Of a stretch of 64,000 nt of DNA, positions 1 through 64,000 are shown piece after piece; the stretch's first letter is position 1; each line of letters starts with the position of its first letter. The DNA lies in the NCBI RefSeq assembly GCF_032484785.1, contig NZ_JAUETR010000002.1, positions 930,001-994,000 of the forward strand. The letters are read 5' to 3'. This DNA comes from Bradyrhizobium sp. SZCCHNS1050. Its GTDB lineage: Bacteria > Pseudomonadota > Alphaproteobacteria > Rhizobiales > Xanthobacteraceae. The position numbers were made by a program, and so were the translations under genes. Below the pieces are notes generated by a model, which saw nothing but the letters and a program-made list of their open reading frames with translations, ran no database searches and was not told the origin of the DNA.

Positions 1-2
1 TC

Positions 3-71
3 GAGGTCGCAGCGCTGCGTGCCGGCGAGCCGGTGCAGTTCGCCCTGACCATCGGCGAGAGGCCGGCGTGA
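3..71 (+). CDS. C-terminal tail of a probable PDZ-domain protein (5' truncated by window)
   Basis: An open frame runs in from the left edge and stops at TGA 69-71. Only 22 residues are visible. They contain LRAGEPVQ followed by TIGERP, a pattern typical of the last strands of a PDZ domain in trypsin-like (HtrA/S1C) proteases. The stop overlaps the GTG start of the next gene, so the two are probably translationally coupled. The family call rests on a very short tail and is tentative. Confidence 0.45.
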   Translation, partial: EVAALRAGEPVQFALTIGERPA

Positions 72-475
72 GCGAGGAGGCGCGCGCGCCGATCAGGATC
101 GCGATCGCGGTCGACGATGCCGAGCTGGCCGACCGGCTGGCGGCGCTGCTCGGCGATGTCACGGGCCTGACGCTGGTCGCCCCCGGCGAGAGCGCCGACG
201 TCGCCGTCGCGCCGTTGCATGGCAGTGATGAGGCGCGCAGCGGCGACGACAGGATCGACGGCCAGACGATCGATGATTTTCAGCTCACCGCGCGCGAGCG
301 CGACGTCCTGGCGCTGATGGCCGAGGGCTGCTCCAACAAGGAGATCGCGCGCAGCCTCGGCATCTCCGTACATACGGCGAAGTTCCACGTCGGCTCGCTG
401 CTCGACAAGCTCGATGCAACGGGCCGGACGGATGCGGTAGCGCATGCGGCGCGACGGGGAATCATCGAGCTGTGA
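68..475 (+). CDS. LuxR/NarL-type transcriptional regulator with a shortened receiver-like domain
   Basis: This 135-residue protein ends in a clear LuxR-type helix-turn-helix at about residues 73-135 (LTARERDVLALMAEG, CSNKEIARSLGIS, HTAKFHVGSLLDKL). The N-terminal ~70 residues begin like a receiver (IRIAIAVDDAELADRLAALL) but are far shorter than the usual ~120 residues. They also lack the phospho-acceptor region and the later conserved Thr/Lys. DNA binding is therefore well supported, while phosphorelay control is doubtful. The GTG start overlaps the stop of the upstream PDZ-protein gene (GTGA), suggesting one transcript. It may regulate an envelope-stress function, but that is inferred only from its neighbour. 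Confidence 0.8.
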   Translation: MSEEARAPIRIAIAVDDAELADRLAALLGDVTGLTLVAPGESADVAVAPLHGSDEARSGDDRIDGQTIDDFQLTARERDVLALMAEGCSNKEIARSLGISVHTAKFHVGSLLDKLDATGRTDAVAHAARRGIIEL

Positions 476-517
476 GACCGCAGGCCGGCGCGGCGCGCTT
501 CACGACCTCACGGCGAG

Positions 518-1051
518 CTACTTCCGCAAGCCGCTCATCACGCGCGGCAGCAGCGATGCGGCCAGCATGCGATAGCCCTCCGGGGTCAGATGCACACCGT
601 CGACCTGATGCGGCAGGCCACGGAACATGCCGTTCTCGACCATCACGACCTTGATGCGGCGCTGCGCGGCCTTGGCCAACATGGCGCTGATGCTGCTGGC
701 GCGCTGGTCGCCGACCCCTTTGCGGGCGTCGTTACCGCCGGGCTGCAGCACCAGCACGCGGGTTGATCCATCGACCGCGCTGTCGAAGCGGGACAGCATC
801 CCGGCTGTGGTATCACCGTTGATGCCGGCGTTGGCGACGCTGACCCGAACGCCCTTGCCGTGGAGCATGGCCTCGAGCTGGGCCGGAAAATCCTCGCCGC
901 GATTGACGCCCTTGCCATAGGTGTTGCTGGCGCCCAGCGCGACCACCTCGGCGGCGTCTGCCGCTCCGATCGCCGCGAACGCCAAGCCACACACAGCTAA
1001 CAGTGCCACCATCTGGCGCCGGACAAGGCGGCCCAAAGATCCCGCTGGCAT
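518..1051 (-). CDS. Exported GDSL/SGNH-family hydrolase (arylesterase/lysophospholipase-like)
   Basis: The product is 177 residues when started at ATG 1051, which follows a GGGGGGAAAAG stretch. A longer frame to 1093 adds residues without family character. Residues 1-34 form a signal peptide (RRQMVALLAVCGLAFAAIG, then ADA-A). SGNH blocks are visible: VVALGASNTYG (catalytic Ser; GAS replaces GDS), NAGINGDTT (Gly), PGGND (Asn), and DGVHLTPEGY with the Asp-x-x-His pair. This is the TesA-type layout, though somewhat short. The substrate cannot be inferred. It is likely periplasmic and monocistronic. Confidence 0.82.
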   Translation of the reverse strand: MPAGSLGRLVRRQMVALLAVCGLAFAAIGAADAAEVVALGASNTYGKGVNRGEDFPAQLEAMLHGKGVRVSVANAGINGDTTAGMLSRFDSAVDGSTRVLVLQPGGNDARKGVGDQRASSISAMLAKAAQRRIKVVMVENGMFRGLPHQVDGVHLTPEGYRMLAASLLPRVMSGLRK

Positions 1052-1184
1052 TTTCTTTTCCCCCCGCTTGGTGTGAGAGGAAGCGTAGCTCACCAGTCGT
1101 CTGGTGAAAAGCGCGCGGCGCTACGGGTCTCATCACGCAGCATGCGCCAAGTCGACTGTGGAAGAGTCCTGTTTCTCTCTACCC

Positions 1185-1287
1185 GTCATTCCGGGGCGCC
1201 CGCAGGGCGAGCCCGGAATCCATTGAGCGACAGAACAAGGGGCAAAATGGATTCCGGGCTCATCGCTTCGCGATGCCCCGGAATGAC
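1185..1287. repeat. Palindromic intergenic repeat (REP-like) downstream of prfC
   Basis: Two nested inverted repeats make one long imperfect hairpin. The outer arms GTCATTCCGGGGC (1185-1197) and GCCCCGGAATGAC (1275-1287) are exact complements. So are the inner arms at 1209-1224 and 1246-1261 (GAGCCCGGAATCCATT). This hairpin type, with ATTCCGGG arms, is one I recognise as a high-copy intergenic palindrome in Bradyrhizobium and Rhodopseudomonas. It lies 15 bp past the prfC stop and could also end or stabilise that transcript. Confidence 0.8.
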
Positions 1288-1302
1288 CGGAGAGCAGCAG
1301 CG

Positions 1303-2922
1303 TCAGGCCTTCTTCTTCACGTCCTTGACGTTGGAGAACACGATGCCTTCCGCGCGTTCCTTGGTGTAGCCGAGATAGAACTCGTTCTTGGCCAGGAACA
1401 CCGGATCGCCGTCGACGTCGTCGGCGACGCCGGAATTGTTGGCGGCGATGAACGCCTCGAGCTTCTTCTTGTCGTCGCACGAGATCCAGCGCGCCAGCGA
1501 GAACTCGGAGATCTCGAATTCGACCGGCAGCGAGTACTCGGCATCGAGCCGCGCCTTGAGCACGTCGAGCTGCAGCGGTCCCACCACGCCGACCAGCGCC
1601 GGCGCACCGTCACGCGGGCGGAACACCTGCACGACGCCCTCCTCCGACATCTGCTGCAAGGCTTCCTTCAGCTTCTTCGCCTTCATCGCATCGGTGAGGC
1701 GGACGCGGCGGACGATTTCCGGGGCAAAGCTCGGCACGCCGACGAAGGTGAGATCCTCGCCCTCGGTCAGGGTGTCGCCGATGCGCAAGCTGCCATGGTT
1801 GGGAATGCCGACGACGTCGCCGGCGAAAGCCTCGTCCGCCACCGAGCGGTCCTGGGCGAAGAAGAATTGCGGGCTCGACAGCGGCATGGTCTTGCCGGTG
1901 CGTACCAGCTTCGCCTTCATGCCGCGGTTGAGCTTGCCCGAGCACAGCCGCGCGAACGCGATGCGGTCGCGGTGGTTGGGGTCCATATTCGCCTGGATCT
2001 TGAACACGAAGGCGCTCATGCGCGGCTCGGCGGCGTCGACCTTGCGCAGGTTCGACTCCTGCGCGCGCGGCGACGGCGCGTAGCGGCCGAGGCCTTCGAG
2101 CAGATCGCCGACGCCGAAATTGCGCAGCGCGCTGCCGAAATAGACGGGCGTCAGGTGGCCCTCGCGGAATGCCTCGAGGTCGAACGGCTTGCAGGCTTCC
2201 TTGACCAGCTCCAGCTCGTCGGTGATCTGACTCATGTCGAGATTGGCGTTGATCTTGCCGAGCTCGGCGATGTCGATCTGCTGCGCCGCGCCGGTCTTGG
2301 CGCCGCCGCCTTCGAGCAGGCGCACGCCGCCGTCGCGGATGTCATAGGTGCCGATGAAGTCGCGGCCGCGGCCCACGGGCCAGGTCATCGGCGTGGTGTC
2401 GAGCGCCAACGTCTTCTCGATGTCGTCCAGCAGATCGAAGGTGTCGCGGCTCTCGCGGTCCATCTTGTTGATGAAGGTGATGATCGGGATGTCGCGGAGG
2501 CGGCAGACCTCGAACAGCTTGCGCGTGCGCGCCTCGATGCCCTTGGCGGCGTCGATCACCATGACGGCCGAGTCGACCGCGGTCAGCGTGCGATAGGTGT
2601 CTTCGGAAAAGTCCTCGTGGCCCGGCGTGTCCAGCAGGTTGAAGACGAGCCCTTCGAACTCGAAGGTCATCACCGAGGTGACGACCGAGATGCCGCGCTC
2701 GCGCTCGATCTTCATCCAGTCCGAGCGGGTGTTGCGGCGCTCGCCCTTGGCCTTGACCTGGCCGGCGAGGTTGATGGCGCCGCCGAACAGCAGCAGCTTC
2801 TCGGTCAGCGTCGTCTTGCCGGCGTCCGGGTGCGAGATGATGGCGAAGGTGCGCCGGCGCGCGACCTCGTCGGAGAGCGCGGAGCGGGACGGCTGTTCGG
2901 TCGTCAAACTTGTATCGGACAT
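1303..2922 (-). CDS. prfC: Peptide chain release factor 3
   Basis: RF3 is the translational GTPase that recycles RF1/RF2 from the ribosome after termination. The 539-residue length is normal. The G domain is intact: G1 HPDAGKTTL near residue 31, switch I region with GISVVTSVM, G3 DTPGHEDFSEDTYR and G4 NKMD. Domains II and III follow. The DAGKTT P-loop and the SEDTYRTL segment distinguish RF3 from EF-G. It stands alone on the minus strand, with a palindromic repeat just past its 3' end. Confidence 0.97.
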   Translation of the reverse strand: MSDTSLTTEQPSRSALSDEVARRRTFAIISHPDAGKTTLTEKLLLFGGAINLAGQVKAKGERRNTRSDWMKIERERGISVVTSVMTFEFEGLVFNLLDTPGHEDFSEDTYRTLTAVDSAVMVIDAAKGIEARTRKLFEVCRLRDIPIITFINKMDRESRDTFDLLDDIEKTLALDTTPMTWPVGRGRDFIGTYDIRDGGVRLLEGGGAKTGAAQQIDIAELGKINANLDMSQITDELELVKEACKPFDLEAFREGHLTPVYFGSALRNFGVGDLLEGLGRYAPSPRAQESNLRKVDAAEPRMSAFVFKIQANMDPNHRDRIAFARLCSGKLNRGMKAKLVRTGKTMPLSSPQFFFAQDRSVADEAFAGDVVGIPNHGSLRIGDTLTEGEDLTFVGVPSFAPEIVRRVRLTDAMKAKKLKEALQQMSEEGVVQVFRPRDGAPALVGVVGPLQLDVLKARLDAEYSLPVEFEISEFSLARWISCDDKKKLEAFIAANNSGVADDVDGDPVFLAKNEFYLGYTKERAEGIVFSNVKDVKKKA

Positions 2923-3062
2923 GAGGCGGCGGACGTCGTTTCGGGGCCAGAGAGCGGGCGATTTGATGGGAAAGGCGCGGGATCACGGCCGCCGCGCGCC
3001 CTCCATATAGGCGTTTTGCACCGCAACTCCAACCGGCGAGTTGCCCCCTCGCCCGCCCCGGA

Positions 3063-4070
3063 TCAGTGCCGGAGCACCGACACCAGCCAGAACGTCAGCG
3101 CCGAGACGATGGCCGAGGCCGGAATCGTGAAGATCCAGGCATAGACGATCGATCCGGCCACGTTCCAGCGCACCGCCGAGGCACGGCGAGCGGCGCCGAC
3201 GCCGACGATGGCGCCGGTGATGGTGTGGGTGGTCGACACCGGCACGCCGAGGAACGTCGCCAGGAACAGCGTGATGGCGCCGCCGGTCTCGGCGCAGAAG
3301 CCCTGCATCGGGTTGAGCTTGGTGATGCGCAGGCCCATGGTGCGGACGATGCGCCAGCCGCCCATCAGGGTGCCAAGCGCCATCGCCGCCTGGCACGACA
3401 GCACGACCCAGAACGGCACCGTGAACTGCTCGCCGAGATGGCCCTGCGAGTACAACAGCACGGCGATGATGCCCATCGTCTTCTGCGCGTCGTTGCCGCC
3501 ATGGCCGAGCGAATAGAGCGAGGCCGAAGCGAATTGCAGGATGCGGAAGGCGCGGTCGACCGCGAACGGCGTCGAGCGCACCGAGGCCCAGGACACGATC
3601 GCGACCAGGATCATCGCCAGCACCAGCCCGACCAGCGGCGACAGCACGATCGCCAGCACGGTCTTGGACAGGCCGCTCCAGACGGTGGCCGAGATGCCGG
3701 CCTTGGCGACCCCTGCCCCGACCAGCCCGCCGATCAGCGCGTGCGAGCTCGACGACGGAATGCCGGCCGCCCAGGTGACGAGGTTCCAGACGATGGCGCC
3801 GACCAGCGCAGCGAAGATCACCTGCGCGTCGACGATCGCGGGATCGATGATGCCGGTGCCGATGGTCTGGGCGACGTGGAGGCCGAACACGCCGAACGCC
3901 ACGAAGTTGAAGAATGCGGCCCAGAACACCGCATATTGCGGCCGGAGCACGCGGGTCGAAACGATGGTCGCGATCGAGTTGGCGGCGTCGTGCAGGCCGT
4001 TGAGGAAATCGAAGGCGAGTGCGACGGCGATGAGGCCGACCAGGATCGGAAGGCCGAGTTGAGCGTCCAC
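3063..4070 (-). CDS. pit: Low-affinity inorganic phosphate transporter, PiT family
   Basis: This is a 335-residue integral membrane symporter moving metal-phosphate with H+ across the inner membrane. The duplicated PiT signature is visible in both halves: FDFLNGLHDAANSIATIVSTR near the N-terminus, and SLGHGGNDAQKTMG plus PVSTTHTITGAIVG in the second half. GIPSSSSHALIGG is the matching motif of the first half. About ten hydrophobic segments are present. It lies 14 bp downstream of the DUF47 gene on the same strand, the usual partner arrangement. Confidence 0.95.
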   Translation of the reverse strand: MDAQLGLPILVGLIAVALAFDFLNGLHDAANSIATIVSTRVLRPQYAVFWAAFFNFVAFGVFGLHVAQTIGTGIIDPAIVDAQVIFAALVGAIVWNLVTWAAGIPSSSSHALIGGLVGAGVAKAGISATVWSGLSKTVLAIVLSPLVGLVLAMILVAIVSWASVRSTPFAVDRAFRILQFASASLYSLGHGGNDAQKTMGIIAVLLYSQGHLGEQFTVPFWVVLSCQAAMALGTLMGGWRIVRTMGLRITKLNPMQGFCAETGGAITLFLATFLGVPVSTTHTITGAIVGVGAARRASAVRWNVAGSIVYAWIFTIPASAIVSALTFWLVSVLRH

Positions 4071-4084
4071 GGCGCGGCCCTACC

Positions 4085-4747
4085 CTAGACCTGTTCGATC
4101 ATGATCGAATTGATCTCGTTGGCGACGTCGTCGAAGCGGTCGGCGACCTTCTCCAGATGGTCATAGATCTCGGCGCCGACGATGAAGTCCATCGTGTTGG
4201 CGTTGCGGTGCTTGAGGAACAGCTCCTTCAGCCCGATGTCGTGGAGATCGTCGACCCGTCCCTCGAGCTTGGTCATCTCCTCGGTGATCGCGGTGATCAT
4301 CGGCACGTTCTGGCCGATCGCCTGCAACAGCGGCAACGCCTTTCCGATCAGGTTGGCGCAGTCGACCAGCAAGGTGCCCATCTCGCGCATGGTCGGCTCG
4401 AACTCCTTGACCTCGAACAGCACCACGGCCTTGGCGGTCTGCTGCATCTGGTCGATGGCGTCGTCCATCGAGGTGATCAGGTTCTTGATGTCGCCGCGGT
4501 CGAACGGGGTGATGAAAGTGCGGCGGACAGCGGTCAGCACTTCGCGGGTGATGTTGTCGGCCTCGTTCTCGAGCTGGCTGACGCGCTGGCAATGCCTGAG
4601 GATGTCGTCGCCGCCCTGCAGCATGTCCTGCAGCGCATGGGCGCCTTGAATCACCACCTTGTTGTGGCGGGCGAACAAATCGAAAAACCGCTCCTCCCGC
4701 GGGAGGACGGCGCGAAACCAGTGCAGCATGGGACGAGATCCATCCAT
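4085..4747 (-). CDS. DUF47/PhoU-like accessory protein of the PiT transporter
   Basis: This all-helical protein of 220 residues (or 214 from the inner Met at 4729) belongs to the DUF47 family, whose members accompany PiT transporters and resemble PhoU. Family character is seen in REERFFDLFARHN near the start, the repeated acidic heptads, TPFDRGDIKNLITSMDDAIDQM, and a C-terminal helix KVADRFDDVANEI. It is the promoter-proximal gene of a two-gene operon with pit. Neither candidate start has a strong ribosome-binding site, so the first six residues are uncertain. Confidence 0.92.
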   Translation of the reverse strand: MDGSRPMLHWFRAVLPREERFFDLFARHNKVVIQGAHALQDMLQGGDDILRHCQRVSQLENEADNITREVLTAVRRTFITPFDRGDIKNLITSMDDAIDQMQQTAKAVVLFEVKEFEPTMREMGTLLVDCANLIGKALPLLQAIGQNVPMITAITEEMTKLEGRVDDLHDIGLKELFLKHRNANTMDFIVGAEIYDHLEKVADRFDDVANEINSIMIEQV

Positions 4748-4805
4748 TCCGAAACGGGCCAGGGCCGGCCCGTCACAGAACTGTCATACTCCGGATCGCG
4801 CACCA

Positions 4806-4841
4806 GCAGAAGCGGTGGCCGGATCATCCACCGCTTTCTGC
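4806..4841. terminator. Hairpin between the liv operon and the phosphate operon
   Basis: GCAGAAGCGGTGG (4806-4818) pairs with CCACCGC-TTTCTGC (4828-4841) with one bulged base and a 9-nt loop. It lies about 30 bp beyond the livM stop on the minus strand and upstream of the DUF47 gene. No T-run follows on either strand, so it could be a weak or Rho-assisted terminator. Confidence 0.4.
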
Positions 4842-4872
4842 CCTTTCGACGATCTCTTTTCAGATCAATTAC

Positions 4873-5841
4873 TTAGAGGGATCGCTTGAACAGATGGGCG
4901 ATTTCCCCGACGACGCCGCGGCGGAAGGTGAGCACGCAGGCGACGAAGATCACGCCCTGGATCACCGTCACCCACTGGCCGAACCCGGACAGATATTGCT
5001 GCATGCCGACGATCACGAACGCGCCGACGACGGGGCCGAACACGGTGCCGAGCCCACCGACCAGGGTCATGAGCACGATCTGGCCGGACATCCCGACCTC
5101 GACGTCGGTCAGCGAGGCATTCTGGGCGACGAACACCTTCAGCGCACCGGCGAGGCCCGCCAGCGTCCCCGACAGGATGAAGGCGAGCAGCTTGTAATGG
5201 TCGGTCTTGTAGCCCAGCGAGATCGCGCGCTGCTCGTTCTCACGGATCGATTTCAGCACCTCGCCGAACGGCGAGTTGATGGTGCGGAAGATCAGCAGGA
5301 AGCCGGCGAGGAAGCCGACCAGCACGACGTAATAGAGCACCGTCGGCTTGGACAGGTCGAGGATGCCGAACATCCGGCCCTGCGGAATGCCCTGGATGCC
5401 GTCCTCGCCATGGGTGAACGGCGCCTGCAGATAGATGAAGTACAGGAGCTGCGACAGCGCCAGGGTGATCATCGCGAAATAGATGCCCTGGCGTCGGATC
5501 GAGATGTAGCCGGTGATCACCGACAGGACGAACGATCCGGCGACGCCCGTCAGGATGCCGAGCTCGGGCGGCAGCCCCCACACCTTCAGCGCGTGGGCAC
5601 TGCAATAGCCGGCCGTTCCCAGGAACATCGCATGGCCGAACGACAGCAGGCCGCCATAGCCGATCAGGAGGTTGAAGGCGCAGGCCAGCAGCGCGAAGCA
5701 CAGCGCCTGCATGACGAAGAACGGGTACAGCCCGGTCCACGGCACGATCGCCAGCAGCGCTGTCATGATGACGAACACGATCATCTCGTCGCGCATCGCG
5801 CGCGGGGTGATCGGCAGGGTTGCGTCGGTGATGGATGTCAT
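4873..5841 (-). CDS. livM: Branched-chain amino acid-type ABC transporter permease (LivM-like)
   Basis: This inner-membrane permease has 322 residues and about eight to ten hydrophobic segments. LivM-type motifs are present: NLLIGYGGLLSFGHAMFLG, SIRRQGIYFAMITLALSQ, and SIRENEQRAISLGY (the EAA-like loop that contacts the ATPase). It ends the five-gene importer operon (livG, livF, binding protein, livH, livM), directly after livH with a 1-bp gap. The true substrate may be an amino acid, amide or aromatic acid, because this family is broad in Bradyrhizobium. Confidence 0.92.
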   Translation of the reverse strand: MTSITDATLPITPRAMRDEMIVFVIMTALLAIVPWTGLYPFFVMQALCFALLACAFNLLIGYGGLLSFGHAMFLGTAGYCSAHALKVWGLPPELGILTGVAGSFVLSVITGYISIRRQGIYFAMITLALSQLLYFIYLQAPFTHGEDGIQGIPQGRMFGILDLSKPTVLYYVVLVGFLAGFLLIFRTINSPFGEVLKSIRENEQRAISLGYKTDHYKLLAFILSGTLAGLAGALKVFVAQNASLTDVEVGMSGQIVLMTLVGGLGTVFGPVVGAFVIVGMQQYLSGFGQWVTVIQGVIFVACVLTFRRGVVGEIAHLFKRSL

Positions 5842-5842
5842 G

Positions 5843-6706
5843 TCAGGCCGCCCGTCCGGTCAGACCCGTCGGCTTCACCAGCAGCACCAGGACCATCAGA
5901 ACGAAGACCACGGTGTTGGAAGCCTCGGGATAGAAATATTTGGTCAGTCCCTCAATCACGCCGAGCAGGAAGCCGGTGATGATCGAGCCCATGATCGAAC
6001 CCATGCCGCCGATCACGACCACCGCGAACACCACGATGATGATGTGCTCGCCCATCAGCGGCCGCACCTGGTTGATCGGCGCCGACAACACGCCGGCCAG
6101 CGCCGCGAGCCCGACGCCGAGGCCGTAGGTCAGCGTGATCATGCGCGGCACGTTGATGCCGAACGCCCGCACCAATGTCGGATTCTCGGTGGCCGCGCGC
6201 AGGTAGGCGCCGAGCCGGGTCCGCTCGATCAGGAACCAGGTCGCCAGACAGACGACCAGGGAGAATATGACGACCCAGCCGCGATAGACCGGCAGATACA
6301 TGAAGCCGAGGTTCATGCCGCCGCGGAGCTGATCCGGGATCGCATAAGGCAGGCCGGACGAGCCGAAGAAGTTCTGGAACACGCCCTGGATGATCAGCGC
6401 CAGTCCGAACGTCAGAAGCAGTCCGTAGAGATGGTCGAGCCCGGCAATCCATTGCAGCATGGTGCGCTCGAGGACCATGCCAAAGATGCCGACGATGATC
6501 GGCGCCAGCAGCAGCGCCCACCAATAATTGATGCCGCCGAGGTTCAGCAGAAAATAGGCGCAGAACGCGCCCATCATGTAGAGCGCGCCATGGGCGAAAT
6601 TGATGATGTTGAGCATGCCGAAGATGACGGCAAGCCCGAGACTGAGCAGCGCGTAGAACGAGCCGTTGATCAGTCCGACCAGGAGCTGTGCGTAGAGGGC
6701 CTGCAT
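5843..6706 (-). CDS. livH: Branched-chain amino acid-type ABC transporter permease (LivH-like)
   Basis: The 287-residue permease shows the LivH signature NGSFYALLSLGLAVIFGML followed by NFAHGALYMMGAF. A later loop GGMGSIMGS and the ERTRLGAYLRAATEN loop for ATPase contact are also present. It pairs with the LivM-like subunit to form the membrane channel and lies between the binding-protein gene and livM on the minus strand. Confidence 0.93.
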   Translation of the reverse strand: MQALYAQLLVGLINGSFYALLSLGLAVIFGMLNIINFAHGALYMMGAFCAYFLLNLGGINYWWALLLAPIIVGIFGMVLERTMLQWIAGLDHLYGLLLTFGLALIIQGVFQNFFGSSGLPYAIPDQLRGGMNLGFMYLPVYRGWVVIFSLVVCLATWFLIERTRLGAYLRAATENPTLVRAFGINVPRMITLTYGLGVGLAALAGVLSAPINQVRPLMGEHIIIVVFAVVVIGGMGSIMGSIITGFLLGVIEGLTKYFYPEASNTVVFVLMVLVLLVKPTGLTGRAA

Positions 6707-6785
6707 CGTCTTGTTTCTGTTTTCTCTCGGCGTTTCCCAGAAGATGGCGGCCCCGGCGACGTTCAGCCGCCGGAGCCACAGCGGT

Positions 6786-8009
6786 TCATTTCTTCAACAA
6801 GGCGCACGCGCTCTTGTCGAGCGGCGTGAAGGCCTGGTCGCCCGGTACCGAGCCGACCAGCTTGTAGAGATCCCACGGGCCCTTGGACTCCGAGGGCTTC
6901 TTGACCTCGAACAGATGGGCGGTGTGGATGGTGCGGCCGTTCGGCTGGATCTCGCCCTTGCCGAACAGCGCATCGTCGGTCGGGATCGACTTCATCTTGT
7001 CGACGATCTTGACGCCGTCATGCGGGTTCTCGCCGAGCGCCTCCAGCGCCTTGAAGTAATGCATCAAGCCGGCATAGACGCCCGCCTGCACCATGGTCGG
7101 CGGCGCGCCGTTCTTCATCCGCTTGGCGAACCGCTCGGAGAAGGCGCGGGTCTGGTCGTTCATGTCCCAGTAGAAGGTCTCGGTGAAGTTGAGGCCCTGC
7201 GCGATGTCGAGCCCGATCGACTTGACGTCGGTCAGGAACAACAGCAGCGCGGCAAGCTTCTGGCCGCCCTTATTGATGCCGAACTCGGCCGCCTGCTTGA
7301 TCGTATTGGTGGTATCGCCGCCGGCATTGGCGAGGCCGATGACCTTGGCGTTCGACGACTGCGCCTGCAGCAGGAAGGAGGAGAAGTCGGAGGTGTTGAG
7401 CGGATGCTTGACGCCGCCGATCACCTTGCCGCCATTGGCGGTCACGACCGCCGTGGTATCGCGCTCCAGCGCGGCGCCGAAGGCGTAGTCTGCCGTCAGG
7501 AAGAACCAGGTCGAGCCGCCCGCCTTGACCAGCGCCTGGCCGGTGGTGTGCGCGAGCATGTAGGTGTCGTAGGTCCAGTGCACCGTGTTGGGCGAGCACT
7601 GCGCGTTGGTGAGATCCGAGGTCGCAGCGCCCGAATTGATGTAGACGCCGTTCTTTTCCTTGACGACGTTGTTCACCGCCAGCGCCACGCCCGAGTTCGG
7701 CACGTCGACGATGACGTCGACCTTGTCGACGTCGAACCACTGCCGCGCGATCGAGGTGCCAATATCCGGCTTGTTCTGGTGATCGCCGGAGATGACGTCG
7801 ATCTTCCAGCCCTTCGCGGTGAGGCCGGAATCCTCGATCGCCAGCTGCGCTGCGAGCGTCGAGCCGGGACCGCCGAGATCGGCATAAAGACCCGACTGAT
7901 CGGACAGCGCGCCGATCTTGACGGTCTTGTCGCCGGCCGAAGCGACGCTGCCAGCGGCGAGAGTGAGTGCCGTTCCCAGCAGCAGCGACGCGATGAATTT
8001 GCTCTTCAT
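6786..8009 (-). CDS. Periplasmic substrate-binding protein of the first Liv-type importer
   Basis: The start at ATG 8009 gives 407 residues and a good signal peptide (MKSKFIASLLLGTALTLAAG, cleavage near VASAG), with GGAAGTTGGAA just upstream. A longer frame to 8069 would translate the tandem repeats. The mature protein begins KTVKIGALSDQSGLYADLGGPG, the typical first strand of family 4 (LivK/peripheral-binding-protein type I) receptors, and contains PNTVHWTYDTYML and FLTADYAFGAALE. The ligand cannot be deduced. It sits between the two ATPase genes and the two permease genes. Confidence 0.9.
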   Translation of the reverse strand: MKSKFIASLLLGTALTLAAGSVASAGDKTVKIGALSDQSGLYADLGGPGSTLAAQLAIEDSGLTAKGWKIDVISGDHQNKPDIGTSIARQWFDVDKVDVIVDVPNSGVALAVNNVVKEKNGVYINSGAATSDLTNAQCSPNTVHWTYDTYMLAHTTGQALVKAGGSTWFFLTADYAFGAALERDTTAVVTANGGKVIGGVKHPLNTSDFSSFLLQAQSSNAKVIGLANAGGDTTNTIKQAAEFGINKGGQKLAALLLFLTDVKSIGLDIAQGLNFTETFYWDMNDQTRAFSERFAKRMKNGAPPTMVQAGVYAGLMHYFKALEALGENPHDGVKIVDKMKSIPTDDALFGKGEIQPNGRTIHTAHLFEVKKPSESKGPWDLYKLVGSVPGDQAFTPLDKSACALLKK

Positions 8010-8028
8010 TTCCAACTTCCAGAACTTT

Positions 8029-8090
8029 CCAAGAAAACTGCCAAGAGAACTGCCAAGAGATTCTACCAAGAAAACCGCGAGAAAACCGCG
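8029..8090. repeat. Short degenerate tandem repeat upstream of the binding-protein gene
   Basis: Units CCAAGAAAACTG (8029-8040), CCAAGAGAACTG (8041-8052), CCAAGAGATTCTA (8053-8065) and CCAAGAAAACCGCG (8066-8079) follow head to tail, with a partial AGAAAACCGCG to 8090. They occupy the gap between livF and the binding-protein start, inside the operon. On the transcript they read as T-rich units containing CTTGG. Confidence 0.7.
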
Positions 8091-8124
8091 GAAGGAACTG
8101 CCAGGTCAGCGCCGCTGGCGCTGG

Positions 8125-8871
8125 TCAGACGCCGAGATAAGTATGCAGCTTGTCCATGTTGGCCGACAGATCGGCATTGGCGAAGCCGTCGATGACCTTG
8201 CCGTGCTCGACGACGTAGTAGCGATCAGCGACCGTCGAGGCGAAACGGAAGTTCTGCTCGACGAGGAGAATCGTGAAGCCTTCCTTCTTCAGCCGCGCGA
8301 TGGTGTGGCCGATCTGCTGGATGATCACGGGCGCGAGACCCTCGGTCGGCTCGTCCAGCATCAGGAAGCTGGCACCGGTGCGCAGGATGCGCGCGATCGC
8401 CAGCATCTGCTGCTCGCCGCCGGAAAGCTTGGTGCCCTGGCTCTTCAGCCGCTCCTTCAGATTCGGAAACAGCTCGAAGATCTGGTCGAGCGTCAGCCCG
8501 CCCGGCCGCACAACCGGCGGCAGCAGCAGGTTCTCGCGGACATCGAGGCTCGCGAAGATGCCGCGCTCCTCCGGGCACAGCGCGATGCCGAGCCGCGCGA
8601 TCTTGTCGGAGGTCATGCGGATCAGCTGCTGGCCGTTGAACTGGACCGAGCCGGTGCGCTTGCCGATGATCCCCATGATCGACTTCAGGGTCGTGGTCTT
8701 GCCGGCGCCGTTGCGCCCGAGCAGGGTGACGACCTCGCCGGCATTCACGTTGAAGTTCATGCCGTGGAGAATGTGGGATTCGCCGTACCAGCTCTCGAGG
8801 TTGTTGACGTCGAGAATGGTGCTGGTCGCAGCCGCCTGCCCTGGCTTCGTGGCCGTCATCACCTCAGGCAT
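8125..8871 (-). CDS. livF: Liv-type ABC transporter ATPase (LivF-like)
   Basis: The 248-residue ATPase has Walker A GRNGAGKTTT near residue 50, signature LSGGEQQMLAIAR, and Walker B FLMLDEPTEGLAP. The short LivF form and NNLESWYGESHILHG at the start separate it from LivG. It overlaps the end of livG by 8 bp, indicating translational coupling. Confidence 0.94.
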   Translation of the reverse strand: MPEVMTATKPGQAAATSTILDVNNLESWYGESHILHGMNFNVNAGEVVTLLGRNGAGKTTTLKSIMGIIGKRTGSVQFNGQQLIRMTSDKIARLGIALCPEERGIFASLDVRENLLLPPVVRPGGLTLDQIFELFPNLKERLKSQGTKLSGGEQQMLAIARILRTGASFLMLDEPTEGLAPVIIQQIGHTIARLKKEGFTILLVEQNFRFASTVADRYYVVEHGKVIDGFANADLSANMDKLHTYLGV

Positions 8872-9619
8872 GTCCGGCTCCCAGATAGGCTTCCTTGACG
8901 CGCTCGTCCTTGGAGAGCTCAGAATACGGCCCTTCCGTCAGCACCTGCCCGCGCGTCAGCACGGTGATGGTGTCGGAGAGGTTGGCGACGACGCTGAGAT
9001 TATGCTCGACCATCAGGATCGTGTATTTGGCGGAGATGCGCTTGATCAGCGCGGCGATCTTGTCGATGTCCTCATGGCCCATGCCGGCCATCGGCTCGTC
9101 CAGCAGCATCATCTCCGGATCGAGCGCCAGCGTGGTCGCGATCTCCAGCGCACGCTTGCGCCCATAGGGCATTTCGACTGCCGGAATATTGGCGAACTCG
9201 CTGAGACCGACGTCGTCGAGCAGCTCGAGCGCCCGGCTGTTGAAGCGGTTCAGAACGCTCTTGGAGCGCCAGAAATCGAACGACGAGCCATGCTGGCGCT
9301 GCAGGGCGACGCGGACGTTCTCCAGCGCCGTCATATGCGGAAACACCGCCGAGATCTGGAACGAGCGGACTAGGCCAAGACGCGCCACGTCGGCCGGCGC
9401 CGTCGCCGTAATGTCCTGACCCTTATAGAGAATCTTGCCGGCCGACGGCGTCAGGAACTTCGTCAGCAGGTTGAAGCACGTGGTCTTGCCGGCCCCGTTC
9501 GGGCCGATCAGCGCGTGAATGGTGCCCCGGCGGATCTTGAGCGAAACATCGCGAACGGCAAAAAATCCCGCGAATTCCTTCGTCAATCCGTGGGTCTCGA
9601 GAATGAACTCGTCAGCCAA
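8864..9619 (-). CDS. livG: Liv-type ABC transporter ATPase (LivG-like), TTG start
   Basis: I place the start at TTG 9619, preceded by GGGGGGAATCT, giving a normal 251-residue LivG. The frame continues upstream to 9745, but that part is Arg/Ser-rich and unlike the family. Walker A GPNGAGKTT, a LivG-specific insertion (SKSVLNRFNSRALELL), and Walker B MLLDEPMAGMGHEDI are visible. It is the first gene of the importer operon, and its promoter should lie in 9620-9894. Confidence 0.9.
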   Translation of the reverse strand: MADEFILETHGLTKEFAGFFAVRDVSLKIRRGTIHALIGPNGAGKTTCFNLLTKFLTPSAGKILYKGQDITATAPADVARLGLVRSFQISAVFPHMTALENVRVALQRQHGSSFDFWRSKSVLNRFNSRALELLDDVGLSEFANIPAVEMPYGRKRALEIATTLALDPEMMLLDEPMAGMGHEDIDKIAALIKRISAKYTILMVEHNLSVVANLSDTITVLTRGQVLTEGPYSELSKDERVKEAYLGAGHA

Positions 9620-9894
9620 AGATTCCCCCCAAGCCGGCGCCGTCAGCGCCTGGCCCTCGCTTCTTCCTGTACGGCGGCTCTGCCGGACGGCTGGACGATT
9701 CCTCGTCGCCACCCGCGACCGCTTCGCGCCGGAATATGCCGTCAATCGAGGGAGTTAGGCAAGGCGGAAAGCTGGGCAACGACGTCGCAAGGCGGCCGGC
9801 GGACCTTGCGTTGAAATCGGCCGGTATTTCCCGCTGACATAGAAAATCATACCACCGGCATTTTCCTGCACGCGCGCGGCGATCGCAGCTCCAA

Positions 9895-10251
9895 CTACTT
9901 CGCAGCCTTCACGTCCTTTGCGTAGAGATCCGGCTTGAAGCCCACCACGCGGCGGCCGCCGAGATCGAGCACCGGGCGTTTGATCATCGAAGGCTGCGCC
10001 AGCATGAGCGCGATCGCCTTGCTCTCGGTGAGTCCGTTCTTGTCTGCGTCGGGCAACTTCTTGAACGTCGTCCCGGCGCGATTGAGCAGCACCTCCCAGC
10101 CGAGCTCGTCGCTCCATGCCTTGAGTTTAGCTTTGTCGATTCCGGCGGTCTTGTAGTCGTGGAATTCGTAAGCGACGCCGTGATCGTCGAGCCAGGCCCG
10201 CGCCTTCTTCATCGTGTCGCAGTTCTTGATTCCGTAGATCGTGATGCTCAT
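9895..10251 (-). CDS. Spx/ArsC-family thioredoxin-fold protein (YffB-like)
   Basis: The 118-residue protein begins MSITIYGIKNCDTMKKARAW, the ArsC/Spx fold with a single Cys in the active loop (CDTM). It contains LLNRAGTTFKKLPD and SMIKRPVL, the family's conserved Arg-Pro turn. The YffB/ArsC-like subfamily often binds glutathione; its cellular role is unclear and true arsenate reductase activity is not implied. The ATG at 10251 gives the normal family length. The gene is divergent from the small gene at 10471. Confidence 0.9.
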   Translation of the reverse strand: MSITIYGIKNCDTMKKARAWLDDHGVAYEFHDYKTAGIDKAKLKAWSDELGWEVLLNRAGTTFKKLPDADKNGLTESKAIALMLAQPSMIKRPVLDLGGRRVVGFKPDLYAKDVKAAK

Positions 10252-10470
10252 GCCCCGCGTCCTCAAACAATCGTGTCCGACCGCGGCGGATGTCCCGCGT
10301 TGCGACAATCGGCGGTGCATTTTGCAGCGCGATTCACCCGCTTTTGATTCAGCCGATGCCGCACGTTCCGCGGTCGGAATTCGCTCCGACCTTTGCCACG
10401 AAACTGTCGGCTGAGCATTACATTTTCTTCGCATCCCCGGCGTATCTGGCGCACGAACAGGAGACCGCGA

Positions 10471-10665
10471 ATGGGCAAGATCATGGTCCGTTGTCAGCAG
10501 ACCGGCCGCAGCATCGAGACAGGGATGGAAATGGACGCCGCGCGCTTTCAGCGCATGCCCGTGTTCTTCTCGCGCGCCTACTGCCCGCACTGCCGCATCT
10601 ACCATGAATGGTTCGCCGCCCATGCCTGGGTCGAGGAGACGCGCGAGCGCATTGCACTGGCGTGA
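10471..10665 (+). CDS. Small conserved hypothetical protein with Cys pairs
   Basis: This 64-residue protein starts at ATG 10471 after CAGGAGACC. It has a Cys near residue 8 (VRCQQTG) and a CPHC pair near residue 38, followed by RIYHEWF, suggesting a small zinc-ribbon-like or metal-binding fold. I do not recognise a named family. Codon use is normal for the replicon. It stands alone between two minus-strand loci. Confidence 0.7.
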   Translation: MGKIMVRCQQTGRSIETGMEMDAARFQRMPVFFSRAYCPHCRIYHEWFAAHAWVEETRERIALA

Positions 10666-10711
10666 CCGCACAGAATAATGGATGCCACGCGCAACGCATC
10701 TCCACACGCCG

Positions 10712-11058
10712 TCAGGACAGCAGCGCGGCGATATCCTCCTCCGTCAGCGCCTTGCCGACATTGCCCTCGCGATCGAACAGTGAATCGGCCGGCGCCTGCT
10801 TGCGCTCACCGATCTTCTCCTCGATCGTCCCGGCGGCGACCAACCGATAGACGAAGACCGTCTTGTCCTGGCCGATGCGGTGGGCTCGATCGATCGCCTG
10901 CTCCTCCACTGCGGATTCCACCAGGGGTGGTAGATGATGACGGTGTCGGTCGCCGCAGGTTCAGCCCGCCGCCGGCCTTGAGGCTGGTCAGGAATACCGG
11001 GCTGTCGCCCTTCTGGAACGCCGTGATCGCACGCTTGCGATCGCGCGTATCGCTTGTC
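10712..11058 (-). pseudogene. Remnant of a SWI2/SNF2 helicase C-terminus
   Basis: Reading the minus strand, [29 protein letters not shown] continues, after a frame change near 10965, as [13 protein letters not shown]. After a second change near 10922 it resumes as [24 protein letters not shown] and ends normally. This is the conserved end of the SNF2-family helicase domain (motifs V and VI, with the Arg finger in the AHRIGQ block). The rest of the ~1000-residue protein is missing, because an unrelated gene abuts at 11057. Two frameshifts plus truncation make this a dead gene. Confidence 0.85.
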
Positions 11059-11656
11059 AGCCCCCGTCCATCGGATCGCTCTTCAGCGGCTTGTCGGAAT
11101 CCCCCGGCATCAGGCAGGGATAGAGTTCGCTGAACGTGAATTCCGCCCCGCCGTCCGCGCGATCGAACCGCAGCACCACATCGAAGCGTTTGCCGGACCA
11201 GTGGGTCGGTAACTGGCTTTCATTGCTCACCGGCAGCCGCGGCAGGATGTCGGAGATGATCGCCTTGTGCTCCCACGCCACCAGCACGGTGCCGGACAGC
11301 GATAGCAGGGCTTCGACCAGCGCCGCCTCCTGCCCCTTCGCAAAGGACGTGTTCGGCTTGTCGAGGCCGACGCGCGCAGCCAAATCGAGCACCGTCTCAT
11401 AGGGCCGGCGGCTCGGGTCGGAGCCGTCCTCGGTGCTGTCGGGATCGGCGGCATAGACCGCCTGCGGTGTCGGATAATCCGTGCCGCCCAGTCCGCTGCC
11501 GAACAGCGCCGTCCAGGCCCCTGCCCGCTCCCAGCCGAAGATCACCAGCGACTTGGAGTCCGGCTGGCCCTCGTGGGTCAGGCCCGGGCCTGTCGCGTCG
11601 CCGTCGGGCTTCTCGGCATGGCGGATGATCAGCAGCGTCAGCGCGTTCATCGGCAA
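11057..11656 (-). CDS. Histidine-phosphatase-superfamily-like protein
   Basis: The 199-residue protein opens with LTLLIIRHAEKPDGD, close to the RHG/RHE phosphohistidine motif of the phosphoglycerate-mutase-like superfamily. Later, GTVLVAWEHKAIISDILPRL resembles the second conserved His block. Function and substrate are unknown; many such proteins in this group are uncharacterised. Its stop lies next to the SNF2 remnant. The second in-frame Met (11650) is an equally possible start. Confidence 0.75.
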   Translation of the reverse strand: MPMNALTLLIIRHAEKPDGDATGPGLTHEGQPDSKSLVIFGWERAGAWTALFGSGLGGTDYPTPQAVYAADPDSTEDGSDPSRRPYETVLDLAARVGLDKPNTSFAKGQEAALVEALLSLSGTVLVAWEHKAIISDILPRLPVSNESQLPTHWSGKRFDVVLRFDRADGGAEFTFSELYPCLMPGDSDKPLKSDPMDGG

Positions 11657-11757
11657 ACCTCTCAGGTGGCATCATACATCCATCACACGCGATTGCTACT
11701 TGAGATTGCAATCGCGAGAACGCATCATGGCGTTTTTCCAACCAGGATTCATTTCAG

Positions 11758-13386
11758 ATGAGCGTCGGATTGCGACAGACCCGCCGGACATTCCTGGCAA
11801 CGGCCGCGATGGCGGCAGCCTCCACCGTCATCTCGCCGAGGCCGAGCCGCGCCGCCGCGAAATATCGCCGCCACAGCGTCACCAGCGCGGAAGGCCAGAA
11901 GATGCTGGCGAGCTACGCCAAAGGCGTCGCCGCCATGCTCCAGCTCCCCGCAAACCATCCGCAGAACTGGTTCCGCAACGCGTTCATCCACCTGATGGAC
12001 TGCCCGCACGGCAATTGGTGGTTCTACGTCTGGCATCGCGGCTATCTCGGCTATTTCGAGCAATCGATCCGCGCCCTCAGTGGCGACGACAATTTCGCGC
12101 TGCCCTATTGGGACTGGACCGAGCTGCCGGAGATTCCTGCCGGCATGTTCGACGCCGTACTGACACCGACCGACCGGGCGTATCAGCCGTTCACCGGGAA
12201 TCTCGCGGTCTTCACCTCGTTCATCAAGCCGGCGCTGACGGATTACTGGAACAGCCTGTCGAAGGATCAGCGCGGCCAGCTCGAGATCCGCGGCTACAAG
12301 TCGATCGACGATCTCTGGAACGACGTCACCGGCTTCTCGCCGTCCGCCAATGCCGGCATCTCCGGCAATGAGGCCTTCGCGACCACCTGCGCCTCACGCT
12401 ATCTGTCACGCGACAATCCGAAGCTCGACGCCAAGACCACCTACGACGTCTCGCCCTTCGTGATCATGGCGGGCCTGCTGCCGACCGACTTCTACAACTC
12501 CGACAACTATCTGAGCTTCACCAGCTCGAAGACCGCCTCGCACAACACCCAGCCGAATGGCGCGACCAAGTTCTCGACCCTGGAAGGCCTGCCGCACAAC
12601 AAGGTCCACAACTACATCGGCGGCGTCGGCCCGCTCGATCCCGGCCCCTACGGCAACATGACCAACTTCCTGTCGCCGGTCGACCCGATTTTCTTCCTGC
12701 ACCATTCGAACATGGACCGGCTCTGGGATGTCTGGACGCGCAAGCAGCAGCGGCTCAAGCTGCCCTATCTGCCGCAGGGCGCCGAACTGAAGACGTTCTC
12801 CGACGAGCCCTTCCTGTTCTATGCCGACGGCAAGGGCGGCTATGTCGGCCCCAGCAAGGCCGGCGACTACATCTCGACCGACCGCTTCGACTACGACTAT
12901 GCGCCAGGCTTCGGCGAGGACATCGTCAATCCGCCCGCGGTCGCCGCGGCGCCGCAGGCCAAGCCGCAGCAGGGCTCGGTCAAGGCCAATGTGGGCACGG
13001 TGAGGATCCCTGGCGATGCGCTCGAAGCGCATCTGGCGGCAGCGCGGCCGCAGCCGCTGATGGCGCAGATCACGCTGCCTCGCCCGAGCGGCTATTCGAC
13101 CGTGCGCGAATTCGACGTCCTGGTCAACGCGCCCGCCAACGTCAGCAAGGTCACGGCTGACAGCCCGTATTATGCAGGCACCATCGCCTTTTTCGGATCG
13201 ATGATGCCGGGCATGGCCATGACCACGGATGCGAGTTTCGCGGTGCCGCTGCCGACGAAGCAGGAGGCCTTCTCCGCCCTGCGGGCCGCGCCCAACCAGC
13301 CGCTGAGCATCCGCGTCGTGCCCTCGGGCGGCGTCGGCACCGCGCCGACGCTGAAGGCGCTCTCGGTCGGACCGCTGCGCCGATGA
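11758..13386 (+). CDS. Tat-exported tyrosinase-family copper oxidase
   Basis: This 542-residue type-3 copper protein oxidises phenols or catechols, possibly for melanin-like products. Residues 7-34 form a twin-arginine signal (RRTFLATAAMAAA). The CuA site is seen as three His in AFIHLMDCPHG and YVWHRGYLGYFE. The CuB site is PHNKVHNYIGG plus FFLHHSNMDRLWDVW. PYWDWTELP is the usual intermediate motif. After about residue 395 there is a Pro/Ala-rich linker and a C-terminal beta domain of the kind that can cap the active site. The downstream secreted protein overlaps its stop by 4 bp. Confidence 0.93.
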   Translation: MSVGLRQTRRTFLATAAMAAASTVISPRPSRAAAKYRRHSVTSAEGQKMLASYAKGVAAMLQLPANHPQNWFRNAFIHLMDCPHGNWWFYVWHRGYLGYFEQSIRALSGDDNFALPYWDWTELPEIPAGMFDAVLTPTDRAYQPFTGNLAVFTSFIKPALTDYWNSLSKDQRGQLEIRGYKSIDDLWNDVTGFSPSANAGISGNEAFATTCASRYLSRDNPKLDAKTTYDVSPFVIMAGLLPTDFYNSDNYLSFTSSKTASHNTQPNGATKFSTLEGLPHNKVHNYIGGVGPLDPGPYGNMTNFLSPVDPIFFLHHSNMDRLWDVWTRKQQRLKLPYLPQGAELKTFSDEPFLFYADGKGGYVGPSKAGDYISTDRFDYDYAPGFGEDIVNPPAVAAAPQAKPQQGSVKANVGTVRIPGDALEAHLAAARPQPLMAQITLPRPSGYSTVREFDVLVNAPANVSKVTADSPYYAGTIAFFGSMMPGMAMTTDASFAVPLPTKQEAFSALRAAPNQPLSIRVVPSGGVGTAPTLKALSVGPLRR

Positions 13387-13787
13387 ACGGCAGGCGCGCC
13401 GCGCTGCGGAGCTGCGCCGTGCTGCTCTGTGCGGTGCTGCGGCCGGCCTCGTCCTTGGCCGCGGAGCCGTTCAGAGCCGTCGATCTGGTCGTGCCGCGGC
13501 CATTGGATGCGAGCAAGGCTCCCGTCGTCGAGATCAGCCTGGGCGCACTGGGGCGGGGCCAGGAGGTGACGGTGACGACGGCGTCCGGGATGCCGCTCGG
13601 GACCATCTCGCCATTCGGCCTTCGCACTGGCGCGGAGGCCGGCACCTACGCGCTTCCGGTGCCGAAGGAGGCGATCAAGAGTGGACGCCTGTCGATCCGT
13701 CTCAGCATCAGCCAACCCGGCGGCAGCCGCGCGCCGACGCCGCAGGAGGTTCGCGGCATCACGCTCAAGCTTGCTCCGCGGCCATGA
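13383..13787 (+). CDS. Secreted hypothetical partner of the tyrosinase
   Basis: The 134-residue product has a signal peptide (residues 1-27, ending SSLAAEP). The mature part is beta-rich and resembles the C-terminal beta domain of the tyrosinase just upstream in overall pattern (VEISLGALGRGQEVTVTT, YALPVPKEA). Its ATG overlaps the tyrosinase stop (ATGA), so it is co-translated. A role in copper loading or as a caddie/lid protein is an inference from the linkage only. Confidence 0.75.
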   Translation: MNGRRAALRSCAVLLCAVLRPASSLAAEPFRAVDLVVPRPLDASKAPVVEISLGALGRGQEVTVTTASGMPLGTISPFGLRTGAEAGTYALPVPKEAIKSGRLSIRLSISQPGGSRAPTPQEVRGITLKLAPRP

Positions 13788-13817
13788 TCCGTCGTCTGCG
13801 CCGCAAGCGCGCCGGAC

Positions 13818-14798
13818 TCAGACCGTCCCGCTCCGTGCACGTTCTGCGCGCTGCTCGAACGGGCTCGCCATGCTGGGCTGTCCGATCCAGACGCGGTTGA
13901 GCAGCCGCGTGAACGGCGGACACGTCGTCCCCTCGATACGCGCCATCGCCTCCTGATAGGGGCCGACGGTACGCAATCTCTCCGGCAGCATCGCATAGGC
14001 GCGCGGCAGAAACCGCCTGGCGCGCGCCGCGCTGCGGCGTTCGCGCTCGCCATAGGGCAGCGCGAACGCAAGCCGCAGCCGCTCCGGCAGCATCTCGGCC
14101 GTCAACGCCGTGAACCAGCGCGGCGGTCCGATAAGGGTCGCCTCGCCGGAGAAGATACGCTGCGCGATCTCGCGCGCCGCCGGGCCGACCGTGAGCGTCT
14201 CCGACGCCATCATCTCGGCCGTATAGGCCTTGAACGACGCCCAGTCCGGCGGCATGGCCTCGTGTGGAATTCCGAACAGGCCCGCGAACCGCGTCGCCTC
14301 GCGCCAATATTGCTCGCGCTCGGCATCGTCGAGCGGGCGGCACAGCAGGCCGTAGGACATCATCGCAGTCTCGACCAGGGTGGCATGGACCCAGCGCAGC
14401 GCGTCGACGTCATTGGCGCGATAGCGCGAGCCGGCCGTAAACGGTCCGACCGTCTCCGGCATCACGCCGTCGACCGCGGCGTGCCGCCGATACAGCCGCC
14501 GCGCCACCGCGACCGCCTGCGCGCGCGTGCCGAACACCATGGTGTAGACGATGCTGAAGGTGCGGTGGAAACGGCCGAGCGGGTCGGCAAACACCTTGGA
14601 CTGCTCGGCAATGCCCGCCGCCACCCAGGGATGGGCGAGCTGCAAAAGCAGCGCGCGGCCAGCGCCGAGAAACAGCGCGGCCTCGCGATGCACGCGCCAC
14701 ATCACGCTGTCGGACGGCAGCACGGCATCGCCCGGCGTGGCCGGCGCGGACAGCACCTCGGCCAAGCACCGTTCGAAATCGGCATCGCTGACGATCAC
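13818..14798 (-). CDS. Oxygenase MpaB / rubber-oxygenase-like protein (DUF2236)
   Basis: The 326-residue protein matches the DUF2236 (mpaB/latex-clearing-protein-like) family in length and order. It has MWRVHREAALFLGAGRALLLQLAHPWVAAG early, then FSIVYTMVFG, and RYRANDVDALRWVHATLVETA in the centre. These hold the His and Arg residues thought to surround a b-type haem in the family. Its substrate is unknown. Its start overlaps the end of the glutathione transferase gene by 4 bp. Confidence 0.88.
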   Translation of the reverse strand: MIVSDADFERCLAEVLSAPATPGDAVLPSDSVMWRVHREAALFLGAGRALLLQLAHPWVAAGIAEQSKVFADPLGRFHRTFSIVYTMVFGTRAQAVAVARRLYRRHAAVDGVMPETVGPFTAGSRYRANDVDALRWVHATLVETAMMSYGLLCRPLDDAEREQYWREATRFAGLFGIPHEAMPPDWASFKAYTAEMMASETLTVGPAAREIAQRIFSGEATLIGPPRWFTALTAEMLPERLRLAFALPYGERERRSAARARRFLPRAYAMLPERLRTVGPYQEAMARIEGTTCPPFTRLLNRVWIGQPSMASPFEQRAERARSGTV

Positions 14799-15499
14799 GG
14801 CCGCTGCGGGATCTCCAGCCCGCGCTGTACCGCCGGCCGCGCCAGCCCGCGTTCGAGCCAGGCCGGCACGTGCTTCAGCTCATCAAAGGCGACGATGTCG
14901 CGCGCGCCGTAGAACCCGATCAGGTTGCGCACCCACCCAAGCGTCGCGATATCGGCAATCGTGTAGTCGGCGTCCATGATCCACTGCCGGCCATCGAGCC
15001 GCGCCTCGAGCACGCCGAGCAGCCGCCTGCTCTCCGCGACATAGCGCTGCAACGGCCGCTTGTCCTCGTACTCGCGGCCGGCGAATTTGTGGAAGAAGCC
15101 GAGCTGCCCGAACATGGGACCGATGCCGCCCATCTGGAAATGCACCCACTGGATCGTCTGCCAGCGCCGCGCCGGATCGTTCGGCAGGAATTTTCCGGTC
15201 TTCTCGGCAAGGTACTGCAGGATCGCGCCGGATTCGAACAGGCCGAGCGGCTGGCCGCCGGGACCGTCGGGATCGATGATCGCGGGAATCTTGCCGTTCG
15301 GATTGAGCGAGAGGAATTCAGGGGTCTTCTGGTCGTCCTTGCCGAAATCGATCGTGTGCGGCTCGTAGGCCAGGCCGGTCTCCTCCAGCATGATCGAGAC
15401 CTTCACGCCGTTCGGGGTCGGCAGTGAATAGAGCTGGATGCGGTCGGGATGCTGCGCCGGCCAGCGCGTGGTGATCGGAAAGCTGGAGAGATCGGACAT
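14795..15499 (-). CDS. Glutathione S-transferase family protein (YghU/YfcG-like)
   Basis: This 234-residue GST has an N-terminal thioredoxin fold (IQLYSLPTPNGVKVSIMLEE; NPNGKIPAIIDPDG; LFESGAILQYLAEKTG) and an all-helical C-terminal domain (WVHFQMGGIGPMFGQ, DYTIADIATLGWV). TPNG at the active loop and FESGAI are typical of the YfcG/Ure2p-like disulfide-bond reductase group rather than detoxifying classes. It is co-transcribed with the downstream DUF2236 oxygenase. Confidence 0.9.
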   Translation of the reverse strand: MSDLSSFPITTRWPAQHPDRIQLYSLPTPNGVKVSIMLEETGLAYEPHTIDFGKDDQKTPEFLSLNPNGKIPAIIDPDGPGGQPLGLFESGAILQYLAEKTGKFLPNDPARRWQTIQWVHFQMGGIGPMFGQLGFFHKFAGREYEDKRPLQRYVAESRRLLGVLEARLDGRQWIMDADYTIADIATLGWVRNLIGFYGARDIVAFDELKHVPAWLERGLARPAVQRGLEIPQRP

Positions 15500-15623
15500 C
15501 GTGGCTCTTGCTCGCTTTGTCGCTGAGGCCTCAATCTAAGCCCGTGAGCCGCCGCTGCAAGGTTCGATGCGGAACCCCATGCGGCCGACCGTCTTGTGTT
15601 GCTGCATCGTGCAGAAAGCCAGC

Positions 15624-15998
15624 ATGCCGAGCCCGACCTACCAGTTGATCATGCAGGCGATGATCACGCGCCAGCAGGTGCTGTGCATGTATGGCGGCTT
15701 CGCCCGCGCGATCTGCCCGATCATCCTCGGCCACACCGCCGGCCGCGAGCGCGTGCTCGCGTTCCAGTTCGCGGGCGGCGCGAGCAGCGGCCTGCCGCCG
15801 GGCGGCCAATGGAAGTGCTTCGATGTCGCTGACATCAGCGAGGTCGAGCTGCGCCAGAGGCGCTGGCATTCCGGGCACAGCCACCGCCAGCCGCAATACT
15901 GCGTGGCCGACGTCGAGCTCGACGTCAATCCGGACAGCCCCTACGACCCGAAACGACCGATTACGCCGCAGCGCGGTGAGATTCGGCGGAAGCGCTGA
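15624..15998 (+). CDS. Conserved hypothetical protein, WYL-domain-like
   Basis: The 124-residue frame from ATG 15624 has family-like character: ITRQQVLCMYGGFARAICPIILGH followed by GQWKCFDVADISEVEL. This resembles the beta-strand order of a WYL-type ligand-binding domain without a DNA-binding head. I cannot assign a function. The frame extends upstream to 15567, but those residues are less convincing. Confidence 0.6.
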   Translation: MPSPTYQLIMQAMITRQQVLCMYGGFARAICPIILGHTAGRERVLAFQFAGGASSGLPPGGQWKCFDVADISEVELRQRRWHSGHSHRQPQYCVADVELDVNPDSPYDPKRPITPQRGEIRRKR

Positions 15999-16000
15999 CG

Positions 16001-16228
16001 CTACTGCGGCTCGCGCAGGCGCACGCGCAGCAGCGCCGGCAGTTTCGAGGTGGCATCATGCTGCGCGAGCTTCGCCGCGACCCTGCGCATCAGCGACGAC
16101 GCGCCCTGCCTGGCAAACAGCTTCATGCCGCGATAGCTGAAATCCACCACCACCTCGTGATGGCGCATGCCCTTGCCGCCCTTGACCAGGCCAAGGTCGC
16201 GCACCAGGCAATAATGCCCGTCGCTCAT
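16001..16228 (-). CDS. Small hypothetical protein
   Basis: The 75-residue basic product is read from ATG 16228; an alternative start at 16255 adds MFENTRLAR. VVVDFSYRGMKLFARQG and LRVRLREPQ suggest a small beta-rich protein. No known motif and no convincing ribosome-binding site are seen for either start. It is tail-to-tail with the gene ending at 15998. Confidence 0.45.
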   Translation of the reverse strand: MSDGHYCLVRDLGLVKGGKGMRHHEVVVDFSYRGMKLFARQGASSLMRRVAAKLAQHDATSKLPALLRVRLREPQ

Positions 16229-16307
16229 ACGTGCCAATCGGGTGTTCTCGAACATGCAGCGAAGCAATGCACCGAGTCGCAAATCCGTCAAGATTGACAG
16301 GAACGAC

Positions 16308-17387
16308 TCATGAACCCAGCACGTCGGCAACGCGCCGCCGCGGCGCGAACGGCAGCGTAGGACCATAGCCGAAACGCAACACGAGATCCGGCCGCCGTGT
16401 CGTTCCGATCACGCGCGCCAGTTCGGGACGCAGCGCAGCCACCTCTACCGGCTGGTTGATGAAGGCGAGCTTGAGGCCTAGGCGCGTCGCCTCGAGCGCA
16501 AAGCGCTGGCACGCCTGCCCGACCCTGATCCAGTGCGAGGGATCGGCGTTCTCGGCTGCGAACACGGCAAGACCGGCAGATGAGCCGATCTGGCGCGCAT
16601 ATTTGTCGTTCTCTGCCGCCGCATCGAAGAGGTGGTCGAACGCGATGCCGCCGAGCGCGGTCGGCAACGACGGATTGCCGCTCGCGGGTGCAAACAGGCC
16701 GTCACCCGTTGCCATCGCGCTGCGCGGATTGAAGCGCAGCCAGGACTTCAGCTCGCGCATGAACGCGACGTCGCGCATCTGGGCGTCGTTGCCGGCGACG
16801 ACGAGGTCGCGGATGGCCGCAATCACAGTACGATCCGTAATGAGTATGAGATCGACGCCTCGCGTGGCTGCTGCCACCTGCAACGCCGCAAGATCGCCTG
16901 ACGGCACGGCGCGTCCGTCGTAGTCGGCACGTGTCGACTGTCTGCGGACGATCGCAGGCAATAGCGGATCGTCATGCGGCTCGGCGTTCATAAAGCTGTA
17001 GCGCACCGTCTGCCCGTCGATGGCAACCTCGCCTCTTCGGCCGCTTGCAGCCGCCGCGATCGCGAGATTGGCGGCCGCGCAGCCCAGGCTGACGAACAGA
17101 TGATGGTCGTCCGGATCGACCACCGGCGTGCGGCGTGACGGATCGGGCATGATCTCGATCGCATCCTGCGTCACGCGAAAGCGCCATGGCTGCGTGTTGT
17201 GACTGTTGGCTGCGAGTGTCGCGTAACGGATGACATCGGTGATCTCGGGCGACAGCGGTGCGCGCAACCGGGCGATATAGTCGTCATACGCGCGCATCGT
17301 GCCGGTCGCGGCGCGCCAGGTGCCGGCGCCGAGCGCGGCCACCGCAAGCGCGCTGCCGCCTCCTATCAGGACCTGCCGTCGGTTCAT
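16308..17387 (-). CDS. Exported Acg-type nitroreductase-family flavoprotein
   Basis: The 359-residue protein carries a Tat-like signal (NRRQVLIGGGSALAVAALGAG). The LAANSHNTQPWRF motif is diagnostic of the Acg/nitroreductase-like FMN-binding family. LFVSLGCAAANLAIAA and HWIRVGQACQRFALEA are two further conserved blocks. These proteins lack clear nitroreductase activity in some species and may sequester flavin. The export signal is unusual for a flavoenzyme and is consistent with a periplasmic redox role. Confidence 0.85.
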   Translation of the reverse strand: MNRRQVLIGGGSALAVAALGAGTWRAATGTMRAYDDYIARLRAPLSPEITDVIRYATLAANSHNTQPWRFRVTQDAIEIMPDPSRRTPVVDPDDHHLFVSLGCAAANLAIAAAASGRRGEVAIDGQTVRYSFMNAEPHDDPLLPAIVRRQSTRADYDGRAVPSGDLAALQVAAATRGVDLILITDRTVIAAIRDLVVAGNDAQMRDVAFMRELKSWLRFNPRSAMATGDGLFAPASGNPSLPTALGGIAFDHLFDAAAENDKYARQIGSSAGLAVFAAENADPSHWIRVGQACQRFALEATRLGLKLAFINQPVEVAALRPELARVIGTTRRPDLVLRFGYGPTLPFAPRRRVADVLGS

Positions 17388-17506
17388 GACTCTGCGCCCG
17401 CAATTCTCGCCGCGACCTCGATATCCTCACGATAAGCATGTTCCGCATCGGCGCGTTGTTGCAGATCAAGGCCGCGGCAGCCGGCAAGAACATCGACTCC
17501 ATGCTG

Positions 17507-17535
17507 TTGACAGCACCAACAAAGCGGCGTATGTC
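17507..17535 (+). promoter_or_regulatory. Candidate sigma-70-type promoter upstream of the RNA locus
   Basis: TTGACA (17507-17512) is followed after exactly 17 bp by TATGTC (17530-17535). A transcript from here would begin near 17542 and run into the leader ORF and hairpins at 17571-17737. The -10 is weak, and the match could be chance in a 1.4-kb gap. Confidence 0.4.
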
Positions 17536-17570
17536 CCGCGGCCTCGCGAGCGACTGCGCCCGCGACAAAC

Positions 17571-17737
17571 ATGAGCGAGACGATGTCCTTCGGCTACGAA
17601 CACTTCATCCGCACGTCCAACGGCGTCATGCCGGTGGATGGCGCACGCCATGCTCGGGGGAGCGATCTTGCTTGAGGCAAGATCAACAGTCCGCATCACA
17701 CGGACCCTCCCGAGCCAGCCGCTCCGGAGGGTTTTTT
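17571..17737 (+). other. Leader-like segment: short ORF, competing hairpins and intrinsic terminator
   Basis: A 34-codon ORF (ATG 17571, TGA 17673-17675; begins MSETMSFGYEHF) ends inside the hairpin GATCTTGC-TTGAG-GCAAGATC (17664-17684). A second hairpin, GTCCG/CGGAC, spans 17689-17705. CCCTCC (17705-17710) pairs with GGAGGG (17726-17731), followed by six T: a good intrinsic terminator. The competing pairing GCTCGGG (17652-17658) with CCCGAGC (17709-17715) would destroy that terminator. This is the layout of an attenuator, but the ORF lacks a clear ribosome-binding site. Confidence 0.4.
17705..17737 (+). terminator. Intrinsic terminator
   Basis: Stem CCCTCC/GGAGGG with an inner AGC/GCT pair (17713-17715 with 17721-17723), followed by T6 at 17732-17737. 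It separates the leader segment from the Y-RNA-like cluster. Confidence 0.75.
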
Positions 17738-17740
17738 GTT

Positions 17741-17988
17741 GCCCTCAGGCGAACCGGCTGCACGGCGAAACCAACGGAAGTCCCGGCCTTGGGCCGGAAA
17801 GGGAGACCCGGATCCCGGGGCTCGCGCAGGTGATGCGCGCGGCCCGAGCGCGCGGGGCCTGTCGGAGGGAACGAGGCGGCAACGCCGGACACCGATGACA
17901 GAGCGAGCTTCAAGGAGCTCGCAACATGCGGCGCCGAAGAGCGCCGCAGACAAGCTATTTGAATTCCCGGCCGCTTGCGGCCGGGAGC
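17741..17988 (+). other. Strongly structured non-coding stretch before the Y-RNA-like units
   Basis: No frame in these 248 bases looks like a protein. Three strong hairpins stand in a row near its 3' end: GCGAGCT/AGCTCGC (17903-17922), GCGGCGC/GCGCCGC (17928-17947) and CCCGGCCG-CTTG-CGGCCGGG (17966-17985). The last ends 3 nt before the first Y-RNA-like unit. The 5' half is very G+C-rich with further possible stems around 17780-17860. It may be the 5' part of a long precursor, a separate small RNA, or a genomic repeat. Confidence 0.5.
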
Positions 17989-18170
17989 TGCTGGTGGTGA
18001 AGGTGTCGGCTCCTTCGTGCCATTGGTGATGCGGGTTCGAATCCCGCCTATGGCGTCACGTACCGTGGAGGCGGCCATGCGAGGGCCGTCGTGTCGCGGG
18101 TTGCGGTTGTTCTTCTTTCGGATGACCTGCGTTGGCGTCATTGATCGCCGAGACCGCCTGTTCCCCAGCA
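17989..18170 (+). ncRNA. Y-RNA-like unit A (T-arm-like hairpin only)
   Basis: The ends pair: TGCTGG (17989-17994) with CCAGCA (18165-18170), then GGTG (17996-17999) with CGCC (18155-18158), then GTC-GGC (18005-18010) with GCC-GA-GAC (18147-18154). GTGGTGAAG (17994) is followed 19 nt later by CTTCG (18013), as in the other units; the 3' CGC...TTCCC box is at 18155-18165. The body holds a textbook tRNA T-arm, GCGGG-TTCGAAT-CCCGC (18031-18047), flanked by GCCAT/ATGGC (18019-18023, 18050-18054). No D-arm is seen. It is the most diverged and longest copy. Confidence 0.6.
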
Positions 18171-18207
18171 TGCCATCAACGCCACTCGGTGACCGCCGGG
18201 CGGCCAA

Positions 18208-18286
18208 GGCGGTGGTGAAGATGTCTGTTACTTCGTTGAAACCGAGCGCCCCATTGGGGCAGCGACAGCATCGCTTATTCCCCGCC
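18208..18286 (+). ncRNA. Y-RNA-like unit B (minimal, no tRNA-like head)
   Basis: About 79 nt. GGCGG (18208-18212) pairs with CCGCC (18282-18286), and GGTGA (18214-18218) pairs with TCGCT (18271-18275) using wobbles. After the bulge AGA, TGT-TG (18222-18227, one bulged C) pairs with CAGCA (18266-18270). The GTGGTGAAG/CTTCG boxes keep the 19-nt step (18212, 18231), and TTCCC is at 18278. The head is a single hairpin GCCCC-ATT-GGGGC (18248-18260), with no T- or D-arm. It looks like a bare Ro-binding stem. Confidence 0.6.
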
Positions 18287-18296
18287 GAACGTATCC

Positions 18297-18448
18297 ACGA
18301 GCCGTGGTGAAGACGACTGTTACTTCGCCTTGCACGCCAGAGGTCGCGGGTTCGACTCCCGCCCGGTGTCCTGCCGGTAGCTCAGAGGTCAGAGCGCTGT
18401 CCGGTCTCTCAGCGACCGGGTCTCAGTCGTCGCCTGTTCCCGGCTCGT
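18297..18448 (+). ncRNA. Y-RNA-like unit C with permuted tRNA-like head
   Basis: ACGAGCCG (18297-18304) pairs exactly with CGGCTCGT (18441-18448), and GGTGA (18306-18310) with TCGCC (18430-18434). The bulge AGA is followed by CGACTG (18314-18319) with CAGTCG (18424-18429). The head reads T-arm GCGGG-TTCGACT-CCCGC (18346-18362), acceptor-like CCGG/CCGG closed by TGTCCTG (18363-18377), and D-arm GCTC-AGAGGTCA-GAGC (18380-18395). A further hairpin is CCGGTC/GACCGG (18401-18419). This is the bacterial YrlA-type architecture: the Ro-binding stem replaces the anticodon arm and the acceptor is closed. Confidence 0.8.
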
Positions 18449-18528
18449 GATCCATCTCAACCGGTGACCCTCATCGAACAGGCGGTCACGTCGTTACGGC
18501 GCAGCTACCTGCTGCGCCGCCTTCTTCC

Positions 18529-18686
18529 ACGCGCCGTGGTGAAGAGTGCTGATACTTCGATTGCGGATCGAGAGGTCGTGGGTTCGACTCCCATCCGGCG
18601 TTCCATGCGCCGGTAGCTCAGCGGCAGAGCACTATCCGCTCCATGCCAGTGGAGCGGAACTCAGCATTCGCCCGTTCCCGGCGCGT
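18529..18686 (+). ncRNA. Y-RNA-like unit D with permuted tRNA-like head
   Basis: ACGCGCCG (18529-18536) pairs with CGGCGCGT (18679-18686), and GGTGAA (18538-18543) with TTCGCC (18667-18672). The bulge GAG is followed by TGCTGA (18547-18552) with TCAGCA (18661-18666). The head has a hairpin TCGAT/ATCGA (18557-18571), T-arm GTGGG-TTCGACT-CCCAT (18578-18594), and acceptor stem CCGGCG/CGCCGG closed by TTCCATG (18595-18613). D-arm GCTC-AGCGGCA-GAGC (18616-18630) and hairpin CCGCTCC/GGAGCGG (18636-18657) follow. It ends 96 bp before rsr. The spacer before it has a separate 9-bp hairpin (18497-18519). Confidence 0.82.
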
Positions 18687-18781
18687 GGTCCCCTGCCGCG
18701 CATGGTCTCCGAGACGAGATCATGCGTGACAGCCGGTGCTCCGGCCATTCCATCCATCATCAACCCAGAGAGGAGGCCATC

Positions 18782-20122
18782 ATGGTCAGGCTCAACAAGT
18801 TCCTGCGCGCCTTCACCCATGAGGGTGCGCCGTCCCGGCAGCTCGCGCCCGAGCAGGCGCTGCAGCGCACGCTGATGAGCTGCCTGCTGTGGGAGGACCA
18901 GTTCTACGAGGACGGGATCGCGATCGCCGAGCGCATCAAGGCGCTGGTGCCGCTGGTCGAGCCGCGCGAGGTGGCTCAGCTCGCGGTCCGTACACGCGAG
19001 GAGATGAAGCTGCGGCATGCGCCGCTGCTCGTCGCCCGCGAGATGGCGCGGCTGCCCACGCACCGTGCGCTGGTCGCCGAGACGCTGTCGCGCATCATCC
19101 AGCGGCCGGACGAGATGACCGAGCTGCTGGCGATCTACTGGGCGGATTCGCTGGGTCCGCAGCAGCAGCGCAAGCGGCAGCCGGTCTCGGCGCAGGTCAA
19201 GAAGGGGCTGGCGAAGGCGTTCGCCAAGTTCGACGCCTATCAGCTCGCGAAGTATGACCGCGAGGGACCGGTGCGGCTTCGCGACGTGCTGTTCCTGGTG
19301 CACGCTCGGCCCAGGGACGCCGCGCAGGAGGCGGTGTGGAAGCAGCTCGCCGATGGCGGGCTGCCGTCACCCGACACCTGGGAGGTCGCGCTCTCGGCCG
19401 GTGCGGACAAGCGCGCGAGCTTCGAGCGGCTGCTCTCGGAGAAGCGGCTCGGAGCGCTGGCGTTGCTGCGCAACCTGCGCCTGATGCAACAGGCCGGGGT
19501 GTCGCGGTCGATTATCGCGGCCGCGATCGAAACGATGCGGACGGACAGGATCCTGCCGTATCGGTTCATCACGGCGGCCCGGCACGCGCCGGACTTCGAG
19601 CCCGAGCTCGAGGCCGCGATGCTCCGGTCGATCAAGGGCTACGCGCGGCTTCCGGGCCGCACGCGGCTGCTGATCGACGTCTCCGGCTCGATGTTCGCAT
19701 CGCTGTCGGCGAAGTCGGAGATGACGCGCGCGGACGCGGCGTGCGGGCTGGCGATCCTGGCCCGCGAGGTCTGCGACGAGGTGGAGATCTTCACGTTCAG
19801 CGACAAGGTCGTGAAGGTGCCGCCGCGGCGTGGCTTTGCGCTGCGCGACGCGATCCTCGGATCGCAGCCGCATTCCGGGACCTATCTCGGGCGTGCGGTG
19901 GGCGAGGTCGACCGCAAGGGAGACCGCCTGATCGTCTTCACCGACGAGCAGAGTCACGATGCGGTGCCGGCGCCCAAGGCGCGCGGGACCATGGTCAACG
20001 TGGCGTCGTACCAGCACGGGGTCGGCTACGGACCCTGGACGCGGGTCGACGGCTTCTCCGAGGCCGTGATCGCCTGGATCGCGGCGCATGAGGAGACTCT
20101 GCGCGGCGCGACCCTGCACTGA
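18782..20122 (+). CDS. rsr: Ro60-orthologue TROVE-domain protein
   Basis: The 446-residue protein starts at ATG 18782 behind a strong GAGAGGAGG. Residues ~1-290 are the helical TROVE ring (LNKFLRAFTHEGAP; LRDVLFLVHARP; SEKRLGALALLRNLRLMQQAGVS; ILPYRFITAAR). Residues ~300-446 are a von Willebrand A fold with a complete metal site: DVSGS, then T in HSGTYLG, then D in VFTDEQS. Bacterial Ro (Rsr) binds Y RNAs and misfolded RNA and works with exonucleases in stress RNA decay and rRNA maturation. The Y-RNA-like units upstream match that role. No rtcB/rtcA genes are in the window. Confidence 0.93.
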   Translation: MVRLNKFLRAFTHEGAPSRQLAPEQALQRTLMSCLLWEDQFYEDGIAIAERIKALVPLVEPREVAQLAVRTREEMKLRHAPLLVAREMARLPTHRALVAETLSRIIQRPDEMTELLAIYWADSLGPQQQRKRQPVSAQVKKGLAKAFAKFDAYQLAKYDREGPVRLRDVLFLVHARPRDAAQEAVWKQLADGGLPSPDTWEVALSAGADKRASFERLLSEKRLGALALLRNLRLMQQAGVSRSIIAAAIETMRTDRILPYRFITAARHAPDFEPELEAAMLRSIKGYARLPGRTRLLIDVSGSMFASLSAKSEMTRADAACGLAILAREVCDEVEIFTFSDKVVKVPPRRGFALRDAILGSQPHSGTYLGRAVGEVDRKGDRLIVFTDEQSHDAVPAPKARGTMVNVASYQHGVGYGPWTRVDGFSEAVIAWIAAHEETLRGATLH

Positions 20123-20126
20123 CGAC

Positions 20127-20168
20127 AACGGACCCGGACGCGTCACGGACGCGCCCGGGTCTTCCGTT
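20127..20168. terminator. Hairpin terminator between rsr and the convergent phosphodiesterase gene
   Basis: AACGGA (20127-20132) pairs with TCCGTT (20163-20168), enclosing CCCGG-type arms and CGCG/CGCG around a TCACGGA loop. It begins 4 bp after the rsr stop and lies downstream of both converging genes, so it probably acts in both directions. There is no long T-run. Confidence 0.55.
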
Positions 20169-20205
20169 AACCAGGCACATTCGGCGCCGACTTGCGCTGC
20201 TTGCT

Positions 20206-21186
20206 TCAAGGCGTCTGCTTCAGCAGCGGCGCCACGGTTTCGATCTCGTCGGTCATGACGCCGCCGGTAAAGTTCTTGGGCAACCTGGCGATGTCGTCCG
20301 GTGTGTCCAGCCCGGCCGAGAACGCCTCACCACTATAGGAGCCGACGACGAAGACGCTGCTTTCGGCGCGCGTCATGCGCGCGAGGAATCGGTCCGGCCA
20401 GCCCCACAGCCACGGCGCGACATTGATCGGGACCAGCACCATCATGTTGTGGCACGCGGACGGCACCAGGCCGGTCCAGCCATAGCCGAGATAACGGACC
20501 AGGCAGCTCTTCAGCATGCCGCGCGACATGACCTTGAGATCCGGCAGAGACGCCCTGAGCGTCGCGATCGGCGCGTCGCCGCCATAGACCGTCAGTCGCG
20601 CCCGTCGCGCGCCAGGCAAGCGCGCCAGAGCATCCGCCAGCAGTCGGCCTTCCGCCGGATCATTGCTCTTGACGTTGATCAGGAAAGCCTTGTCCGGAAA
20701 GGCTGCGAGCACCTCGTCCAGCGACGGCATCAGGCCGACGCCCTTGCCGCGGAATGGAAAGGTGCGGCCGCCATCGGCGGTGTAGCCATAACCGATATCG
20801 AGCTGCCGCAACGCCGTCATCGCATGCTCGCGCGTGACGCCCTTGCCATCGGTGCGACAGTCGAGCGTCCAGTCATGGAACACCGCGAACTGGCCATCGG
20901 TGGTTGGGTGCACGTCGAATTCCACGATATCGGCGCCGGCCAGAAAGCTGGCGTGCATCGAGGCGATGGTGTTCTCGAGATACTCATGCGTCGGCGGCAG
21001 CATCCGCGCCGCGGTGCAGGTTTCGCTCGTCAGGCCGGTGCGATCGAACTGCTGTGACAAACCGCGATGAGCCAGAACGATCGCCTGTCCAGCAGTTTTC
21101 GACACCAGCAAGCTGGTGTTGTTGACGAACATGAAGCCGACGCACAGCAATGCCGTCACGCCGGCGCATTTCCAGAATCTGCTCAT
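20206..21186 (-). CDS. Membrane-anchored/exported glycerophosphodiester phosphodiesterase family protein
   Basis: From ATG 21186 (GGCGGGG upstream) the protein has 326 residues. An N-terminal hydrophobic segment (ALLCVGFMFVNN) suggests export or anchoring. Catalytic GDPD motifs are present: LAHRGLS, then ENTIASMHAS, GADIVEFDVHPTTDG and AVFHDWTLD (metal-binding Glu/Asp and the general-base His). It should hydrolyse glycerophosphodiesters to sn-glycerol 3-phosphate, though the C-terminal half is diverged. It is convergent with rsr. Confidence 0.88.
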   Translation of the reverse strand: MSRFWKCAGVTALLCVGFMFVNNTSLLVSKTAGQAIVLAHRGLSQQFDRTGLTSETCTAARMLPPTHEYLENTIASMHASFLAGADIVEFDVHPTTDGQFAVFHDWTLDCRTDGKGVTREHAMTALRQLDIGYGYTADGGRTFPFRGKGVGLMPSLDEVLAAFPDKAFLINVKSNDPAEGRLLADALARLPGARRARLTVYGGDAPIATLRASLPDLKVMSRGMLKSCLVRYLGYGWTGLVPSACHNMMVLVPINVAPWLWGWPDRFLARMTRAESSVFVVGSYSGEAFSAGLDTPDDIARLPKNFTGGVMTDEIETVAPLLKQTP

Positions 21187-21843
21187 ACCCCGCCAATTCC
21201 GTGACGATTCGAGCCGAATTGCGTCCAACCCTCGTGGGTGCAAAAGCTCTCGCGCGGGGATCACGCATTCTTGCATCCGGCACGCCGATCGCGAGCCTGC
21301 ATCAGAACGGTCGTCGCCGAACTTCGGCTGGCTGCTGCAGGCGTCGTTGCGTCGTCCGCCGCCAAGCCATTCATGTTCGCCGAAGACCGATTGTCGGAGC
21401 TTCCAGGACTCCTCGGCATTCCCCACGCAAATACCCTGGACAGCTATCGATATCTCGGCAATGGCGAGGGCGCGTCCGGTGTTCTGACGCTCATCGGGCC
21501 CGATGGCGAAACCGAGATCCGCCTGCCCTGACGAGCTGGACCGGCGCGATCCGGCGAACTCATTTCGAGCTGACCCTGCGCGCACGCGCCGTTCCGTGGC
21601 GTTCGAAGGACGGACGCAACCGTCGTGTCGCCATGCCCGGAACGATCTCCCGAGCAACGGAACTTGCCCGTCGGGCGACTCAAAGGGCGTGGATTCGCGC
21701 GGCGAGTCGCAGCCGCGACATCGGATCAGCCTTTCGCGGACTCACGCCGGAGATTTTTTCCGGCAAAGCTCTCAATGCGTTCGCCGGTGTCAGTCAAACG
21801 CAGGCCAGATTTCCCTTTCGCTTTTTCGGAATCTATGAAACAC
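21187..21843. other. Intergenic stretch with no convincing gene
   Basis: Only a weak 97-codon frame with a GTG start (21238-21531, plus strand) is seen. Its last 40 residues (SYRYLGNGEGASGVLTLIGPDGETEIRLP in part) have plausible protein composition, but the start lacks a ribosome-binding site. It may be a remnant or a short unrecognised protein. The rest (21532-21843) shows no gene or clear structure. Confidence 0.35.
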
Positions 21844-22214
21844 TGCGCCCGTCCCGCCTCGCCATGAGGGGCGCTTCGCGATCGTCACGAACGTGGAGGC
21901 GGGATGCGATGGGCGCAGCTCTGCCGCAGCATGGCCTTGCCGTGCGGACGAACGGCAGGATACGCCGGCGAAATCGTGTGGTCCTGGCCTCCCGATGCTG
22001 AGGTCAAGCCGGCTGAGATGATGATCGGCCGGCGACGGGGGCAACAAAGCCCGGTCCCCGAGGAGAGCACGTATAAGCCGGAAAACCGTTGCGCAGGGAA
22101 GGCCGGGATCGTCCGGCTGAGCCTGTGGTTCCTGCCCCGTGCACTTCTTCACGCACGGGGGCCGCGGGTATCAGCGGATACCCGGCCTTCCCTGCGCCCT
22201 CTGTTCAAAGAGGG
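21844..22214. repeat. Bradyrhizobium-type structured intergenic repeat element
   Basis: About 370 bp with nested inverted repeats. TGCGCCC (21844-21850) plus CCCGCCTC (21853-21860) pair with GAGGCGGG (21896-21903) and GGGCGCA (21911-21917). A 17-bp perfect pair joins 22091-22107 (GCGCAGGGAAGGCCGGG) to 22181-22197, enclosing CCCCGTGC/GCACGGGG (22135-22160) and GGTATC/GATACC. A last stem is CCTCT/AGAGG near 22198-22213. From general knowledge of these genomes, the blocks GGGGGCAACAAAGCC, GAGAGCACGTA and the GCGCAGGGAAGGCCGG palindrome recur in many intergenic regions of Bradyrhizobium, often mis-annotated as small ORFs. Confidence 0.72.
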
Positions 22215-22321
22215 ACACCGTACGATCATCACCCGGGCGCGCAACGCGCCGCGGGATCGCGATGACATGCTGTTTGACATTCATATCAGAACGCCACGCG
22301 CATGACCCCTGCACGTGAGCG

Positions 22322-22666
22322 TCACTTGCCGTCGTCGAGATGGACCAGCACCGCCGCGTTGGCGATGATGATGGCGTCGCTGCCGGCCTCGGCCGCAATC
22401 TCCAGCCCGCCTTTGACCGCGGTCACGGTCACCGTGCCATAGGGCAGCTCCTTGGCCACTGCAGCGGTGTCGACAGCCTCCGGGTTCGGCACGCCGATGG
22501 TGACGTCCACGAACATGTCCTGCGGCGTCTTGCCGACCATGCGGAAGAAGCCGAGGCTGGAATGGCGGATCGCGTCCGACACCGCGCGCTTGGCCGCCTT
22601 GGTGGCGTCGCGGCCGTGGACGTCGACGCCCATGCCCATCTCGGTGATACAGCGGACGCGCGCCAT
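22322..22666 (-). CDS. Lin0512-family conserved protein
   Basis: The 114-residue protein from ATG 22666 (GAGGGAAACACGAC upstream) matches the small Lin0512 family in its opening RCITEMGMGVDVHGRDATKAAKRAV and in the block DMFVDVTIGVPNPEAVD. VTVTAVKGGLEI and DAIIIANAAVLVHLD complete the fold. Its function is unknown. It is divergent from eutBC across a 264-bp gap, and this pairing may indicate a role in amino-alcohol metabolism, by inference only. Confidence 0.85.
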   Translation of the reverse strand: MARVRCITEMGMGVDVHGRDATKAAKRAVSDAIRHSSLGFFRMVGKTPQDMFVDVTIGVPNPEAVDTAAVAKELPYGTVTVTAVKGGLEIAAEAGSDAIIIANAAVLVHLDDGK

Positions 22667-22930
22667 GTCGTGTTTCCCTCGGTTGCTTGCCTCGTACGCC
22701 ATGCGACCTTAGCCAACGGCGCGGCCGACGCAAGCCGGGTGGACATCAAGCGCCCCCGCCACAGAAAATGGTCATCTGATGCCGACATATATCGTGCAAG
22801 ATGATGCGCTGGACGAACCTGAGAACAAGGTCTTCGAATGATGTTCCTCCCCGTCTTTCCCGTGATGGCGATCCATCGGCCGGATCCGGCAGGCATGGCT
22901 GACCACGAGGAACATTGAAGGAGAACGCCA

Positions 22931-24316
22931 ATGGGTTTTTCACACACGCTGGGCGGCACGCGCTACCGGTTCGACGACCTCAGAACCTTGCTTGCGAAGG
23001 CAACGCCGTTGCGCTCGGGCGACGTGCTGGCGGGCCTCGCCGCGGAGGATGCCGCCGAAGGCGTGGCGGCACGGATGGCGCTCGCCGAGCTGCCGCTGCG
23101 CCATTTCCTCAACGAGGCCGTCATCCCCTACGAGACCGACGAGGTCACGCGGCTGATCGTCGACCAGCATGACGGCAAGGCGTTCGCTCCCGTCGCAAGC
23201 CTCACGGTCGGCGACTTCCGCGAATGGCTGCTGTCGGATGCGGCCGACGCAGATGCACTCAGCGGCGTGTCGCCAGGGCTGACGCCGGAGATGGTTGCTG
23301 CGGTCTGCAAGATCATGCGGCTGCAGGACCTGGTGACGGTCGCGGCGAAATGCGAGGTCGTGACGCGCTTCCGCTGCACCATCGGCCTGCCGGGCCGGAT
23401 GTCGACACGGCTGCAGCCCAACCACCCGCTCGACGATCCCAAGGGCGTCGCGGCCTCGATCCTCGACGGGCTGATGTACGGCGTCGGCGACGCGACGATC
23501 GGCATCAACCCGGCGAGCGACGACGTCGAGACGATGGTGCGGCTGCTCGACTTGATCGAGACCTTGCGGCTTGCCTCGCATGCACCGATCCAGTCCTGCG
23601 TGCTGGCCCATGTCACGACGGCGCTGAAGGCGATCGAGCGCCGCGCGCCGGTCGATCTCGTGTTCCAGTCGCTGGCCGGCAGCGAGGAGGCCAATCGCGG
23701 CTTCGGCATCACGCTGTCGCTGCTCGACGAGGCGCTCGCCGCGGCCGAAGGCCTGCAGCGCTGCCCCGTCGGGGGCAACGTGATGTATTTCGAGACCGGA
23801 CAGGGCAGCGAGCTCTCCTCCGGCGGCCATTGCGGCGTCGACCAGCAGACCTTGGAAGCACGCTGCTACGCGGTCGCGCGGCGCTATCGGCCGCTGCTCG
23901 TGAACACCGTGGTCGGATTCATCGGTCCGGAATATCTCTACGACGGAAAGCAGATCATACGCGCGGGCCTGGAGGATCATTTCTGCGGCAAGCTGCTGGG
24001 GCTGCCGATGGGCTGCGACGTCTGCTACACCAACCACGCCGAAGCCGACCAGGACGACATGGATGCGCTGCTGACCCTGCTTGGCGTCGCCGGCTGCACC
24101 TACATCATGGGTGTGCCGGGCGCTGACGACATCATGCTGAACTATCAAAGCACCTCGTTCCATGACGCGCTCTATGTGCGCAAGGTGCTCGGCAAGCGCG
24201 CGGCGCCGGAGTTCGAGACCTGGCTCGCGGCCACCGGCCTCAGCGATGCCAAAGGCGAGCTGCGCTTCGAGCCGGCGCGGCTGATGCCGGCGCTGCCGCT
24301 GCTGGAGGCCAAGTGA
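22931..24316 (+). CDS. eutB: Ethanolamine ammonia-lyase large subunit
   Basis: EutB is the catalytic barrel of adenosylcobalamin-dependent ethanolamine ammonia-lyase, which converts ethanolamine to acetaldehyde and ammonia. The length (461 residues) is typical. Conserved stretches include RHFLNEAVIPYETDEVTRLI, GLPGRMSTRLQPNHPLDD, EEANRGFGITL, GGNVMYFETGQGSELSS and GCDVCYTNHAEADQDD. The start follows AAGGAGAACGCC. It overlaps eutC by 4 bp. No microcompartment shell genes or EutA reactivase are nearby, so this is the simple cytosolic form. Confidence 0.97.
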   Translation: MGFSHTLGGTRYRFDDLRTLLAKATPLRSGDVLAGLAAEDAAEGVAARMALAELPLRHFLNEAVIPYETDEVTRLIVDQHDGKAFAPVASLTVGDFREWLLSDAADADALSGVSPGLTPEMVAAVCKIMRLQDLVTVAAKCEVVTRFRCTIGLPGRMSTRLQPNHPLDDPKGVAASILDGLMYGVGDATIGINPASDDVETMVRLLDLIETLRLASHAPIQSCVLAHVTTALKAIERRAPVDLVFQSLAGSEEANRGFGITLSLLDEALAAAEGLQRCPVGGNVMYFETGQGSELSSGGHCGVDQQTLEARCYAVARRYRPLLVNTVVGFIGPEYLYDGKQIIRAGLEDHFCGKLLGLPMGCDVCYTNHAEADQDDMDALLTLLGVAGCTYIMGVPGADDIMLNYQSTSFHDALYVRKVLGKRAAPEFETWLAATGLSDAKGELRFEPARLMPALPLLEAK

Positions 24317-25107
24317 TGGGCGGCTCCGACAAGAGCGACTCGCCGGCAACGTCGTCATCGGACGATTGGCGCTGGCTGTCACGCTATACCGAAGCGCGGA
24401 TCGCGTTGGGACGCTGCGGTCCTGGCCTGCCGACATCGGCACATCTCGCCTTCCAGGCTGCCCACGCCGAAGCGCGCGATGCCGTGCTGAAGCCGTTCGA
24501 CGCCGAGCGCTTTGCCGCCGAGGCGACCGCGCATGGCTGGCCGGCCCTTGCCGTGCACAGCCGCGCTGCCGATCGCGCGACCTATCTGCAGCGTCCCGAT
24601 GCAGGGCGCCTGCTGTCGCCGGCGTCGGAAGCGCTGTTGTCCGAGCCGCGCGCGCCGGCAGACATCGTGCTGGTGGTGGCTGATGGCCTGAGCAGCCGCG
24701 CGGTCCAGGTCAACGCCCTGCCCGTGCTCGACATGTTGATGCCGCGCCTGGCTGCAACCGGCAGACGGCTGTCGCCGGTGATCGTTGCTTCGCAGGGCCG
24801 CGTCGGGCTCGCCGATCATGTTGGCGAGCTGTTCGGCGCGTCGGCCTCGATCATCTTGATCGGCGAGCGCCCGGGCCTGAGCGCGGCCGATTCCCTTGGC
24901 CTCTATCTCACCTGGATGCCGCGCCGGGGCCGCGTCGATGCCGAACGCAACTGCATCTCCAACGTCCGCCAGGGCGGCCTCGCACCGGCGGATGCGGCGA
25001 GCCAGGCGGCCGAACTGATCCAGCGCATGTTCCTCCACCAGGCCGCCGGCGTCAGCCTCGCCCGGCTGCCGCAGCTGCCGGCGCCGGATGGAGATGGCGC
25101 GTCATGA
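24313..25107 (+). CDS. eutC: Ethanolamine ammonia-lyase small subunit
   Basis: EutC (264 residues) completes the lyase and helps bind the cobalamin cofactor. Family motifs include RYTEARIALGRCGPGLPT, HLAFQAAHAEARDAV and DIVLVVADGLSSRAVQ. The cofactor-side block SPVIVASQGRVGLADHVGE and the end segment RRGRVDAERNCISNVRQGGL are also present. It is translationally coupled to eutB (ATGA overlap) and ends 20 bp from a convergent ABC operon. Confidence 0.96.
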   Translation: MMGGSDKSDSPATSSSDDWRWLSRYTEARIALGRCGPGLPTSAHLAFQAAHAEARDAVLKPFDAERFAAEATAHGWPALAVHSRAADRATYLQRPDAGRLLSPASEALLSEPRAPADIVLVVADGLSSRAVQVNALPVLDMLMPRLAATGRRLSPVIVASQGRVGLADHVGELFGASASIILIGERPGLSAADSLGLYLTWMPRRGRVDAERNCISNVRQGGLAPADAASQAAELIQRMFLHQAAGVSLARLPQLPAPDGDGAS

Positions 25108-25127
25108 TGCCGGCGCAGTCCGAAACA

Positions 25128-25856
25128 TCACACCGCGCAATAGCGGTCCTGGATATCCTTGTCGGCCAGCAGCGCCGCGGCGCTGCTCTCATGCACGACC
25201 TCGCCCTGGTCGATGATGACGGCGCGATCGGCGAGCCGCAGCGCCCATTCGACGTTCTGCTCGACCAACAGCAGCGTCTTGCCCTGGTCGCGCAATCGCC
25301 GGAACAGCACGCCCATCTCTTCGACGAGCACCGGCATGATGCCTTCGGACGGCTCGTCGAGCAGAACCATGCGCGGCCGCGCGATCAAGGCCCGCGCGAT
25401 CGCCAGCATCTGCTGCTCGCCACCCGACAGCGTGACGCCCTCCTGATCCAGCCGCTCGTTCAATCGTGGAAAGGTCTCCGCAACCTCGGCGAACGCCGCG
25501 CGCTCCTCGATATCGGCGCTGGCGGCGACCAGCCCAAGCCGCAGGTTCTCGCGCACCGACAGGCCCGGCACGATGCGGCGCTCCTCCGGAACATAAGCGA
25601 GCCCGAGATGAAAGCGCTTGTGGGCCGCAAGCGGCAGCAGATCATGGCCGGCAAAGCGCACGCGCCCCGCGGCCCGGGGCATCAGCCCCATGACGGTGCG
25701 CAATGTCGTGGTCTTGCCGGCGCCGTTGCGGCCGACGAGCGCGACCACCTCGCCCTCGCTCACGCGCAGCGAGATGCCGTGCAGGACGTGGCTGGCGCCA
25801 TACCAGGCCTGGAGGCCGTCGAGCTCGAGCAACGCGGTCTCAGCCATAGCCTTCAC
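25128..25856 (-). CDS. livF: Second Liv-type importer ATPase (LivF-like)
   Basis: This 242-residue ATPase has Walker A GRNGAGKTTT, signature LSGGEQQMLAIARAL and Walker B MVLLDEPSEGIMP. It is the last gene of the second importer operon, overlapping the preceding livG-like gene by 17 bp. The operon order (binding protein, H, M, G, F) differs from that of the first importer. Confidence 0.94.
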   Translation of the reverse strand: MKAMAETALLELDGLQAWYGASHVLHGISLRVSEGEVVALVGRNGAGKTTTLRTVMGLMPRAAGRVRFAGHDLLPLAAHKRFHLGLAYVPEERRIVPGLSVRENLRLGLVAASADIEERAAFAEVAETFPRLNERLDQEGVTLSGGEQQMLAIARALIARPRMVLLDEPSEGIMPVLVEEMGVLFRRLRDQGKTLLLVEQNVEWALRLADRAVIIDQGEVVHESSAAALLADKDIQDRYCAV

Positions 25857-26595
25857 TCTGTCCCAGATAGACCCGGCGCACGTCGGGGTTGGATCGGATG
25901 TCCTCAGGACGACCGTCGGCGAGCAGCCGGCCGTGATGCAGCACCAGCACCCGCTGGCTCAGGCCGAGCACCATCTTCATCTTGTGCTCGACCAGCAGCA
26001 CCGTGCGCTTCTCCGCCAGCCGCTCCAGCAGCGCCACCATCTCCTTGGTCTCTTCCGGCCCCATGCCCGCGGTCGGCTCATCGAGCAGCAGAAGCTCCGG
26101 TTCGGAGACCAGCGCAATGGCGATCTCCAGCGCGCGCTGCTGGCCGTGGGCGAGATACTTCGCGAGCTCGCCACACCTGCCGATCAGGCCGACCGCCATC
26201 AGGGCCGCATCGGCGCGTTCGCGGAGTTCGGCAAGATCGGCGCGCTTGCGCCAGATGTCGTAGCTTACCCGCATGGCCTGGGCGGCGACCCGGACATTCT
26301 CGTGCACCGACAAATCGGGAAAGATGTTGGTGATCTGGTACGAGCGCGAGATGCCCTGATGCACGAAGCGATGCTGTGGCAGGCCGTTCAGCTCGCGGCC
26401 CTTGAACCGCAGGGTGCCGCTGCTCGGCGACAGCGTGCCGGAGAGAATGTTGAAGAAGGTGCTCTTGCCTGCCCCGTTCGGGCCGATGATCGAGGTCAGC
26501 TCACCGGCCGCGAACGCGACTGAGATGCCTTCGAGCGCGACGAAGCCGCCGAAGCGACGGCCGATCCCATCCGCGCGCAATAACTCGGTGCTCAT
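25840..26595 (-). CDS. livG: Second Liv-type importer ATPase (LivG-like)
   Basis: The start at ATG 26595 gives 251 residues; the frame runs much further upstream, but only as a shadow of livM. Walker A GPNGAGKSTF, the LivG insertion MRVSYDIWRKRADLAEL, Walker B LLLLDEPTAGMGPEET and the H-loop VLLVEHKMKMV are present. It overlaps livM by 4 bp and livF by 17 bp, so the operon is tightly coupled. Confidence 0.93.
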   Translation of the reverse strand: MSTELLRADGIGRRFGGFVALEGISVAFAAGELTSIIGPNGAGKSTFFNILSGTLSPSSGTLRFKGRELNGLPQHRFVHQGISRSYQITNIFPDLSVHENVRVAAQAMRVSYDIWRKRADLAELRERADAALMAVGLIGRCGELAKYLAHGQQRALEIAIALVSEPELLLLDEPTAGMGPEETKEMVALLERLAEKRTVLLVEHKMKMVLGLSQRVLVLHHGRLLADGRPEDIRSNPDVRRVYLGQSEGYG

Positions 26596-27593
26596 CGGCG
26601 TTGCCTCGCGAGCGGCAGCACATCGAGGAACGTGCCCCAGATGCCCTTGGGCAGGAACAGCACGAACACGACGAAGATGGCGCCGACCACGATCTGCCAG
26701 TGCGGCGTCCACAATGACACGACGTCCTCTAGGATCAGGAAGACCGCGGCCCCGACGAACGGCCCGAAGAAGCTGCGTGCGCCACCGAGCAGCACCATCA
26801 TCACGATCATGCCGGAGGTCTGATAGTGCAGGATGTCGAGCGGAACGATGGACAAATGCAGGGCCGACATGCAGCCGCCGACGGCGGAGATGGCGCCCGA
26901 CAGCATGAACACGATCAGCTTGCAGCGCTCGACGTCGTAGCCGCAGGCCCGCGCGCGCTGCTCGTTCTCGCGGATCGCCTCGATGACCGCGCCGAATGGC
27001 GAGTTGAGGATGCGCGACTGCACCCAGATTGCGATCGCCGCGAGCACCATCAGCACGTAATATTTGTTCACCGGATCGAGGAAGTTGACCTGCGCGCCGA
27101 ACAGACCGATGTGGTCGACCGTGAAGCCGCGCAGCCCGTTCTCGCCGCCAGTGAAGGAGGAGGCCTGCAGCGCCACGTAGTAGACGAGTTGCGCCAGCGC
27201 GAGCGTGACCATGGAGAAATAGATGCCGCGGGTGCGCGTCGAGATCGTTCCGATCAATGCGGCGAGCGCCATGCTCGCCGCGATCGCCAGCGGCACTGCG
27301 GCAAACCACGGCAGGCCCCAGCGGCCGATGGCGATGCCGGTCAGATACGCGCCGGTGCCGAAGAAGGCGGCGTGGCCGAACGACAGCAGCCCGGTGTAGC
27401 CGAACAGGAGGTTGTAGCCCATCACCACGACGCCATAGATCAGGACGTTCACGGCGAGCGCCTTCGACGGCAGCAGCCAGGGCAGCAGCGCCAGCGCGAC
27501 CAGCGAGACCAGCACGCGGTGATCCGCGAGAAGCGCGAAGAGGCGCTGCGCCTGAGGAAGCGGCGGTGCTTCGCCGGTCGAATGCACCGTCAT
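26592..27593 (-). CDS. livM: Second Liv-type importer permease (LivM-like)
   Basis: From ATG 27593 the permease has 333 residues. LivM motifs NLLFGYTGLLSFGHAAFFG, RTRGIYFSMVTLALAQ and AIRENEQRARACGYD are visible, with GGARSFFGPFVGAAVF near the end. The start codon overlaps the livH stop, and the end overlaps livG by 4 bp. Confidence 0.92.
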   Translation of the reverse strand: MTVHSTGEAPPLPQAQRLFALLADHRVLVSLVALALLPWLLPSKALAVNVLIYGVVVMGYNLLFGYTGLLSFGHAAFFGTGAYLTGIAIGRWGLPWFAAVPLAIAASMALAALIGTISTRTRGIYFSMVTLALAQLVYYVALQASSFTGGENGLRGFTVDHIGLFGAQVNFLDPVNKYYVLMVLAAIAIWVQSRILNSPFGAVIEAIRENEQRARACGYDVERCKLIVFMLSGAISAVGGCMSALHLSIVPLDILHYQTSGMIVMMVLLGGARSFFGPFVGAAVFLILEDVVSLWTPHWQIVVGAIFVVFVLFLPKGIWGTFLDVLPLARQRR

Positions 27594-28465
27594 CACGCTC
27601 TCCCCTTGAGGCCGAACAGACCCTGTGGCCGGATCAGCAGGACCGCGGCCATGAGCGCGAACATCACGATCGTCGCCATCTCGGGCGCAAACAGCGCGAC
27701 CATGCTGATGCAGATGCCGACCATCAGCCCCGCGACCACGGCGCCGACGATCGAGCCGAGGCCGCCGATCACGGTGACGACGAAGGCCTCGGCCAGCACC
27801 AGCGTTCCCATCTCGGGATTGACGCTGCGCATGGGTCCCGCCAGCACCCCGCCGAGCGCGGCAAGGCCGACGCCGAGGCCGAAGATCGCGAGCCACACCT
27901 TGCCGATGTCGACCCCGAGCACCCGCATGATCAGGGGATCACGGGCGCCGGCCCGCACGATCAGGCCGACCCGGGTCTTCTCCAGCATCAGCCAGAGCAC
28001 CAGCAGCACGACGGCGACCAGCGCGATCACGAACAGACGATATTTGGGGAAGAAGCCGACGCCGAGATCGACGACGCCGATCAATTGGGACGGTGTCGGA
28101 AACGGAATACCGTCGCTGCCGAACACGATGCGCACCCCCTCGACCAGGATGTAGCTGAGACCGAAGGTGAGCAGCAATGGATCATCGATCGACCGGCCAT
28201 ACAGGCGCCGGACCAGGACGAGTTCGATCAGCATGCCGAACGCGCCGACCAGAATTGGGGCGAGCAGCAAGCCCCACCAGAAGCTGCCGGTCAGCGATGC
28301 CAGATACAGACCGGCATAGGCCCCGATCATGAACAGCGCCCCATGGGCGAAATTGACCACGCCGAGCATGCCGAACACGATGGTCAGGCCGAGCGCAGTG
28401 ATGACCAGCACCGCCCCAAGGGCGATGCCGGAAAACAGCTGCATGATGATCAGCGAGAGGTCCAT
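27593..28465 (-). CDS. livH: Second Liv-type importer permease (LivH-like)
   Basis: The 290-residue permease begins MDLSLIIMQLFSGIALGAVLV and has the LivH signature ITALGLTIVFGMLGVVNFAHGALFMIGAYAG. The ATPase-contact loop EKTRVGLIVRAGARD and VTVIGGLGSIVGA are further matches. It lies 10 bp after the binding-protein stop. Confidence 0.92.
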   Translation of the reverse strand: MDLSLIIMQLFSGIALGAVLVITALGLTIVFGMLGVVNFAHGALFMIGAYAGLYLASLTGSFWWGLLLAPILVGAFGMLIELVLVRRLYGRSIDDPLLLTFGLSYILVEGVRIVFGSDGIPFPTPSQLIGVVDLGVGFFPKYRLFVIALVAVVLLVLWLMLEKTRVGLIVRAGARDPLIMRVLGVDIGKVWLAIFGLGVGLAALGGVLAGPMRSVNPEMGTLVLAEAFVVTVIGGLGSIVGAVVAGLMVGICISMVALFAPEMATIVMFALMAAVLLIRPQGLFGLKGRA

Positions 28466-28475
28466 GCGATCAGGA

Positions 28476-29726
28476 TCAGGTGGCGTGGCCGAGTTCGCCG
28501 CAGCTGCGCAGCATCTCGTCCGCCCCGGGATCGCTGGCCACGATCGCGAACAGGTCGTTCTCGCTCGCCATCGCCGACTTCTTCTTGGATTCCAGCACAA
28601 GCACCGACTGCACCGACTGGTGGTCGCATTTGCGGTAATGCTGCGGGCCCTTGGTCAGATCGTATTGCAGCCCCTCCAGCACCGCGATGACCTTATCGGT
28701 GTCGGTGCCACCGGCGGCCTGCATCGCCTGCAGCAGCGAGCCGACGCCGGAGTAGCCATAGGCGCCGTAGTCGGTCGGGATCGCGCCGCCATTGGCGGCC
28801 CGGAACGCCTTGTTGAACTCGGCCGCGGTCTTGTTCTGTGTCTCAAGACCCCAATAATAGTTGGCGCCGCCGACGACGCCCTCGAACACGTCGGGCCCGA
28901 CGGCGAGGCGCTGATTGTGTAGGATCACCGGCACCACGATCTTCATCTGCTGCTTGATGCCGAAATCCACCGCCTGCTTGATCGCGTTGGCCTGGTCGCG
29001 GCCGAAATTGCTGATGCACAGCACGTCCGGCCGCAGCGACATCAGCCGCGGCATGAAGGTCGAATAGTCGGCCGCACCGAACGGATGCAGGATCTCGCCG
29101 ACGCTCTCGGCACCGATCGCCGTCTGCGCCCGCTTGAAGCCGCGCAGCATCTCATGGCCATAGGCATAGTCGGCCACGAGATGGGCGACCTTCATGCCCT
29201 TCTTGATGGTCTGGCGGGCCACGGCCGCCGTGGTCATGTGCGGGTTCAGCGCCTCGTGGAAGGTATATTTGCTGAAATCCTTGACCTCGTTGATGGTGTC
29301 GGACTGGCTGATCGACACGTAGATCACGCCGCGAGCGCGCGTCACCTCGTTGACGGCAAGCTGGACGGCGCTGGAGAGCGCGCCGACGATAGCGTGCACC
29401 TTGTCCTTCTCGATCAGCTCGAGCGTCCGCGTCGCCGCCTCGCCGGCGTTGAGCTTGTCGTCGCGCACAAGCAGCTCGACCTTGCGGCCGGCGACGCCGC
29501 CCTTGTCGTTGACCAGCTTGACGGCGAGTTCGGCGCACTTGACCTGGTCACGCGCCTCGGCGGCGAACGGACCGGTCAGCGGCGTCGGAAAGCCGATCCG
29601 GATGGTGTCATCGGCGGCGCGTCCCAGGCGCGGCATCGCGAGCGTGGCGACACCTGCCGACATCCCCATCAGCGCCGTACGGCGGGATATTCCTGTGCGT
29701 CGCAGCCTTGTCTCGTAGTTTGGCAT
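28476..29726 (-). CDS. Periplasmic binding protein of the second Liv-type importer
   Basis: The start at ATG 29726 follows GGGAGGAGATC, giving 416 residues. A Tat-like or long Sec signal is present (RRTALMGMSAGVATLAMP). The mature protein opens with IRIGFPTPLTGPFAAEARD and contains VHAIVGALSSAVQLAVNE and LVADYAYGHEMLRG, all typical of family 4 receptors for amino acids, amides or urea-like ligands. The gene order makes it first in the operon, just downstream of the Mo-hydroxylase genes on the same strand (24-bp gap). A shared transcript and an aromatic or N-heterocyclic ligand are therefore possible. Confidence 0.9.
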   Translation of the reverse strand: MPNYETRLRRTGISRRTALMGMSAGVATLAMPRLGRAADDTIRIGFPTPLTGPFAAEARDQVKCAELAVKLVNDKGGVAGRKVELLVRDDKLNAGEAATRTLELIEKDKVHAIVGALSSAVQLAVNEVTRARGVIYVSISQSDTINEVKDFSKYTFHEALNPHMTTAAVARQTIKKGMKVAHLVADYAYGHEMLRGFKRAQTAIGAESVGEILHPFGAADYSTFMPRLMSLRPDVLCISNFGRDQANAIKQAVDFGIKQQMKIVVPVILHNQRLAVGPDVFEGVVGGANYYWGLETQNKTAAEFNKAFRAANGGAIPTDYGAYGYSGVGSLLQAMQAAGGTDTDKVIAVLEGLQYDLTKGPQHYRKCDHQSVQSVLVLESKKKSAMASENDLFAIVASDPGADEMLRSCGELGHAT

Positions 29727-29750
29727 GATCTCCTCCCTCATTCGTTTTTC

Positions 29751-32126
29751 TTAGAACCGGTTGAGCGCCTTGAGCACGCGCGCAGGCGTGATGGGAATGG
29801 TGTTGATGGAAGCGCCGAAGGGCATCAGCGCATCATTGACCGCATTCAGCACACAGGCCGACGCGGCCGCGGTGCCAGCCTCACCGCAGCCCTTTGCGCC
29901 GAGAATGGTGTCCGCCGTCGGCGTCTCGACGTGATCGATGGTAATGTCTGGCATCTCCATCGCCATCGGCACCAGATAGTCGGCCATCGACCCGTTGAGC
30001 AACTGGCCGGTCTCACCGTAACGGCACTCCTCGAACAGCGCAGCGCCAAGACCCTGCACGACACCGCCGCGCAACTGCTCGTCGACCAGCATCGGGTTGA
30101 TGATCCGGCCGCAATCCTCGACGACATAGTGCTTCAGCAGCTTGATGAAGCCGGTCTCGACATCGACTTCGAGGTAGCAGCCCTGGATGCCGTTGGTGAA
30201 GGCAAAGGGGTAGCCCTGGGGCGCGAAATGATGGCTGACAGTCAGCTGCGCCTGAGTGCCCGGTGGCAAGGTGTCGGACCGGAAATAGGCGATGCGCGCG
30301 ATCTCGGCGACTGGGATACGCGGCTGCCCCGTCGCGACAGAGGTGATCTGGCCGTCGACGACGTCGAGCGCGGCGGGCTGCTCCTGCAGCACCAGCGCGG
30401 CAATCTCCAGAATGTTCGCCTTGAGCTTCCGCGCGGCCTGCAGCGCCGTTTCGCCACCGATGCCCGCACCGCGGCAGGCCCAGGTCGCACCACCATGTGG
30501 CGTGACCTCGGTATCGCCGGTGATGATCTTGACGTGCTCCTGGGCGAGGCCGAGCTGGTCGGCGACGATCTGGCCGATGATCGCCTCGGTGCCCTGTCCC
30601 TGCTCCGTCACGGAGATCGCGCAGCGCACCTCGCCCGACGGCGTCAGGCTGACGGTCGCGCCATCCTGCGAGGAAATGCGCGCGCCGCCGACGCCGTAGA
30701 ACGCAGGGCTCGGATTGGTGATCTCGACGAAGGTCGCAATGCCGATGCCGCGATAGATGCCGCGCCGACGCAGCTCGGCCTGCTCGGCGCGGAGCGCGTC
30801 ATAGTCCATGATCCCGCGCAGCCGCCGCAGGCAGACTTCGTGCGACAGCGCCTCGAACCTGTAGCCGGTCGGCGATGCCGTCGGATAGGCGCTGTCGACA
30901 ATCACGTTCCTGGCGCGCATCGCGAATGGATCGAGCCCGACGCGGGCAGCAGCGAGATCCACCATGCGCTCGGTGACCGCGCAGGCGATGGGATGTCCAA
31001 CCGCGCGATACTGGCTGGTCTGCACCTTGTTCTGGAACACGACCTCGAGCGCGGCGCGGTAGGATTTGAAATCATACGGCGCACCGATCAGGCGGATGAC
31101 CTGATTGCCTTCGACGACGCTGGTGCGCGGATAGGTCGAGAACGCGCCGATCGCCGTGGCATCGTGGACGTCCATGGCAAGGATCTTGCCGTCGGCGTCG
31201 ACGGCCATGCGCGCGCGGACGTGGTGATCGCGGGCATGAATATCCGACACGAAGGACTCGATGCGATCGGCGACGTATTTGACCGGGCGCCCGAGCAGGA
31301 TCGACAGCCCGACAACCGCCATGTCCTCGTGGTAGACATGCAGCTTCATGCCGAACGACCCGCCGATATCGGGCGCGATCACGCGCACGCTGGCTTCCGG
31401 GATGCCGTAGTGGCGAGCGTACAGATCCTGGAACTGGTAGGGCGTCTGCGTGGCGTGGTGCACCGTCAGCGCGCCGCTCTCGGAATCATAGTCCGCGACG
31501 ATGGCCCGCGGCTCGAGCGTGACCGGGGTATGACGGCCGAAGCTGAATTCTTCCTCGATCACATGCGCGGCCGACGCGAAGGCCTCATCGACGCGGCCGC
31601 TGTCGAGCTGCGTGCGGAAACAGATGTTGGACGCCGCAACCGGATTGACCAGCGGCATCCCCGGCCGACGCGCGGCGTCGAGATCGACCACCGCCGGCAG
31701 CTCCTCGTAGTCGACCGAGATCAGCTCCAGCGCATCCTCCGCGATCGCCCTGCTCTCGGCGACCACGGCAATCACGGCCTGCCCAGCCCAGACGACGCGA
31801 TCCAATGGCAACGGCAGCTGCGGCTCGGACGTCATGCCCTTGAAATGATCGAGCGTCCCGGTCCACGGTGTGCAGATCTTCGCCAGATCGGCGCCGGTCG
31901 CAACCAGATGCACGCCCGCAAGCGCCCGCGCCGCATCGACCTCGATGCCGGTGATCCGTGCATGAGCATACGGGGTGCGCAGGAAGGCGGCATACAGCAT
32001 GCGCGGCAGGCGAATGTCCGTCACATAGCGCCCGCGTCCGGCGAGCAGTCGCTTCGCATTCGGTCGCGGCACGGAGCGGCCGATATAGGAATTCGGGCGG
32101 TCCAGCGACGTCAGCGGCGGGCTCAT
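29751..32126 (-). CDS. Molybdenum hydroxylase large subunit (xanthine dehydrogenase/CoxL family)
   Basis: This 791-residue Mo-cofactor subunit shows GRGRYVTDIRLPRMLYAAFLRTP at the start, PDIGGSFGMKLHVYHEDM, and GGATWACRGAGIGGE in the second half. The end has KGCGEAGTAAA, with the catalytic Glu. The loop that reads AYRCSFR in true CO dehydrogenase and AYRGAGR in form II reads QYRAVGHP here, so CO oxidation is unlikely. A purine, aldehyde or N-heterocycle is more plausible. It follows the 2Fe-2S subunit with a 4-bp overlap. Confidence 0.93.
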   Translation of the reverse strand: MSPPLTSLDRPNSYIGRSVPRPNAKRLLAGRGRYVTDIRLPRMLYAAFLRTPYAHARITGIEVDAARALAGVHLVATGADLAKICTPWTGTLDHFKGMTSEPQLPLPLDRVVWAGQAVIAVVAESRAIAEDALELISVDYEELPAVVDLDAARRPGMPLVNPVAASNICFRTQLDSGRVDEAFASAAHVIEEEFSFGRHTPVTLEPRAIVADYDSESGALTVHHATQTPYQFQDLYARHYGIPEASVRVIAPDIGGSFGMKLHVYHEDMAVVGLSILLGRPVKYVADRIESFVSDIHARDHHVRARMAVDADGKILAMDVHDATAIGAFSTYPRTSVVEGNQVIRLIGAPYDFKSYRAALEVVFQNKVQTSQYRAVGHPIACAVTERMVDLAAARVGLDPFAMRARNVIVDSAYPTASPTGYRFEALSHEVCLRRLRGIMDYDALRAEQAELRRRGIYRGIGIATFVEITNPSPAFYGVGGARISSQDGATVSLTPSGEVRCAISVTEQGQGTEAIIGQIVADQLGLAQEHVKIITGDTEVTPHGGATWACRGAGIGGETALQAARKLKANILEIAALVLQEQPAALDVVDGQITSVATGQPRIPVAEIARIAYFRSDTLPPGTQAQLTVSHHFAPQGYPFAFTNGIQGCYLEVDVETGFIKLLKHYVVEDCGRIINPMLVDEQLRGGVVQGLGAALFEECRYGETGQLLNGSMADYLVPMAMEMPDITIDHVETPTADTILGAKGCGEAGTAAASACVLNAVNDALMPFGASINTIPITPARVLKALNRF

Positions 32127-32656
32127 GGCGACGAGCCCTCCGCGCCCTGCGATGCCGTTGCTGCCCGTGCCGCGGCGACCGCGGCGATGGCGTCGACGAT
32201 CGCTTCATATCCGGTGCAGCGGCAGAAATTGCCCGAGAGCGCGTCGCGAATGGTCTCGCGACTCGGCCGTGCCACGTGGGTCAGCAGCTCATGAGCGGTG
32301 ATCAGCATGCCCGGCGTGCAGAACCCGCATTGCAGCGCATTGCGCCGATGAAACTCGGCTTGCAGGTCGGCGATCACGCCGCTCTCCGAGAGCCCCTCGA
32401 TCGTATCGATCCGCGCGCCATCGGCCTGCACGGCGAACATCAGGCAGCCATGCACGGCAGCGCCGTCGAGCTGAACCAGGCAGGCGCCGCAGGCCCCCAT
32501 CTCGCAACCGGCATGCGTGCCGGTCAGCTCGAGCTGCTGGCGAAGACAATCCACCAGCGTGTCGCGAGGCGCGACGTCACACGCCACCTTGCGGCCGTTG
32601 ACGATGAGGCGAATGCGGACCTGCTCCTCGGTCTCGATGTCGACCGGCGGGCTCAT
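32123..32656 (-). CDS. Molybdenum hydroxylase small [2Fe-2S] subunit
   Basis: The 177-residue subunit has the plant-ferredoxin-type cluster motif GCEMGACGACLV with a fourth Cys in VHGCLMF, and the second cluster motif QCGFCTPGM ... NFCRCTGYE. Both [2Fe-2S] sites are intact. Electrons pass from the Mo site through these to FAD. It overlaps both neighbours by 4 bp. Confidence 0.95.
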   Translation of the reverse strand: MSPPVDIETEEQVRIRLIVNGRKVACDVAPRDTLVDCLRQQLELTGTHAGCEMGACGACLVQLDGAAVHGCLMFAVQADGARIDTIEGLSESGVIADLQAEFHRRNALQCGFCTPGMLITAHELLTHVARPSRETIRDALSGNFCRCTGYEAIVDAIAAVAAARAATASQGAEGSSP

Positions 32657-33513
32657 GCGGCTTCTCCGATCCGTCCCAGCAGCCGGCCGAGCAGAACGCG
32701 CGCCAGATGCAGACGCATCGCCGCCGGAACATCGTCGCTGTCAGCGGGCGCGAGATCGGCGTCGAGCGCAGCCTGCGCCGCCGCAATCCGTGCAGCATCG
32801 ATCCGGTTGCCGGTGAGCGCTGTCTCCGCATGCCTCGCACGGGTCGGGACGTCGCCGACCGAAAAGAATGAAATGCCTATGCGCTCGATCAGATCGCCCT
32901 GGCAGGTCGCGAGCAGGCCGCAACCGACCAGTGCATAGTCGCCGCGCCGGCGGGCCAGCTCATCGAACGCAATGCGCTGGCCCGCTTGGAAGAGAGGAAC
33001 ATGAACCGCGACGAGGATCTCGCCGGGCGCGATCGCCGTCTCGAAAAGGTCGGTGAAGAAGTCATCGGCTTTGACGCGGCGCCGGCCGGACGCGCCGGCA
33101 ATCTCAATCTCGGCGTCGAGCGCCAGCACCATCGCCGGAAACTCGGAGGCTGGGTCGGCCAGCGCGACACTGCCGCCAAAGGTCCCGCGATTGCGGATGG
33201 CAGGATGCGCAACGAACGGGGCTGCGGCGCGCAACAGCGGCGCAAACTCAGCGATCAGCGGATCGGTCAGCATCTCGCAGTGCCGGGTCAAGGCGCCGAT
33301 CCGCAACCATTCGCCGTCCCGCGTGATGCCGCGCAGCTCTGCAATGTGGTTGATATCGATCAGAATTCGCGGGGCCTGAAGACGCAACGCCAGCGCCGGA
33401 ACCAGGCTCTGACCACCAGCAATGAAACGCACATCGTCGCCGGCGCCCGCATGAGCTTCGAGCGCCTCGCCGATCGTGTGTGCACGAAAATAGCTGAAAG
33501 CCCTCGCTTTCAT
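32653..33513 (-). CDS. Molybdenum hydroxylase FAD-binding (medium) subunit
   Basis: From ATG 33513 (GAGGAAACGG upstream) the subunit has 286 residues. FAD motifs FIAGGQSLVPALALRL and RNRGTFGGSVALADPASE are exact for the CoxM/XDH medium family. It is the first gene of the M-S-L operon. The longer frame to 33606 would run over the operator, so the later start is preferred. Confidence 0.94.
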   Translation of the reverse strand: MKARAFSYFRAHTIGEALEAHAGAGDDVRFIAGGQSLVPALALRLQAPRILIDINHIAELRGITRDGEWLRIGALTRHCEMLTDPLIAEFAPLLRAAAPFVAHPAIRNRGTFGGSVALADPASEFPAMVLALDAEIEIAGASGRRRVKADDFFTDLFETAIAPGEILVAVHVPLFQAGQRIAFDELARRRGDYALVGCGLLATCQGDLIERIGISFFSVGDVPTRARHAETALTGNRIDAARIAAAQAALDADLAPADSDDVPAAMRLHLARVLLGRLLGRIGEAA

Positions 33514-33555
33514 CCGTTTCCTCACCGCCAGGGCTCGCCAGCCCGGATTCCCAAA

Positions 33556-33577
33556 TTTGTGACCATCTGGTCTCAAA
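33556..33577. promoter_or_regulatory. Palindromic operator between the hydroxylase operon and its TetR regulator
   Basis: Arms TTTGTGACCA and TGGTCTCAAA flank a TC centre, a 22-bp inverted repeat with a single mismatch per arm. A second half-site, TGGTCACAAA, lies at 33622-33631. Such a site in a divergent 165-bp promoter region is the expected target of the adjacent TetR protein. Confidence 0.65.
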
Positions 33578-33678
33578 AGAGTTGCACGCAGCGGCACCGC
33601 GGTCAACCAGAAACGAACGATTGGTCACAAATCAGCTTTCGGCTATCAAGCAGACTGTCGCCGCAATCGATAGAGACC

Positions 33679-34416
33679 ATGGCTAGGACCCCGAAGACAG
33701 CGAGCGCTGAGACAACAGGCCGAGTTGATGGACGCCCGCGCAGGTCCGAGAACCGTCCTCAGGCGAGGCGCCGCAACATGCGCGCCGCCGACCGCGAGCG
33801 CGTGATCGTGGATGAAGCGATCCGCTTTTTCGCCGAGCGCGGCTTCGAAGGCCAGACGCGGGAGCTCGCCAAGCGCATGGGCATCGCGCATTCGGTGATC
33901 TACCGGCACTTCCCCAGCAAGGAAGCCCTGATCGAGCGCGTCTATCAGGAGGTCTATCTTAGCCGCTGGTCGCAGGACTGGGGCCCGCTGATCCGCGATC
34001 GCAGCCATCCACTCAAGACGCGACTGACCGGCTTCTATCTCGACTACGTGGCACGCGTGTTCGAATACAACTGGGTGCGGATCTTCGTGTTCTCCGGCAT
34101 GAAGTCGTTCGGCATCACCGGCCGCTATCTCGACCTCGTCCGGCACGAGATCATCGAGCCTGCCGCGATCGAGCTGCGGCATGAACTGCAGCTGCCAGAC
34201 GCCGCCACCTACCCTCTCGGCAGCCGCGAGACGGAGATGTTCTGGGGACTGCACGGACGCATCTTCTATCTCGCGATCCGAAAGTTCATCTACGAGACAC
34301 CGGTTCCATCAGATCTCGAGCAAACCGTGCGTGATGCGATCGACCTCTTCATGGACGGCGCCAGGCTGGCGCTCCCTCGGCTCCTGCGCGACGATCAGGC
34401 CGGACCGGCACGATGA
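33679..34416 (+). CDS. TetR/AcrR-family transcriptional regulator
   Basis: The 245-residue protein has a basic N-terminal tail (~35 residues) and then a TetR DNA-binding head: ERVIVDEAIRFFAERGFEGQTRELAKRMGIAHSVIYRHFPSKEALIERVY in outline, residues ~40-90. The C-terminal ligand domain is not close to a named subgroup. It is divergent from the Mo-hydroxylase operon and probably represses it via the palindrome at 33556-33577. The start at ATG 33679 is the first Met beyond the operator. Confidence 0.92.
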   Translation: MARTPKTASAETTGRVDGRPRRSENRPQARRRNMRAADRERVIVDEAIRFFAERGFEGQTRELAKRMGIAHSVIYRHFPSKEALIERVYQEVYLSRWSQDWGPLIRDRSHPLKTRLTGFYLDYVARVFEYNWVRIFVFSGMKSFGITGRYLDLVRHEIIEPAAIELRHELQLPDAATYPLGSRETEMFWGLHGRIFYLAIRKFIYETPVPSDLEQTVRDAIDLFMDGARLALPRLLRDDQAGPAR

Positions 34417-34438
34417 TCCGGCCCGTCGTCGATGACCG

Positions 34439-34645
34439 TCACGCCGTCCGGCCGCGCCCGCCCTTGATCTTCGCGGCGACGAGATAGGATAGCGGCATGG
34501 CGACGACGAATCCGACCAGCGCCGCCAACGGCAGGTCTTTCATCGGACTCGCGACCAGCCCCTGCACCGTCAACAATGCCGTCACCGCGCTGCCTGCCAG
34601 CACCGTGCCCAGCATGACCCAGATGAGAATTGCGACCTTGAACAT
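34439..34645 (-). CDS. Small two-helix membrane protein
   Basis: This 68-residue product, with GGAGAAAGACAG before ATG 34645, has two transmembrane stretches: FKVAILIWVMLGTVLAGSAVTALL and LAALVGFVVAMPLSYLVAAKI. It has a basic end. No known domain is recognised, although similar small proteins occur in many Bradyrhizobium genomes. It stands alone between the TetR gene and the ccoG operon terminator. Confidence 0.7.
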   Translation of the reverse strand: MFKVAILIWVMLGTVLAGSAVTALLTVQGLVASPMKDLPLAALVGFVVAMPLSYLVAAKIKGGRGRTA

Positions 34646-34746
34646 CTGTCTTTCTCCGTCAGTAGGAAAGCTTCCGATCCCTTGACGCGAGAATGCTCTG
34701 CCTGCGGCTTCGAGCCGGCATTGATTTGGAACAACCGGACTCAGCA

Positions 34747-34779
34747 ATCGAGGGAGGAGCGACCTGCTCCTCCCTCGAT
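34747..34779 (-). terminator. Perfect 14-bp hairpin downstream of ccoG
   Basis: ATCGAGGGAGGAGC (34747-34760) pairs perfectly with GCTCCTCCCTCGAT (34766-34779) over a 5-nt loop. It lies 64 bp beyond the ccoG stop and probably ends that operon. No T-tract follows. Confidence 0.6.
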
Positions 34780-34842
34780 CAATCCCGATGAGCCGACAGA
34801 ATGTCGCCGACGCCTTACAGTCGGCGATCGAACGACGCTGCT

Positions 34843-36288
34843 CTATCGTGTCCCCGGAACGAAGTGATCGCGCTTGCTGACCGACGTCCCGGTCGCCGGA
34901 TCCGTGATCTTGATCTCGATGTCCACCGGCGCCGAGGGAAGGTCGGCCCCCTTGGCCTCGATCGACATGCGGATCTCGCGGGTCTGATCCTGGCCGACGT
35001 CGATCACCATACGACCGTCCTGCTCGCGCGTTTCGCCGGCCACCGTCACCTTGGCGTTCGGAAGCCCCACGACGTCCAGCACGAAGTCGCGCGGCCCGCG
35101 CTTGTTGAGCAGACGAACCGTGTAGTCGTTGCGGACGCCGCCATCCGACAACTGCACGAACAGCGGGTTACGTTCATGCAGCACGTTGATGCCCATCGTG
35201 CCGCGCGTCACCAGCGAGTACAGCATGATCCCGCCGACGATCGCGATGAAGGTCGCATAGATGATCGTGCGCGGTCGGATGATCCGGTAGATCTCGGGCT
35301 TGCCTTCCTTGCGGCGCTGGACGTTGATGTCGGTGTCGTAACCGATGAGGCCCGTCGGACGGCCGATCTGGGTCATCACGCTGTCGCAGGCATCGATGCA
35401 CAGGCTGCACTGGATGCAGCCGAGCTGGATGCCGTGGCGGATGTCGACGCCGGTCGGGCAGACGTTGACGCATTGATGGCAGTCGATGCAATCCCCGGCG
35501 GGTGCGCCCTGCAGCCGTGCAGCTTCCGCCTTCTTGACCGACATGCGCGGCTCGCCGCGGTCGCCCTTGTAGGTGACGTTGAGCGCCCACTCGTCGGTCA
35601 GCGCCGCCTGGATGCGCGGCCACGGGCACATGTAGATGCAGACCTGCTCGCGAGCGTGGCCGGCGAACACATAAGTCGTCGCCGTCAGGATGCCGATCCA
35701 GAGATAGGCGGTGAACGGCGCCTGGAAGGTGGCGAGGTCCTTCACCAGGGTCGGCGCATCGTCGAAATACAGCACCCAGGCGCCACCGGTCCACCAGCCG
35801 ATCATGATCCAGAGGAAATGCTTCAGCGCGGCCTGGCGGATGTGGGTGAAGGTCCAGCCGCGCTTGTCGCTGAGCATGCGCTCACGGCGGTCGCCCTCGG
35901 CCCAGCGCTCGACGGCGTAGAACAGGTCGGTCCACACCGTCTGCGGACAGAGATAGCCGCACCACAGCCGGCCGGCGACCGCGTTCATCAGGAACAGGGC
36001 GACCGCCGCGATGATGAGCAGGCCGGTGAAGTAGTAGACCTCCTGCGGCCACAGCTCGATGAAGAAGAAGTAGAACCGGCGATGCGGGAAATCGACCAGC
36101 ACCGCCTGGTTCGGCATGCCGGGTCCGCGATCCCAGCGGACGAAGGGCAGCAGGTAGTAGATGCCGAGCGTGATGCACAGGATCGTCCACTTGATGCGCC
36201 GGAAGCGGCCGTGCACGGCCGCCGGATAGACCTTGTCGCGCGCCTTGTAGAGCGGCCCGACGATATAGGTTTCGTCCGAGTCAGCCAT
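34843..36288 (-). CDS. ccoG: Cytochrome cbb3 oxidase accessory protein CcoG (FixG/RdxA-like)
   Basis: The 481-residue membrane ferredoxin has five or so transmembrane helices in the N-terminal half (including GLLIIAAVALFLMNAVAGRLWCGYLCPQTVW). Two [4Fe-4S] motifs are intact: CIDCHQCVNVCP and CIQCSLCIDACD. A C-terminal IgG-like periplasmic domain ends it. CcoG reduces Cu(II) for cbb3 oxidase assembly. Here it is not beside ccoNOPQ but ends a thiol/sulfide operon, so it may serve another redox role in this locus. Confidence 0.93.
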   Translation of the reverse strand: MADSDETYIVGPLYKARDKVYPAAVHGRFRRIKWTILCITLGIYYLLPFVRWDRGPGMPNQAVLVDFPHRRFYFFFIELWPQEVYYFTGLLIIAAVALFLMNAVAGRLWCGYLCPQTVWTDLFYAVERWAEGDRRERMLSDKRGWTFTHIRQAALKHFLWIMIGWWTGGAWVLYFDDAPTLVKDLATFQAPFTAYLWIGILTATTYVFAGHAREQVCIYMCPWPRIQAALTDEWALNVTYKGDRGEPRMSVKKAEAARLQGAPAGDCIDCHQCVNVCPTGVDIRHGIQLGCIQCSLCIDACDSVMTQIGRPTGLIGYDTDINVQRRKEGKPEIYRIIRPRTIIYATFIAIVGGIMLYSLVTRGTMGINVLHERNPLFVQLSDGGVRNDYTVRLLNKRGPRDFVLDVVGLPNAKVTVAGETREQDGRMVIDVGQDQTREIRMSIEAKGADLPSAPVDIEIKITDPATGTSVSKRDHFVPGTR

Positions 36289-36325
36289 GATATCCCCGCT
36301 TCATCTTGCCGTCCTTCCGACCGAT

Positions 36326-36529
36326 TCAGGAGAACGCGTTGCCGCTTTTGAGCCCCAGCTTCTTGAAGACGATCGCCGCCGGGCAGAAGCCCGTGAACGA
36401 GGCCTGGATCATGTTCACGCCCGCAAAGGCCGCCAGCAAGAACCAGTAGGGACTGACGTACCAGCCCAGCGTCAGGCTGAGCAGGACGACGACGCCCGCG
36501 AAGGTGAGAACTGCTTTGTCGACGTTCAT
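36326..36529 (-). CDS. DUF2892/YgaP-like small inner-membrane protein
   Basis: The 67-residue product starts at ATG 36529 after GAAGGAGTATGTC. It contains the family pattern NVDKAVLTFAGVVVLLSLTLG, YWFLLAAFAGVNMIQASFTGFCPAAIVFKKLGL, with a CP in the loop. Such domains occur alone or fused to rhodanese (YgaP) and accompany reactive-sulfur genes. It lies in the sqr-trxC-ccoG operon. Confidence 0.88.
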   Translation of the reverse strand: MNVDKAVLTFAGVVVLLSLTLGWYVSPYWFLLAAFAGVNMIQASFTGFCPAAIVFKKLGLKSGNAFS

Positions 36530-36590
36530 GACATACTCCTTCATGGTTGCATTTGAGCGTAATCAAGCAAGTGCCGGCCCGGCCGTACGG

Positions 36591-37031
36591 CTACTGCCGC
36601 AGGCCGGACAGTGTCCAGGCGACGATTCGTTGCGAGTCCATCGCACCCGAGATTCGCGCCAGCTCCCGCCCCTGCTGCAGCAGCAGCATGGTCGGAATTC
36701 CGGAGATGCCGAGCCGCGCCGACACCTCCGGCGCCTCGTCCGAGTTCAGCTTCAGAAGCTGCACACGCGGCTCCAGCTCTTGCGCAGCGCGCGCGAACAT
36801 CGGCGCCATCGCGCGGCACGGGCCGCACCATGGCGCCCAGACGTCGACGAGCAGCGGCAGACTGCTATGCGCGACATGGCGTTCGAACGCGGCCTGGTCG
36901 ACCTCGATCGGATGGCCGCTGAACAGCGGCGTATGACACTTGCCGCATTTCCCCTGCGTCGGCGCCCGGTCCGCGGGCAGACGGTTGATCTGCCCGCAAT
37001 GGCCGCACACGATCTGCAAACCGTTGCTCAT
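36591..37031 (-). CDS. trxC: Thioredoxin 2
   Basis: The 146-residue protein has an N-terminal zinc finger (VCGHCGQ ... GKCGKCHTPLF, two CxxC pairs) followed by a thioredoxin fold with active site WAPWCGPCRAMAP and the cis-Pro SGIPTML. This two-part layout is specific to TrxC, which reduces protein disulfides and persulfides under oxidative stress. It overlaps the end of sqr by 4 bp. Confidence 0.95.
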   Translation of the reverse strand: MSNGLQIVCGHCGQINRLPADRAPTQGKCGKCHTPLFSGHPIEVDQAAFERHVAHSSLPLLVDVWAPWCGPCRAMAPMFARAAQELEPRVQLLKLNSDEAPEVSARLGISGIPTMLLLQQGRELARISGAMDSQRIVAWTLSGLRQ

Positions 37032-38314
37032 GTGCCGGTCCTGACTTCCTTGATCTTGGCGATGTTGAGCCGGTCGAGCAGGAACTTTTCGTAGAACGGC
37101 TCGGGCGTCCCGCGCCTCATCTTGCGCAGGAAGTACTTCTCGAAGGCGACCTTGGCATAGTGCACCCACTCTCCCTTCGACGACCAGTTGACGTTGCGCG
37201 GCGGGATCTGCGGCTGGGCCAGGAAGGCGACGCCGGAATCGCCGAAATCGGCAAGACAGATCGCGTTCCAGGTCGGCTCGGCCTTTGGCTCCTGGCCGCG
37301 CAGCAGCGCCCCGATGTTCAAGGCCGTCGCCGTCACCATCGATTCGATCATGAAGCCGGTCTTGGGCACGCCGACCGGCACCGGCGTCGGCCCGATCGGC
37401 GGAATCGCAACGCAGACGCCGATGGCAAACACGTTGGGGAAGGTCGGATTACGCTGATGCTTGTCCACGACGACGAAGCCGCGGGGATTGGTGAGCTTGT
37501 CGATGCCGCGGACGGCTCCCACGCCGCGAAAGGCGGGCAGCATCATCGAATAGGCAAACGGTAGCTCGTGCGTCTTGCGGACGGTGCCGTCGTCGGCGAC
37601 CTCCTCCACGAACATGCGGCCATCCTCGACCTTGGTGACGCGCGCGCTGGTGATCCACTTGATGTGCTTTTCGCGCATCTCGCTTTCCAGCAGACCCTTG
37701 GTGTCGCCGACGCCGTCGAGGCCGAGATGGCCGATATAGGGCTCGGAGGTCACGAAGGTCATCGGCACCTGATCGCGCATCTTGCGCCGGCGCAGCTCGG
37801 TTTCCAGGATGAACAGGAATTCGTAAGCGGGGCCGAAGCATGAGGCGCCCTGTACCGCACCGACGATCACGGGCCCGGGTTTCTCGGCGAGCCTGTCAAA
37901 GGCCGCCTTGGCATGAGCGGCGTGGTCGACGTGGCACACGGATTGCGTATGCCCATCGGGTCCAAGCCCCGGGATTTCGTCGAAGGCGAGTTCGGGACCG
38001 GTGGCGACGACGAGATAATCGTATGCCACCATGCCGCCGTCCGTCAGCTCGACCTGGTTCTCGGCCGGATGCACGCGCTTGGCGCCCTGCGTCAGCAGCC
38101 GGATGCCCTTGCGCTGCATGACGTCGACCAGATCGATCTCGATCTCGTCGCGCTTGCGCCAGCCCACGGCCACCCAGGGGTTGGATGGCACGAAATGATA
38201 GGAGGAGCCCTGCGAGACGACGGTCACGCGATCCTCCTTCCTCAGTTGCGGCAACATTTCATAAGCCATCAGCGAGCCGCTCAGCCCCGCCCCGATCACC
38301 ACGATTTCCGCCAT
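37028..38314 (-). CDS. sqr: Sulfide:quinone oxidoreductase, type I
   Basis: This 428-residue flavoprotein opens with the FAD dinucleotide fold VVIGAGLSGSLMAYEM. Counting from Met1, cysteines fall at 127 (QSVCHVD), 159 (GASCFGP) and 353 (NAICLADFGDSG). These are the positions of the three essential cysteines reported for the Rhodobacter capsulatus enzyme. PVPVGVPKTGFMIESM is the quinone-side signature. It oxidises sulfide to polysulfide or persulfide at the membrane. It is the first gene of the minus-strand operon and divergent from the ArsR regulator. Confidence 0.9.
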   Translation of the reverse strand: MAEIVVIGAGLSGSLMAYEMLPQLRKEDRVTVVSQGSSYHFVPSNPWVAVGWRKRDEIEIDLVDVMQRKGIRLLTQGAKRVHPAENQVELTDGGMVAYDYLVVATGPELAFDEIPGLGPDGHTQSVCHVDHAAHAKAAFDRLAEKPGPVIVGAVQGASCFGPAYEFLFILETELRRRKMRDQVPMTFVTSEPYIGHLGLDGVGDTKGLLESEMREKHIKWITSARVTKVEDGRMFVEEVADDGTVRKTHELPFAYSMMLPAFRGVGAVRGIDKLTNPRGFVVVDKHQRNPTFPNVFAIGVCVAIPPIGPTPVPVGVPKTGFMIESMVTATALNIGALLRGQEPKAEPTWNAICLADFGDSGVAFLAQPQIPPRNVNWSSKGEWVHYAKVAFEKYFLRKMRRGTPEPFYEKFLLDRLNIAKIKEVRTGT

Positions 38315-38383
38315 TGGGATCCTCCATCCGCACTTGATTCATTCTTGCTTCATGTCACCGCGGCGCCGCCGCCGGCCTTGACT

Positions 38384-38405
38384 ATATATTCGAATATCTG
38401 TATAT
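38384..38405. promoter_or_regulatory. AT-rich palindromic operator between sqr and the ArsR-type regulator
   Basis: The perfect 12-bp palindrome ATATTCGAATAT (38386-38397) is extended by ATAT/TATA steps on both sides (38384-38405) in an otherwise G+C-rich genome. It lies 17 bp before the regulator start and about 80 bp before sqr. It is probably both an operator and part of the promoter -10 regions. Confidence 0.6.
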
Positions 38406-38413
38406 ACGCAACT

Positions 38414-38734
38414 ATGAAAATTAACGCTGACATCATGGAGGCGGCGGCGGACCAGGCCAGCGACCTGCTGAAGGCGCTGTCGAACCGCCATCGCCTCCTG
38501 ATCATCTGCCAGCTGGTCGACGACGAGCGGTCGGTCGGAGAACTCGCCGAGTTTCTCGGCCTGCGCGATTCGACCGTGTCGCAGCACCTGGCGCTCCTGC
38601 GCAAGGACGGCCTGGTCACCGCCAGGCGCGAGGGGCAGACGATCTACTATTCGATCACAAGCGATCCGGCCCGCGAGGTCCTCAAGACGCTCTATCAGGT
38701 GTACTGCGGGCCGAGACCGTTACCGAGACTATGA
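38414..38734 (+). CDS. ArsR-family repressor of the SqrR/BigR/YgaV persulfide-sensor type
   Basis: The 106-residue winged-helix protein contains ALSNRHRLLIICQLVDDERSV and the recognition helix RDSTVSQHLALLRKDGLV. Its only two cysteines are Cys32 and Cys98. Their 66-residue spacing equals that of the sensor pair in SqrR (Cys41/Cys107), and metal-binding motifs of ArsR/SmtB are absent. It is expected to leave DNA when the cysteines form a tetrasulfide or disulfide. It sits between sqr and the RND pump genes, which it probably controls. Confidence 0.87.
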   Translation: MKINADIMEAAADQASDLLKALSNRHRLLIICQLVDDERSVGELAEFLGLRDSTVSQHLALLRKDGLVTARREGQTIYYSITSDPAREVLKTLYQVYCGPRPLPRL

Positions 38735-38735
38735 G

Positions 38736-38752
38736 GATGCCGGACCGGCATC
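38736..38752 (+). terminator. Short hairpin just after the ArsR-type gene
   Basis: GATGCCG (38736-38742) pairs with CGGCATC (38746-38752) over a 3-nt loop, 1 bp past the stop codon. With no T-run it could be a partial terminator tuning read-through into the pump genes, or merely a transcript-stabilising stem. Confidence 0.35.
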
Positions 38753-38860
38753 TTGACCGATATCAAACGGGAACTCCCATCCAGGTGAGATGTCTGCAGC
38801 CGGCTGCGGACGGCTCGCCCGAACCTCACAAATCGAATCAAACCAGACAGGAATAGGCTG

Positions 38861-39850
38861 ATGCGCAGATTATCGGTCCTGAGCTTGATCGCCGCGATGG
38901 CGTGGCAGGCAGCGCCGGCCCTTGCGGAGACGCTGACGGTGGCGCCGCGGCAGGTCGCCGACGAGAAGGCGGTGTTCGCGACGGTGGAGAGCATCAGCGT
39001 GGTCCCTGCCCGCGGCCGCATCGGCGGCACCATCGTGCAGCTTTCGGTGCGCGAAGGCGACCCGGTCAGGCGCGGCCAGCCCATCGCCTCGATCGGCGAC
39101 GACAAACTGGCCCTGCAGATCAAATCGCTCGACGCCCAGATCGAGGCGCTGCAGGCGCAAGCGAACCAGGCGCAGATCGACTTCACCCGCACCGAGGGCC
39201 TCGTCGAGCGCGGCACCCTGCCCCGCATCAAGCTCGACGAGACGCGCACGGCGCTGAACGTCGCCGAGAACGGGCTGCGGGCCAAGACTGCCGAGCGTGC
39301 CGTGGTAAACCAGCAGATGACTGAGGGCCAGGTGCTGGCTCCCGATGACGGCCGCGTGTTGAAGAAGCTGGTTGCCGTCGGATCTGTGGTTCTGCCCGGC
39401 GATCCCGTGGTCACGGTGGCGCAGCAGAACTTCAAGCTGCGACTGCGCGTGCCCGAGCGCCACGCTCTCTTTCTCAAGGCCGGCGACAAGGTCCGGGTCG
39501 ACGGTGCCGAGTTCGGCGACAGCGCCGACAAATGGGGGGTGATCGACTTGGTCTATCCGCAGATCGAGGAAGGCCGTGTCGTGGCCGACGCGATCGTCTC
39601 CGGTCTCGGCCAGTATTTCGTCGGCGACCGGCTCCGGGTCTGGATCTCCGGCGGCCAACGCGATGCCTACGTGATCCCGCAGCGCTACGTCACAACACGG
39701 TTCGGCATCGATTATGTCCAGTTGCAGCAAGGGACGCAGAAGGTGAGCGTTCCGGTGCAGCGCGGCCGCGCTCTGCCGAGCGCCGATCTCCCCGATGGAC
39801 TCGAAATCCTGTCCGGCCTGCGCGCCGGCGACCAGTTGGTGCAGCCGTGA
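38861..39850 (+). CDS. RND efflux pump periplasmic adaptor (membrane fusion protein)
   Basis: The 329-residue protein has a signal peptide (SLIAAMAWQAAPALAE) and the adaptor layout: lipoyl half RGRIGGTIVQLSVREGDPVRRGQ, alpha-hairpin ALQIKSLDAQIEALQAQANQAQ, and lipoyl return APDDGRVLKKLVAVGSVV. A beta-barrel and membrane-proximal domain follow. It links the inner-membrane RND transporter to an outer-membrane channel, which is not encoded nearby. Its stop overlaps the GTG start of the pump gene. Confidence 0.92.
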   Translation: MRRLSVLSLIAAMAWQAAPALAETLTVAPRQVADEKAVFATVESISVVPARGRIGGTIVQLSVREGDPVRRGQPIASIGDDKLALQIKSLDAQIEALQAQANQAQIDFTRTEGLVERGTLPRIKLDETRTALNVAENGLRAKTAERAVVNQQMTEGQVLAPDDGRVLKKLVAVGSVVLPGDPVVTVAQQNFKLRLRVPERHALFLKAGDKVRVDGAEFGDSADKWGVIDLVYPQIEEGRVVADAIVSGLGQYFVGDRLRVWISGGQRDAYVIPQRYVTTRFGIDYVQLQQGTQKVSVPVQRGRALPSADLPDGLEILSGLRAGDQLVQP

Positions 39851-42800
39851 AACTCGGACTCTCAGGCAAGCTTACCCAGGCGACCATCGCCTCGCCGCTG
39901 ACGCCGCTGTTTCTGCTCGCGGCGCTCGTGGTCGGCCTCATCGCCGTCGTCGTGATCCCGCGCGAGGAAGAGCCGCAGATCAGCGTGCCGATGGTCGACA
40001 TCCGCGTCAGCGCCGACGGCCTGCGTGCGCCCGACGGCGTCGAGCTCGTGACCAAGCCGCTGGAGACCATCGTCAAGGCGATCGACGGCGTCGAACACGT
40101 CTACAGCCAGACCGAGGACGACCGTGTCATGGTCACCGCGCGGTTCCTGGTGGGGACCAAGTTCGAGGACGCGATCCTGCGCGTCCACGAGAAGCTACGC
40201 GCCAACCTCGACCGCATCCCCGTCGGCATTCCCGAGCCGCTGATCGTCGGCCGCGGCATCAACGACGTCGCCGTCACCGTGCTGACGCTGTCGCCGAAGC
40301 CGGAAGCCGCCGGGCGCTGGTCCGACAAGGACCTCTACGAGCTCGCCGACAAGCTGCGTGCGGAGCTGACCAAGGTCGACAATATCGGCCTGACCTATAT
40401 CTCCGGCGGCGGCGCCCAGCAGATCCGGGTCGAGCCCGATCCGGAAAAGCTGTCGCTGTTCGGCGTGACTCTGCAGCAGCTCGTCGCCAAGGTGAAGGAC
40501 GCGAACCGCTCTTTCCTGGCCGGAGACGTTCGCGACGGCGGTATCGTGCGCAACGTCGCCGCGGGCCAGACGCTCACGGGCATCCCGGACATCGGCCTGC
40601 TGCTGATCTCGACGCGCGACGGCCGTCCCGTCTATGTGCGCGACGTCGCCACCGTCGTCATCGGCCCCAACCTCGCAGAGCATCGCGTCTGGGATGACGC
40701 CCGCACCGACAAGGGCGACTGGCACCGGGTGCCGGCGGTGAGCCTCGCGCTCGCCAAGCGCGCCGGCGCCAATGCCGTGGTGGTGTCTCACGACATCGCG
40801 CAGCGCCTCGAAGGGCTGAAGGCCAGTCTCGTTCCGAGCGACGTCGCAGTCACGGTGACGCGCGACTACGGCGAGACCGCCAACGAGAAGGCCAACGAGC
40901 TGCTGTTCCATCTCGGCCTCGCTACGATCTCGATCGTCGTGCTGATTGCGGTCGCCATTGGCTGGCGCGAAGCCCTCGTCACCTTCGTGGTGATTCCGAC
41001 CACGATCCTGCTGACGATGTTCGCCGCCAATCTGATGGGCTACACGATCAACCGGGTCAGCCTGTTTGCCCTGATCTTCTCGATCGGCATCCTGGTCGAC
41101 GACGCCATCGTCGTGGTCGAGAATATCGCGCGCCATTGGGGCATGCATGACGGCCGGCCGCGCCTGCAGGCCACCATCGAGGCGGTCGCCGAAGTCGGCA
41201 ACCCCACCGTTGTCGCGACCTTGACCGTGGTCGCCGCCCTGCTGCCGATGCTGTTCGTGTCGGGACTGATGGGCCCCTACATGGCGCCGATCCCGGCCAA
41301 CGCCTCGGCGGCGATGCTGTTCTCGTTCTTCGTCGCCATGGTGGTGGCGCCGTGGCTGATGCTGCGGCTGGCGCCGAGGTCGACCAGCGCCTCGGCGGAC
41401 TCTCACGACGCGCATGGCGAAGGCCGTCTCGGACGCATCTACCGCAGCGTCGCGCGCCCGATCGTCGCCAGCAAGCGCTCCGCCTGGATCTTCCTGCTCG
41501 GCGTCGGCATCGCCACCTTGCTGTCGATGACGCTGTTCGCCTCCAAGTCCGTCACCGTCAAGCTGCTGCCGTTCGACAACAAGTCGGAGATCGCGGTGAT
41601 GGTCGATCTGCCCGAAGGCGCGAGCCTGGAGGATACCGAGCGCACGCTGTTCGCGGCCGCCGACATTGCGCACGGGCTGCCGGAGATCACGACCGTGCAG
41701 AGCTATGCCGGCACGGCGGCGCCGTTCAACTTCAACGGTCTCGTGAGGCACTACTATCTGCGGGAGCGGCCCGAGCTCGGCGAGCTCCAGGTCAATCTCG
41801 CCGCGCGCGGCGACCGCAAGCGCGCGAGCCACGACATCGCGCTCGAGCTGCGCCAGCGGCTGAAGAGCATCCCTGTGCCGGCCGGCACCAGCATCAAGGT
41901 GGTCGAAGTGCCGCCCGGGCCTCCGGTGCTCGCCACCCTGCTGGCGGAGATCTACGGTCCGGACGCGGCGACCCGGCGCGCCGTCACCACCGAACTCAAG
42001 AAGGTCTTCGCCGACGTTCCCTTCATCGTCGACATCGACGATTCCATCGGTCAGCGCCGGCCGCGGCTGCGACTGTCGATCGACCAGGACAGTCTCGAAT
42101 TCTTCGGTGTCGAGCAGCGCGACGTCTACGACACGATCCAGACGCTGTTCGGCGGCGTCTCGGTCGGCTACTCGCATCGCGGCGAAGACCGCAATCCGAT
42201 CGAGATCGCCGTGCGTCTGCCGAAGCACGACAAGAGCTGGAGCCAGGCCCTGGCATCGACGCCGGTGCCCGCCAACACGGTGCCCGGCAGCAAGACCGTC
42301 GTCGAACTCGGCCAAGTCGTGAAGGCCACGATGGAAGAGGGGTCGCCGATGATCTTCCGCCGCGACGGCCGCTTTGCCGACATGGTGATGGCAGAACTCG
42401 CCGGCCGCTTCGAGGCCCCGCTCTACGGCATGCTCGCGGTCGCCGACCGGATCGACGCCCATGACTGGGGCAAGCTGCCGAAGCCCGTGATCGGCTTCCA
42501 CGGCCAGCCCAAGGACGAGTCCCGTCCGACGCTGCTGTGGGATGGCGAATGGGAGATCACCTACGTAACCTTCCGCGACATGGGCGCCGCATTCGGCGCC
42601 GCCATCCTCGGCATCTACGTTCTGGTCGTGGCACAGTTCAAGAGCTTCCGGCTGCCGCTGGTAATCCTGACTCCGATCCCGCTGACCCTGATCGGCATCC
42701 TGCTCGGCCACTGGTTGCTGGGCGCGCCGTTCACGGCGACGTCGATGATCGGCTTCATTGCGCTGGCCGGCATCATCGTCCGCAACTCGATCCTGCTGGT

Positions 42801-43068
42801 CGACTTCATCCGGCACAGTGGCGGCGAGGGCAAGACCCTGCGCGACGTCGTGTTGGAGGCCGGCGCCGTGCGCTTCAAGCCGATCCTGCTGACGGCGCTC
42901 GCGGCGATGATCGGTGCTGCGACGATCCTGCTCGACCCGATCTTCCAGGGGCTGGCGATCTCGCTGCTGTTCGGCCTGGCCTCCTCCACCCTGCTCACCG
43001 TACTCGTGATCCCCGCGATCTACATCGCACTGCGCGAGCCTGGCAAACCCACCACGAAGATGTCGTAG
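39847..43068 (+). CDS. RND-family efflux transporter, inner-membrane subunit
   Basis: Taking the GTG at 39847, coupled to the adaptor stop (GTGA), gives 1073 residues of normal AcrB/CusA-class length. The first helix is LTPLFLLAALVVGLIAVVVIP followed by REEEPQISVP. RND motifs include ALIFSIGILVDDAIVVVENI with the proton-relay Asp pair, NPTVVATLTVVAALLPMLFVSG, and in the second half STLLTVLVIPAIY. Methionine-cluster metal sites typical of CusA are not obvious, so the substrate is open. It belongs to the regulon region of the persulfide-type repressor. Confidence 0.93.
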   Translation: MKLGLSGKLTQATIASPLTPLFLLAALVVGLIAVVVIPREEEPQISVPMVDIRVSADGLRAPDGVELVTKPLETIVKAIDGVEHVYSQTEDDRVMVTARFLVGTKFEDAILRVHEKLRANLDRIPVGIPEPLIVGRGINDVAVTVLTLSPKPEAAGRWSDKDLYELADKLRAELTKVDNIGLTYISGGGAQQIRVEPDPEKLSLFGVTLQQLVAKVKDANRSFLAGDVRDGGIVRNVAAGQTLTGIPDIGLLLISTRDGRPVYVRDVATVVIGPNLAEHRVWDDARTDKGDWHRVPAVSLALAKRAGANAVVVSHDIAQRLEGLKASLVPSDVAVTVTRDYGETANEKANELLFHLGLATISIVVLIAVAIGWREALVTFVVIPTTILLTMFAANLMGYTINRVSLFALIFSIGILVDDAIVVVENIARHWGMHDGRPRLQATIEAVAEVGNPTVVATLTVVAALLPMLFVSGLMGPYMAPIPANASAAMLFSFFVAMVVAPWLMLRLAPRSTSASADSHDAHGEGRLGRIYRSVARPIVASKRSAWIFLLGVGIATLLSMTLFASKSVTVKLLPFDNKSEIAVMVDLPEGASLEDTERTLFAAADIAHGLPEITTVQSYAGTAAPFNFNGLVRHYYLRERPELGELQVNLAARGDRKRASHDIALELRQRLKSIPVPAGTSIKVVEVPPGPPVLATLLAEIYGPDAATRRAVTTELKKVFADVPFIVDIDDSIGQRRPRLRLSIDQDSLEFFGVEQRDVYDTIQTLFGGVSVGYSHRGEDRNPIEIAVRLPKHDKSWSQALASTPVPANTVPGSKTVVELGQVVKATMEEGSPMIFRRDGRFADMVMAELAGRFEAPLYGMLAVADRIDAHDWGKLPKPVIGFHGQPKDESRPTLLWDGEWEITYVTFRDMGAAFGAAILGIYVLVVAQFKSFRLPLVILTPIPLTLIGILLGHWLLGAPFTATSMIGFIALAGIIVRNSILLVDFIRHSGGEGKTLRDVVLEAGAVRFKPILLTALAAMIGAATILLDPIFQGLAISLLFGLASSTLLTVLVIPAIYIALREPGKPTTKMS

Positions 43069-43076
43069 GAGCTATC

Positions 43077-43433
43077 ATGACCAAACTGTACAGCGAGATC
43101 TGCAAGGACATCTCGGGTAACCTGAAGACGCTGCGCAAGGACATTCCGGACGTCATGCAGGGCTTCTCTGCACTGGCGAGGGCCGCCGCCGCTGATGGCG
43201 CGCTCGACAAGAAGACCAAGGAGCTGATCGCGCTGGCGATCGGGGTTGCCGTTCGGTGCGACGGCTGCATCGGCTTTCACGCGGAGGCGCTCGTCCGTCT
43301 CGGTGCAAGCCGGCAGGAGGTCGAGGAGACGCTCGGCATGGCGATCTACATGGGCGGCGGACCGTCGTTGATGTATGCCGCCGATGCGATTGCGGCGTTC
43401 GAGCAATTCCAGCAACAGGCAGCCGCCGCCTGA
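43077..43433 (+). CDS. Carboxymuconolactone-decarboxylase-family / AhpD-like protein
   Basis: The 118-residue helical protein has the AhpD-type redox motif RCDGCIGFHAEAL (CxxC plus His three residues later), preceded by KTKELIALAIGVAV and followed by the long helix EEVEETLGMAIYMGGGPS. Such proteins act as thiol-peroxidase partners or alkylhydroperoxidases. It starts 8 bp after the RND gene and is the last gene of this plus-strand operon. Confidence 0.9.
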   Translation: MTKLYSEICKDISGNLKTLRKDIPDVMQGFSALARAAAADGALDKKTKELIALAIGVAVRCDGCIGFHAEALVRLGASRQEVEETLGMAIYMGGGPSLMYAADAIAAFEQFQQQAAAA

Positions 43434-43441
43434 GCGCGGGT

Positions 43442-44656
43442 TCAGCCGCAGATATCGAGAATGGCCAGCATGTAGATGCGGATCATGTCGAGATAGTCGG
43501 GAATGTCGACGCGCTCGTCCGGCATCGTGTTGTAGCGGCCGCCCGGTCCGCAGACGATGCCCTCCATGCCGCCATAGGTATAAAGATGGCCGGCATCGGT
43601 GCCATAGAAGCAGCTCGGCGTCACCGGGCCTGTCGGCTGGGCGGCGCCGCGCACGACACGATAGGCATTGTTGACGGCACGGACGATCGGGCTGTCCGGT
43701 GCGACCTCGAACGGCGGCATGGTCGGCACGCCGGCGCGGTCCTCCGACATCAGATGGGCCTTCAGGCCGGGAAAACGCCCCTCCAGCGCATCGAGCTCGC
43801 GCCGCATGTCCGCGAGCGCGCCCTGCTCGGTCTGCCCAGGAGCGTAACGACCGGAGCCCTTGATGCGGACGAAATCCGCGACCTGCGGCGTCCGCCATTC
43901 GTGCAACTCACGACCGAGCGCGCCGTGCACGACGCCGACATGGACGCGATTGATGGCCTCATGTGCCGGCGAACGCGCGCCGGAGAACCGCATCGCATTG
44001 AGGCGCGGAATGAGATCGCAGGCGGCGGTGATGGCGTCCACCGCCTCCTCGCGCTTCGACAGATGCCGCGTGTTGCCGACGAGCTCGATGATGAACATGA
44101 ATGCCGCGGCATGCATCGTCATCGCCTTGAGGTCGGTTGGCTCGGAATTGATGAAATAGTCCGCGCGCAGCCCCTGCTCCAGCAACGAATAGGTGCCGAC
44201 TCCGCCTTGCAGCTCGCCGACCACATAGGTCAGAACGACATCACCCCTCAGCCTGACGCCGGCCTCGATTAGCGTCTTGACCGCGCAGAAATAGGCGGCG
44301 TCGCCGGCCTTCATGTTTGACACGCCGATTCCGTAGACGAAGTCGTCGTCCACCTTCCCCGCCCAGGGATCGAGGGTCCAGCCCTCGGTCACCGGATTTG
44401 TATCGACATGGCCGTTGAAGAGCAGGCTCTTGCCGCCGCCGGTGCCGTGCCAGCGGCCGACCGCGTTGACACGGCCCTCGGCCCCGAACGGGGCGACCGC
44501 GGCATCCAGGCCGATCGCGCTCATCTGTTCAGCCATGAAGGTCGCGAGCTGCTTCTCGCCCTCGGTCTTCGAATAGCTCTTGTGCTGAACCATGCGCGAC
44601 AGCAGCGCGAGCGAAGCTGGAATGTCGATGCGGGCGAGCAGGTCGTTGCGATCCAT
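43442..44656 (-). CDS. M20-family metallopeptidase/deacylase
   Basis: The 404-residue enzyme resembles ArgE/CPG2-type amidohydrolases. It has FNGHVDTNPVTEGWTLDPWAGKVDDDFVYGIGVSNMKAG, holding the first metal His-x-Asp and the bridging Asp/Asn region. TYVVGELQGGVGTYSLLEQG, where the catalytic Glu precedes a Gln instead of the usual Glu, follows. FYGTDAGHLYTYGG comes near the end. The E-Q change in the E-E pair may alter metal binding. It is the last gene of the peptide-importer operon. Confidence 0.88.
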   Translation of the reverse strand: MDRNDLLARIDIPASLALLSRMVQHKSYSKTEGEKQLATFMAEQMSAIGLDAAVAPFGAEGRVNAVGRWHGTGGGKSLLFNGHVDTNPVTEGWTLDPWAGKVDDDFVYGIGVSNMKAGDAAYFCAVKTLIEAGVRLRGDVVLTYVVGELQGGVGTYSLLEQGLRADYFINSEPTDLKAMTMHAAAFMFIIELVGNTRHLSKREEAVDAITAACDLIPRLNAMRFSGARSPAHEAINRVHVGVVHGALGRELHEWRTPQVADFVRIKGSGRYAPGQTEQGALADMRRELDALEGRFPGLKAHLMSEDRAGVPTMPPFEVAPDSPIVRAVNNAYRVVRGAAQPTGPVTPSCFYGTDAGHLYTYGGMEGIVCGPGGRYNTMPDERVDIPDYLDMIRIYMLAILDICG

Positions 44657-44673
44657 GGGGGCAATCCTTGCGG

Positions 44674-46248
44674 TCAGCCAACGGGCGCTGGCGAGGCCGC
44701 CATCAGCTCGCGGGTGTAAGGGTGAACGTCGTCTGCGCCGAAGGCATCGACGGCACGGCTGTCGACCAGCCGGCCGTGGCGCATCACGACGATGCGGTGC
44801 GCGATCTGCCTGATCAGGTTGAGATCGTGGGTGATGAAGAGATAGGCCGCCCCCGTCTCGGCGCGCAAAGCCAGCAGCAGCTCGATGATCTGGGCCTGGA
44901 CCGAGACGTCGAGCGGCGCCGTGATCTCGTCGCAGATCACCAGGCGCGGCCGCGCCGCAAAAGCACGCGCGATCGCGACGCGCTGCTTCTCGCCACCCGA
45001 GAGCTGGTGCGGCCAGCGCATGGCATACGACGCCGGCAGCCGGACCTGTTCGAGCAGGCGCGGCACGGCGGCGACGTCGCCGCCATAGAGCTTCAAGGGG
45101 CGCGACAGGATCTCACCGATCCGATGGCGCGGATTGAGCGAGGAATCCGGGTGCTGGAACACGATTTGGATATCGCGCCGATAGGCACGGTTCATGTCAC
45201 CGGCCCTGCGCAACGTTCGGCCGTCGAAGCTGATCGTGCCGTCGAAGCGGGCAAGCCCGGTGAGGGCGCGAGCGACGGATGACTTCCCCGAGCCGGATTC
45301 ACCGACGAGGCCGACGATTTCGCCGGCACGGACGCGGACATCGACGGCCCTGGTCGCCGGTGGCGGAGCCGCACGGAACAGCCCGCCCCTGCCGTAATGG
45401 ACTTCGATGCCGCGTGCGTCCAGCACCAGGGCCGCGCCCGGCTGATCGTTCACGAGCCGCCGCTCCGGACGCGGCACGGCGGCGATGAGAGCCTTGGTGT
45501 AGGCGTGCTGCGGCGTCCTGAAGATGTCAGACGCGGGCGCCTGCTCGACGATGCGGCCGTGCCGGATCACCGCGACACGATCGGCGACCCGGGTCATCAT
45601 CGCGAGATCGTGCGAGATGTAGAGCGCAGCGACGCCCGTCTCCGCACGCAACCGCGCAAACAGCTCGATGATGCGGGCGCCGGTGATGACGTCGAGCGCC
45701 GTCGTAGGCTCATCGAACAGGATGACATCGGGCCGGCACCCAAAGGCCGTCGCGATGACTACCCGCTGCTTCTCGCCGCCGGAGATCTCGTGCGGATAGC
45801 GCCGCAGCACCGCCACGGGGTCGCGCAGCTCGACATGGCCGAGCAATTCGATCGCGAGGTTCCTGGCGGCCCGCGCATTCAGATCGCGATGACGCATCAG
45901 CGCCTCGGTGATCTGGCGGCCGATGGTCAATGTCGGATTGAGCGCGGTCGACGGATCCTGGAACACCATGCCGATGCGGCGGCCACGGACCGCGGTCAGT
46001 CGCTTCAGGCTGAGGGACCGCAGGTCGAGGTCACCCAGACACAGGGAGCCCGAGACCTCGCGGGCATTGGCCGGCAGATGCCGCATCAACGCCCAAGCCA
46101 GCGAGCTCTTACCGGAGCCGGATTCGCCGACGAGGCCGAGCACCTCGCCGGGCGCGATCTCGAGCGACACGTCACGCAGCACCTCCACAGCGCCCGCCGG
46201 GGTGACGTAGTCCAGCCCGTAACCAGTGATGGCGAGCGCCGGCTTCAT
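44674..46248 (-). CDS. Dipeptide-type ABC transporter ATPase, DppD-DppF fusion
   Basis: The 524-residue protein carries two complete ATPase domains. The first (residues ~1-255) has Walker A GLVGESGSGKSSLA, signature ISGGEKQRVV and Walker B VILFDEPTTALD. The second (~285-524) has GLVGESGSGKSSVA, LSGGEKQRVA and LVICDEITAPLD. This single-chain layout matches GsiA-like or YejF-like proteins. It overlaps the DppC-like gene by 4 bp. Confidence 0.94.
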   Translation of the reverse strand: MKPALAITGYGLDYVTPAGAVEVLRDVSLEIAPGEVLGLVGESGSGKSSLAWALMRHLPANAREVSGSLCLGDLDLRSLSLKRLTAVRGRRIGMVFQDPSTALNPTLTIGRQITEALMRHRDLNARAARNLAIELLGHVELRDPVAVLRRYPHEISGGEKQRVVIATAFGCRPDVILFDEPTTALDVITGARIIELFARLRAETGVAALYISHDLAMMTRVADRVAVIRHGRIVEQAPASDIFRTPQHAYTKALIAAVPRPERRLVNDQPGAALVLDARGIEVHYGRGGLFRAAPPPATRAVDVRVRAGEIVGLVGESGSGKSSVARALTGLARFDGTISFDGRTLRRAGDMNRAYRRDIQIVFQHPDSSLNPRHRIGEILSRPLKLYGGDVAAVPRLLEQVRLPASYAMRWPHQLSGGEKQRVAIARAFAARPRLVICDEITAPLDVSVQAQIIELLLALRAETGAAYLFITHDLNLIRQIAHRIVVMRHGRLVDSRAVDAFGADDVHPYTRELMAASPAPVG

Positions 46249-47067
46249 CGATCGTCCCGCGGATTCAGCGCGTCGCGCAGGGCATCGCCGACGAGATTGA
46301 AGGCGATCGCCGACAGCGCGATCGCGGCCGAGGGCGCGATCAGGATCCATGGCGCCCGGTGCATGTATTGGCGCGCATCGGCCACCATCAGGCCCCATTC
46401 CGATGCCGGCGGCTGTGCACCCAGGCCGAGGAAGCTGAGCGTCGCGAACAGCATCACCGCAAATGACACCCGGATGGTGGCCTCGATGATGATCGGGCCC
46501 ATCACGTTCGGAAGCATCTCGCGGAAAATGATCTGCGATGCCGCTTCGCCGCGCGCGATGGCGGCCTTGACGTAGTCCTGACTGCGCACAGCAAGCGCCA
46601 CGGAGCGCGTGACCCGTGCCATGCCCGGCGCAAACGCAAAGGCAATCGCGATCACCGCGTTGACAGCCCCATTTCCGAGCGTGCTGACCAGCAGCAGCGC
46701 CATGAGGAGACCGGGAATGGCCATCACAGCATCGTTGGTGCGCATGATGAATTCGTCGGCCTTGCCACCGAGATAGGCCGATGCGACGCCGATCACGGCG
46801 CCCATCGCGCTGCCGGCGAGCGTCGCCGCGAGCGCCATCGGAACGGTGGCGCGCGCGCCGGACAGCAGCCGGCTCAGCACGTCGCGGCCGAACTGATCGG
46901 CGCCCAGCCAGTTCTGCCATCCCGGCGGGCGGAAACGGCCGAGAAAATCCATCTTCTCCGGCCCATAGGGCGCGAGCCACGGGCCGAGGATGCAGACGAT
47001 GGCGAGGGCAACGAGCAGCATCACGCTGATCGCCCCCTGCGGCTTGCGGATCATCCTGCCGAGCAGC

Positions 47068-47075
<8 letters not shown>
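46245..47075 (-). CDS. Dipeptide-type ABC transporter permease (DppC-like)
   Basis: From ATG 47075 the permease has 276 residues. DppC features are the N-terminal helix ISVMLLVALAIVCILGPWLAPYG, the GADQFGRDVLSRLLSGARAT motif and the EAA loop YVKAAIARGEAASQIIFREMLPN. A longer frame to 47135 is a shadow of dppB. It overlaps both neighbours. Confidence 0.93.
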
Positions 47076-48015
<940 letters not shown>

Positions 48016-48031
48016 CGCTCGGATCCCCGCC

Positions 48032-49582
48032 TCAGCTGCGCCTGGGCGCGCCTGCGCCGAGCGAGACGAGATCGAGCCGGAACACTGATCCGCGCGGATG
48101 CAGCTGGTATCCTTCCACATAGGCGCGCTGCGCCGCCAGGATGTCGAAGAAGACCGGAATGACCGACGGCACCTCCTCGCTCATCATCGTCTGGGCCCGC
48201 GCATAGAGCGCCGCGCGATTGGCATCGTCGGTCTCGCTACGCGCCGCATTGACGATCTCGTCGAAGCGCGCATTGTTCCAGCGTGTCTCGTTCCAGGCGG
48301 CATCCGAGGTGTAGAGCAGCTTGAAGATCGCGTCGGCGGTCGATTGCATGTTGTAGAATCCGACGTAGAAATTGCCCTTCTTCCAGACCTGGTCGAGATA
48401 GGTCGCGTGCGGCATCGTCTGAACGTTGATGCGGAAGCCGGCCGGTGCCGCCATCTCACGGATCGCAACGCCGAGCTGCGTGCGCGTGTCCGGTTTGTCG
48501 GATGCCACCATCGTCAGGTCGATGCCGGAGGGATAGCCGGCATCGGCGAGCAATTGCCTGGCTTTCGCGATGTCGGGCTTCTTCAGCTTGCTGTCCTGAT
48601 AGAACCGGTAGGCGGGGCTCAGCGGCGTGTCGTTGCCGGGCGTGCCGTAGCCGCCGGCCACGAAGCCGGCCATGGCCTCGCGATCGATGGTCAGCGCCAG
48701 CGCCTGGCGCACGCGAACGTCGTTGAACGGCTTCTGATCGCAGCCCATGTTGACGTTCAGAAACTGCCCCGAGGGGACCCGCACCGCCTTGACGCCGCTG
48801 GCCTTGCCGAGCCGCTCATATTCGCCGGGCGTGGTCGACAACATGAGATCGATGTCGCCCGAAATCAGAGCAGATGCTTCGGCGGTGCGGTCGGGATAGA
48901 CGAGAACCTCGACGCGATCGAGCAAAGGCCGCGCCGGATCGTAATACGCCGGGTTGCGCTCGACGACGATCTTGCGGTCCGGCTCATAGGACACGAGCTT
49001 GAACGGCCCTGAACCATTCGCCTTTGTGGCGAGGCTGGCGAGATCGGCAGCAACGACTTTCGCAGGCACGATGCGCGCATTGTTGTAGGCGAGCGCGACC
49101 GGAAAATCGGCAAAGGCAACCGACAACGTGAACCGCACGGTCGACGCATCGACGGCAGCGACATCCTTGATCGGGCCGACATTGGTGCGCGCCGGTGATG
49201 CGGTCTTCGGATCGAGGATCGCCTTGAAGGTCGCGACGACATCCTCCGCCGTCAGCGGCGAGCCGTCGTGGAAGCTGAGATTGGGCCGCAGCCTGAACGT
49301 CCACTCGGTGAGCCCCGCGCCGGCCTGCCACGACAAGGCGAGGTCCGGCTCGACCGACATGTCCGGCTTCAACCGGGTCAAGTTGGAATAGAGCAGCTCG
49401 GTGATGAGGTATTCCGGATTGACACGCGCGAGCAGCGGATGAATGACCGCCGCGCCCTGGTCGACCGAGATCCGCAACACGCCGCCGCGCTTCGGCGCCT
49501 CGGCCGAGAGAGAGACTTGCGGCAGAGCACCAAGCACGAGCGCGGAGCCGGCAAGGAAATGACGACGGGTCACGGACGGCAT
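48032..49582 (-). CDS. Periplasmic peptide/substrate-binding protein, family 5
   Basis: The 516-residue protein has a Tat-like signal (TRRHFLAGSALVLGALPQV) and family-5 (DppA/OppA) motifs: RGGVLRISVDQGAAVIHPLL, LALSWQAGAGLTEWTFRLRPNLSFHDGSPLTAEDVVATF, and VRQALALTIDREAM. It captures peptides or similar solutes for the permeases downstream. Its ATG shares one base with the stop of the upstream M20 gene. Confidence 0.93.
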   Translation of the reverse strand: MPSVTRRHFLAGSALVLGALPQVSLSAEAPKRGGVLRISVDQGAAVIHPLLARVNPEYLITELLYSNLTRLKPDMSVEPDLALSWQAGAGLTEWTFRLRPNLSFHDGSPLTAEDVVATFKAILDPKTASPARTNVGPIKDVAAVDASTVRFTLSVAFADFPVALAYNNARIVPAKVVAADLASLATKANGSGPFKLVSYEPDRKIVVERNPAYYDPARPLLDRVEVLVYPDRTAEASALISGDIDLMLSTTPGEYERLGKASGVKAVRVPSGQFLNVNMGCDQKPFNDVRVRQALALTIDREAMAGFVAGGYGTPGNDTPLSPAYRFYQDSKLKKPDIAKARQLLADAGYPSGIDLTMVASDKPDTRTQLGVAIREMAAPAGFRINVQTMPHATYLDQVWKKGNFYVGFYNMQSTADAIFKLLYTSDAAWNETRWNNARFDEIVNAARSETDDANRAALYARAQTMMSEEVPSVIPVFFDILAAQRAYVEGYQLHPRGSVFRLDLVSLGAGAPRRS

Positions 49583-50901
49583 CAGGCGAAGTCCTTTTCA
49601 GGCGTGATGGCTTCGGGACAGAGTTCGGGACGGAACTCGGCTGCGAGATAGGCGAGCACCGATTTCGCCAATGCGACGATGTCGGCGAGCGTCGTGGATT
49701 CGCCCGGCGCATGAATGCGGCTATCGGGCCTGCCGAGGCCCGTGAGCAGCACCTCCTGCACGCCCGTGGCCTGCTGCACCCAGCCGAAATCGGAGCAGCC
49801 GGCCGCCCCCCAGCGAGCGAAGTCATCCGCGGCATAGCCGAAGCCGGCCGACAGCGCCTGCTGCCAGCGCGACCAATGCGGCCCGCCGGGATCGGATGTC
49901 GGCATCAGATGGCCGGTGAGGATGATCTCGACGTCGAGGGTGCCGGCCGCCTGCCGGACGGCCGTTTCGATCTCGCGGCGTGCAGCGGCGAAGTCCTCCT
50001 CGGGCGTGTATCGGCGGCACAGGAGAATCTCGACCAGCGAGGGGATCTGTCCGCCGCATTGGCCGCCATGAATGGCTGAGATGTCGAGGCTCGCGGCGAG
50101 CGGTCCAGCCGCCTGCGGCGGTGGCGGCAACGCCGACGTCCGCTGCGCGATGACCGGCTCGAGGGCCGCGAGCGCATTGAGGATCGGCAGCGCCGCCTCG
50201 ATCGCGTTGGCGCCGGCGCGGCGCTGCTCGCCGGCATGCGCTGCCTTGCCGTGAACCCGCACCGTGAGCGTGAACAGGCCGAAGCAGCCGGCCCAGATCC
50301 GCGGCATGGCGCTGCCGTTGAAATTCAGAATATGCCCTTCGAGACGGCCCTGCTCGGCAAGGTAACGCACGCCGGGATAAAGCCCTGCCTCCTCGTCCGT
50401 GCACAGCAGCAACATCGGATCATAGGCCAGCGGCAATCCGGTGTGCTGCGCGCCGCGGAGTGCGAGCAGCGCCGCCGCAATCGATCCCTTCATGTCGGCC
50501 GCGCCGAGTCCGATCAGACGGTCACCGTCGCGGCTCAGCTGCAGCGGATCGGTGACCCAGCCGGGCGCCGCCGGTACCGTGTCCACATGGAAATAGAGCC
50601 CGAGCACCGGTCTGCCGGAGCGGCGCCGTGCGATCAGATTCGTCCGCGATCCGCGCGCGCCCGGTGCGCGCCATAGGTCCTCCGGAACGATCACGCGCTC
50701 GCTATCCAGTGCCAGCGGGGCAGCGAGCTGCTCCATCACGTCGGCAAATGCATCGTAGCCGGCCCCCGGAGGAAAGCTGGTGTCGACCGCCACCATCTTC
50801 CGCAGGTCCTCGACCGCCGTCTCGGCCATGGCGTCGATCGCGGCAAAAGCGCTGGCCAGGCTGCGCGCGCCCCGGTCCGCTGGAATGCCCTCAGAAATCA
50901 T
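49582..50901 (-). CDS. M20-family peptidase/deacylase (ArgE/DapE-like), operon-leading
   Basis: The 439-residue enzyme shows GLYFHVDTVPAAPGWVTDPLQL (metal His-Asp), RLIGLGAADMKGSIAAALLAL (bridging Asp) and LLCTDEEAGLYPGVRYL (catalytic Glu and metal Glu, the intact E-E pair). The dimerisation lid follows (VHGKAAHAG). It is the first gene of the importer operon and divergent from GntR. Together with the second M20 enzyme at the far end, it suggests uptake and hydrolysis of N-acyl or peptide-like compounds. Confidence 0.92.
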   Translation of the reverse strand: MISEGIPADRGARSLASAFAAIDAMAETAVEDLRKMVAVDTSFPPGAGYDAFADVMEQLAAPLALDSERVIVPEDLWRAPGARGSRTNLIARRRSGRPVLGLYFHVDTVPAAPGWVTDPLQLSRDGDRLIGLGAADMKGSIAAALLALRGAQHTGLPLAYDPMLLLCTDEEAGLYPGVRYLAEQGRLEGHILNFNGSAMPRIWAGCFGLFTLTVRVHGKAAHAGEQRRAGANAIEAALPILNALAALEPVIAQRTSALPPPPQAAGPLAASLDISAIHGGQCGGQIPSLVEILLCRRYTPEEDFAAARREIETAVRQAAGTLDVEIILTGHLMPTSDPGGPHWSRWQQALSAGFGYAADDFARWGAAGCSDFGWVQQATGVQEVLLTGLGRPDSRIHAPGESTTLADIVALAKSVLAYLAAEFRPELCPEAITPEKDFA

Positions 50902-50922
50902 TTGCCGCCAGCTCTATCCTAT

Positions 50923-50942
50923 ATTCTATACAGAAATAGAAT
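50923..50942. promoter_or_regulatory. Palindromic operator in the GntR/M20 divergent promoter
   Basis: ATTCTA (50923-50928) and TAGAAT (50937-50942) form an inverted repeat with an 8-nt centre (TACAGAAA). It lies 25 bp before the GntR start and 21 bp before the M20 start, a good position for autoregulation and repression of the importer operon. Confidence 0.6.
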
Positions 50943-50967
50943 TCACGACGCGGCGTTTGTCAATTCC

Positions 50968-51744
50968 ATGAAAAAGGCAGCTGTGGCCAGCAAAGCGGCA
51001 GACGGGGTGGGGGCGGGTCCAGGCGCGCTGCCGGTGCCGCTCTACGAGCATGTCAAGCGCCAGATCGCCGAGGCGATCCTGATCGGCGACATGCCGCCCG
51101 GCACAGTGCTGCCCGGCGAGGTCGCGCTCGCCAATCAATATGGCGTCGCCGTCGGCACTATCCGCCGCGCGCTGGCCGATCTCACCGCGGGCGGCATGCT
51201 GATGCGCCGGCGCAAGACCGGCACGGTGGTGACGGGCCGCGCGTCGCAGCATGGGCTCAGCTTCTTCTTCCAGTACTTCCGCCTGCTCGCCGCGGACGGC
51301 AGCCTGCTGCACTCGGAGGCCGAGGTGCTGTCGGTGACGACACGCGCCGCCGAGTCACGCGAAGCCGCGCTGTTCGCGATGGCCGAGGGCGGGCCGCTGC
51401 TGCATCTTCATCGCATCCGCCGCGTCGCTGGCGCGCCGGTGCTGCATTCGCGGATCTCGATGGTCGCGAGCCGCGTGGCGGGATTTCCGGCCGAGCCGAA
51501 GAAGGTCCCTGCCCTGATCTACCGGCATCTGCTCGAGGCCTATGGCATCCGGATCGCCGCGGTGCGCGAGAAGGTGACGGCGGAGGTCGCCACCAAGGAG
51601 GACCGCAAGCTGCTCGGCCTGCCCTCTCCGAGCGCCGTGCTGGTGATCGACGAGGAGGCCTACGACCAGACCGGCGCGCTGGCGATCCTCAGCCAGCACC
51701 GCGCCACGACGGCGCAACACTACTACTCGAACGAGATCCGCTGA
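50968..51744 (+). CDS. GntR/HutC-family transcriptional regulator
   Basis: From ATG 50968 the regulator has 258 residues. The GntR winged helix spans ~25-95 (PLYEHVKRQIAEAILIGDMPPGTVLPGEVALANQYGVAVGTIRRALADL). A UTRA-type effector domain follows (FFFQYFRLL, PLLHLHRIRRVAGAPVLHSRISM, VLVIDEEAYDQTGALAILSQ). UTRA domains bind amino acids, sugars or their derivatives. It is divergent from the M20/Dpp operon and probably controls it. Confidence 0.92.
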   Translation: MKKAAVASKAADGVGAGPGALPVPLYEHVKRQIAEAILIGDMPPGTVLPGEVALANQYGVAVGTIRRALADLTAGGMLMRRRKTGTVVTGRASQHGLSFFFQYFRLLAADGSLLHSEAEVLSVTTRAAESREAALFAMAEGGPLLHLHRIRRVAGAPVLHSRISMVASRVAGFPAEPKKVPALIYRHLLEAYGIRIAAVREKVTAEVATKEDRKLLGLPSPSAVLVIDEEAYDQTGALAILSQHRATTAQHYYSNEIR

Positions 51745-51756
51745 GCACGTATCGCT

Positions 51757-52746
51757 TCAGCAGCCCCAGCGCAGCGCCGCGGTGTGCACCGGCGCGTCCC
51801 ACAGTCCCAGCGATGCATCATCGAGCGCGGTCACGGTGAGCGAGCAGCCGGCCATGTCGAGCGAGGTGACGTAGGAGCCGACCAGCCCGCGCGCGATGGC
51901 GAGCCCGCGCCCTTCCAAGATGCGCCGCGCCGCATTGGCCATCACGTACAACTCCATCGCTGGCGTAGCCCCGAAGCCGTTGACCAGCAGCAGGCACGGA
52001 GTCCCGGGCTTCGCTGCAAGATCGGCCAGGATCGCGCCCATCATCTCCTCGGCGATGGCGTCCGCGGACGCCAGCTTGACCCGGCGCCTGCCGGGCTCGC
52101 CATGGATGCCGACCCCCATCTCCATCTCGTCCTCGCCGAGCGTGAAGGTCGGCTTGCCCGCGGCCGGCACCGTGCATGAGGTCAGCGCCACGCCCATCGA
52201 GCGGGTGCGCCTGTTGACGTCGTCACCAAGCGCCTTCAGCGCGTCGAGATCGCGGCCCTGCTCGGCCGCAGCACCCAGCATCTTCTCCACGATCAGCGTG
52301 CCGGCAACGCCGCGGCGGCCGGTCGAATAGGTCGAGGTCTCGACCGCGACGTCGTCGTCGGTAATGACGGTCGCGACCTTGCCCTCCATCATCTCCGCGG
52401 CCATCGCGAAATTCATCACGTCGCCTTCGTAGTTCTTGACGATGAACAGCGCGCCCGCGCCGGTGTCCACGGCCTGCGCGGCCGCGAGCATCTGGTCAGG
52501 CGTCGGCGAGGTGAAAACCTGGCCCGGACAGGCGGCATCGAGCATGCCCGGCCCGACGAAGCCGGCGTGGAGCGGCTCATGGCCGGAGCCGCCGCCGGAG
52601 ATCAGCGCGACCTTGCCCGGTTTGAGGCTCTTGCGGCGAACGAACTTGTTGTCCTCGCCCAGCGTGACGATGTCGCCATGCACGGCGGCAAAACCCTGCA
52701 GGCTCTCGGTCAGCACGTCGGAAACGGCGTTGATCAGCTTCTTCAT
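51757..52746 (-). CDS. dhaK: PTS-dependent dihydroxyacetone kinase, DhaK subunit
   Basis: DhaK binds dihydroxyacetone covalently through a His and passes phosphate from DhaL-ADP. The 329-residue protein has GGGSGHEPLHAGFVGPGML (first His), NYEGDVMNFAMAAEM and DEMEMGVGIHGEPG, which holds the substrate-linked His. It is the last gene of the 13-gene operon, overlapping the HTH gene by 4 bp. It is convergent with the GntR gene, 12 bp apart. Confidence 0.95.
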   Translation of the reverse strand: MKKLINAVSDVLTESLQGFAAVHGDIVTLGEDNKFVRRKSLKPGKVALISGGGSGHEPLHAGFVGPGMLDAACPGQVFTSPTPDQMLAAAQAVDTGAGALFIVKNYEGDVMNFAMAAEMMEGKVATVITDDDVAVETSTYSTGRRGVAGTLIVEKMLGAAAEQGRDLDALKALGDDVNRRTRSMGVALTSCTVPAAGKPTFTLGEDEMEMGVGIHGEPGRRRVKLASADAIAEEMMGAILADLAAKPGTPCLLLVNGFGATPAMELYVMANAARRILEGRGLAIARGLVGSYVTSLDMAGCSLTVTALDDASLGLWDAPVHTAALRWGC

Positions 52747-53195
52747 GGCTTCCCTCCCGGTTCGGCGTCGTCGTTGTCTTCGTTGGCTGAGATCAGCGCG
52801 GTGATGCCGCGCGCGACGCCGGTGATGATGCGGTCGGCATGGGCGTTGAGCGCGGGGTCGCCGAAGTCCGGCAGCTCGACCACGAGGCGCCGCATCGGCC
52901 GCTGCGCCTCGACCTCGTCCAGCCGGCCCGGATGGGCGGCGCGGTAGGCGGTCAGAAACGCCTGCTGCTCATGCGGCGAGAAGTGACAGATGTGGAAGAT
53001 GGTCTCGAGATGCTGCAGCGGGATCGGCGTCGCATAGGCCGGATTGACGATCTGCGAGATGAAGCTGCGATTCTTGCCGATCGCCTCCGCCAGCCGCTGC
53101 CGTGTGCCGGAGGGACGGCTGTCGATCACCGCGCGCAGGATCGCCTTGTATTCGGCGAGCGGGCTCGCGGCCTCCGATGCATCCTGGTCACTCAT
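52743..53195 (-). CDS. Small helix-turn-helix regulator inside the dha operon
   Basis: The 150-residue protein has an XRE/lambda-repressor-like helix-turn-helix at ~30-60 (GTRQRLAEAIGKNRSFISQIVNP) and a helical C-terminus (HFSPHEQQAFLTAYRAAHPGR). It overlaps ptsI and dhaK by 4 bp each, so it is made in step with the kinase. It may sense kinase or PTS state, replacing DhaR/DhaS, but this is inferred from position. Confidence 0.75.
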   Translation of the reverse strand: MSDQDASEAASPLAEYKAILRAVIDSRPSGTRQRLAEAIGKNRSFISQIVNPAYATPIPLQHLETIFHICHFSPHEQQAFLTAYRAAHPGRLDEVEAQRPMRRLVVELPDFGDPALNAHADRIITGVARGITALISANEDNDDAEPGGKP

Positions 53196-54817
53196 GCGCC
53201 CTCTTCCGCGGCCTTTTCCGTGCCCTTGGCGAGGTCAAGCTCGCGGATCGCCGCCTTCACCAGCGGCAGCAGGCCCGGCGCGACCGACAGCGCGCGCACG
53301 CCGACCCCAAGCAGCGCCGGAATGGCTCTGACATCCCCGGCGGCGTCGCCGCAGATCGAGACGTCCACGCCCCGCGCAAGACCGGCGCGCACCACATGGG
53401 CAATCATCGCCAACACCCCGGGATGCAGCACGTCGGCATAGTCGGCGACCTCGGCGCCGTCACGCGAAGCAGCAGTCGCGTATTGGGTCAGGTCATTGGT
53501 GCCGATCGAGAAGAAGTCCGCAGCGAAGTCATGCGCTGCCAACGCAGCAGCCGGCACCTCGACCATCATCCCGAAGGCCGGCGCGGCGAACGCGACGTTT
53601 CCGGCGGCCAATTCGGCGAGCACGGCGCGGAGATGGCGACGCGCGACGTCCAGCTCCGCTGCATTGGTCACCATCGGCAGCATCACCTTGAGCGGTCCGA
53701 GCGCAGCGGCGCGCGCCAACGCGCGCAATTGAACGCGGAATATCTCGGGGTAACGCAAGGACAGACGGAGGCCACGCAGGCCAAGAAACGGGTTGCTCTC
53801 GCCATCGATCGTGTAGCCCGGAATCGGCTTGTCGCCGCCGGCATCGAGCGTGCGGATCGTGACCGGCCGGCCTTCGGCCCACCGCACGAGCTCGGCATAG
53901 GCGCGATATTGCGCCTCCTCGTCGTGAAGCAGGTTGCCGGTGAGAAACTCGGTGCGTGCCAGACCGATGCCGTCGCAGGCTGCGGCCGGAAGCAGCGTCA
54001 TGTCGGCCGGGCCGGAGATGTTGACGAGCACCGAGACGCGGGTGCCGTCGCGCGTCAGTGCCGGTTCGTGCTGCCGCGCAATCGCCTCCGCCTTACGGCG
54101 CGAGGCGGTCGCATCCTCCGCCCGGGCGGCAGCGATACGCTGCGCACTGGGATCGGCAATGACGACACCGCGACCGCCATCGACCAGCAAATCCCCTGTC
54201 AGCTTGTCCCAATCGTGACCGAGCCCGACCACCATCGGCACGCCCCGGCCGCGCGCCAGCATCGCGACGTGACTGGTCGGGCTGCCCTCGCCGAGCGCGA
54301 TGCCGCCGCCGCTGGTCCAGTCGATGGCGAGAAAAGCCGATGGCGCCAGATCATGCGCGACGACGATCGCCCCTTTCGGCACTTCGCCGTTCTGCGGCAG
54401 GCCAAACAAGTGCCGCAGCACGCGGTCCCGGATGTCGCCGAGGTCGCTGGCGCGAGCACGAAAATACTCGTCCTCAGCGGACTCGTATCCCGCGATCTCC
54501 TCCGCCATCGTCGCGCGCCAGGCCGCATCCGCAGCGACGCCGCCCTCGATCTGGACGTAAGCCGCTTCTGTCAGCGCATCGTCTTCGAGCAGTGCGAGCT
54601 GAAAGCCGATCAGCTCGGCCGCGTCTCCCTCGAGCCCGTCGATCAGCTCGGCCACGGCCTCACGTGCATGTGCGACCGCTGTGGCGAGCGCTTCATGCTC
54701 CTCGGCGATCGCCCCTTTGCTCCGGCTGGCGCCCTCCAGCGCATGCAGGATCGCGGCGGGCCCGATGGCCAGCCCGTCCGACGCTCCGCGCCCGAAAATG
54801 CGCCGCTCCATCGTCAC
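53192..54817 (-). CDS. Phosphoenolpyruvate-protein phosphotransferase (enzyme I), dha-linked
   Basis: The 541-residue enzyme I phosphorylates HPr from PEP. The phospho-His is His183 in EGSPTSHVAMLARG. PEP-barrel motifs follow: GIGLARTEFLTGN, GGDKPIPGYTI, GTNDLTQYA, and the catalytic Cys in SICGDAAGD. It is about 30 residues shorter than sugar-PTS enzyme I. In Escherichia coli the corresponding modules are fused within DhaM; here enzyme I is a separate protein serving the kinase. It overlaps HPr and the HTH gene by 4 bp. Confidence 0.93.
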   Translation of the reverse strand: MTMERRIFGRGASDGLAIGPAAILHALEGASRSKGAIAEEHEALATAVAHAREAVAELIDGLEGDAAELIGFQLALLEDDALTEAAYVQIEGGVAADAAWRATMAEEIAGYESAEDEYFRARASDLGDIRDRVLRHLFGLPQNGEVPKGAIVVAHDLAPSAFLAIDWTSGGGIALGEGSPTSHVAMLARGRGVPMVVGLGHDWDKLTGDLLVDGGRGVVIADPSAQRIAAARAEDATASRRKAEAIARQHEPALTRDGTRVSVLVNISGPADMTLLPAAACDGIGLARTEFLTGNLLHDEEAQYRAYAELVRWAEGRPVTIRTLDAGGDKPIPGYTIDGESNPFLGLRGLRLSLRYPEIFRVQLRALARAAALGPLKVMLPMVTNAAELDVARRHLRAVLAELAAGNVAFAAPAFGMMVEVPAAALAAHDFAADFFSIGTNDLTQYATAASRDGAEVADYADVLHPGVLAMIAHVVRAGLARGVDVSICGDAAGDVRAIPALLGVGVRALSVAPGLLPLVKAAIRELDLAKGTEKAAEEGA

Positions 54818-55116
54818 TCCTCGTCGAACTTGCGGTCGACCAGATCGACCAGCGCCGCGATGGCCGCCTCGGCGTCAGTTCCGTTGGCGCGCAGGAACAG
54901 CGTCTCACCCTTGGCCGCCTTGACGCGCATGACCTTCACCGGGCTCTTGGCGTCGGTCCAGGGCCCGTCGGCCGCGATCGCGACTTCGATGCTCGACGCA
55001 AAGCGCTTGGCGAGCTGGGTCAGCTTGACCGAGGGCCGCGCATGCAGCCCGACCTCGTTGGTCAGCAGCGCATGCGCCTTCGCTTCCTGCATGCCGATCT
55101 CTCCACCGTCAGCCAT
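54814..55116 (-). CDS. HPr-like phosphocarrier protein, dha-linked
   Basis: The 100-residue carrier has the active-site His25 in TNEVGLHARPSVKLTQLA, then SPVKVMRVKAAKGETLFLRANG. A ~10-residue N-terminal extension precedes the normal HPr start. It should relay phosphate from the adjacent enzyme I to DhaM. It lies 12 bp after dhaM. Confidence 0.93.
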   Translation of the reverse strand: MADGGEIGMQEAKAHALLTNEVGLHARPSVKLTQLAKRFASSIEVAIAADGPWTDAKSPVKVMRVKAAKGETLFLRANGTDAEAAIAALVDLVDRKFDEE

Positions 55117-55128
55117 TGTCGTTCCTGC

Positions 55129-55527
55129 TCATCCGCCCATCAGCTCTTCGGCGGTCGCGCGCACCGCATCGAGCGGCGAGCCGCCGGAGGCTTCCGTCGC
55201 CGCCATCACGGCGCCTTCGACCAGCGGCGCGTTACAGATCACGATGCGCTCGCGCCGCTCCTCGGGCATCATCTCCACCGCCATCTCGCTGTTGGTCTCG
55301 GCGCCGCCGAGATCGACCAGGATCGCAACACCTGACTCCGACCATGCCTTGTCGATCGCGCCCATGATGGCGCCAACATCGGTGCCGAGCCCGCCATCGG
55401 CATTGCCGCCGACCGCCGCGAGCGGCACGCTGTCGCCGACCATCTGCCGGACCATGTCGGCCGCGCCTTCCGCCACCTTGGCGGAATGCGACACGATAAC
55501 GATGCCGACATTCTTCTGCTCACTCAT
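55129..55527 (-). CDS. dhaM: DhaM: EIIA(Man)-type phosphotransferase subunit of the kinase
   Basis: The 132-residue protein has the mannose-EIIA fold: VGIVIVSHSAKVAEG with active His14, then LVDLGGAETNSEMAVEMM and VEGAVMAATEASGGS. It passes phosphate to ADP bound in DhaL. It overlaps dhaL by 4 bp. In this locus it is a stand-alone EIIA domain, with HPr and enzyme I encoded separately. Confidence 0.94.
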   Translation of the reverse strand: MSEQKNVGIVIVSHSAKVAEGAADMVRQMVGDSVPLAAVGGNADGGLGTDVGAIMGAIDKAWSESGVAILVDLGGAETNSEMAVEMMPEERRERIVICNAPLVEGAVMAATEASGGSPLDAVRATAEELMGG

Positions 55528-56135
55528 GTCCAGGCCTCATTGAATACGCCGCAGATCGCCTGCACCAGCAGGCTGGACGAGCGCGCGCCGGGATCCATGT
55601 GCCCGATCGAGCGCTCGCCGAGAAACGAAGCGCGGCCGCGGATCGCCAGCATCGGCACCGTCGCGTCGGCGGCCTCGGCGGCGATCGCGGGCAGCCGGGA
55701 ATCGAGATCGTCGCCACCGGCCGCAAGAGCTGCCTGCACCGGGATCAAGACGTCGAGCATGGTCTTCTGCCCTGCTTCCGACTTGCCACGCGCTTTGACG
55801 TCTGCGATGGCGCGACCGAGCGCCGCCGCCGCTTCGGCGGCAGATGGCTCTGATGGCAGCGCCTTGCCAAGTCCCATCGCCAGCGTGCCATAGAGCGGAC
55901 CGGACGCACCGCCGACCTTCATCACCAGCGCCATGCCGACCGCCTTCAGCGCCTCGGGAAGAGGCTTGGCGGAGATATTGTCCACATCGGCGAGCACGGC
56001 CTCGAAGCCGCGCTTCATGTTGAGGCCGTGATCGCCGTCGCCGATCGCCGAGTCGAGCGCGGTCAGCTCCTCCGCATGGGCGATGATGGCATCGGCCATC
56101 GCCACGATCAGCTTGCGCTTGAACGCCTGGTCCAT
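55524..56135 (-). CDS. dhaL: Dihydroxyacetone kinase, DhaL (ADP-binding) subunit
   Basis: The 203-residue helical subunit keeps ADP as a cofactor that is rephosphorylated by DhaM. The Mg-binding Asp cluster is DSAIGDGDHGLNM at about residue 28, and MKVGGASGPLYGTLAMGLGKA is the family's Gly-rich loop. It starts 3 bp after the upstream ATPase gene, which ties the kinase to the importer. Confidence 0.95.
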   Translation of the reverse strand: MDQAFKRKLIVAMADAIIAHAEELTALDSAIGDGDHGLNMKRGFEAVLADVDNISAKPLPEALKAVGMALVMKVGGASGPLYGTLAMGLGKALPSEPSAAEAAAALGRAIADVKARGKSEAGQKTMLDVLIPVQAALAAGGDDLDSRLPAIAAEAADATVPMLAIRGRASFLGERSIGHMDPGARSSSLLVQAICGVFNEAWT

Positions 56136-56138
56136 TGT

Positions 56139-57149
56139 CTATCTCACCCGCTGGCCCGCCCGGTCGAACAGCAGCGGCCGGGTGAACTCGATAGCGACGG
56201 AGTCGCCGACTTTCAATTCCGTATCCGGCTCCACCAGGCTGACGATGGTCTGGTCCTGCAGCGTGATATGCAGATGATTCTGATCGCCGAGATGCTCGAT
56301 CCATTTCACCCGTGCGTCTGCACGGCTCTCGGCGCGCCGGACCGTCATGTGCTCGGTGCGCGCGCCGATCGTCGCGACGTCGCCCGGCACCGCAAGATCC
56401 GGAAACAGCCCGCGCGGCAGCAGATTGATGCCGGGACTGCCGAGCCGGGTCGCCACATAGGTATTGGCCGGATCCTCATAGACCTCCCGCGGGCTGCCGA
56501 CCTGCACCAGCCGGCCCTGCTCGATCACGCCGATGCGGTTGGCGAGCGTCATCGCCTCGATCTGGTCGTGGGTGACGTAGAGCATGGTGGCGCCGAGATC
56601 CTGCTGGATACGCTTGAGCTCGATGCGCAGCTCGGAACGCAGCTTGGCGTCGAGCGAGGATAGCGGCTCGTCTAGCAACGCGATCGCAGGTCTGCGCACC
56701 AGCGCGCGGCCGATCGCCACGCGCTGCATCTGGCCGCCGGAGAGCTGAGTAGCGCGGTTGCCGAGCTTGTCCTCGATCCGGAGCATCGCCGCGACGTCAC
56801 CGACGATGCGCCTGATCTCAGCCTCCGCAATCTTGCGCACCGGCGAGCGCAGTGGGAAAGCCAGATTGTCGTACACCGACAGATGCGGATAGAGAGAATA
56901 TTGCTGGAACACGAACGTGACGTCACGCGCGGCCGGCGTCGCCTTCGTCTGGTCGACGCCGCCGATGGTGATGCTGCCGCGATCCGGCATCTCGAGGCCG
57001 GCCACGAGCCGCAATGTCGTGGTCTTGCCGGCACCGGTCGGCCCGAGCAGCACGACGAGCTCGCCGTCGCGGATGGTCAGCGACAAATCCCGTACCGCCG
57101 GCTTGGAACCGAACGACTTGCTGACGGCGTTGAGCCGCGTCTCAGCCAT
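56139..57149 (-). CDS. Polyol/glycerol-type ABC transporter ATPase (GlpT-like)
   Basis: The 336-residue ATPase has Walker A GPTGAGKTTT, signature LSGGQMQRVAIGRALV and Walker B IALLDEPLSSLDAKLR. A C-terminal TOBE domain (DVATIGARTEHMTVRR onward) places it in the MalK/UgpC class. Rhizobial glycerol importers (GlpSTPQUV) also use two different ATPases. It overlaps the sister ATPase gene by 8 bp. Confidence 0.9.
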   Translation of the reverse strand: MAETRLNAVSKSFGSKPAVRDLSLTIRDGELVVLLGPTGAGKTTTLRLVAGLEMPDRGSITIGGVDQTKATPAARDVTFVFQQYSLYPHLSVYDNLAFPLRSPVRKIAEAEIRRIVGDVAAMLRIEDKLGNRATQLSGGQMQRVAIGRALVRRPAIALLDEPLSSLDAKLRSELRIELKRIQQDLGATMLYVTHDQIEAMTLANRIGVIEQGRLVQVGSPREVYEDPANTYVATRLGSPGINLLPRGLFPDLAVPGDVATIGARTEHMTVRRAESRADARVKWIEHLGDQNHLHITLQDQTIVSLVEPDTELKVGDSVAIEFTRPLLFDRAGQRVR

Positions 57150-58254
57150 GATGGCGCCCTCCTCTCACCGGCTGCTCATACAGCGCCGTGCGGACCGCGC
57201 GGCCCGTGGCGGCGTCGAACAGCGACAGCCGGTCGGCGCGGAAGCTGAGCCCGACCGGCTCCGCACGCTGCACCCGGACCGCCGCGGGCGCGCGCGCCTT
57301 GACGATGCCATGAGACGTCGTGACGGTGATGATCTGGGTGGTGCCGAGATATTCGGCGCCGAACACCTCGCCGCGCAGCCCGCCTTCGGCGCTGAGCGCC
57401 ACCTGCTCCGGCCGCACACCGAGGACCAACTCGTCGCTCCCGGCATCCTCGCGCAGCTCGGGCACGCCGATCTCGGCGCCGTCGATCCGCACGCAGTTCG
57501 TGCCGGCGCCAAGCCTGCCCGCGAAGCGGATGAAGTTCATCGCCGGCGAGCCGATGAAGTCCGCGACGAACATGGTGGCGGGACGGTCGTAGATCTCCTG
57601 GGGCGTTCCGAGCTGCTCCACGACGCCGCGATTCATCACCGCGATCGTGTCGGCCATCGACATCGCCTCGAGCTGGTCGTGAGTCACGAACACGGTGGTG
57701 GCCTTGAGCCGGTCGTGCAGGGCGCGCAGCTCGCCGCACATGATGTGACGGAACTCCGCATCGAGCGCGCCGAGCGGCTCATCCATCAAGAACGCTTTCG
57801 GCTCGCGGACGATGGCGCGGCCGAGCGCGACGCGCTGGCGATCGCCGCTCGACAACCCGCTCACCGGACGGTCGATCAGATGGTCGATGCGCAGGATGCG
57901 CGCGGCTTCCTCGACCCGCCGCCGGATCTCCCCCTTGGGCACCCCCATCGAGACCAGGGGAAAAGCGATGTTCCGGCGCACGTTCATGTGCGGGTAGAGC
58001 GCGAACAGCTGGAACACCATGGCGATGTCGCGCTCGCGCGCGCGGCGGAAGGTGACGTCCTCGCCGCCGAGCCTGATCGCCCCCGAGGTCGGCAGCTCCA
58101 GGCCTGCAATCATGCGCAGCGTCGTGGTCTTGCCGCAGCCGGACGGACCGAGCAGGCAGAAGAACTCGCCGTCGGCGATCGTGAAGCTTGTGCCGCGCAC
58201 GGCGGCAAAGCCGCCGAACTCCTTGAACAGATTCTCGATCCGGATCTCGGCCAT
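57142..58254 (-). CDS. Polyol/glycerol-type ABC transporter ATPase (GlpS-like)
   Basis: The 370-residue MalK-class ATPase has Walker A GPSGCGKTTT, signature LSSGDRQRVALGRAI (SSGD replaces the common SGGQ) and Walker B KAFLMDEPLGALDAEFR. A TOBE region follows (LVLGVRPEQVAL). The changed signature motif suggests an asymmetric heterodimer with the sister ATPase, as in GlpS/GlpT pairs. Confidence 0.9.
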   Translation of the reverse strand: MAEIRIENLFKEFGGFAAVRGTSFTIADGEFFCLLGPSGCGKTTTLRMIAGLELPTSGAIRLGGEDVTFRRARERDIAMVFQLFALYPHMNVRRNIAFPLVSMGVPKGEIRRRVEEAARILRIDHLIDRPVSGLSSGDRQRVALGRAIVREPKAFLMDEPLGALDAEFRHIMCGELRALHDRLKATTVFVTHDQLEAMSMADTIAVMNRGVVEQLGTPQEIYDRPATMFVADFIGSPAMNFIRFAGRLGAGTNCVRIDGAEIGVPELREDAGSDELVLGVRPEQVALSAEGGLRGEVFGAEYLGTTQIITVTTSHGIVKARAPAAVRVQRAEPVGLSFRADRLSLFDAATGRAVRTALYEQPVRGGRHHG

Positions 58255-58258
58255 GGCG

Positions 58259-58477
58259 TCAGTCCGGAAACTTGGAGACGATGGTGAACATCACGACGCC
58301 GGCGAGCGTGGTGATGAAGGAATAGGTGTAGAGCACCAGTGCGAACGGCTGCAGCAGCATCAGCACGCCGGCCGCAATGAGGATCGTTGCCAGCGTCTCC
58401 ATCGGGCCGCGCCGCAGCGCCCGTGGCCAGCGCGAGTGCGCCGCATCGGCCGGCTGATCTTGTGCCATCTCGGTCAT
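58259..58477 (-). CDS. Small membrane protein of the importer (GlpU/DUF2160-like)
   Basis: The 72-residue protein has two hydrophobic helices (LATILIAAGVLMLLQPFALVLYTYSF and ITTLAGVVMFTIV) after a charged N-terminus. In rhizobial glpSTPQUV operons a small hydrophobic protein (GlpU) of unknown role sits with the permeases, as here. It overlaps the GlpQ-like gene by 4 bp. The start at ATG 58477 is favoured by that overlap. Confidence 0.82.
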   Translation of the reverse strand: MTEMAQDQPADAAHSRWPRALRRGPMETLATILIAAGVLMLLQPFALVLYTYSFITTLAGVVMFTIVSKFPD

Positions 58478-59427
58478 TTGCGCACCGCTCCGAAGGTGAT
58501 GCCGCGCAACAGATGTTTTCTCAGCAGCACCGTGAACACGACGATCGGGATCAGGAACAGCGTGGTGCCCGCCGCGACCGCCGGCCAATCCTGGCCGCCC
58601 TCGCCGATGATGATCGGGATGAAGGGCGGCGCGGTCTGCGCCGTGCCCGAGGTCAGAAGCACCGCGAAGGCATATTCGTTCCAGGCGAAGATCAGGCAGA
58701 AGATCGCGGTGGCGACGATGCCGGTGGTGGCCTGCGGCAACACGACCTTGAAGAAGGCTTGCAGGCGGGTGTAGCCGTCGACCATCGCCGCCTCCTCGTA
58801 TTCGCGCGGGATCTCGTCCATGAATCCCTTGAGCAGCCAGACCGCGAGCGAGATGTTGACGGACGTATAGAGCAGGATCATGCCGAGCCGCGTGTCGGAC
58901 AGGCCGAGCTCGCGATACATCAGATAGATCGGGATCGCGACCGCGATCGGCGGCATCATCCGGGTCGACAGGATGAAGAACAGCAGATCATCCTTCAACG
59001 GCACCTTGAAGCGCGAGAACGCGTAGGCCGCCAGCGTGCCGAGCACGACCGACAGCGCCGTCGAGCCGAACGCGATCACCAGCGAATTCACGTAGCGCGG
59101 GATGTAGTTCGATGGACCCGCGACCACCATGTTGCGGCCGCGCGAGATGCGGTCGCACAGACTGGCAGCCGGTGGCAGCTTGGCCATGTACTCCGGCGCC
59201 TGCCGGGTCCGGGTCGTGAACAGGTTGCAATAGCCCTCCAGGCTCGGCTCGGCGACGAGCTTCGGCGGATAGGCGATCGCGTCCGACGGCGACTTGAAGC
59301 CGGTCATGAAGATCCACAGCAGCGGCACCAGAGTGATCAGCGCATAGGCGATCACCACGGTTGCCGCGATCCGCTTGGTCAGCGGCGACGGATCGACGAC
59401 GGAATGGGCGGTTGCGAGACCGGTCAT
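58474..59427 (-). CDS. Polyol/glycerol-type ABC permease (GlpQ-like, MalG class)
   Basis: The 317-residue permease from ATG 59427 has the MalG-type EAA loop EIPREYEEAAMVDGYTRLQAFFKVVLP and N-terminal helix TVVIAYALITLVPLLWIFMTGFK. An extended periplasmic loop (~60-110) is typical of the glycerol-importer group. It overlaps both neighbours by 4 bp. Confidence 0.91.
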   Translation of the reverse strand: MTGLATAHSVVDPSPLTKRIAATVVIAYALITLVPLLWIFMTGFKSPSDAIAYPPKLVAEPSLEGYCNLFTTRTRQAPEYMAKLPPAASLCDRISRGRNMVVAGPSNYIPRYVNSLVIAFGSTALSVVLGTLAAYAFSRFKVPLKDDLLFFILSTRMMPPIAVAIPIYLMYRELGLSDTRLGMILLYTSVNISLAVWLLKGFMDEIPREYEEAAMVDGYTRLQAFFKVVLPQATTGIVATAIFCLIFAWNEYAFAVLLTSGTAQTAPPFIPIIIGEGGQDWPAVAAGTTLFLIPIVVFTVLLRKHLLRGITFGAVRK

Positions 59428-60386
59428 CGGCTTTTCACCCGGTTGAGCGCCTTGACGTAGATGTTGGCGAGGCCGAACACGGTGACGAACAGGATGATGG
59501 CGAAAGCCGAGGAATAGCCGGTCCGCCACTTCTCGAAGGCTTCGCGCTTCAGGGTGATCGAGGCGACCTCGGTCGTCGAGCCTGGACCGCCGCCGGTCAG
59601 GAGGTTGACCATGTCGAACATCTTGAAGTTCTCGATGCCGCGGAACAGCACCGCCAGCATGATGAACGGCAGCGCCATCGGCAAAGTGATCGACCAGAAC
59701 TGCCGCCACGGCGAGGCGCGATCGACCTCGGCCGCCTCATAGATGTAGTCGGGAATCGAGCGGAGACCTGCAAGGCAGATCAGCATCACGTAAGGCGTCC
59801 ACATCCAGGTGTCGACGATGACGATCGCCCAGGGCGCGAGCGGCACTTGCGCCAGCATCTGGAAAGACGATGCGGGCGCGCCCGTCGCGGCGGAGATGAC
59901 GTAGTTGAAGAGCCCGATCTGCGGCTGGTAGAGGAACGTCCAGAAGTTGCCGACCACAGCCGGCGACAGCATCATCGGCAGCAGGATCAAGGTGGTCCAC
60001 AGGCCGTGGCCGCGGAACTTCTTGTCGATCAGCCAGGCTAGCGTAAAGCCCAGCAGGGTCTGGATCAGGATGGTCCAGAACACGAAGCGCGCGGTCACCG
60101 TCATCGCCGCCCAGACGTCCGGATCGGTCAGGATCGACTGGTAGTTGGCGAGTCCGATATCGAGCACGGTGGCGTTCGGACGGTTCGCGCGATAATTGGT
60201 GAAGGACAGCCGGATGGTCCAGATCAACGGGAAAATGTTGATCGCGAGCAGCAGCAGCATGGTCGGCATGATGAATAGCCAGGCGATGGCGCGCTCGGAC
60301 AGGCCGCGCACGCGCCCCGCCACGGCGGGCGGCGTCACCAGGGCGGCGCGGTCGACGAGGCTGCTCAGTCCGGTTTGGTCGGTCAT
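59424..60386 (-). CDS. Polyol/glycerol-type ABC permease (GlpP-like, MalF class)
   Basis: The 320-residue permease has the EAA loop YIYEAAEVDRASPWRQFWSITLPMALPFIMLAV and sequence WLFIMPTMLLLLAINIFPLIWTIRLSF near the N-terminus. It forms the channel with the MalG-class partner. Its ATG overlaps the stop of the 42-codon ORF just upstream. Confidence 0.92.
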   Translation of the reverse strand: MTDQTGLSSLVDRAALVTPPAVAGRVRGLSERAIAWLFIMPTMLLLLAINIFPLIWTIRLSFTNYRANRPNATVLDIGLANYQSILTDPDVWAAMTVTARFVFWTILIQTLLGFTLAWLIDKKFRGHGLWTTLILLPMMLSPAVVGNFWTFLYQPQIGLFNYVISAATGAPASSFQMLAQVPLAPWAIVIVDTWMWTPYVMLICLAGLRSIPDYIYEAAEVDRASPWRQFWSITLPMALPFIMLAVLFRGIENFKMFDMVNLLTGGGPGSTTEVASITLKREAFEKWRTGYSSAFAIILFVTVFGLANIYVKALNRVKSR

Positions 60387-60511
60387 GCGAGGGGCTGCTT
60401 CACTGGCGGCTTCGGGCTGGCGGTGAGACTGGCTGGTCCGCCCGGCAAGCCGAAGCTCGCCGGAGGGATTGTCGTGGCGGATCTCGCTTGCGCGAGAGGT
60501 GCCGCCTCCAT
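60383..60511 (-). CDS. 42-codon ORF bridging binding protein and permease genes
   Basis: The ATG at 60511 overlaps the binding-protein stop (TGATG), and the stop overlaps the permease ATG (4 bp). The product is Pro/Ala/Ser-rich (MEAAPLAQARSATT, then PPASFGLPGGP) with no recognisable fold. It may exist mainly to couple translation across the 125-nt spacer, or be a chance open frame. Confidence 0.35.
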   Translation of the reverse strand: MEAAPLAQARSATTIPPASFGLPGGPASLTASPKPPVKQPLA

Positions 60512-61842
60512 CACAGCTTGCCGTCCTCCTTGAACACCTTGGTCCAGTCGGCGATCAGCCCGTCGAGCGCGCCTTTCGCCGTACCCTGGTCGGCGACGAC
60601 ATAGTCGTGGACGCGCTTCTGCATCGCGAGCAGAAGCTGGGCGTAGGACGGCTCGGCCCAGAAGTCGACCACCTGGTCCATCGCCACCAGGAAGTCGGCG
60701 GCGAACGGCGCGGTGTTCTTGAAGTTGGGATCGTTGAGCACGCCCTTGTGGCAGCTGTAGCCGCCGAGCGCCCACCACTTCTTCTGGGTGTCGAGCGCGG
60801 CGAACCACTTGATATATTCCAGCGCTTCGGCGCGGTTAGGCGAATATGCCACCACCGAGATGCCCTGCCCGCCGAGCTGCGAGCCCTTCTCCTTCTGCGC
60901 GGGGTTGACGAAGAAGCCGATCTTGTCGCCGCCGACATTGGGATCCTTGTAAAGGCCCGGGAAGAAGGCGAACCAGTTCATCTGCAGCGCGACCTGGCCG
61001 GACTTGAAGGCATCGAGTCCTTCCTGCATGTAGCCGTTGGAATAGCCGGGCGGCGTGCAGCATTTGTACAGCGCCTTGTAGAACTCGAGGCCCTTCACCG
61101 CATCGTCCGAGTTGACGAAGCCCTGCATGTCATACGGCTTCTTCGGGTTCTGATACTTGAAGCCGAACGGATAGAGCGCGTTGGTGACGCCCATGGTGAT
61201 GCCTTCCGAGCCACGCTCGGTGAAGATGGCCGCGCCATAAACGGTCTTGCCGTCGATCACCCGCTTCTGGAAGAACTCGGCAATGTCCTTCAGCTCTTCC
61301 TGCGTCTTCGGCACCTCGAGCTCGCGGCCGAATTTCTTCTTGAATTCCTCGCGAATCTCCGGCCGCGCGAACCAGTCCTTGCGATAGGTCCAGCCGTTGG
61401 CGTCGCCCATCGCCGGAAGCGCCCAGTAGTTCGGCGAGCCCTTCGGCCATTCGGCGTAGCCGGCGACGGTGGCCGGCATGAAATCGGAGATCTTGATGCC
61501 TTCCTTGTCGAAGAACTCGTTGAGCTTGACGTATTGGCCATTCTCGGCCGCGCCGCCGATCCATTGGGAATCGCCGATCATCAGGTCGCACAGCTTGCCC
61601 TTGGAATTGAGCTCGTTGAGCATGCGGTCGGCGAAGTTCGGCCACGGCACGAACTCGAACTTCATGTTGACGCCGGTCTTGGCGGTGAAGTCCTTGGACA
61701 GCTCGACCAGCGCATTGGCCGGATCCCAGGCGGCCCAGCACAACGTAATCGTCTTTCCTTCGGCGCGTGCCGGCGCGGACGCGCCGAGCACGGTCGCGGC
61801 GGCGACCGTCGCCGCCAGTGCAAATGTCTGCAGCAACTTCAT
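60511..61842 (-). CDS. Periplasmic polyol/glycerol-type binding protein (GlpV-like)
   Basis: From ATG 61842 (GGGAGGGAGTGCC upstream) the protein has 443 residues with a clean signal peptide (MKLLQTFALAATVAAATVLG, cleavage after PARA). It is a family-1 extracellular binding protein: ITLCWAAWDPANALVELSKDF, LCDLMIGDSQWIGGAAENGQYVKLNEFF, LQMNWFAFFPG. The extra CC pair (ALYKCCTPPG) is typical of the rhizobial glycerol/polyol group. It is the first gene of the operon. Confidence 0.9.
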   Translation of the reverse strand: MKLLQTFALAATVAAATVLGASAPARAEGKTITLCWAAWDPANALVELSKDFTAKTGVNMKFEFVPWPNFADRMLNELNSKGKLCDLMIGDSQWIGGAAENGQYVKLNEFFDKEGIKISDFMPATVAGYAEWPKGSPNYWALPAMGDANGWTYRKDWFARPEIREEFKKKFGRELEVPKTQEELKDIAEFFQKRVIDGKTVYGAAIFTERGSEGITMGVTNALYPFGFKYQNPKKPYDMQGFVNSDDAVKGLEFYKALYKCCTPPGYSNGYMQEGLDAFKSGQVALQMNWFAFFPGLYKDPNVGGDKIGFFVNPAQKEKGSQLGGQGISVVAYSPNRAEALEYIKWFAALDTQKKWWALGGYSCHKGVLNDPNFKNTAPFAADFLVAMDQVVDFWAEPSYAQLLLAMQKRVHDYVVADQGTAKGALDGLIADWTKVFKEDGKL

Positions 61843-61989
61843 CTGGCACTCCCTCCCTGTTGGCGCCGTCCCCGCTTCGCGTGGGTGACGGCGATGCATG
61901 GCCCGCGGCGAGCGACGCCGTCACAACGACAGCGCGAGCCGCAAGCGTTTCCCCTGGCCCTCGGATCATCCGTCCGAGTTAAGTATTTT

Positions 61990-62015
61990 GTTTAGTAGAT
62001 TGCGAACGACTAAAC
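61990..62015. promoter_or_regulatory. Inverted-repeat operator upstream of the glycerol/DHA operon
   Basis: GTTTAGT (61990-61996) and ACTAAAC (62009-62015) form a perfect 7-bp inverted repeat around a 12-nt centre, about 150 bp before the binding-protein start. A further half-site GTTTAGC is at 62054-62060. The AT-rich stretch 61979-62020 stands out in the local sequence and probably holds the promoter. Confidence 0.6.
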
Positions 62016-62174
62016 ATGTCAAGCGCGTTTTCGCGACGTTTGCAGCGCATCATGTTTAGCGACTGCGGTAAGCTGCTCGTCGTCCGGAGGTTTGCCGGGA
62101 ATGGCGATGGCGCGGCTCTCCGGCGCCGCCGCCAGGACGCAGGCGCGGCCCAACTCCAGGCTGCATCCGCGTGA

Positions 62175-62822
62175 TCAGCCCTTCGCCAACGTCACGCCGC
62201 AACTGACCCGGCCGTCAGCGATGAAGAAGCGTCCGGCAAGGCGAGCAACGGCGGCCGGCCAGTCCTCTCTCATGACACGCACCTCGAACGTGCCCGCCGC
62301 CCATGCGATCGCGAGCTCGACATCCTGGAAATCCAGGAAGCCGCGCGTGAGCGGATACTGGCATTTGTAGTAGGCTTCCTTGGCGCTGAAGATCACGATC
62401 GGCAGCATCGGCTGCACCGCGTCGGGCTGGCCACGAAGCCATTGCCGCTCGGCCGGCGTGAGCACAAGATCGCGCATCGACGGATCGAGCTCGCGCAGGT
62501 CCTCGACATCCAGTCCAAGCGACGGGACATCCCTGCTTCGGGCCACGGCCACGGCGCAATGATCGGCACAATGGGAGATGCTTCCCGCATAGCCCGGCGG
62601 CCACACCGGCGCGCGATCCGGCGTCGGGACGAGCGCGACCGGCGAAGCTCCCAGCGACGCCAGCGCCCTGCGCGCCAGGATCCGCGCGGTCGCGAACTCG
62701 GCGCGCCGCTTGGCGACCGCGGCCTGGATATGCGCGCGCTCTTCGGGAAACAGCTCATCCTCCGCCAGCGAGAGGCTGGACGCCGCCACCACGACCGGAC
62801 CGTCAAACAGATTTGCAAGCAC
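62175..62822 (-). CDS. 4'-phosphopantetheinyl transferase (Sfp/EntD type)
   Basis: The 215-residue enzyme attaches phosphopantetheine from CoA to carrier-protein serines. Sfp-type motifs are present: PVWPPGYAGSISHCADHCAVAVA, the Mg-binding LGLDVEDL, and VIFSAKEAYYKCQYPLTRGFLDFQDV (the KEA..K signature). EntD-like enzymes usually serve siderophore or polyketide carriers; no such synthase is in the window. It is next to, and apparently separate from, the glycerol operon. Confidence 0.93.
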   Translation of the reverse strand: MLANLFDGPVVVAASSLSLAEDELFPEERAHIQAAVAKRRAEFATARILARRALASLGASPVALVPTPDRAPVWPPGYAGSISHCADHCAVAVARSRDVPSLGLDVEDLRELDPSMRDLVLTPAERQWLRGQPDAVQPMLPIVIFSAKEAYYKCQYPLTRGFLDFQDVELAIAWAAGTFEVRVMREDWPAAVARLAGRFFIADGRVSCGVTLAKG

Positions 62823-63284
62823 TCACATCACCAACTCTGCGCGCGCGTCTCTTTGCGGACCGGCCTCGACCGGCCGCCACCGTATACGACACGGCGACAT
62901 CGAAGCGAATTCCAACGATTCAACATGTCTCGCGATCTCGCGGCGCCACGCCCCCGAGCTTTGCATGGCGAGCGCACGCTGCCGCTCGGCGAGCTGCACC
63001 ACCGACCACTGCGGATCGGCATCGACCAGCACTTGCGCCCGGCGAGGTGCCAATGCACCCGGCTCCCCCCGGGAGCCCATGGTTGGATCAGGATCAGAAC
63101 ATACTGCGATGCAAGTCGATTCTGCCATAACTCGCCGGCTTGTCCAACGCGCCCCTGCCGCTGTCCCCCGGTCCATGCTTTTCGGGCCCGCTGACATGCG
63201 CGTCACCGGCCAGCTTTTGCTTGACGGCAGCGGGCTGCAACGGGACTTATCCAGTCCCTCTGTCTGCCGAAGAAGTGCATTCCC
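62823..63284. other. Divergent intergenic region without a convincing gene
   Basis: The 462 bases separate the minus-strand phosphopantetheinyl transferase from plus-strand recQ and should hold both promoters. The open frames here have atypical composition and no ribosome-binding sites. I see no strong palindrome or RNA-like structure. Confidence 0.5.
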
Positions 63285-64000
63285 ATGGCCGCCGATCCGC
63301 TCTCGATCCTCAAGACCGTGTTCGGCTACGACAGTTTCCGCGGCCGGCAGCGTGACATCGTCGAGCACGTGATCGCCGGCCACAATGCCTTCGTGCTGAT
63401 GCCGACCGGCGGCGGCAAGTCGCTGTGCTACCAGATCCCGGCGCTGGCGCGTCCCGGCCTCGGGCTGATCATCTCGCCACTGATCGCGCTGATGGAGGAC
63501 CAGGTCGCGGCGCTGCGGCAGGCCGGCGTGAAGGCCGCGGCGCTGAACTCGCGGCTCTGGGGCGCCGAGAAGGACCTGCTGTGGCAGGACATCGAACGCG
63601 GCGAGCTCGATCTCCTCTACATGGCACCCGAGACGCTGCTCAAGGCGGAGAACCTCGAGCGGCTCAAGACCGCACGGTTGTCGCTGATCGCGATCGACGA
63701 GGCGCATTGCGTCTCGCAATGGGGCCATGATTTCCGTCCCGAATACCGCGCCCTCGACTGCCTCGCCGGGCTGTTCCCGACCATCCCGCGCATCGCACTC
63801 ACCGCCACGGCCGATGCGCCGACGCGGGCCGAGATCGTCGAGCATCTTTCGATCGGCGACGGCAACAGCTTCATCGCCGGCTTCGACCGGCCGAACATCC
63901 GCTATGGCGCAGCGGAGAAAACCAGCACGATGCAGCAGATGCTGGCCTTCCTGAAATCGCGCGAGGGCGAGAGCGGCATCGTCTATTGCCTGTCCAAACG
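63285..64000 (+). CDS. recQ: ATP-dependent DNA helicase RecQ (3' truncated by window)
   Basis: The first 238 residues of RecQ are visible from ATG 63285; the gene runs off the window. Motif 0 and Walker A are FGYDSFRGRQRDIVEHVIAG and LMPTGGGKSLCYQIPAL. Motif Ia is ISPLIALMEDQV, DEAH-box IDEAHCVSQWGHDFRPEYR and motif III ALTATAD. It unwinds recombination and replication intermediates. The frame is open to the last base. Confidence 0.96.
   Translation, partial: MAADPLSILKTVFGYDSFRGRQRDIVEHVIAGHNAFVLMPTGGGKSLCYQIPALARPGLGLIISPLIALMEDQVAALRQAGVKAAALNSRLWGAEKDLLWQDIERGELDLLYMAPETLLKAENLERLKTARLSLIAIDEAHCVSQWGHDFRPEYRALDCLAGLFPTIPRIALTATADAPTRAEIVEHLSIGDGNSFIAGFDRPNIRYGAAEKTSTMQQMLAFLKSREGESGIVYCLSK

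What the first reader, a model, noticed from the sequence alone, without database searches (positions are those of the whole stretch)
17989..20122. Ro60-type gene preceded by a cluster of four diverged Y-RNA-like units
Seen directly: four units share GTGGTGAAG followed exactly 19 nt later by CTTCG (17994/18013, 18212/18231, 18304/18323, 18536/18555). Each has a 3' CGC box with TTCCC 6 nt further on. In every unit the ends pair in a bulged helix. The paired sequences differ between copies but stay complementary: ACGAGCCG/CGGCTCGT versus ACGCGCCG/CGGCGCGT, and CGACTG/CAGTCG versus TGCTGA/TCAGCA. Such compensatory change is strong evidence for functional RNA. Known: bacterial Rsr proteins bind Y RNAs, usually one or two encoded nearby. 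Inference: this locus has an expanded, diversifying Y RNA set with one Ro protein and no rtcBA in view.
Basis: partly seen in the sequence, partly recalled or inferred. Interest (0 to 1): 0.93.

Follow-up and report, generated by a model that had tools for sequence, protein, structure and literature searches.

The report
Y RNAs hiding scrambled complete tRNAs
Next to a bacterial Ro60-type gene lie four small RNA genes of the Y RNA kind, two of which contain what reads as a whole transfer RNA with its pieces in a scrambled (circularly permuted) order, including an anticodon arm; this matters because it suggests that these RNAs pass themselves off as tRNAs.

Summary
Four Y-RNA-like units (17985-18688) precede an rsr (Ro60-type) gene; in this genome the exact box occurs only there. 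Relatives mostly have three or four units (57 of 72 loci), so the expansion is typical of the lineage. Units and rsr co-occur: 39 of 42 rsr-positive, 0 of 104 rsr-negative Bradyrhizobium genomes.

The invariant CUUCG reads as the 5' strand of an anticodon stem. Units 3 and 4 carry a complete circularly permuted tRNA: anticodon arm, variable loop AGGUC, T arm, acceptor stem, linker, D arm. In unit 4 the linker reads UCCAU, like a pre-tRNA junction. Unit 2 is a mini-Y RNA with an anticodon-like hairpin alone.

Support: register and re-dealing controls, at least eight compensatory changes at pair 31-39, the same arm in viral contigs. Against: single-sequence folding shows the arm in only 23 of 54 units; in the window in unit 4, not unit 3.

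Filed as bacterial Y RNAs, below the gathering score of Rfam YrlA, whose consensus has no anticodon arm. Function (Rsr adapters presenting a tRNA mimic) is inferred; no expression or binding data.

The parts
18782..20119 (+). rsr (Ro60-type, TROVE + weak vWA match) gene, 446 aa; start chosen by alignment with relatives (the longest ORF starts at 18722)
   Evidence: PF05731 E 3.7e-18, vWA_Ro60 below its cut-off; relatives of 91-93% identity aligned from residue 1
17985..18174 (+). Y RNA unit 1: Rsr-type stem (short), T-arm-like hairpin, and a conserved non-tRNA module
   Evidence: boxes; alignment A3 of 20 sequences and consensus fold; fold of the single sequence not remarkable
18060..18110 (+). 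conserved module of unit 1 (GUACCGUGGAG and what follows), function unknown
   Evidence: alignment A3, Bradyrhizobium and Hyphomonadaceae
18203..18291 (+). Y RNA unit 2: mini-Y RNA (89 nt) without T, D or acceptor arms
   Evidence: boxes; fold
18232..18246 (+). anticodon-arm-like hairpin of unit 2: 4 bp, 7-nt loop UUGAAAC
   Evidence: a 3-bp hairpin with the same 7-nt loop is in the minimum-energy fold
18295..18450 (+). Y RNA unit 3: Rsr-type stem enclosing a permuted tRNA and a further hairpin
18323..18396 (+). permuted tRNA of unit 3 (positions 26, 27-72, linker of 1 nt, 1-26); anticodon arm 4 of 5 pairs, loop CUUGCAC
   Evidence: 77.4 bits with model R1, which was built from it among others; the arm is NOT in its own predicted fold (mean pair probability 0.004)
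18527..18688 (+). Y RNA unit 4: Rsr-type stem enclosing a permuted tRNA and a further hairpin
   Evidence: (fold z -5.2)
18555..18631 (+). permuted tRNA of unit 4 (26, 27-73, CCA, U, 1-26); anticodon arm 5 of 5 pairs, loop UUGCGGA
   Evidence: arm in its own predicted fold (mean pair probability 0.77); 87.3 bits with R1, built from it among others
18602..18606 (+). linker UCCAU joining the acceptor strands of unit 4: reads as N73-C-C-A plus U-1

Best explanation
The locus encodes one Rsr protein and a set of four Y RNAs that share an Rsr-type stem but carry different outer modules. Units 3 and 4 present a complete circularly permuted tRNA with all four arms; unit 2 presents an anticodon-like arm alone; unit 1 carries a T-arm-like hairpin and an unknown module. 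Shown by sequence: the order of the parts, their covariation and conservation, and the co-occurrence with rsr. Inferred: the stem binds Rsr (as in known Y RNAs), so the set works as interchangeable adapters that bring Rsr together with proteins that handle tRNA. PNPase is the known partner elsewhere; enzymes that recognise the anticodon arm are the likely partners of the new arm. Since the loop frame (U33, A37, stem) is kept while the anticodon triplet turns over, the arm is probably recognised as a shape, a decoy or bait for anticodon-arm enzymes, and not used for decoding. My confidence is about 0.85 in the permuted four-armed architecture as a class (0.7 for the arm of unit 3), 0.75 in Rsr adapters, and 0.35 in the decoy role. 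The fold check, made last, lowered the first of these from 0.9 and the second from 0.8.
For: Exact boxes only here in the genome. 39 of 42 rsr-positive and 0 of 104 rsr-negative Bradyrhizobium genomes have the strict unit pattern; the three exceptions have a distant rsr, a 39-residue remnant, or a partial gene with stops. Full-length structure on 33 of the 54 four-armed units: 91.5% of cells paired (shuffled mean 79.9), 144 cells with two-sided change (shuffled 46.0, 0 of 500 as high), 17 pairs with such change (13.2, 2 of 500). The T loop lies at exactly the tRNA distance from CUUCG in 54 of 217 units, the commonest distance (next 20; 51 units have no T loop by the motif); of the 54, U33 in 51, A37 in 51, five of five anticodon pairs in 43. 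Of 125 permuted modules in 75 cellular loci, 79 have >=4 of 5 anticodon-stem pairs in register, against 1-28 at shifts of 1-5; of 69 distinct arms 41 pair, against mean 14.9 and maximum 24 of 500 re-dealings. Viral contigs: 19 of 35 modules (0-11 at shifts); 18 of 32 distinct arms against mean 6.6, maximum 12. Pair 31-39 changed at least 8 times among 36 orthologues, always kept paired. The arm beats the rival hairpin 30-33/44-47 on covariation (0.278 against 0.085 shuffled; rival 0.126 against 0.140). In linear order 54 of 54 are called tRNA, 0 of 54 as found, 0 of 540 shuffles. Mini units: 14 of 20 have a hairpin of >=4 bp with a 7-nt loop at CUUCG (best of two registers), U33 in 13 and A37 in 13 of them.
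Against: No transcript, Rsr-binding or partner data. Single-sequence folding has >=4 of 5 pairs of the arm in the minimum-energy fold of only 23 of 54 units (T stem 52 of 54), and a mean pair probability over 0.5 in 10 of 54; unit 3 of the window has 0.004, unit 4 0.77; of the mini units 8 of 20 show >=3 pairs of the hairpin. Within the 38 distinct cores the arm's two-sided changes are all at one pair, 31-39. ARAGORN still of 540 with the arm shuffled, so it does not test that arm. 46 of 125 cellular and 16 of 35 viral modules lack the arm in register. In the inner Y helix only 73.9% of cells are paired. Fast change of the triplet may be mere lack of constraint. No sigma-70-like promoter was found by a simple scan of 17600-20300, and one of three terminator-like sites there lies inside unit 1.
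Confidence: 0.57

Rival explanations
1. Ordinary YrlA-type Y RNAs: the T, D and acceptor arms are the functional tRNA mimic (effector domain), and the segment 27-43 is only a spacer or folds otherwise.
For: YrlA matches to units 3 and 4; the published mimic has D, T and acceptor arms (passages of PMC8394870); 46 of 125 and 16 of 35 modules do without the arm; single-sequence minimum-energy folds lack most of the arm in 31 of 54 units.
Against: The arm keeps anticodon-loop letters: U33 in 73 and A37 in 64 of 79 arms with >=4 pairs, against 17 and 20 of 49 without. The rival hairpin 30-33/44-47 shows no covariation. The hairpin also occurs alone in mini units.
Confidence: 0.33
2. Pre-tRNA mimic: RNase P cuts at the U-1/G1 junction, giving a two-piece RNA with a free CCA end that can be bound or charged, as in two-piece tmRNA (recalled).
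For: Unit 4 linker UCCAU; exact NCCAU in 28 and NCCA directly after position 72 in 32 of 79 four-armed modules, against 1 and 2 of 49 others; seven acceptor pairs in 63 of 79 against 13 of 49.
Against: The exact NCCAU linkers are largely from Bradyrhizobium loci, so they may be one inherited state; unit 3 of the window has a 1-nt linker; the viral modules printed mostly show short closed loops without CCA. No processing data.
Confidence: 0.2
3. A permuted tRNA gene that yields a functional decoding tRNA.
For: All tRNA positions are present in permuted order; called as tRNA once put in linear order.
Against: The anticodon triplet changed at least 17 times among 36 orthologues, which does not fit a fixed decoding role; best identity to 31 of the genome's own tRNA sequences (from 30 of 49 places) is 0.69 for unit 3 and 0.71 for unit 4.
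Confidence: 0.04
4. No function: relics of tandem tRNA genes that happen to lie before rsr.
For: The permuted-tRNA model also hits 254 of 289 genomes of the class, which I take (untested) to be mostly neighbouring real tRNA genes.
Against: Y-stem and arm covariation, conservation across relatives and viral contigs, and co-occurrence with rsr.
Confidence: 0.03

Closest known systems
Bacterial Y RNA YrlA (Rfam RF02553; Salmonella)
   Same: Encoded beside rsr; 5' and 3' ends pair; T, acceptor and D arms in permuted order with the acceptor strands joined by a loop.
   Different: Units 3 and 4 add an anticodon arm with a 7-nt loop, and the Y stem enters between tRNA positions 26 and 27. The Rfam consensus printed has no such hairpin; its closing stem lies where an anticodon stem would be (my reading). 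One YrlA-type match in another genome (L087, 63.8 bits, below gathering) has an insert at that place that could form a 3-bp hairpin with loop CUUUUAA, so intermediates may exist.
Deinococcus radiodurans Y RNA and RYPER (Rsr-Y RNA-PNPase)
   Same: Ro60-type protein with Y RNA; adapter role expected by analogy.
   Different: Four units with different modules; the passages read name one DrY RNA. Partner not tested.
Two-piece (permuted) tmRNA of Alphaproteobacteria (recalled)
   Same: tRNA parts in permuted order with the acceptor strands joined by a loop.
   Different: No tmRNA match in the window; Rsr-type stem instead.
Permuted tRNA genes of algae and archaea (recalled)
   Same: 3' part of the tRNA precedes the 5' part.
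   Different: Anticodon triplet not conserved; embedded in a Y RNA stem.

Membership tests
Bacterial Y RNA | Encoded near an Ro60 (TROVE) orthologue | tested here: met
   PF05731 E 3.7e-18; co-occurrence 39 of 42 rsr-positive, 0 of 104 rsr-negative genomes
Bacterial Y RNA | 5' and 3' ends pair in a bulged stem | tested here: met
   (all nine outer pairs show two-sided changes, 86.5% of cells paired; the outermost pair is unpaired in 17 of 33); stem short in units 1 and 2
Bacterial Y RNA | Binds the Ro60 orthologue | not testable with these tools
   needs co-immunoprecipitation or a binding assay
YrlA (RF02553) | T, acceptor and D arms of the tRNA-like domain | tested here: met
   units 3 and 4; not in unit 2
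YrlA (RF02553) | Score at or above the curated gathering score | tested here: not met
   42.4 and 39.4 bits against 69; none in the window nor in six relatives' loci
Functional tRNA gene | Linear cloverleaf order and fixed anticodon | tested here: not met
   permuted order; 0 of 54 called as found from CUUCG to the 3' box; triplet changed at least 17 times
Two-piece tmRNA | Match to a tmRNA model | tested here: not met
   no Rfam match in the window at gathering score; ARAGORN reports no tmRNA there
RYPER-type complex | Y RNA tethers Rsr to PNPase | not testable with these tools
   needs pull-down

The most novel reading that the evidence does not exclude
These Y RNAs are tRNA impostors loaded on Rsr: their anticodon arms, alone in mini-Y RNAs and within complete permuted tRNAs in the long ones, are decoys or sensors for enzymes that cut or modify tRNA anticodon loops. 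The fast turnover of the anticodon triplet inside a fixed loop frame, and the same arms in viral contigs that carry rsr, would then reflect a tRNA-targeting conflict between phages and bacteria.
Probability: 0.28. Interest if true: 0.88.

Novelty: new variant of a known kind. Interest (0 to 1): 0.74.

Why it matters
Bacterial Y RNAs are known to imitate part of a tRNA. Here the imitation looks complete: an anticodon arm with the canonical loop frame and, in unit 4 and in 32 of 79 four-armed modules, the NCCA end, with the Y stem attached at a different point from that of the YrlA consensus. That makes the question 'what reads the tRNA mimic?' testable: anticodon-arm enzymes become candidates beside PNPase. 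In Salmonella the YrlA mimic was reported as not cut by the anticodon nuclease and was suggested as a competitive inhibitor (passages of PMC7790460); these RNAs offer the loop such a nuclease would see.

Tried and rejected
Rfam at gathering score finds nothing in the window or in six relatives' loci; the lax search was needed, and its sub-gathering hits to unrelated families were taken as chance. ARAGORN's tRNA-Arg(gcg) at 18531-18605 was rejected as a real tRNA: it takes the outer Y stem of unit 4 as acceptor stem. The permuted-tRNA model R1 alone is not a detector: it hits 254 of 289 genomes of the class, by my untested reading mostly neighbouring real tRNA genes, so I relied on modules in the rsr loci. 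Positive selection on the triplet was not upheld: 10, 13 and 11 changes exceed the 95th percentile of rsr third positions (9), but against four-fold sites (95th percentile 11) one is below, one equal and one above, and two inner-helix positions (10, 9) and positions at the D loop (up to 13, lengths vary there) change as often. One search's per-column count of the linker used a wrong length and gave no rows; its linker list, four-fold and D-loop counts were used. A recent tRNA duplicate was rejected. The rival hairpin 30-33/44-47, suggested by the fold of unit 3, was tested and shows no covariation. On the 38 distinct cores, two of five measures did not exceed the shuffles (127 and 253 of 500). 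The hosts of the viral contigs were not examined. The central papers on bacterial Y RNAs (Chen 2014; Sim and Wolin 2018) are not held, so I cannot say what they show. Searches: 'circularly permuted tRNA' or 'Y RNA' (the 12 listed, ranked by terms held, had none with the first), 'Bradyrhizobium' with 'Y RNA' (6 listed, by title unrelated), 'YrlA' with 'anticodon' (3 listed). I read passages of two of those three and saw no anticodon arm described in a Y RNA; the third (PMC9569102) was not opened.
Full report
Observation. The four units are real and exactly placed. By sequence boxes alone, 217 units were found in 72 of 81 loci (window plus the 80 best relatives). Units per locus: three in 42, four in 15, two in 12, one in 2, five in 1. 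21 5' boxes lacked a matching 3' box and were set aside. The outer helix is supported by true partners against swapped ones (154 of 217 against 41 of 476) and against slides (0-3%).

Gene and context. The ORF at 18782-20119 is a TROVE protein with two related chains in the PDB, both named TROVE domain-containing protein. Of 146 Bradyrhizobium genomes, 42 have a match to the protein. A strict unit pattern occurs in 39 of 146 genomes drawn the same way, each of them among the 42; the three without it are G433 (rsr 52-53% identical, two copies), G450 (39-residue remnant) and G511 (partial, with stops). The 84 unlisted negatives are taken to be the same genomes. Unit and gene thus come and go together. 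RtcB homologues lie elsewhere in the genome.

What the units contain. Units 3 and 4 match the T-acceptor-D part of Rfam YrlA. Reading on from CUUCG gives a full tRNA in permuted order: position 26, anticodon arm 27-43, variable 44-48 (AGGUC), T arm 49-65, acceptor 66-72, linker, acceptor 1-7, U8-A9, D arm 10-25. In 54 of 217 units the T loop lies at exactly the tRNA distance from CUUCG, the commonest distance (next 20; 51 units have no T loop by the motif); within the 54, U33 is found in 51, A37 in 51, and all five anticodon pairs in 43. Of these letters only CUUCG (26-30) and the T-loop letters were used for the selection.

Tests of the structure. On 33 of the 54 full units 40 pairs were counted: 91.5% of cells paired (shuffled 79.9%), 144 cells with two-sided change (shuffled 46.0), 17 pairs with such change (shuffled 13.2; 2 of 500 as high); slid structures drop to 35-44% paired; the inner helix is the weakest (73.9%). 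The structure was named from these sequences, so the slides favour it. On 38 distinct cores (39 of the 54 given) 98.0% of cells are paired, but 'pairs with change' and 'pair types' did not exceed the shuffles (127 and 253 of 500). For the anticodon arm alone: 93.7% paired (82.8 shuffled), covariation 0.278 (0.085; 0 of 500), all of its two-sided changes at pair 31-39 (A-U 17, C-G 17, U-A 4, no mismatch). The rival hairpin 30-33/44-47: covariation 0.126 against 0.140, no two-sided change.

Independent register test. It takes every T-acceptor-D module in the loci, both strands, without asking for CUUCG. Cellular: 79 of 125 pair at the tRNA register, against 1 to 28 of 125 at shifts of up to 5; viral: 19 of 35 against 0 to 11. 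Among distinct arms, 41 of 69 and 18 of 32 pair, above every one of 500 re-dealings (maxima 24 and 12). An earlier run with slightly different rules listed 128 cellular modules, 79 with the arm. The arm is frequent in Bradyrhizobium and other Alphaproteobacteria; in the Acidobacteria-type loci (L073, L076-L082) I saw it only in L077.

Folding check. Folded singly, 23 of 54 units have at least 4 of 5 pairs of the arm in the minimum-energy fold, 29 none; the T stem is there in 52 of 54. Mean pair probability exceeds 0.5 in 10 of 54. Window unit 4 has 0.77, unit 3 0.004. Of the 20 mini units 8 show at least 3 pairs of the hairpin. So the arm rests on comparison, not on energy; the tRNA fold could hold it by tertiary contacts, which this program ignores (inference).

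Evolution of the arm. On the rsr tree of 36 unit-3 orthologues (the first four-armed unit of each Bradyrhizobium-side locus; L006 left out because only unit 4 was found) the 31-39 pair changed at least 8 times and the triplet at least 17 times. Per-site changes: 34, 35, 36 = 10, 13, 11; 33 = 0; 37 = 1; 32 = 2; 27-30 = 0; rsr third positions mean 3.5; 144 four-fold sites mean 4.2, 95th percentile 11. The loop frame is kept while the triplet is free or diversifying; these data do not decide which.

Linear reading. Put in linear order with CCA added, 54 of 54 modules are called tRNAs, 0 of 54 as found, 0 of 540 shuffles; 495 of 540 with a shuffled anticodon arm are still called, so this supports the cloverleaf but not that arm.

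Acceptor end. Of 79 four-armed modules, 63 have seven acceptor pairs, 48 a 5-nt linker, 32 NCCA after position 72 and 28 exactly NCCAU; of 49 others, 13, 3, 2 and 1. Unit 4 has UCCAU, unit 3 a single C. Reading this as a pre-tRNA junction is inference.

Mini units. Of 20 units of at most 100 nt, 14 have a hairpin of at least 4 bp with a 7-nt loop at CUUCG, taking the better of two registers; U33 in 13, A37 in 13 of the 14. Window unit 2 is one (UUGAAAC). This argues that the anticodon-like arm is a module of its own.

Unit 1. It has a T-arm-like hairpin and a conserved module (GUACCGUGGAG) shared with Hyphomonadaceae; the consensus fold of 20 sequences has 35 pairs, 20 with two-sided changes. 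Its function is unknown.

Mechanism. In known systems the Y stem binds Rsr, and the tRNA-like domain binds PNPase and is modified by tRNA enzymes (passages of PMC8394870, and PMC4726728). I infer that these units are interchangeable Rsr adapters. The added anticodon arm points to enzymes of the anticodon arm as partners. In Salmonella the rsr operon responds to tRNAs cut in the anticodon loop, and YrlA was suggested as a possible competitive inhibitor of that nuclease (passages of PMC7790460). A decoy or sensor role is a reasonable but untested reading.

Novelty. The kind (bacterial Y RNA with tRNA-like domain) is known. The anticodon arm, the entry of the Y stem at position 26/27, the NCCA linker and the mini-Y RNAs with a lone arm are a variant that is in neither the printed Rfam consensus nor the passages I could read. 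The central paper of 2014 was not available, so the claim of novelty is provisional.

Noticed in passing
window 18531-18605: ARAGORN reports a tRNA-Arg(gcg) here; I read it as an artefact over Y RNA unit 4, and automatic annotation of this lineage may carry such false tRNAs.
   Followed up: partly
window 18060-18110; alignment A3: Conserved non-tRNA module in the unit 1 class, shared by Bradyrhizobium and Hyphomonadaceae; no known family recognised.
   Followed up: partly
L156-L235 (viral contigs): 381 of 447 candidate stretches of viral contigs encode a relative of this Rsr (80 kept); 19 of 35 permuted tRNA modules in those 80 have the anticodon arm.
   Followed up: partly
L087, 474-602 (minus strand): A YrlA-type match (63.8 bits) with an insert that could form a short hairpin with an anticodon-like loop, in a genome of the same phylum.
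   Followed up: no
own genome C1:1755630-1756640 and C2:1500003-1500728: RtcB-family matches far from rsr.
   Followed up: no
G433, G450, G511 (Bradyrhizobium genomes): A genome with two distant rsr copies, one with an rsr remnant and one with a partial rsr, all lacking the strict unit pattern.
   Followed up: no
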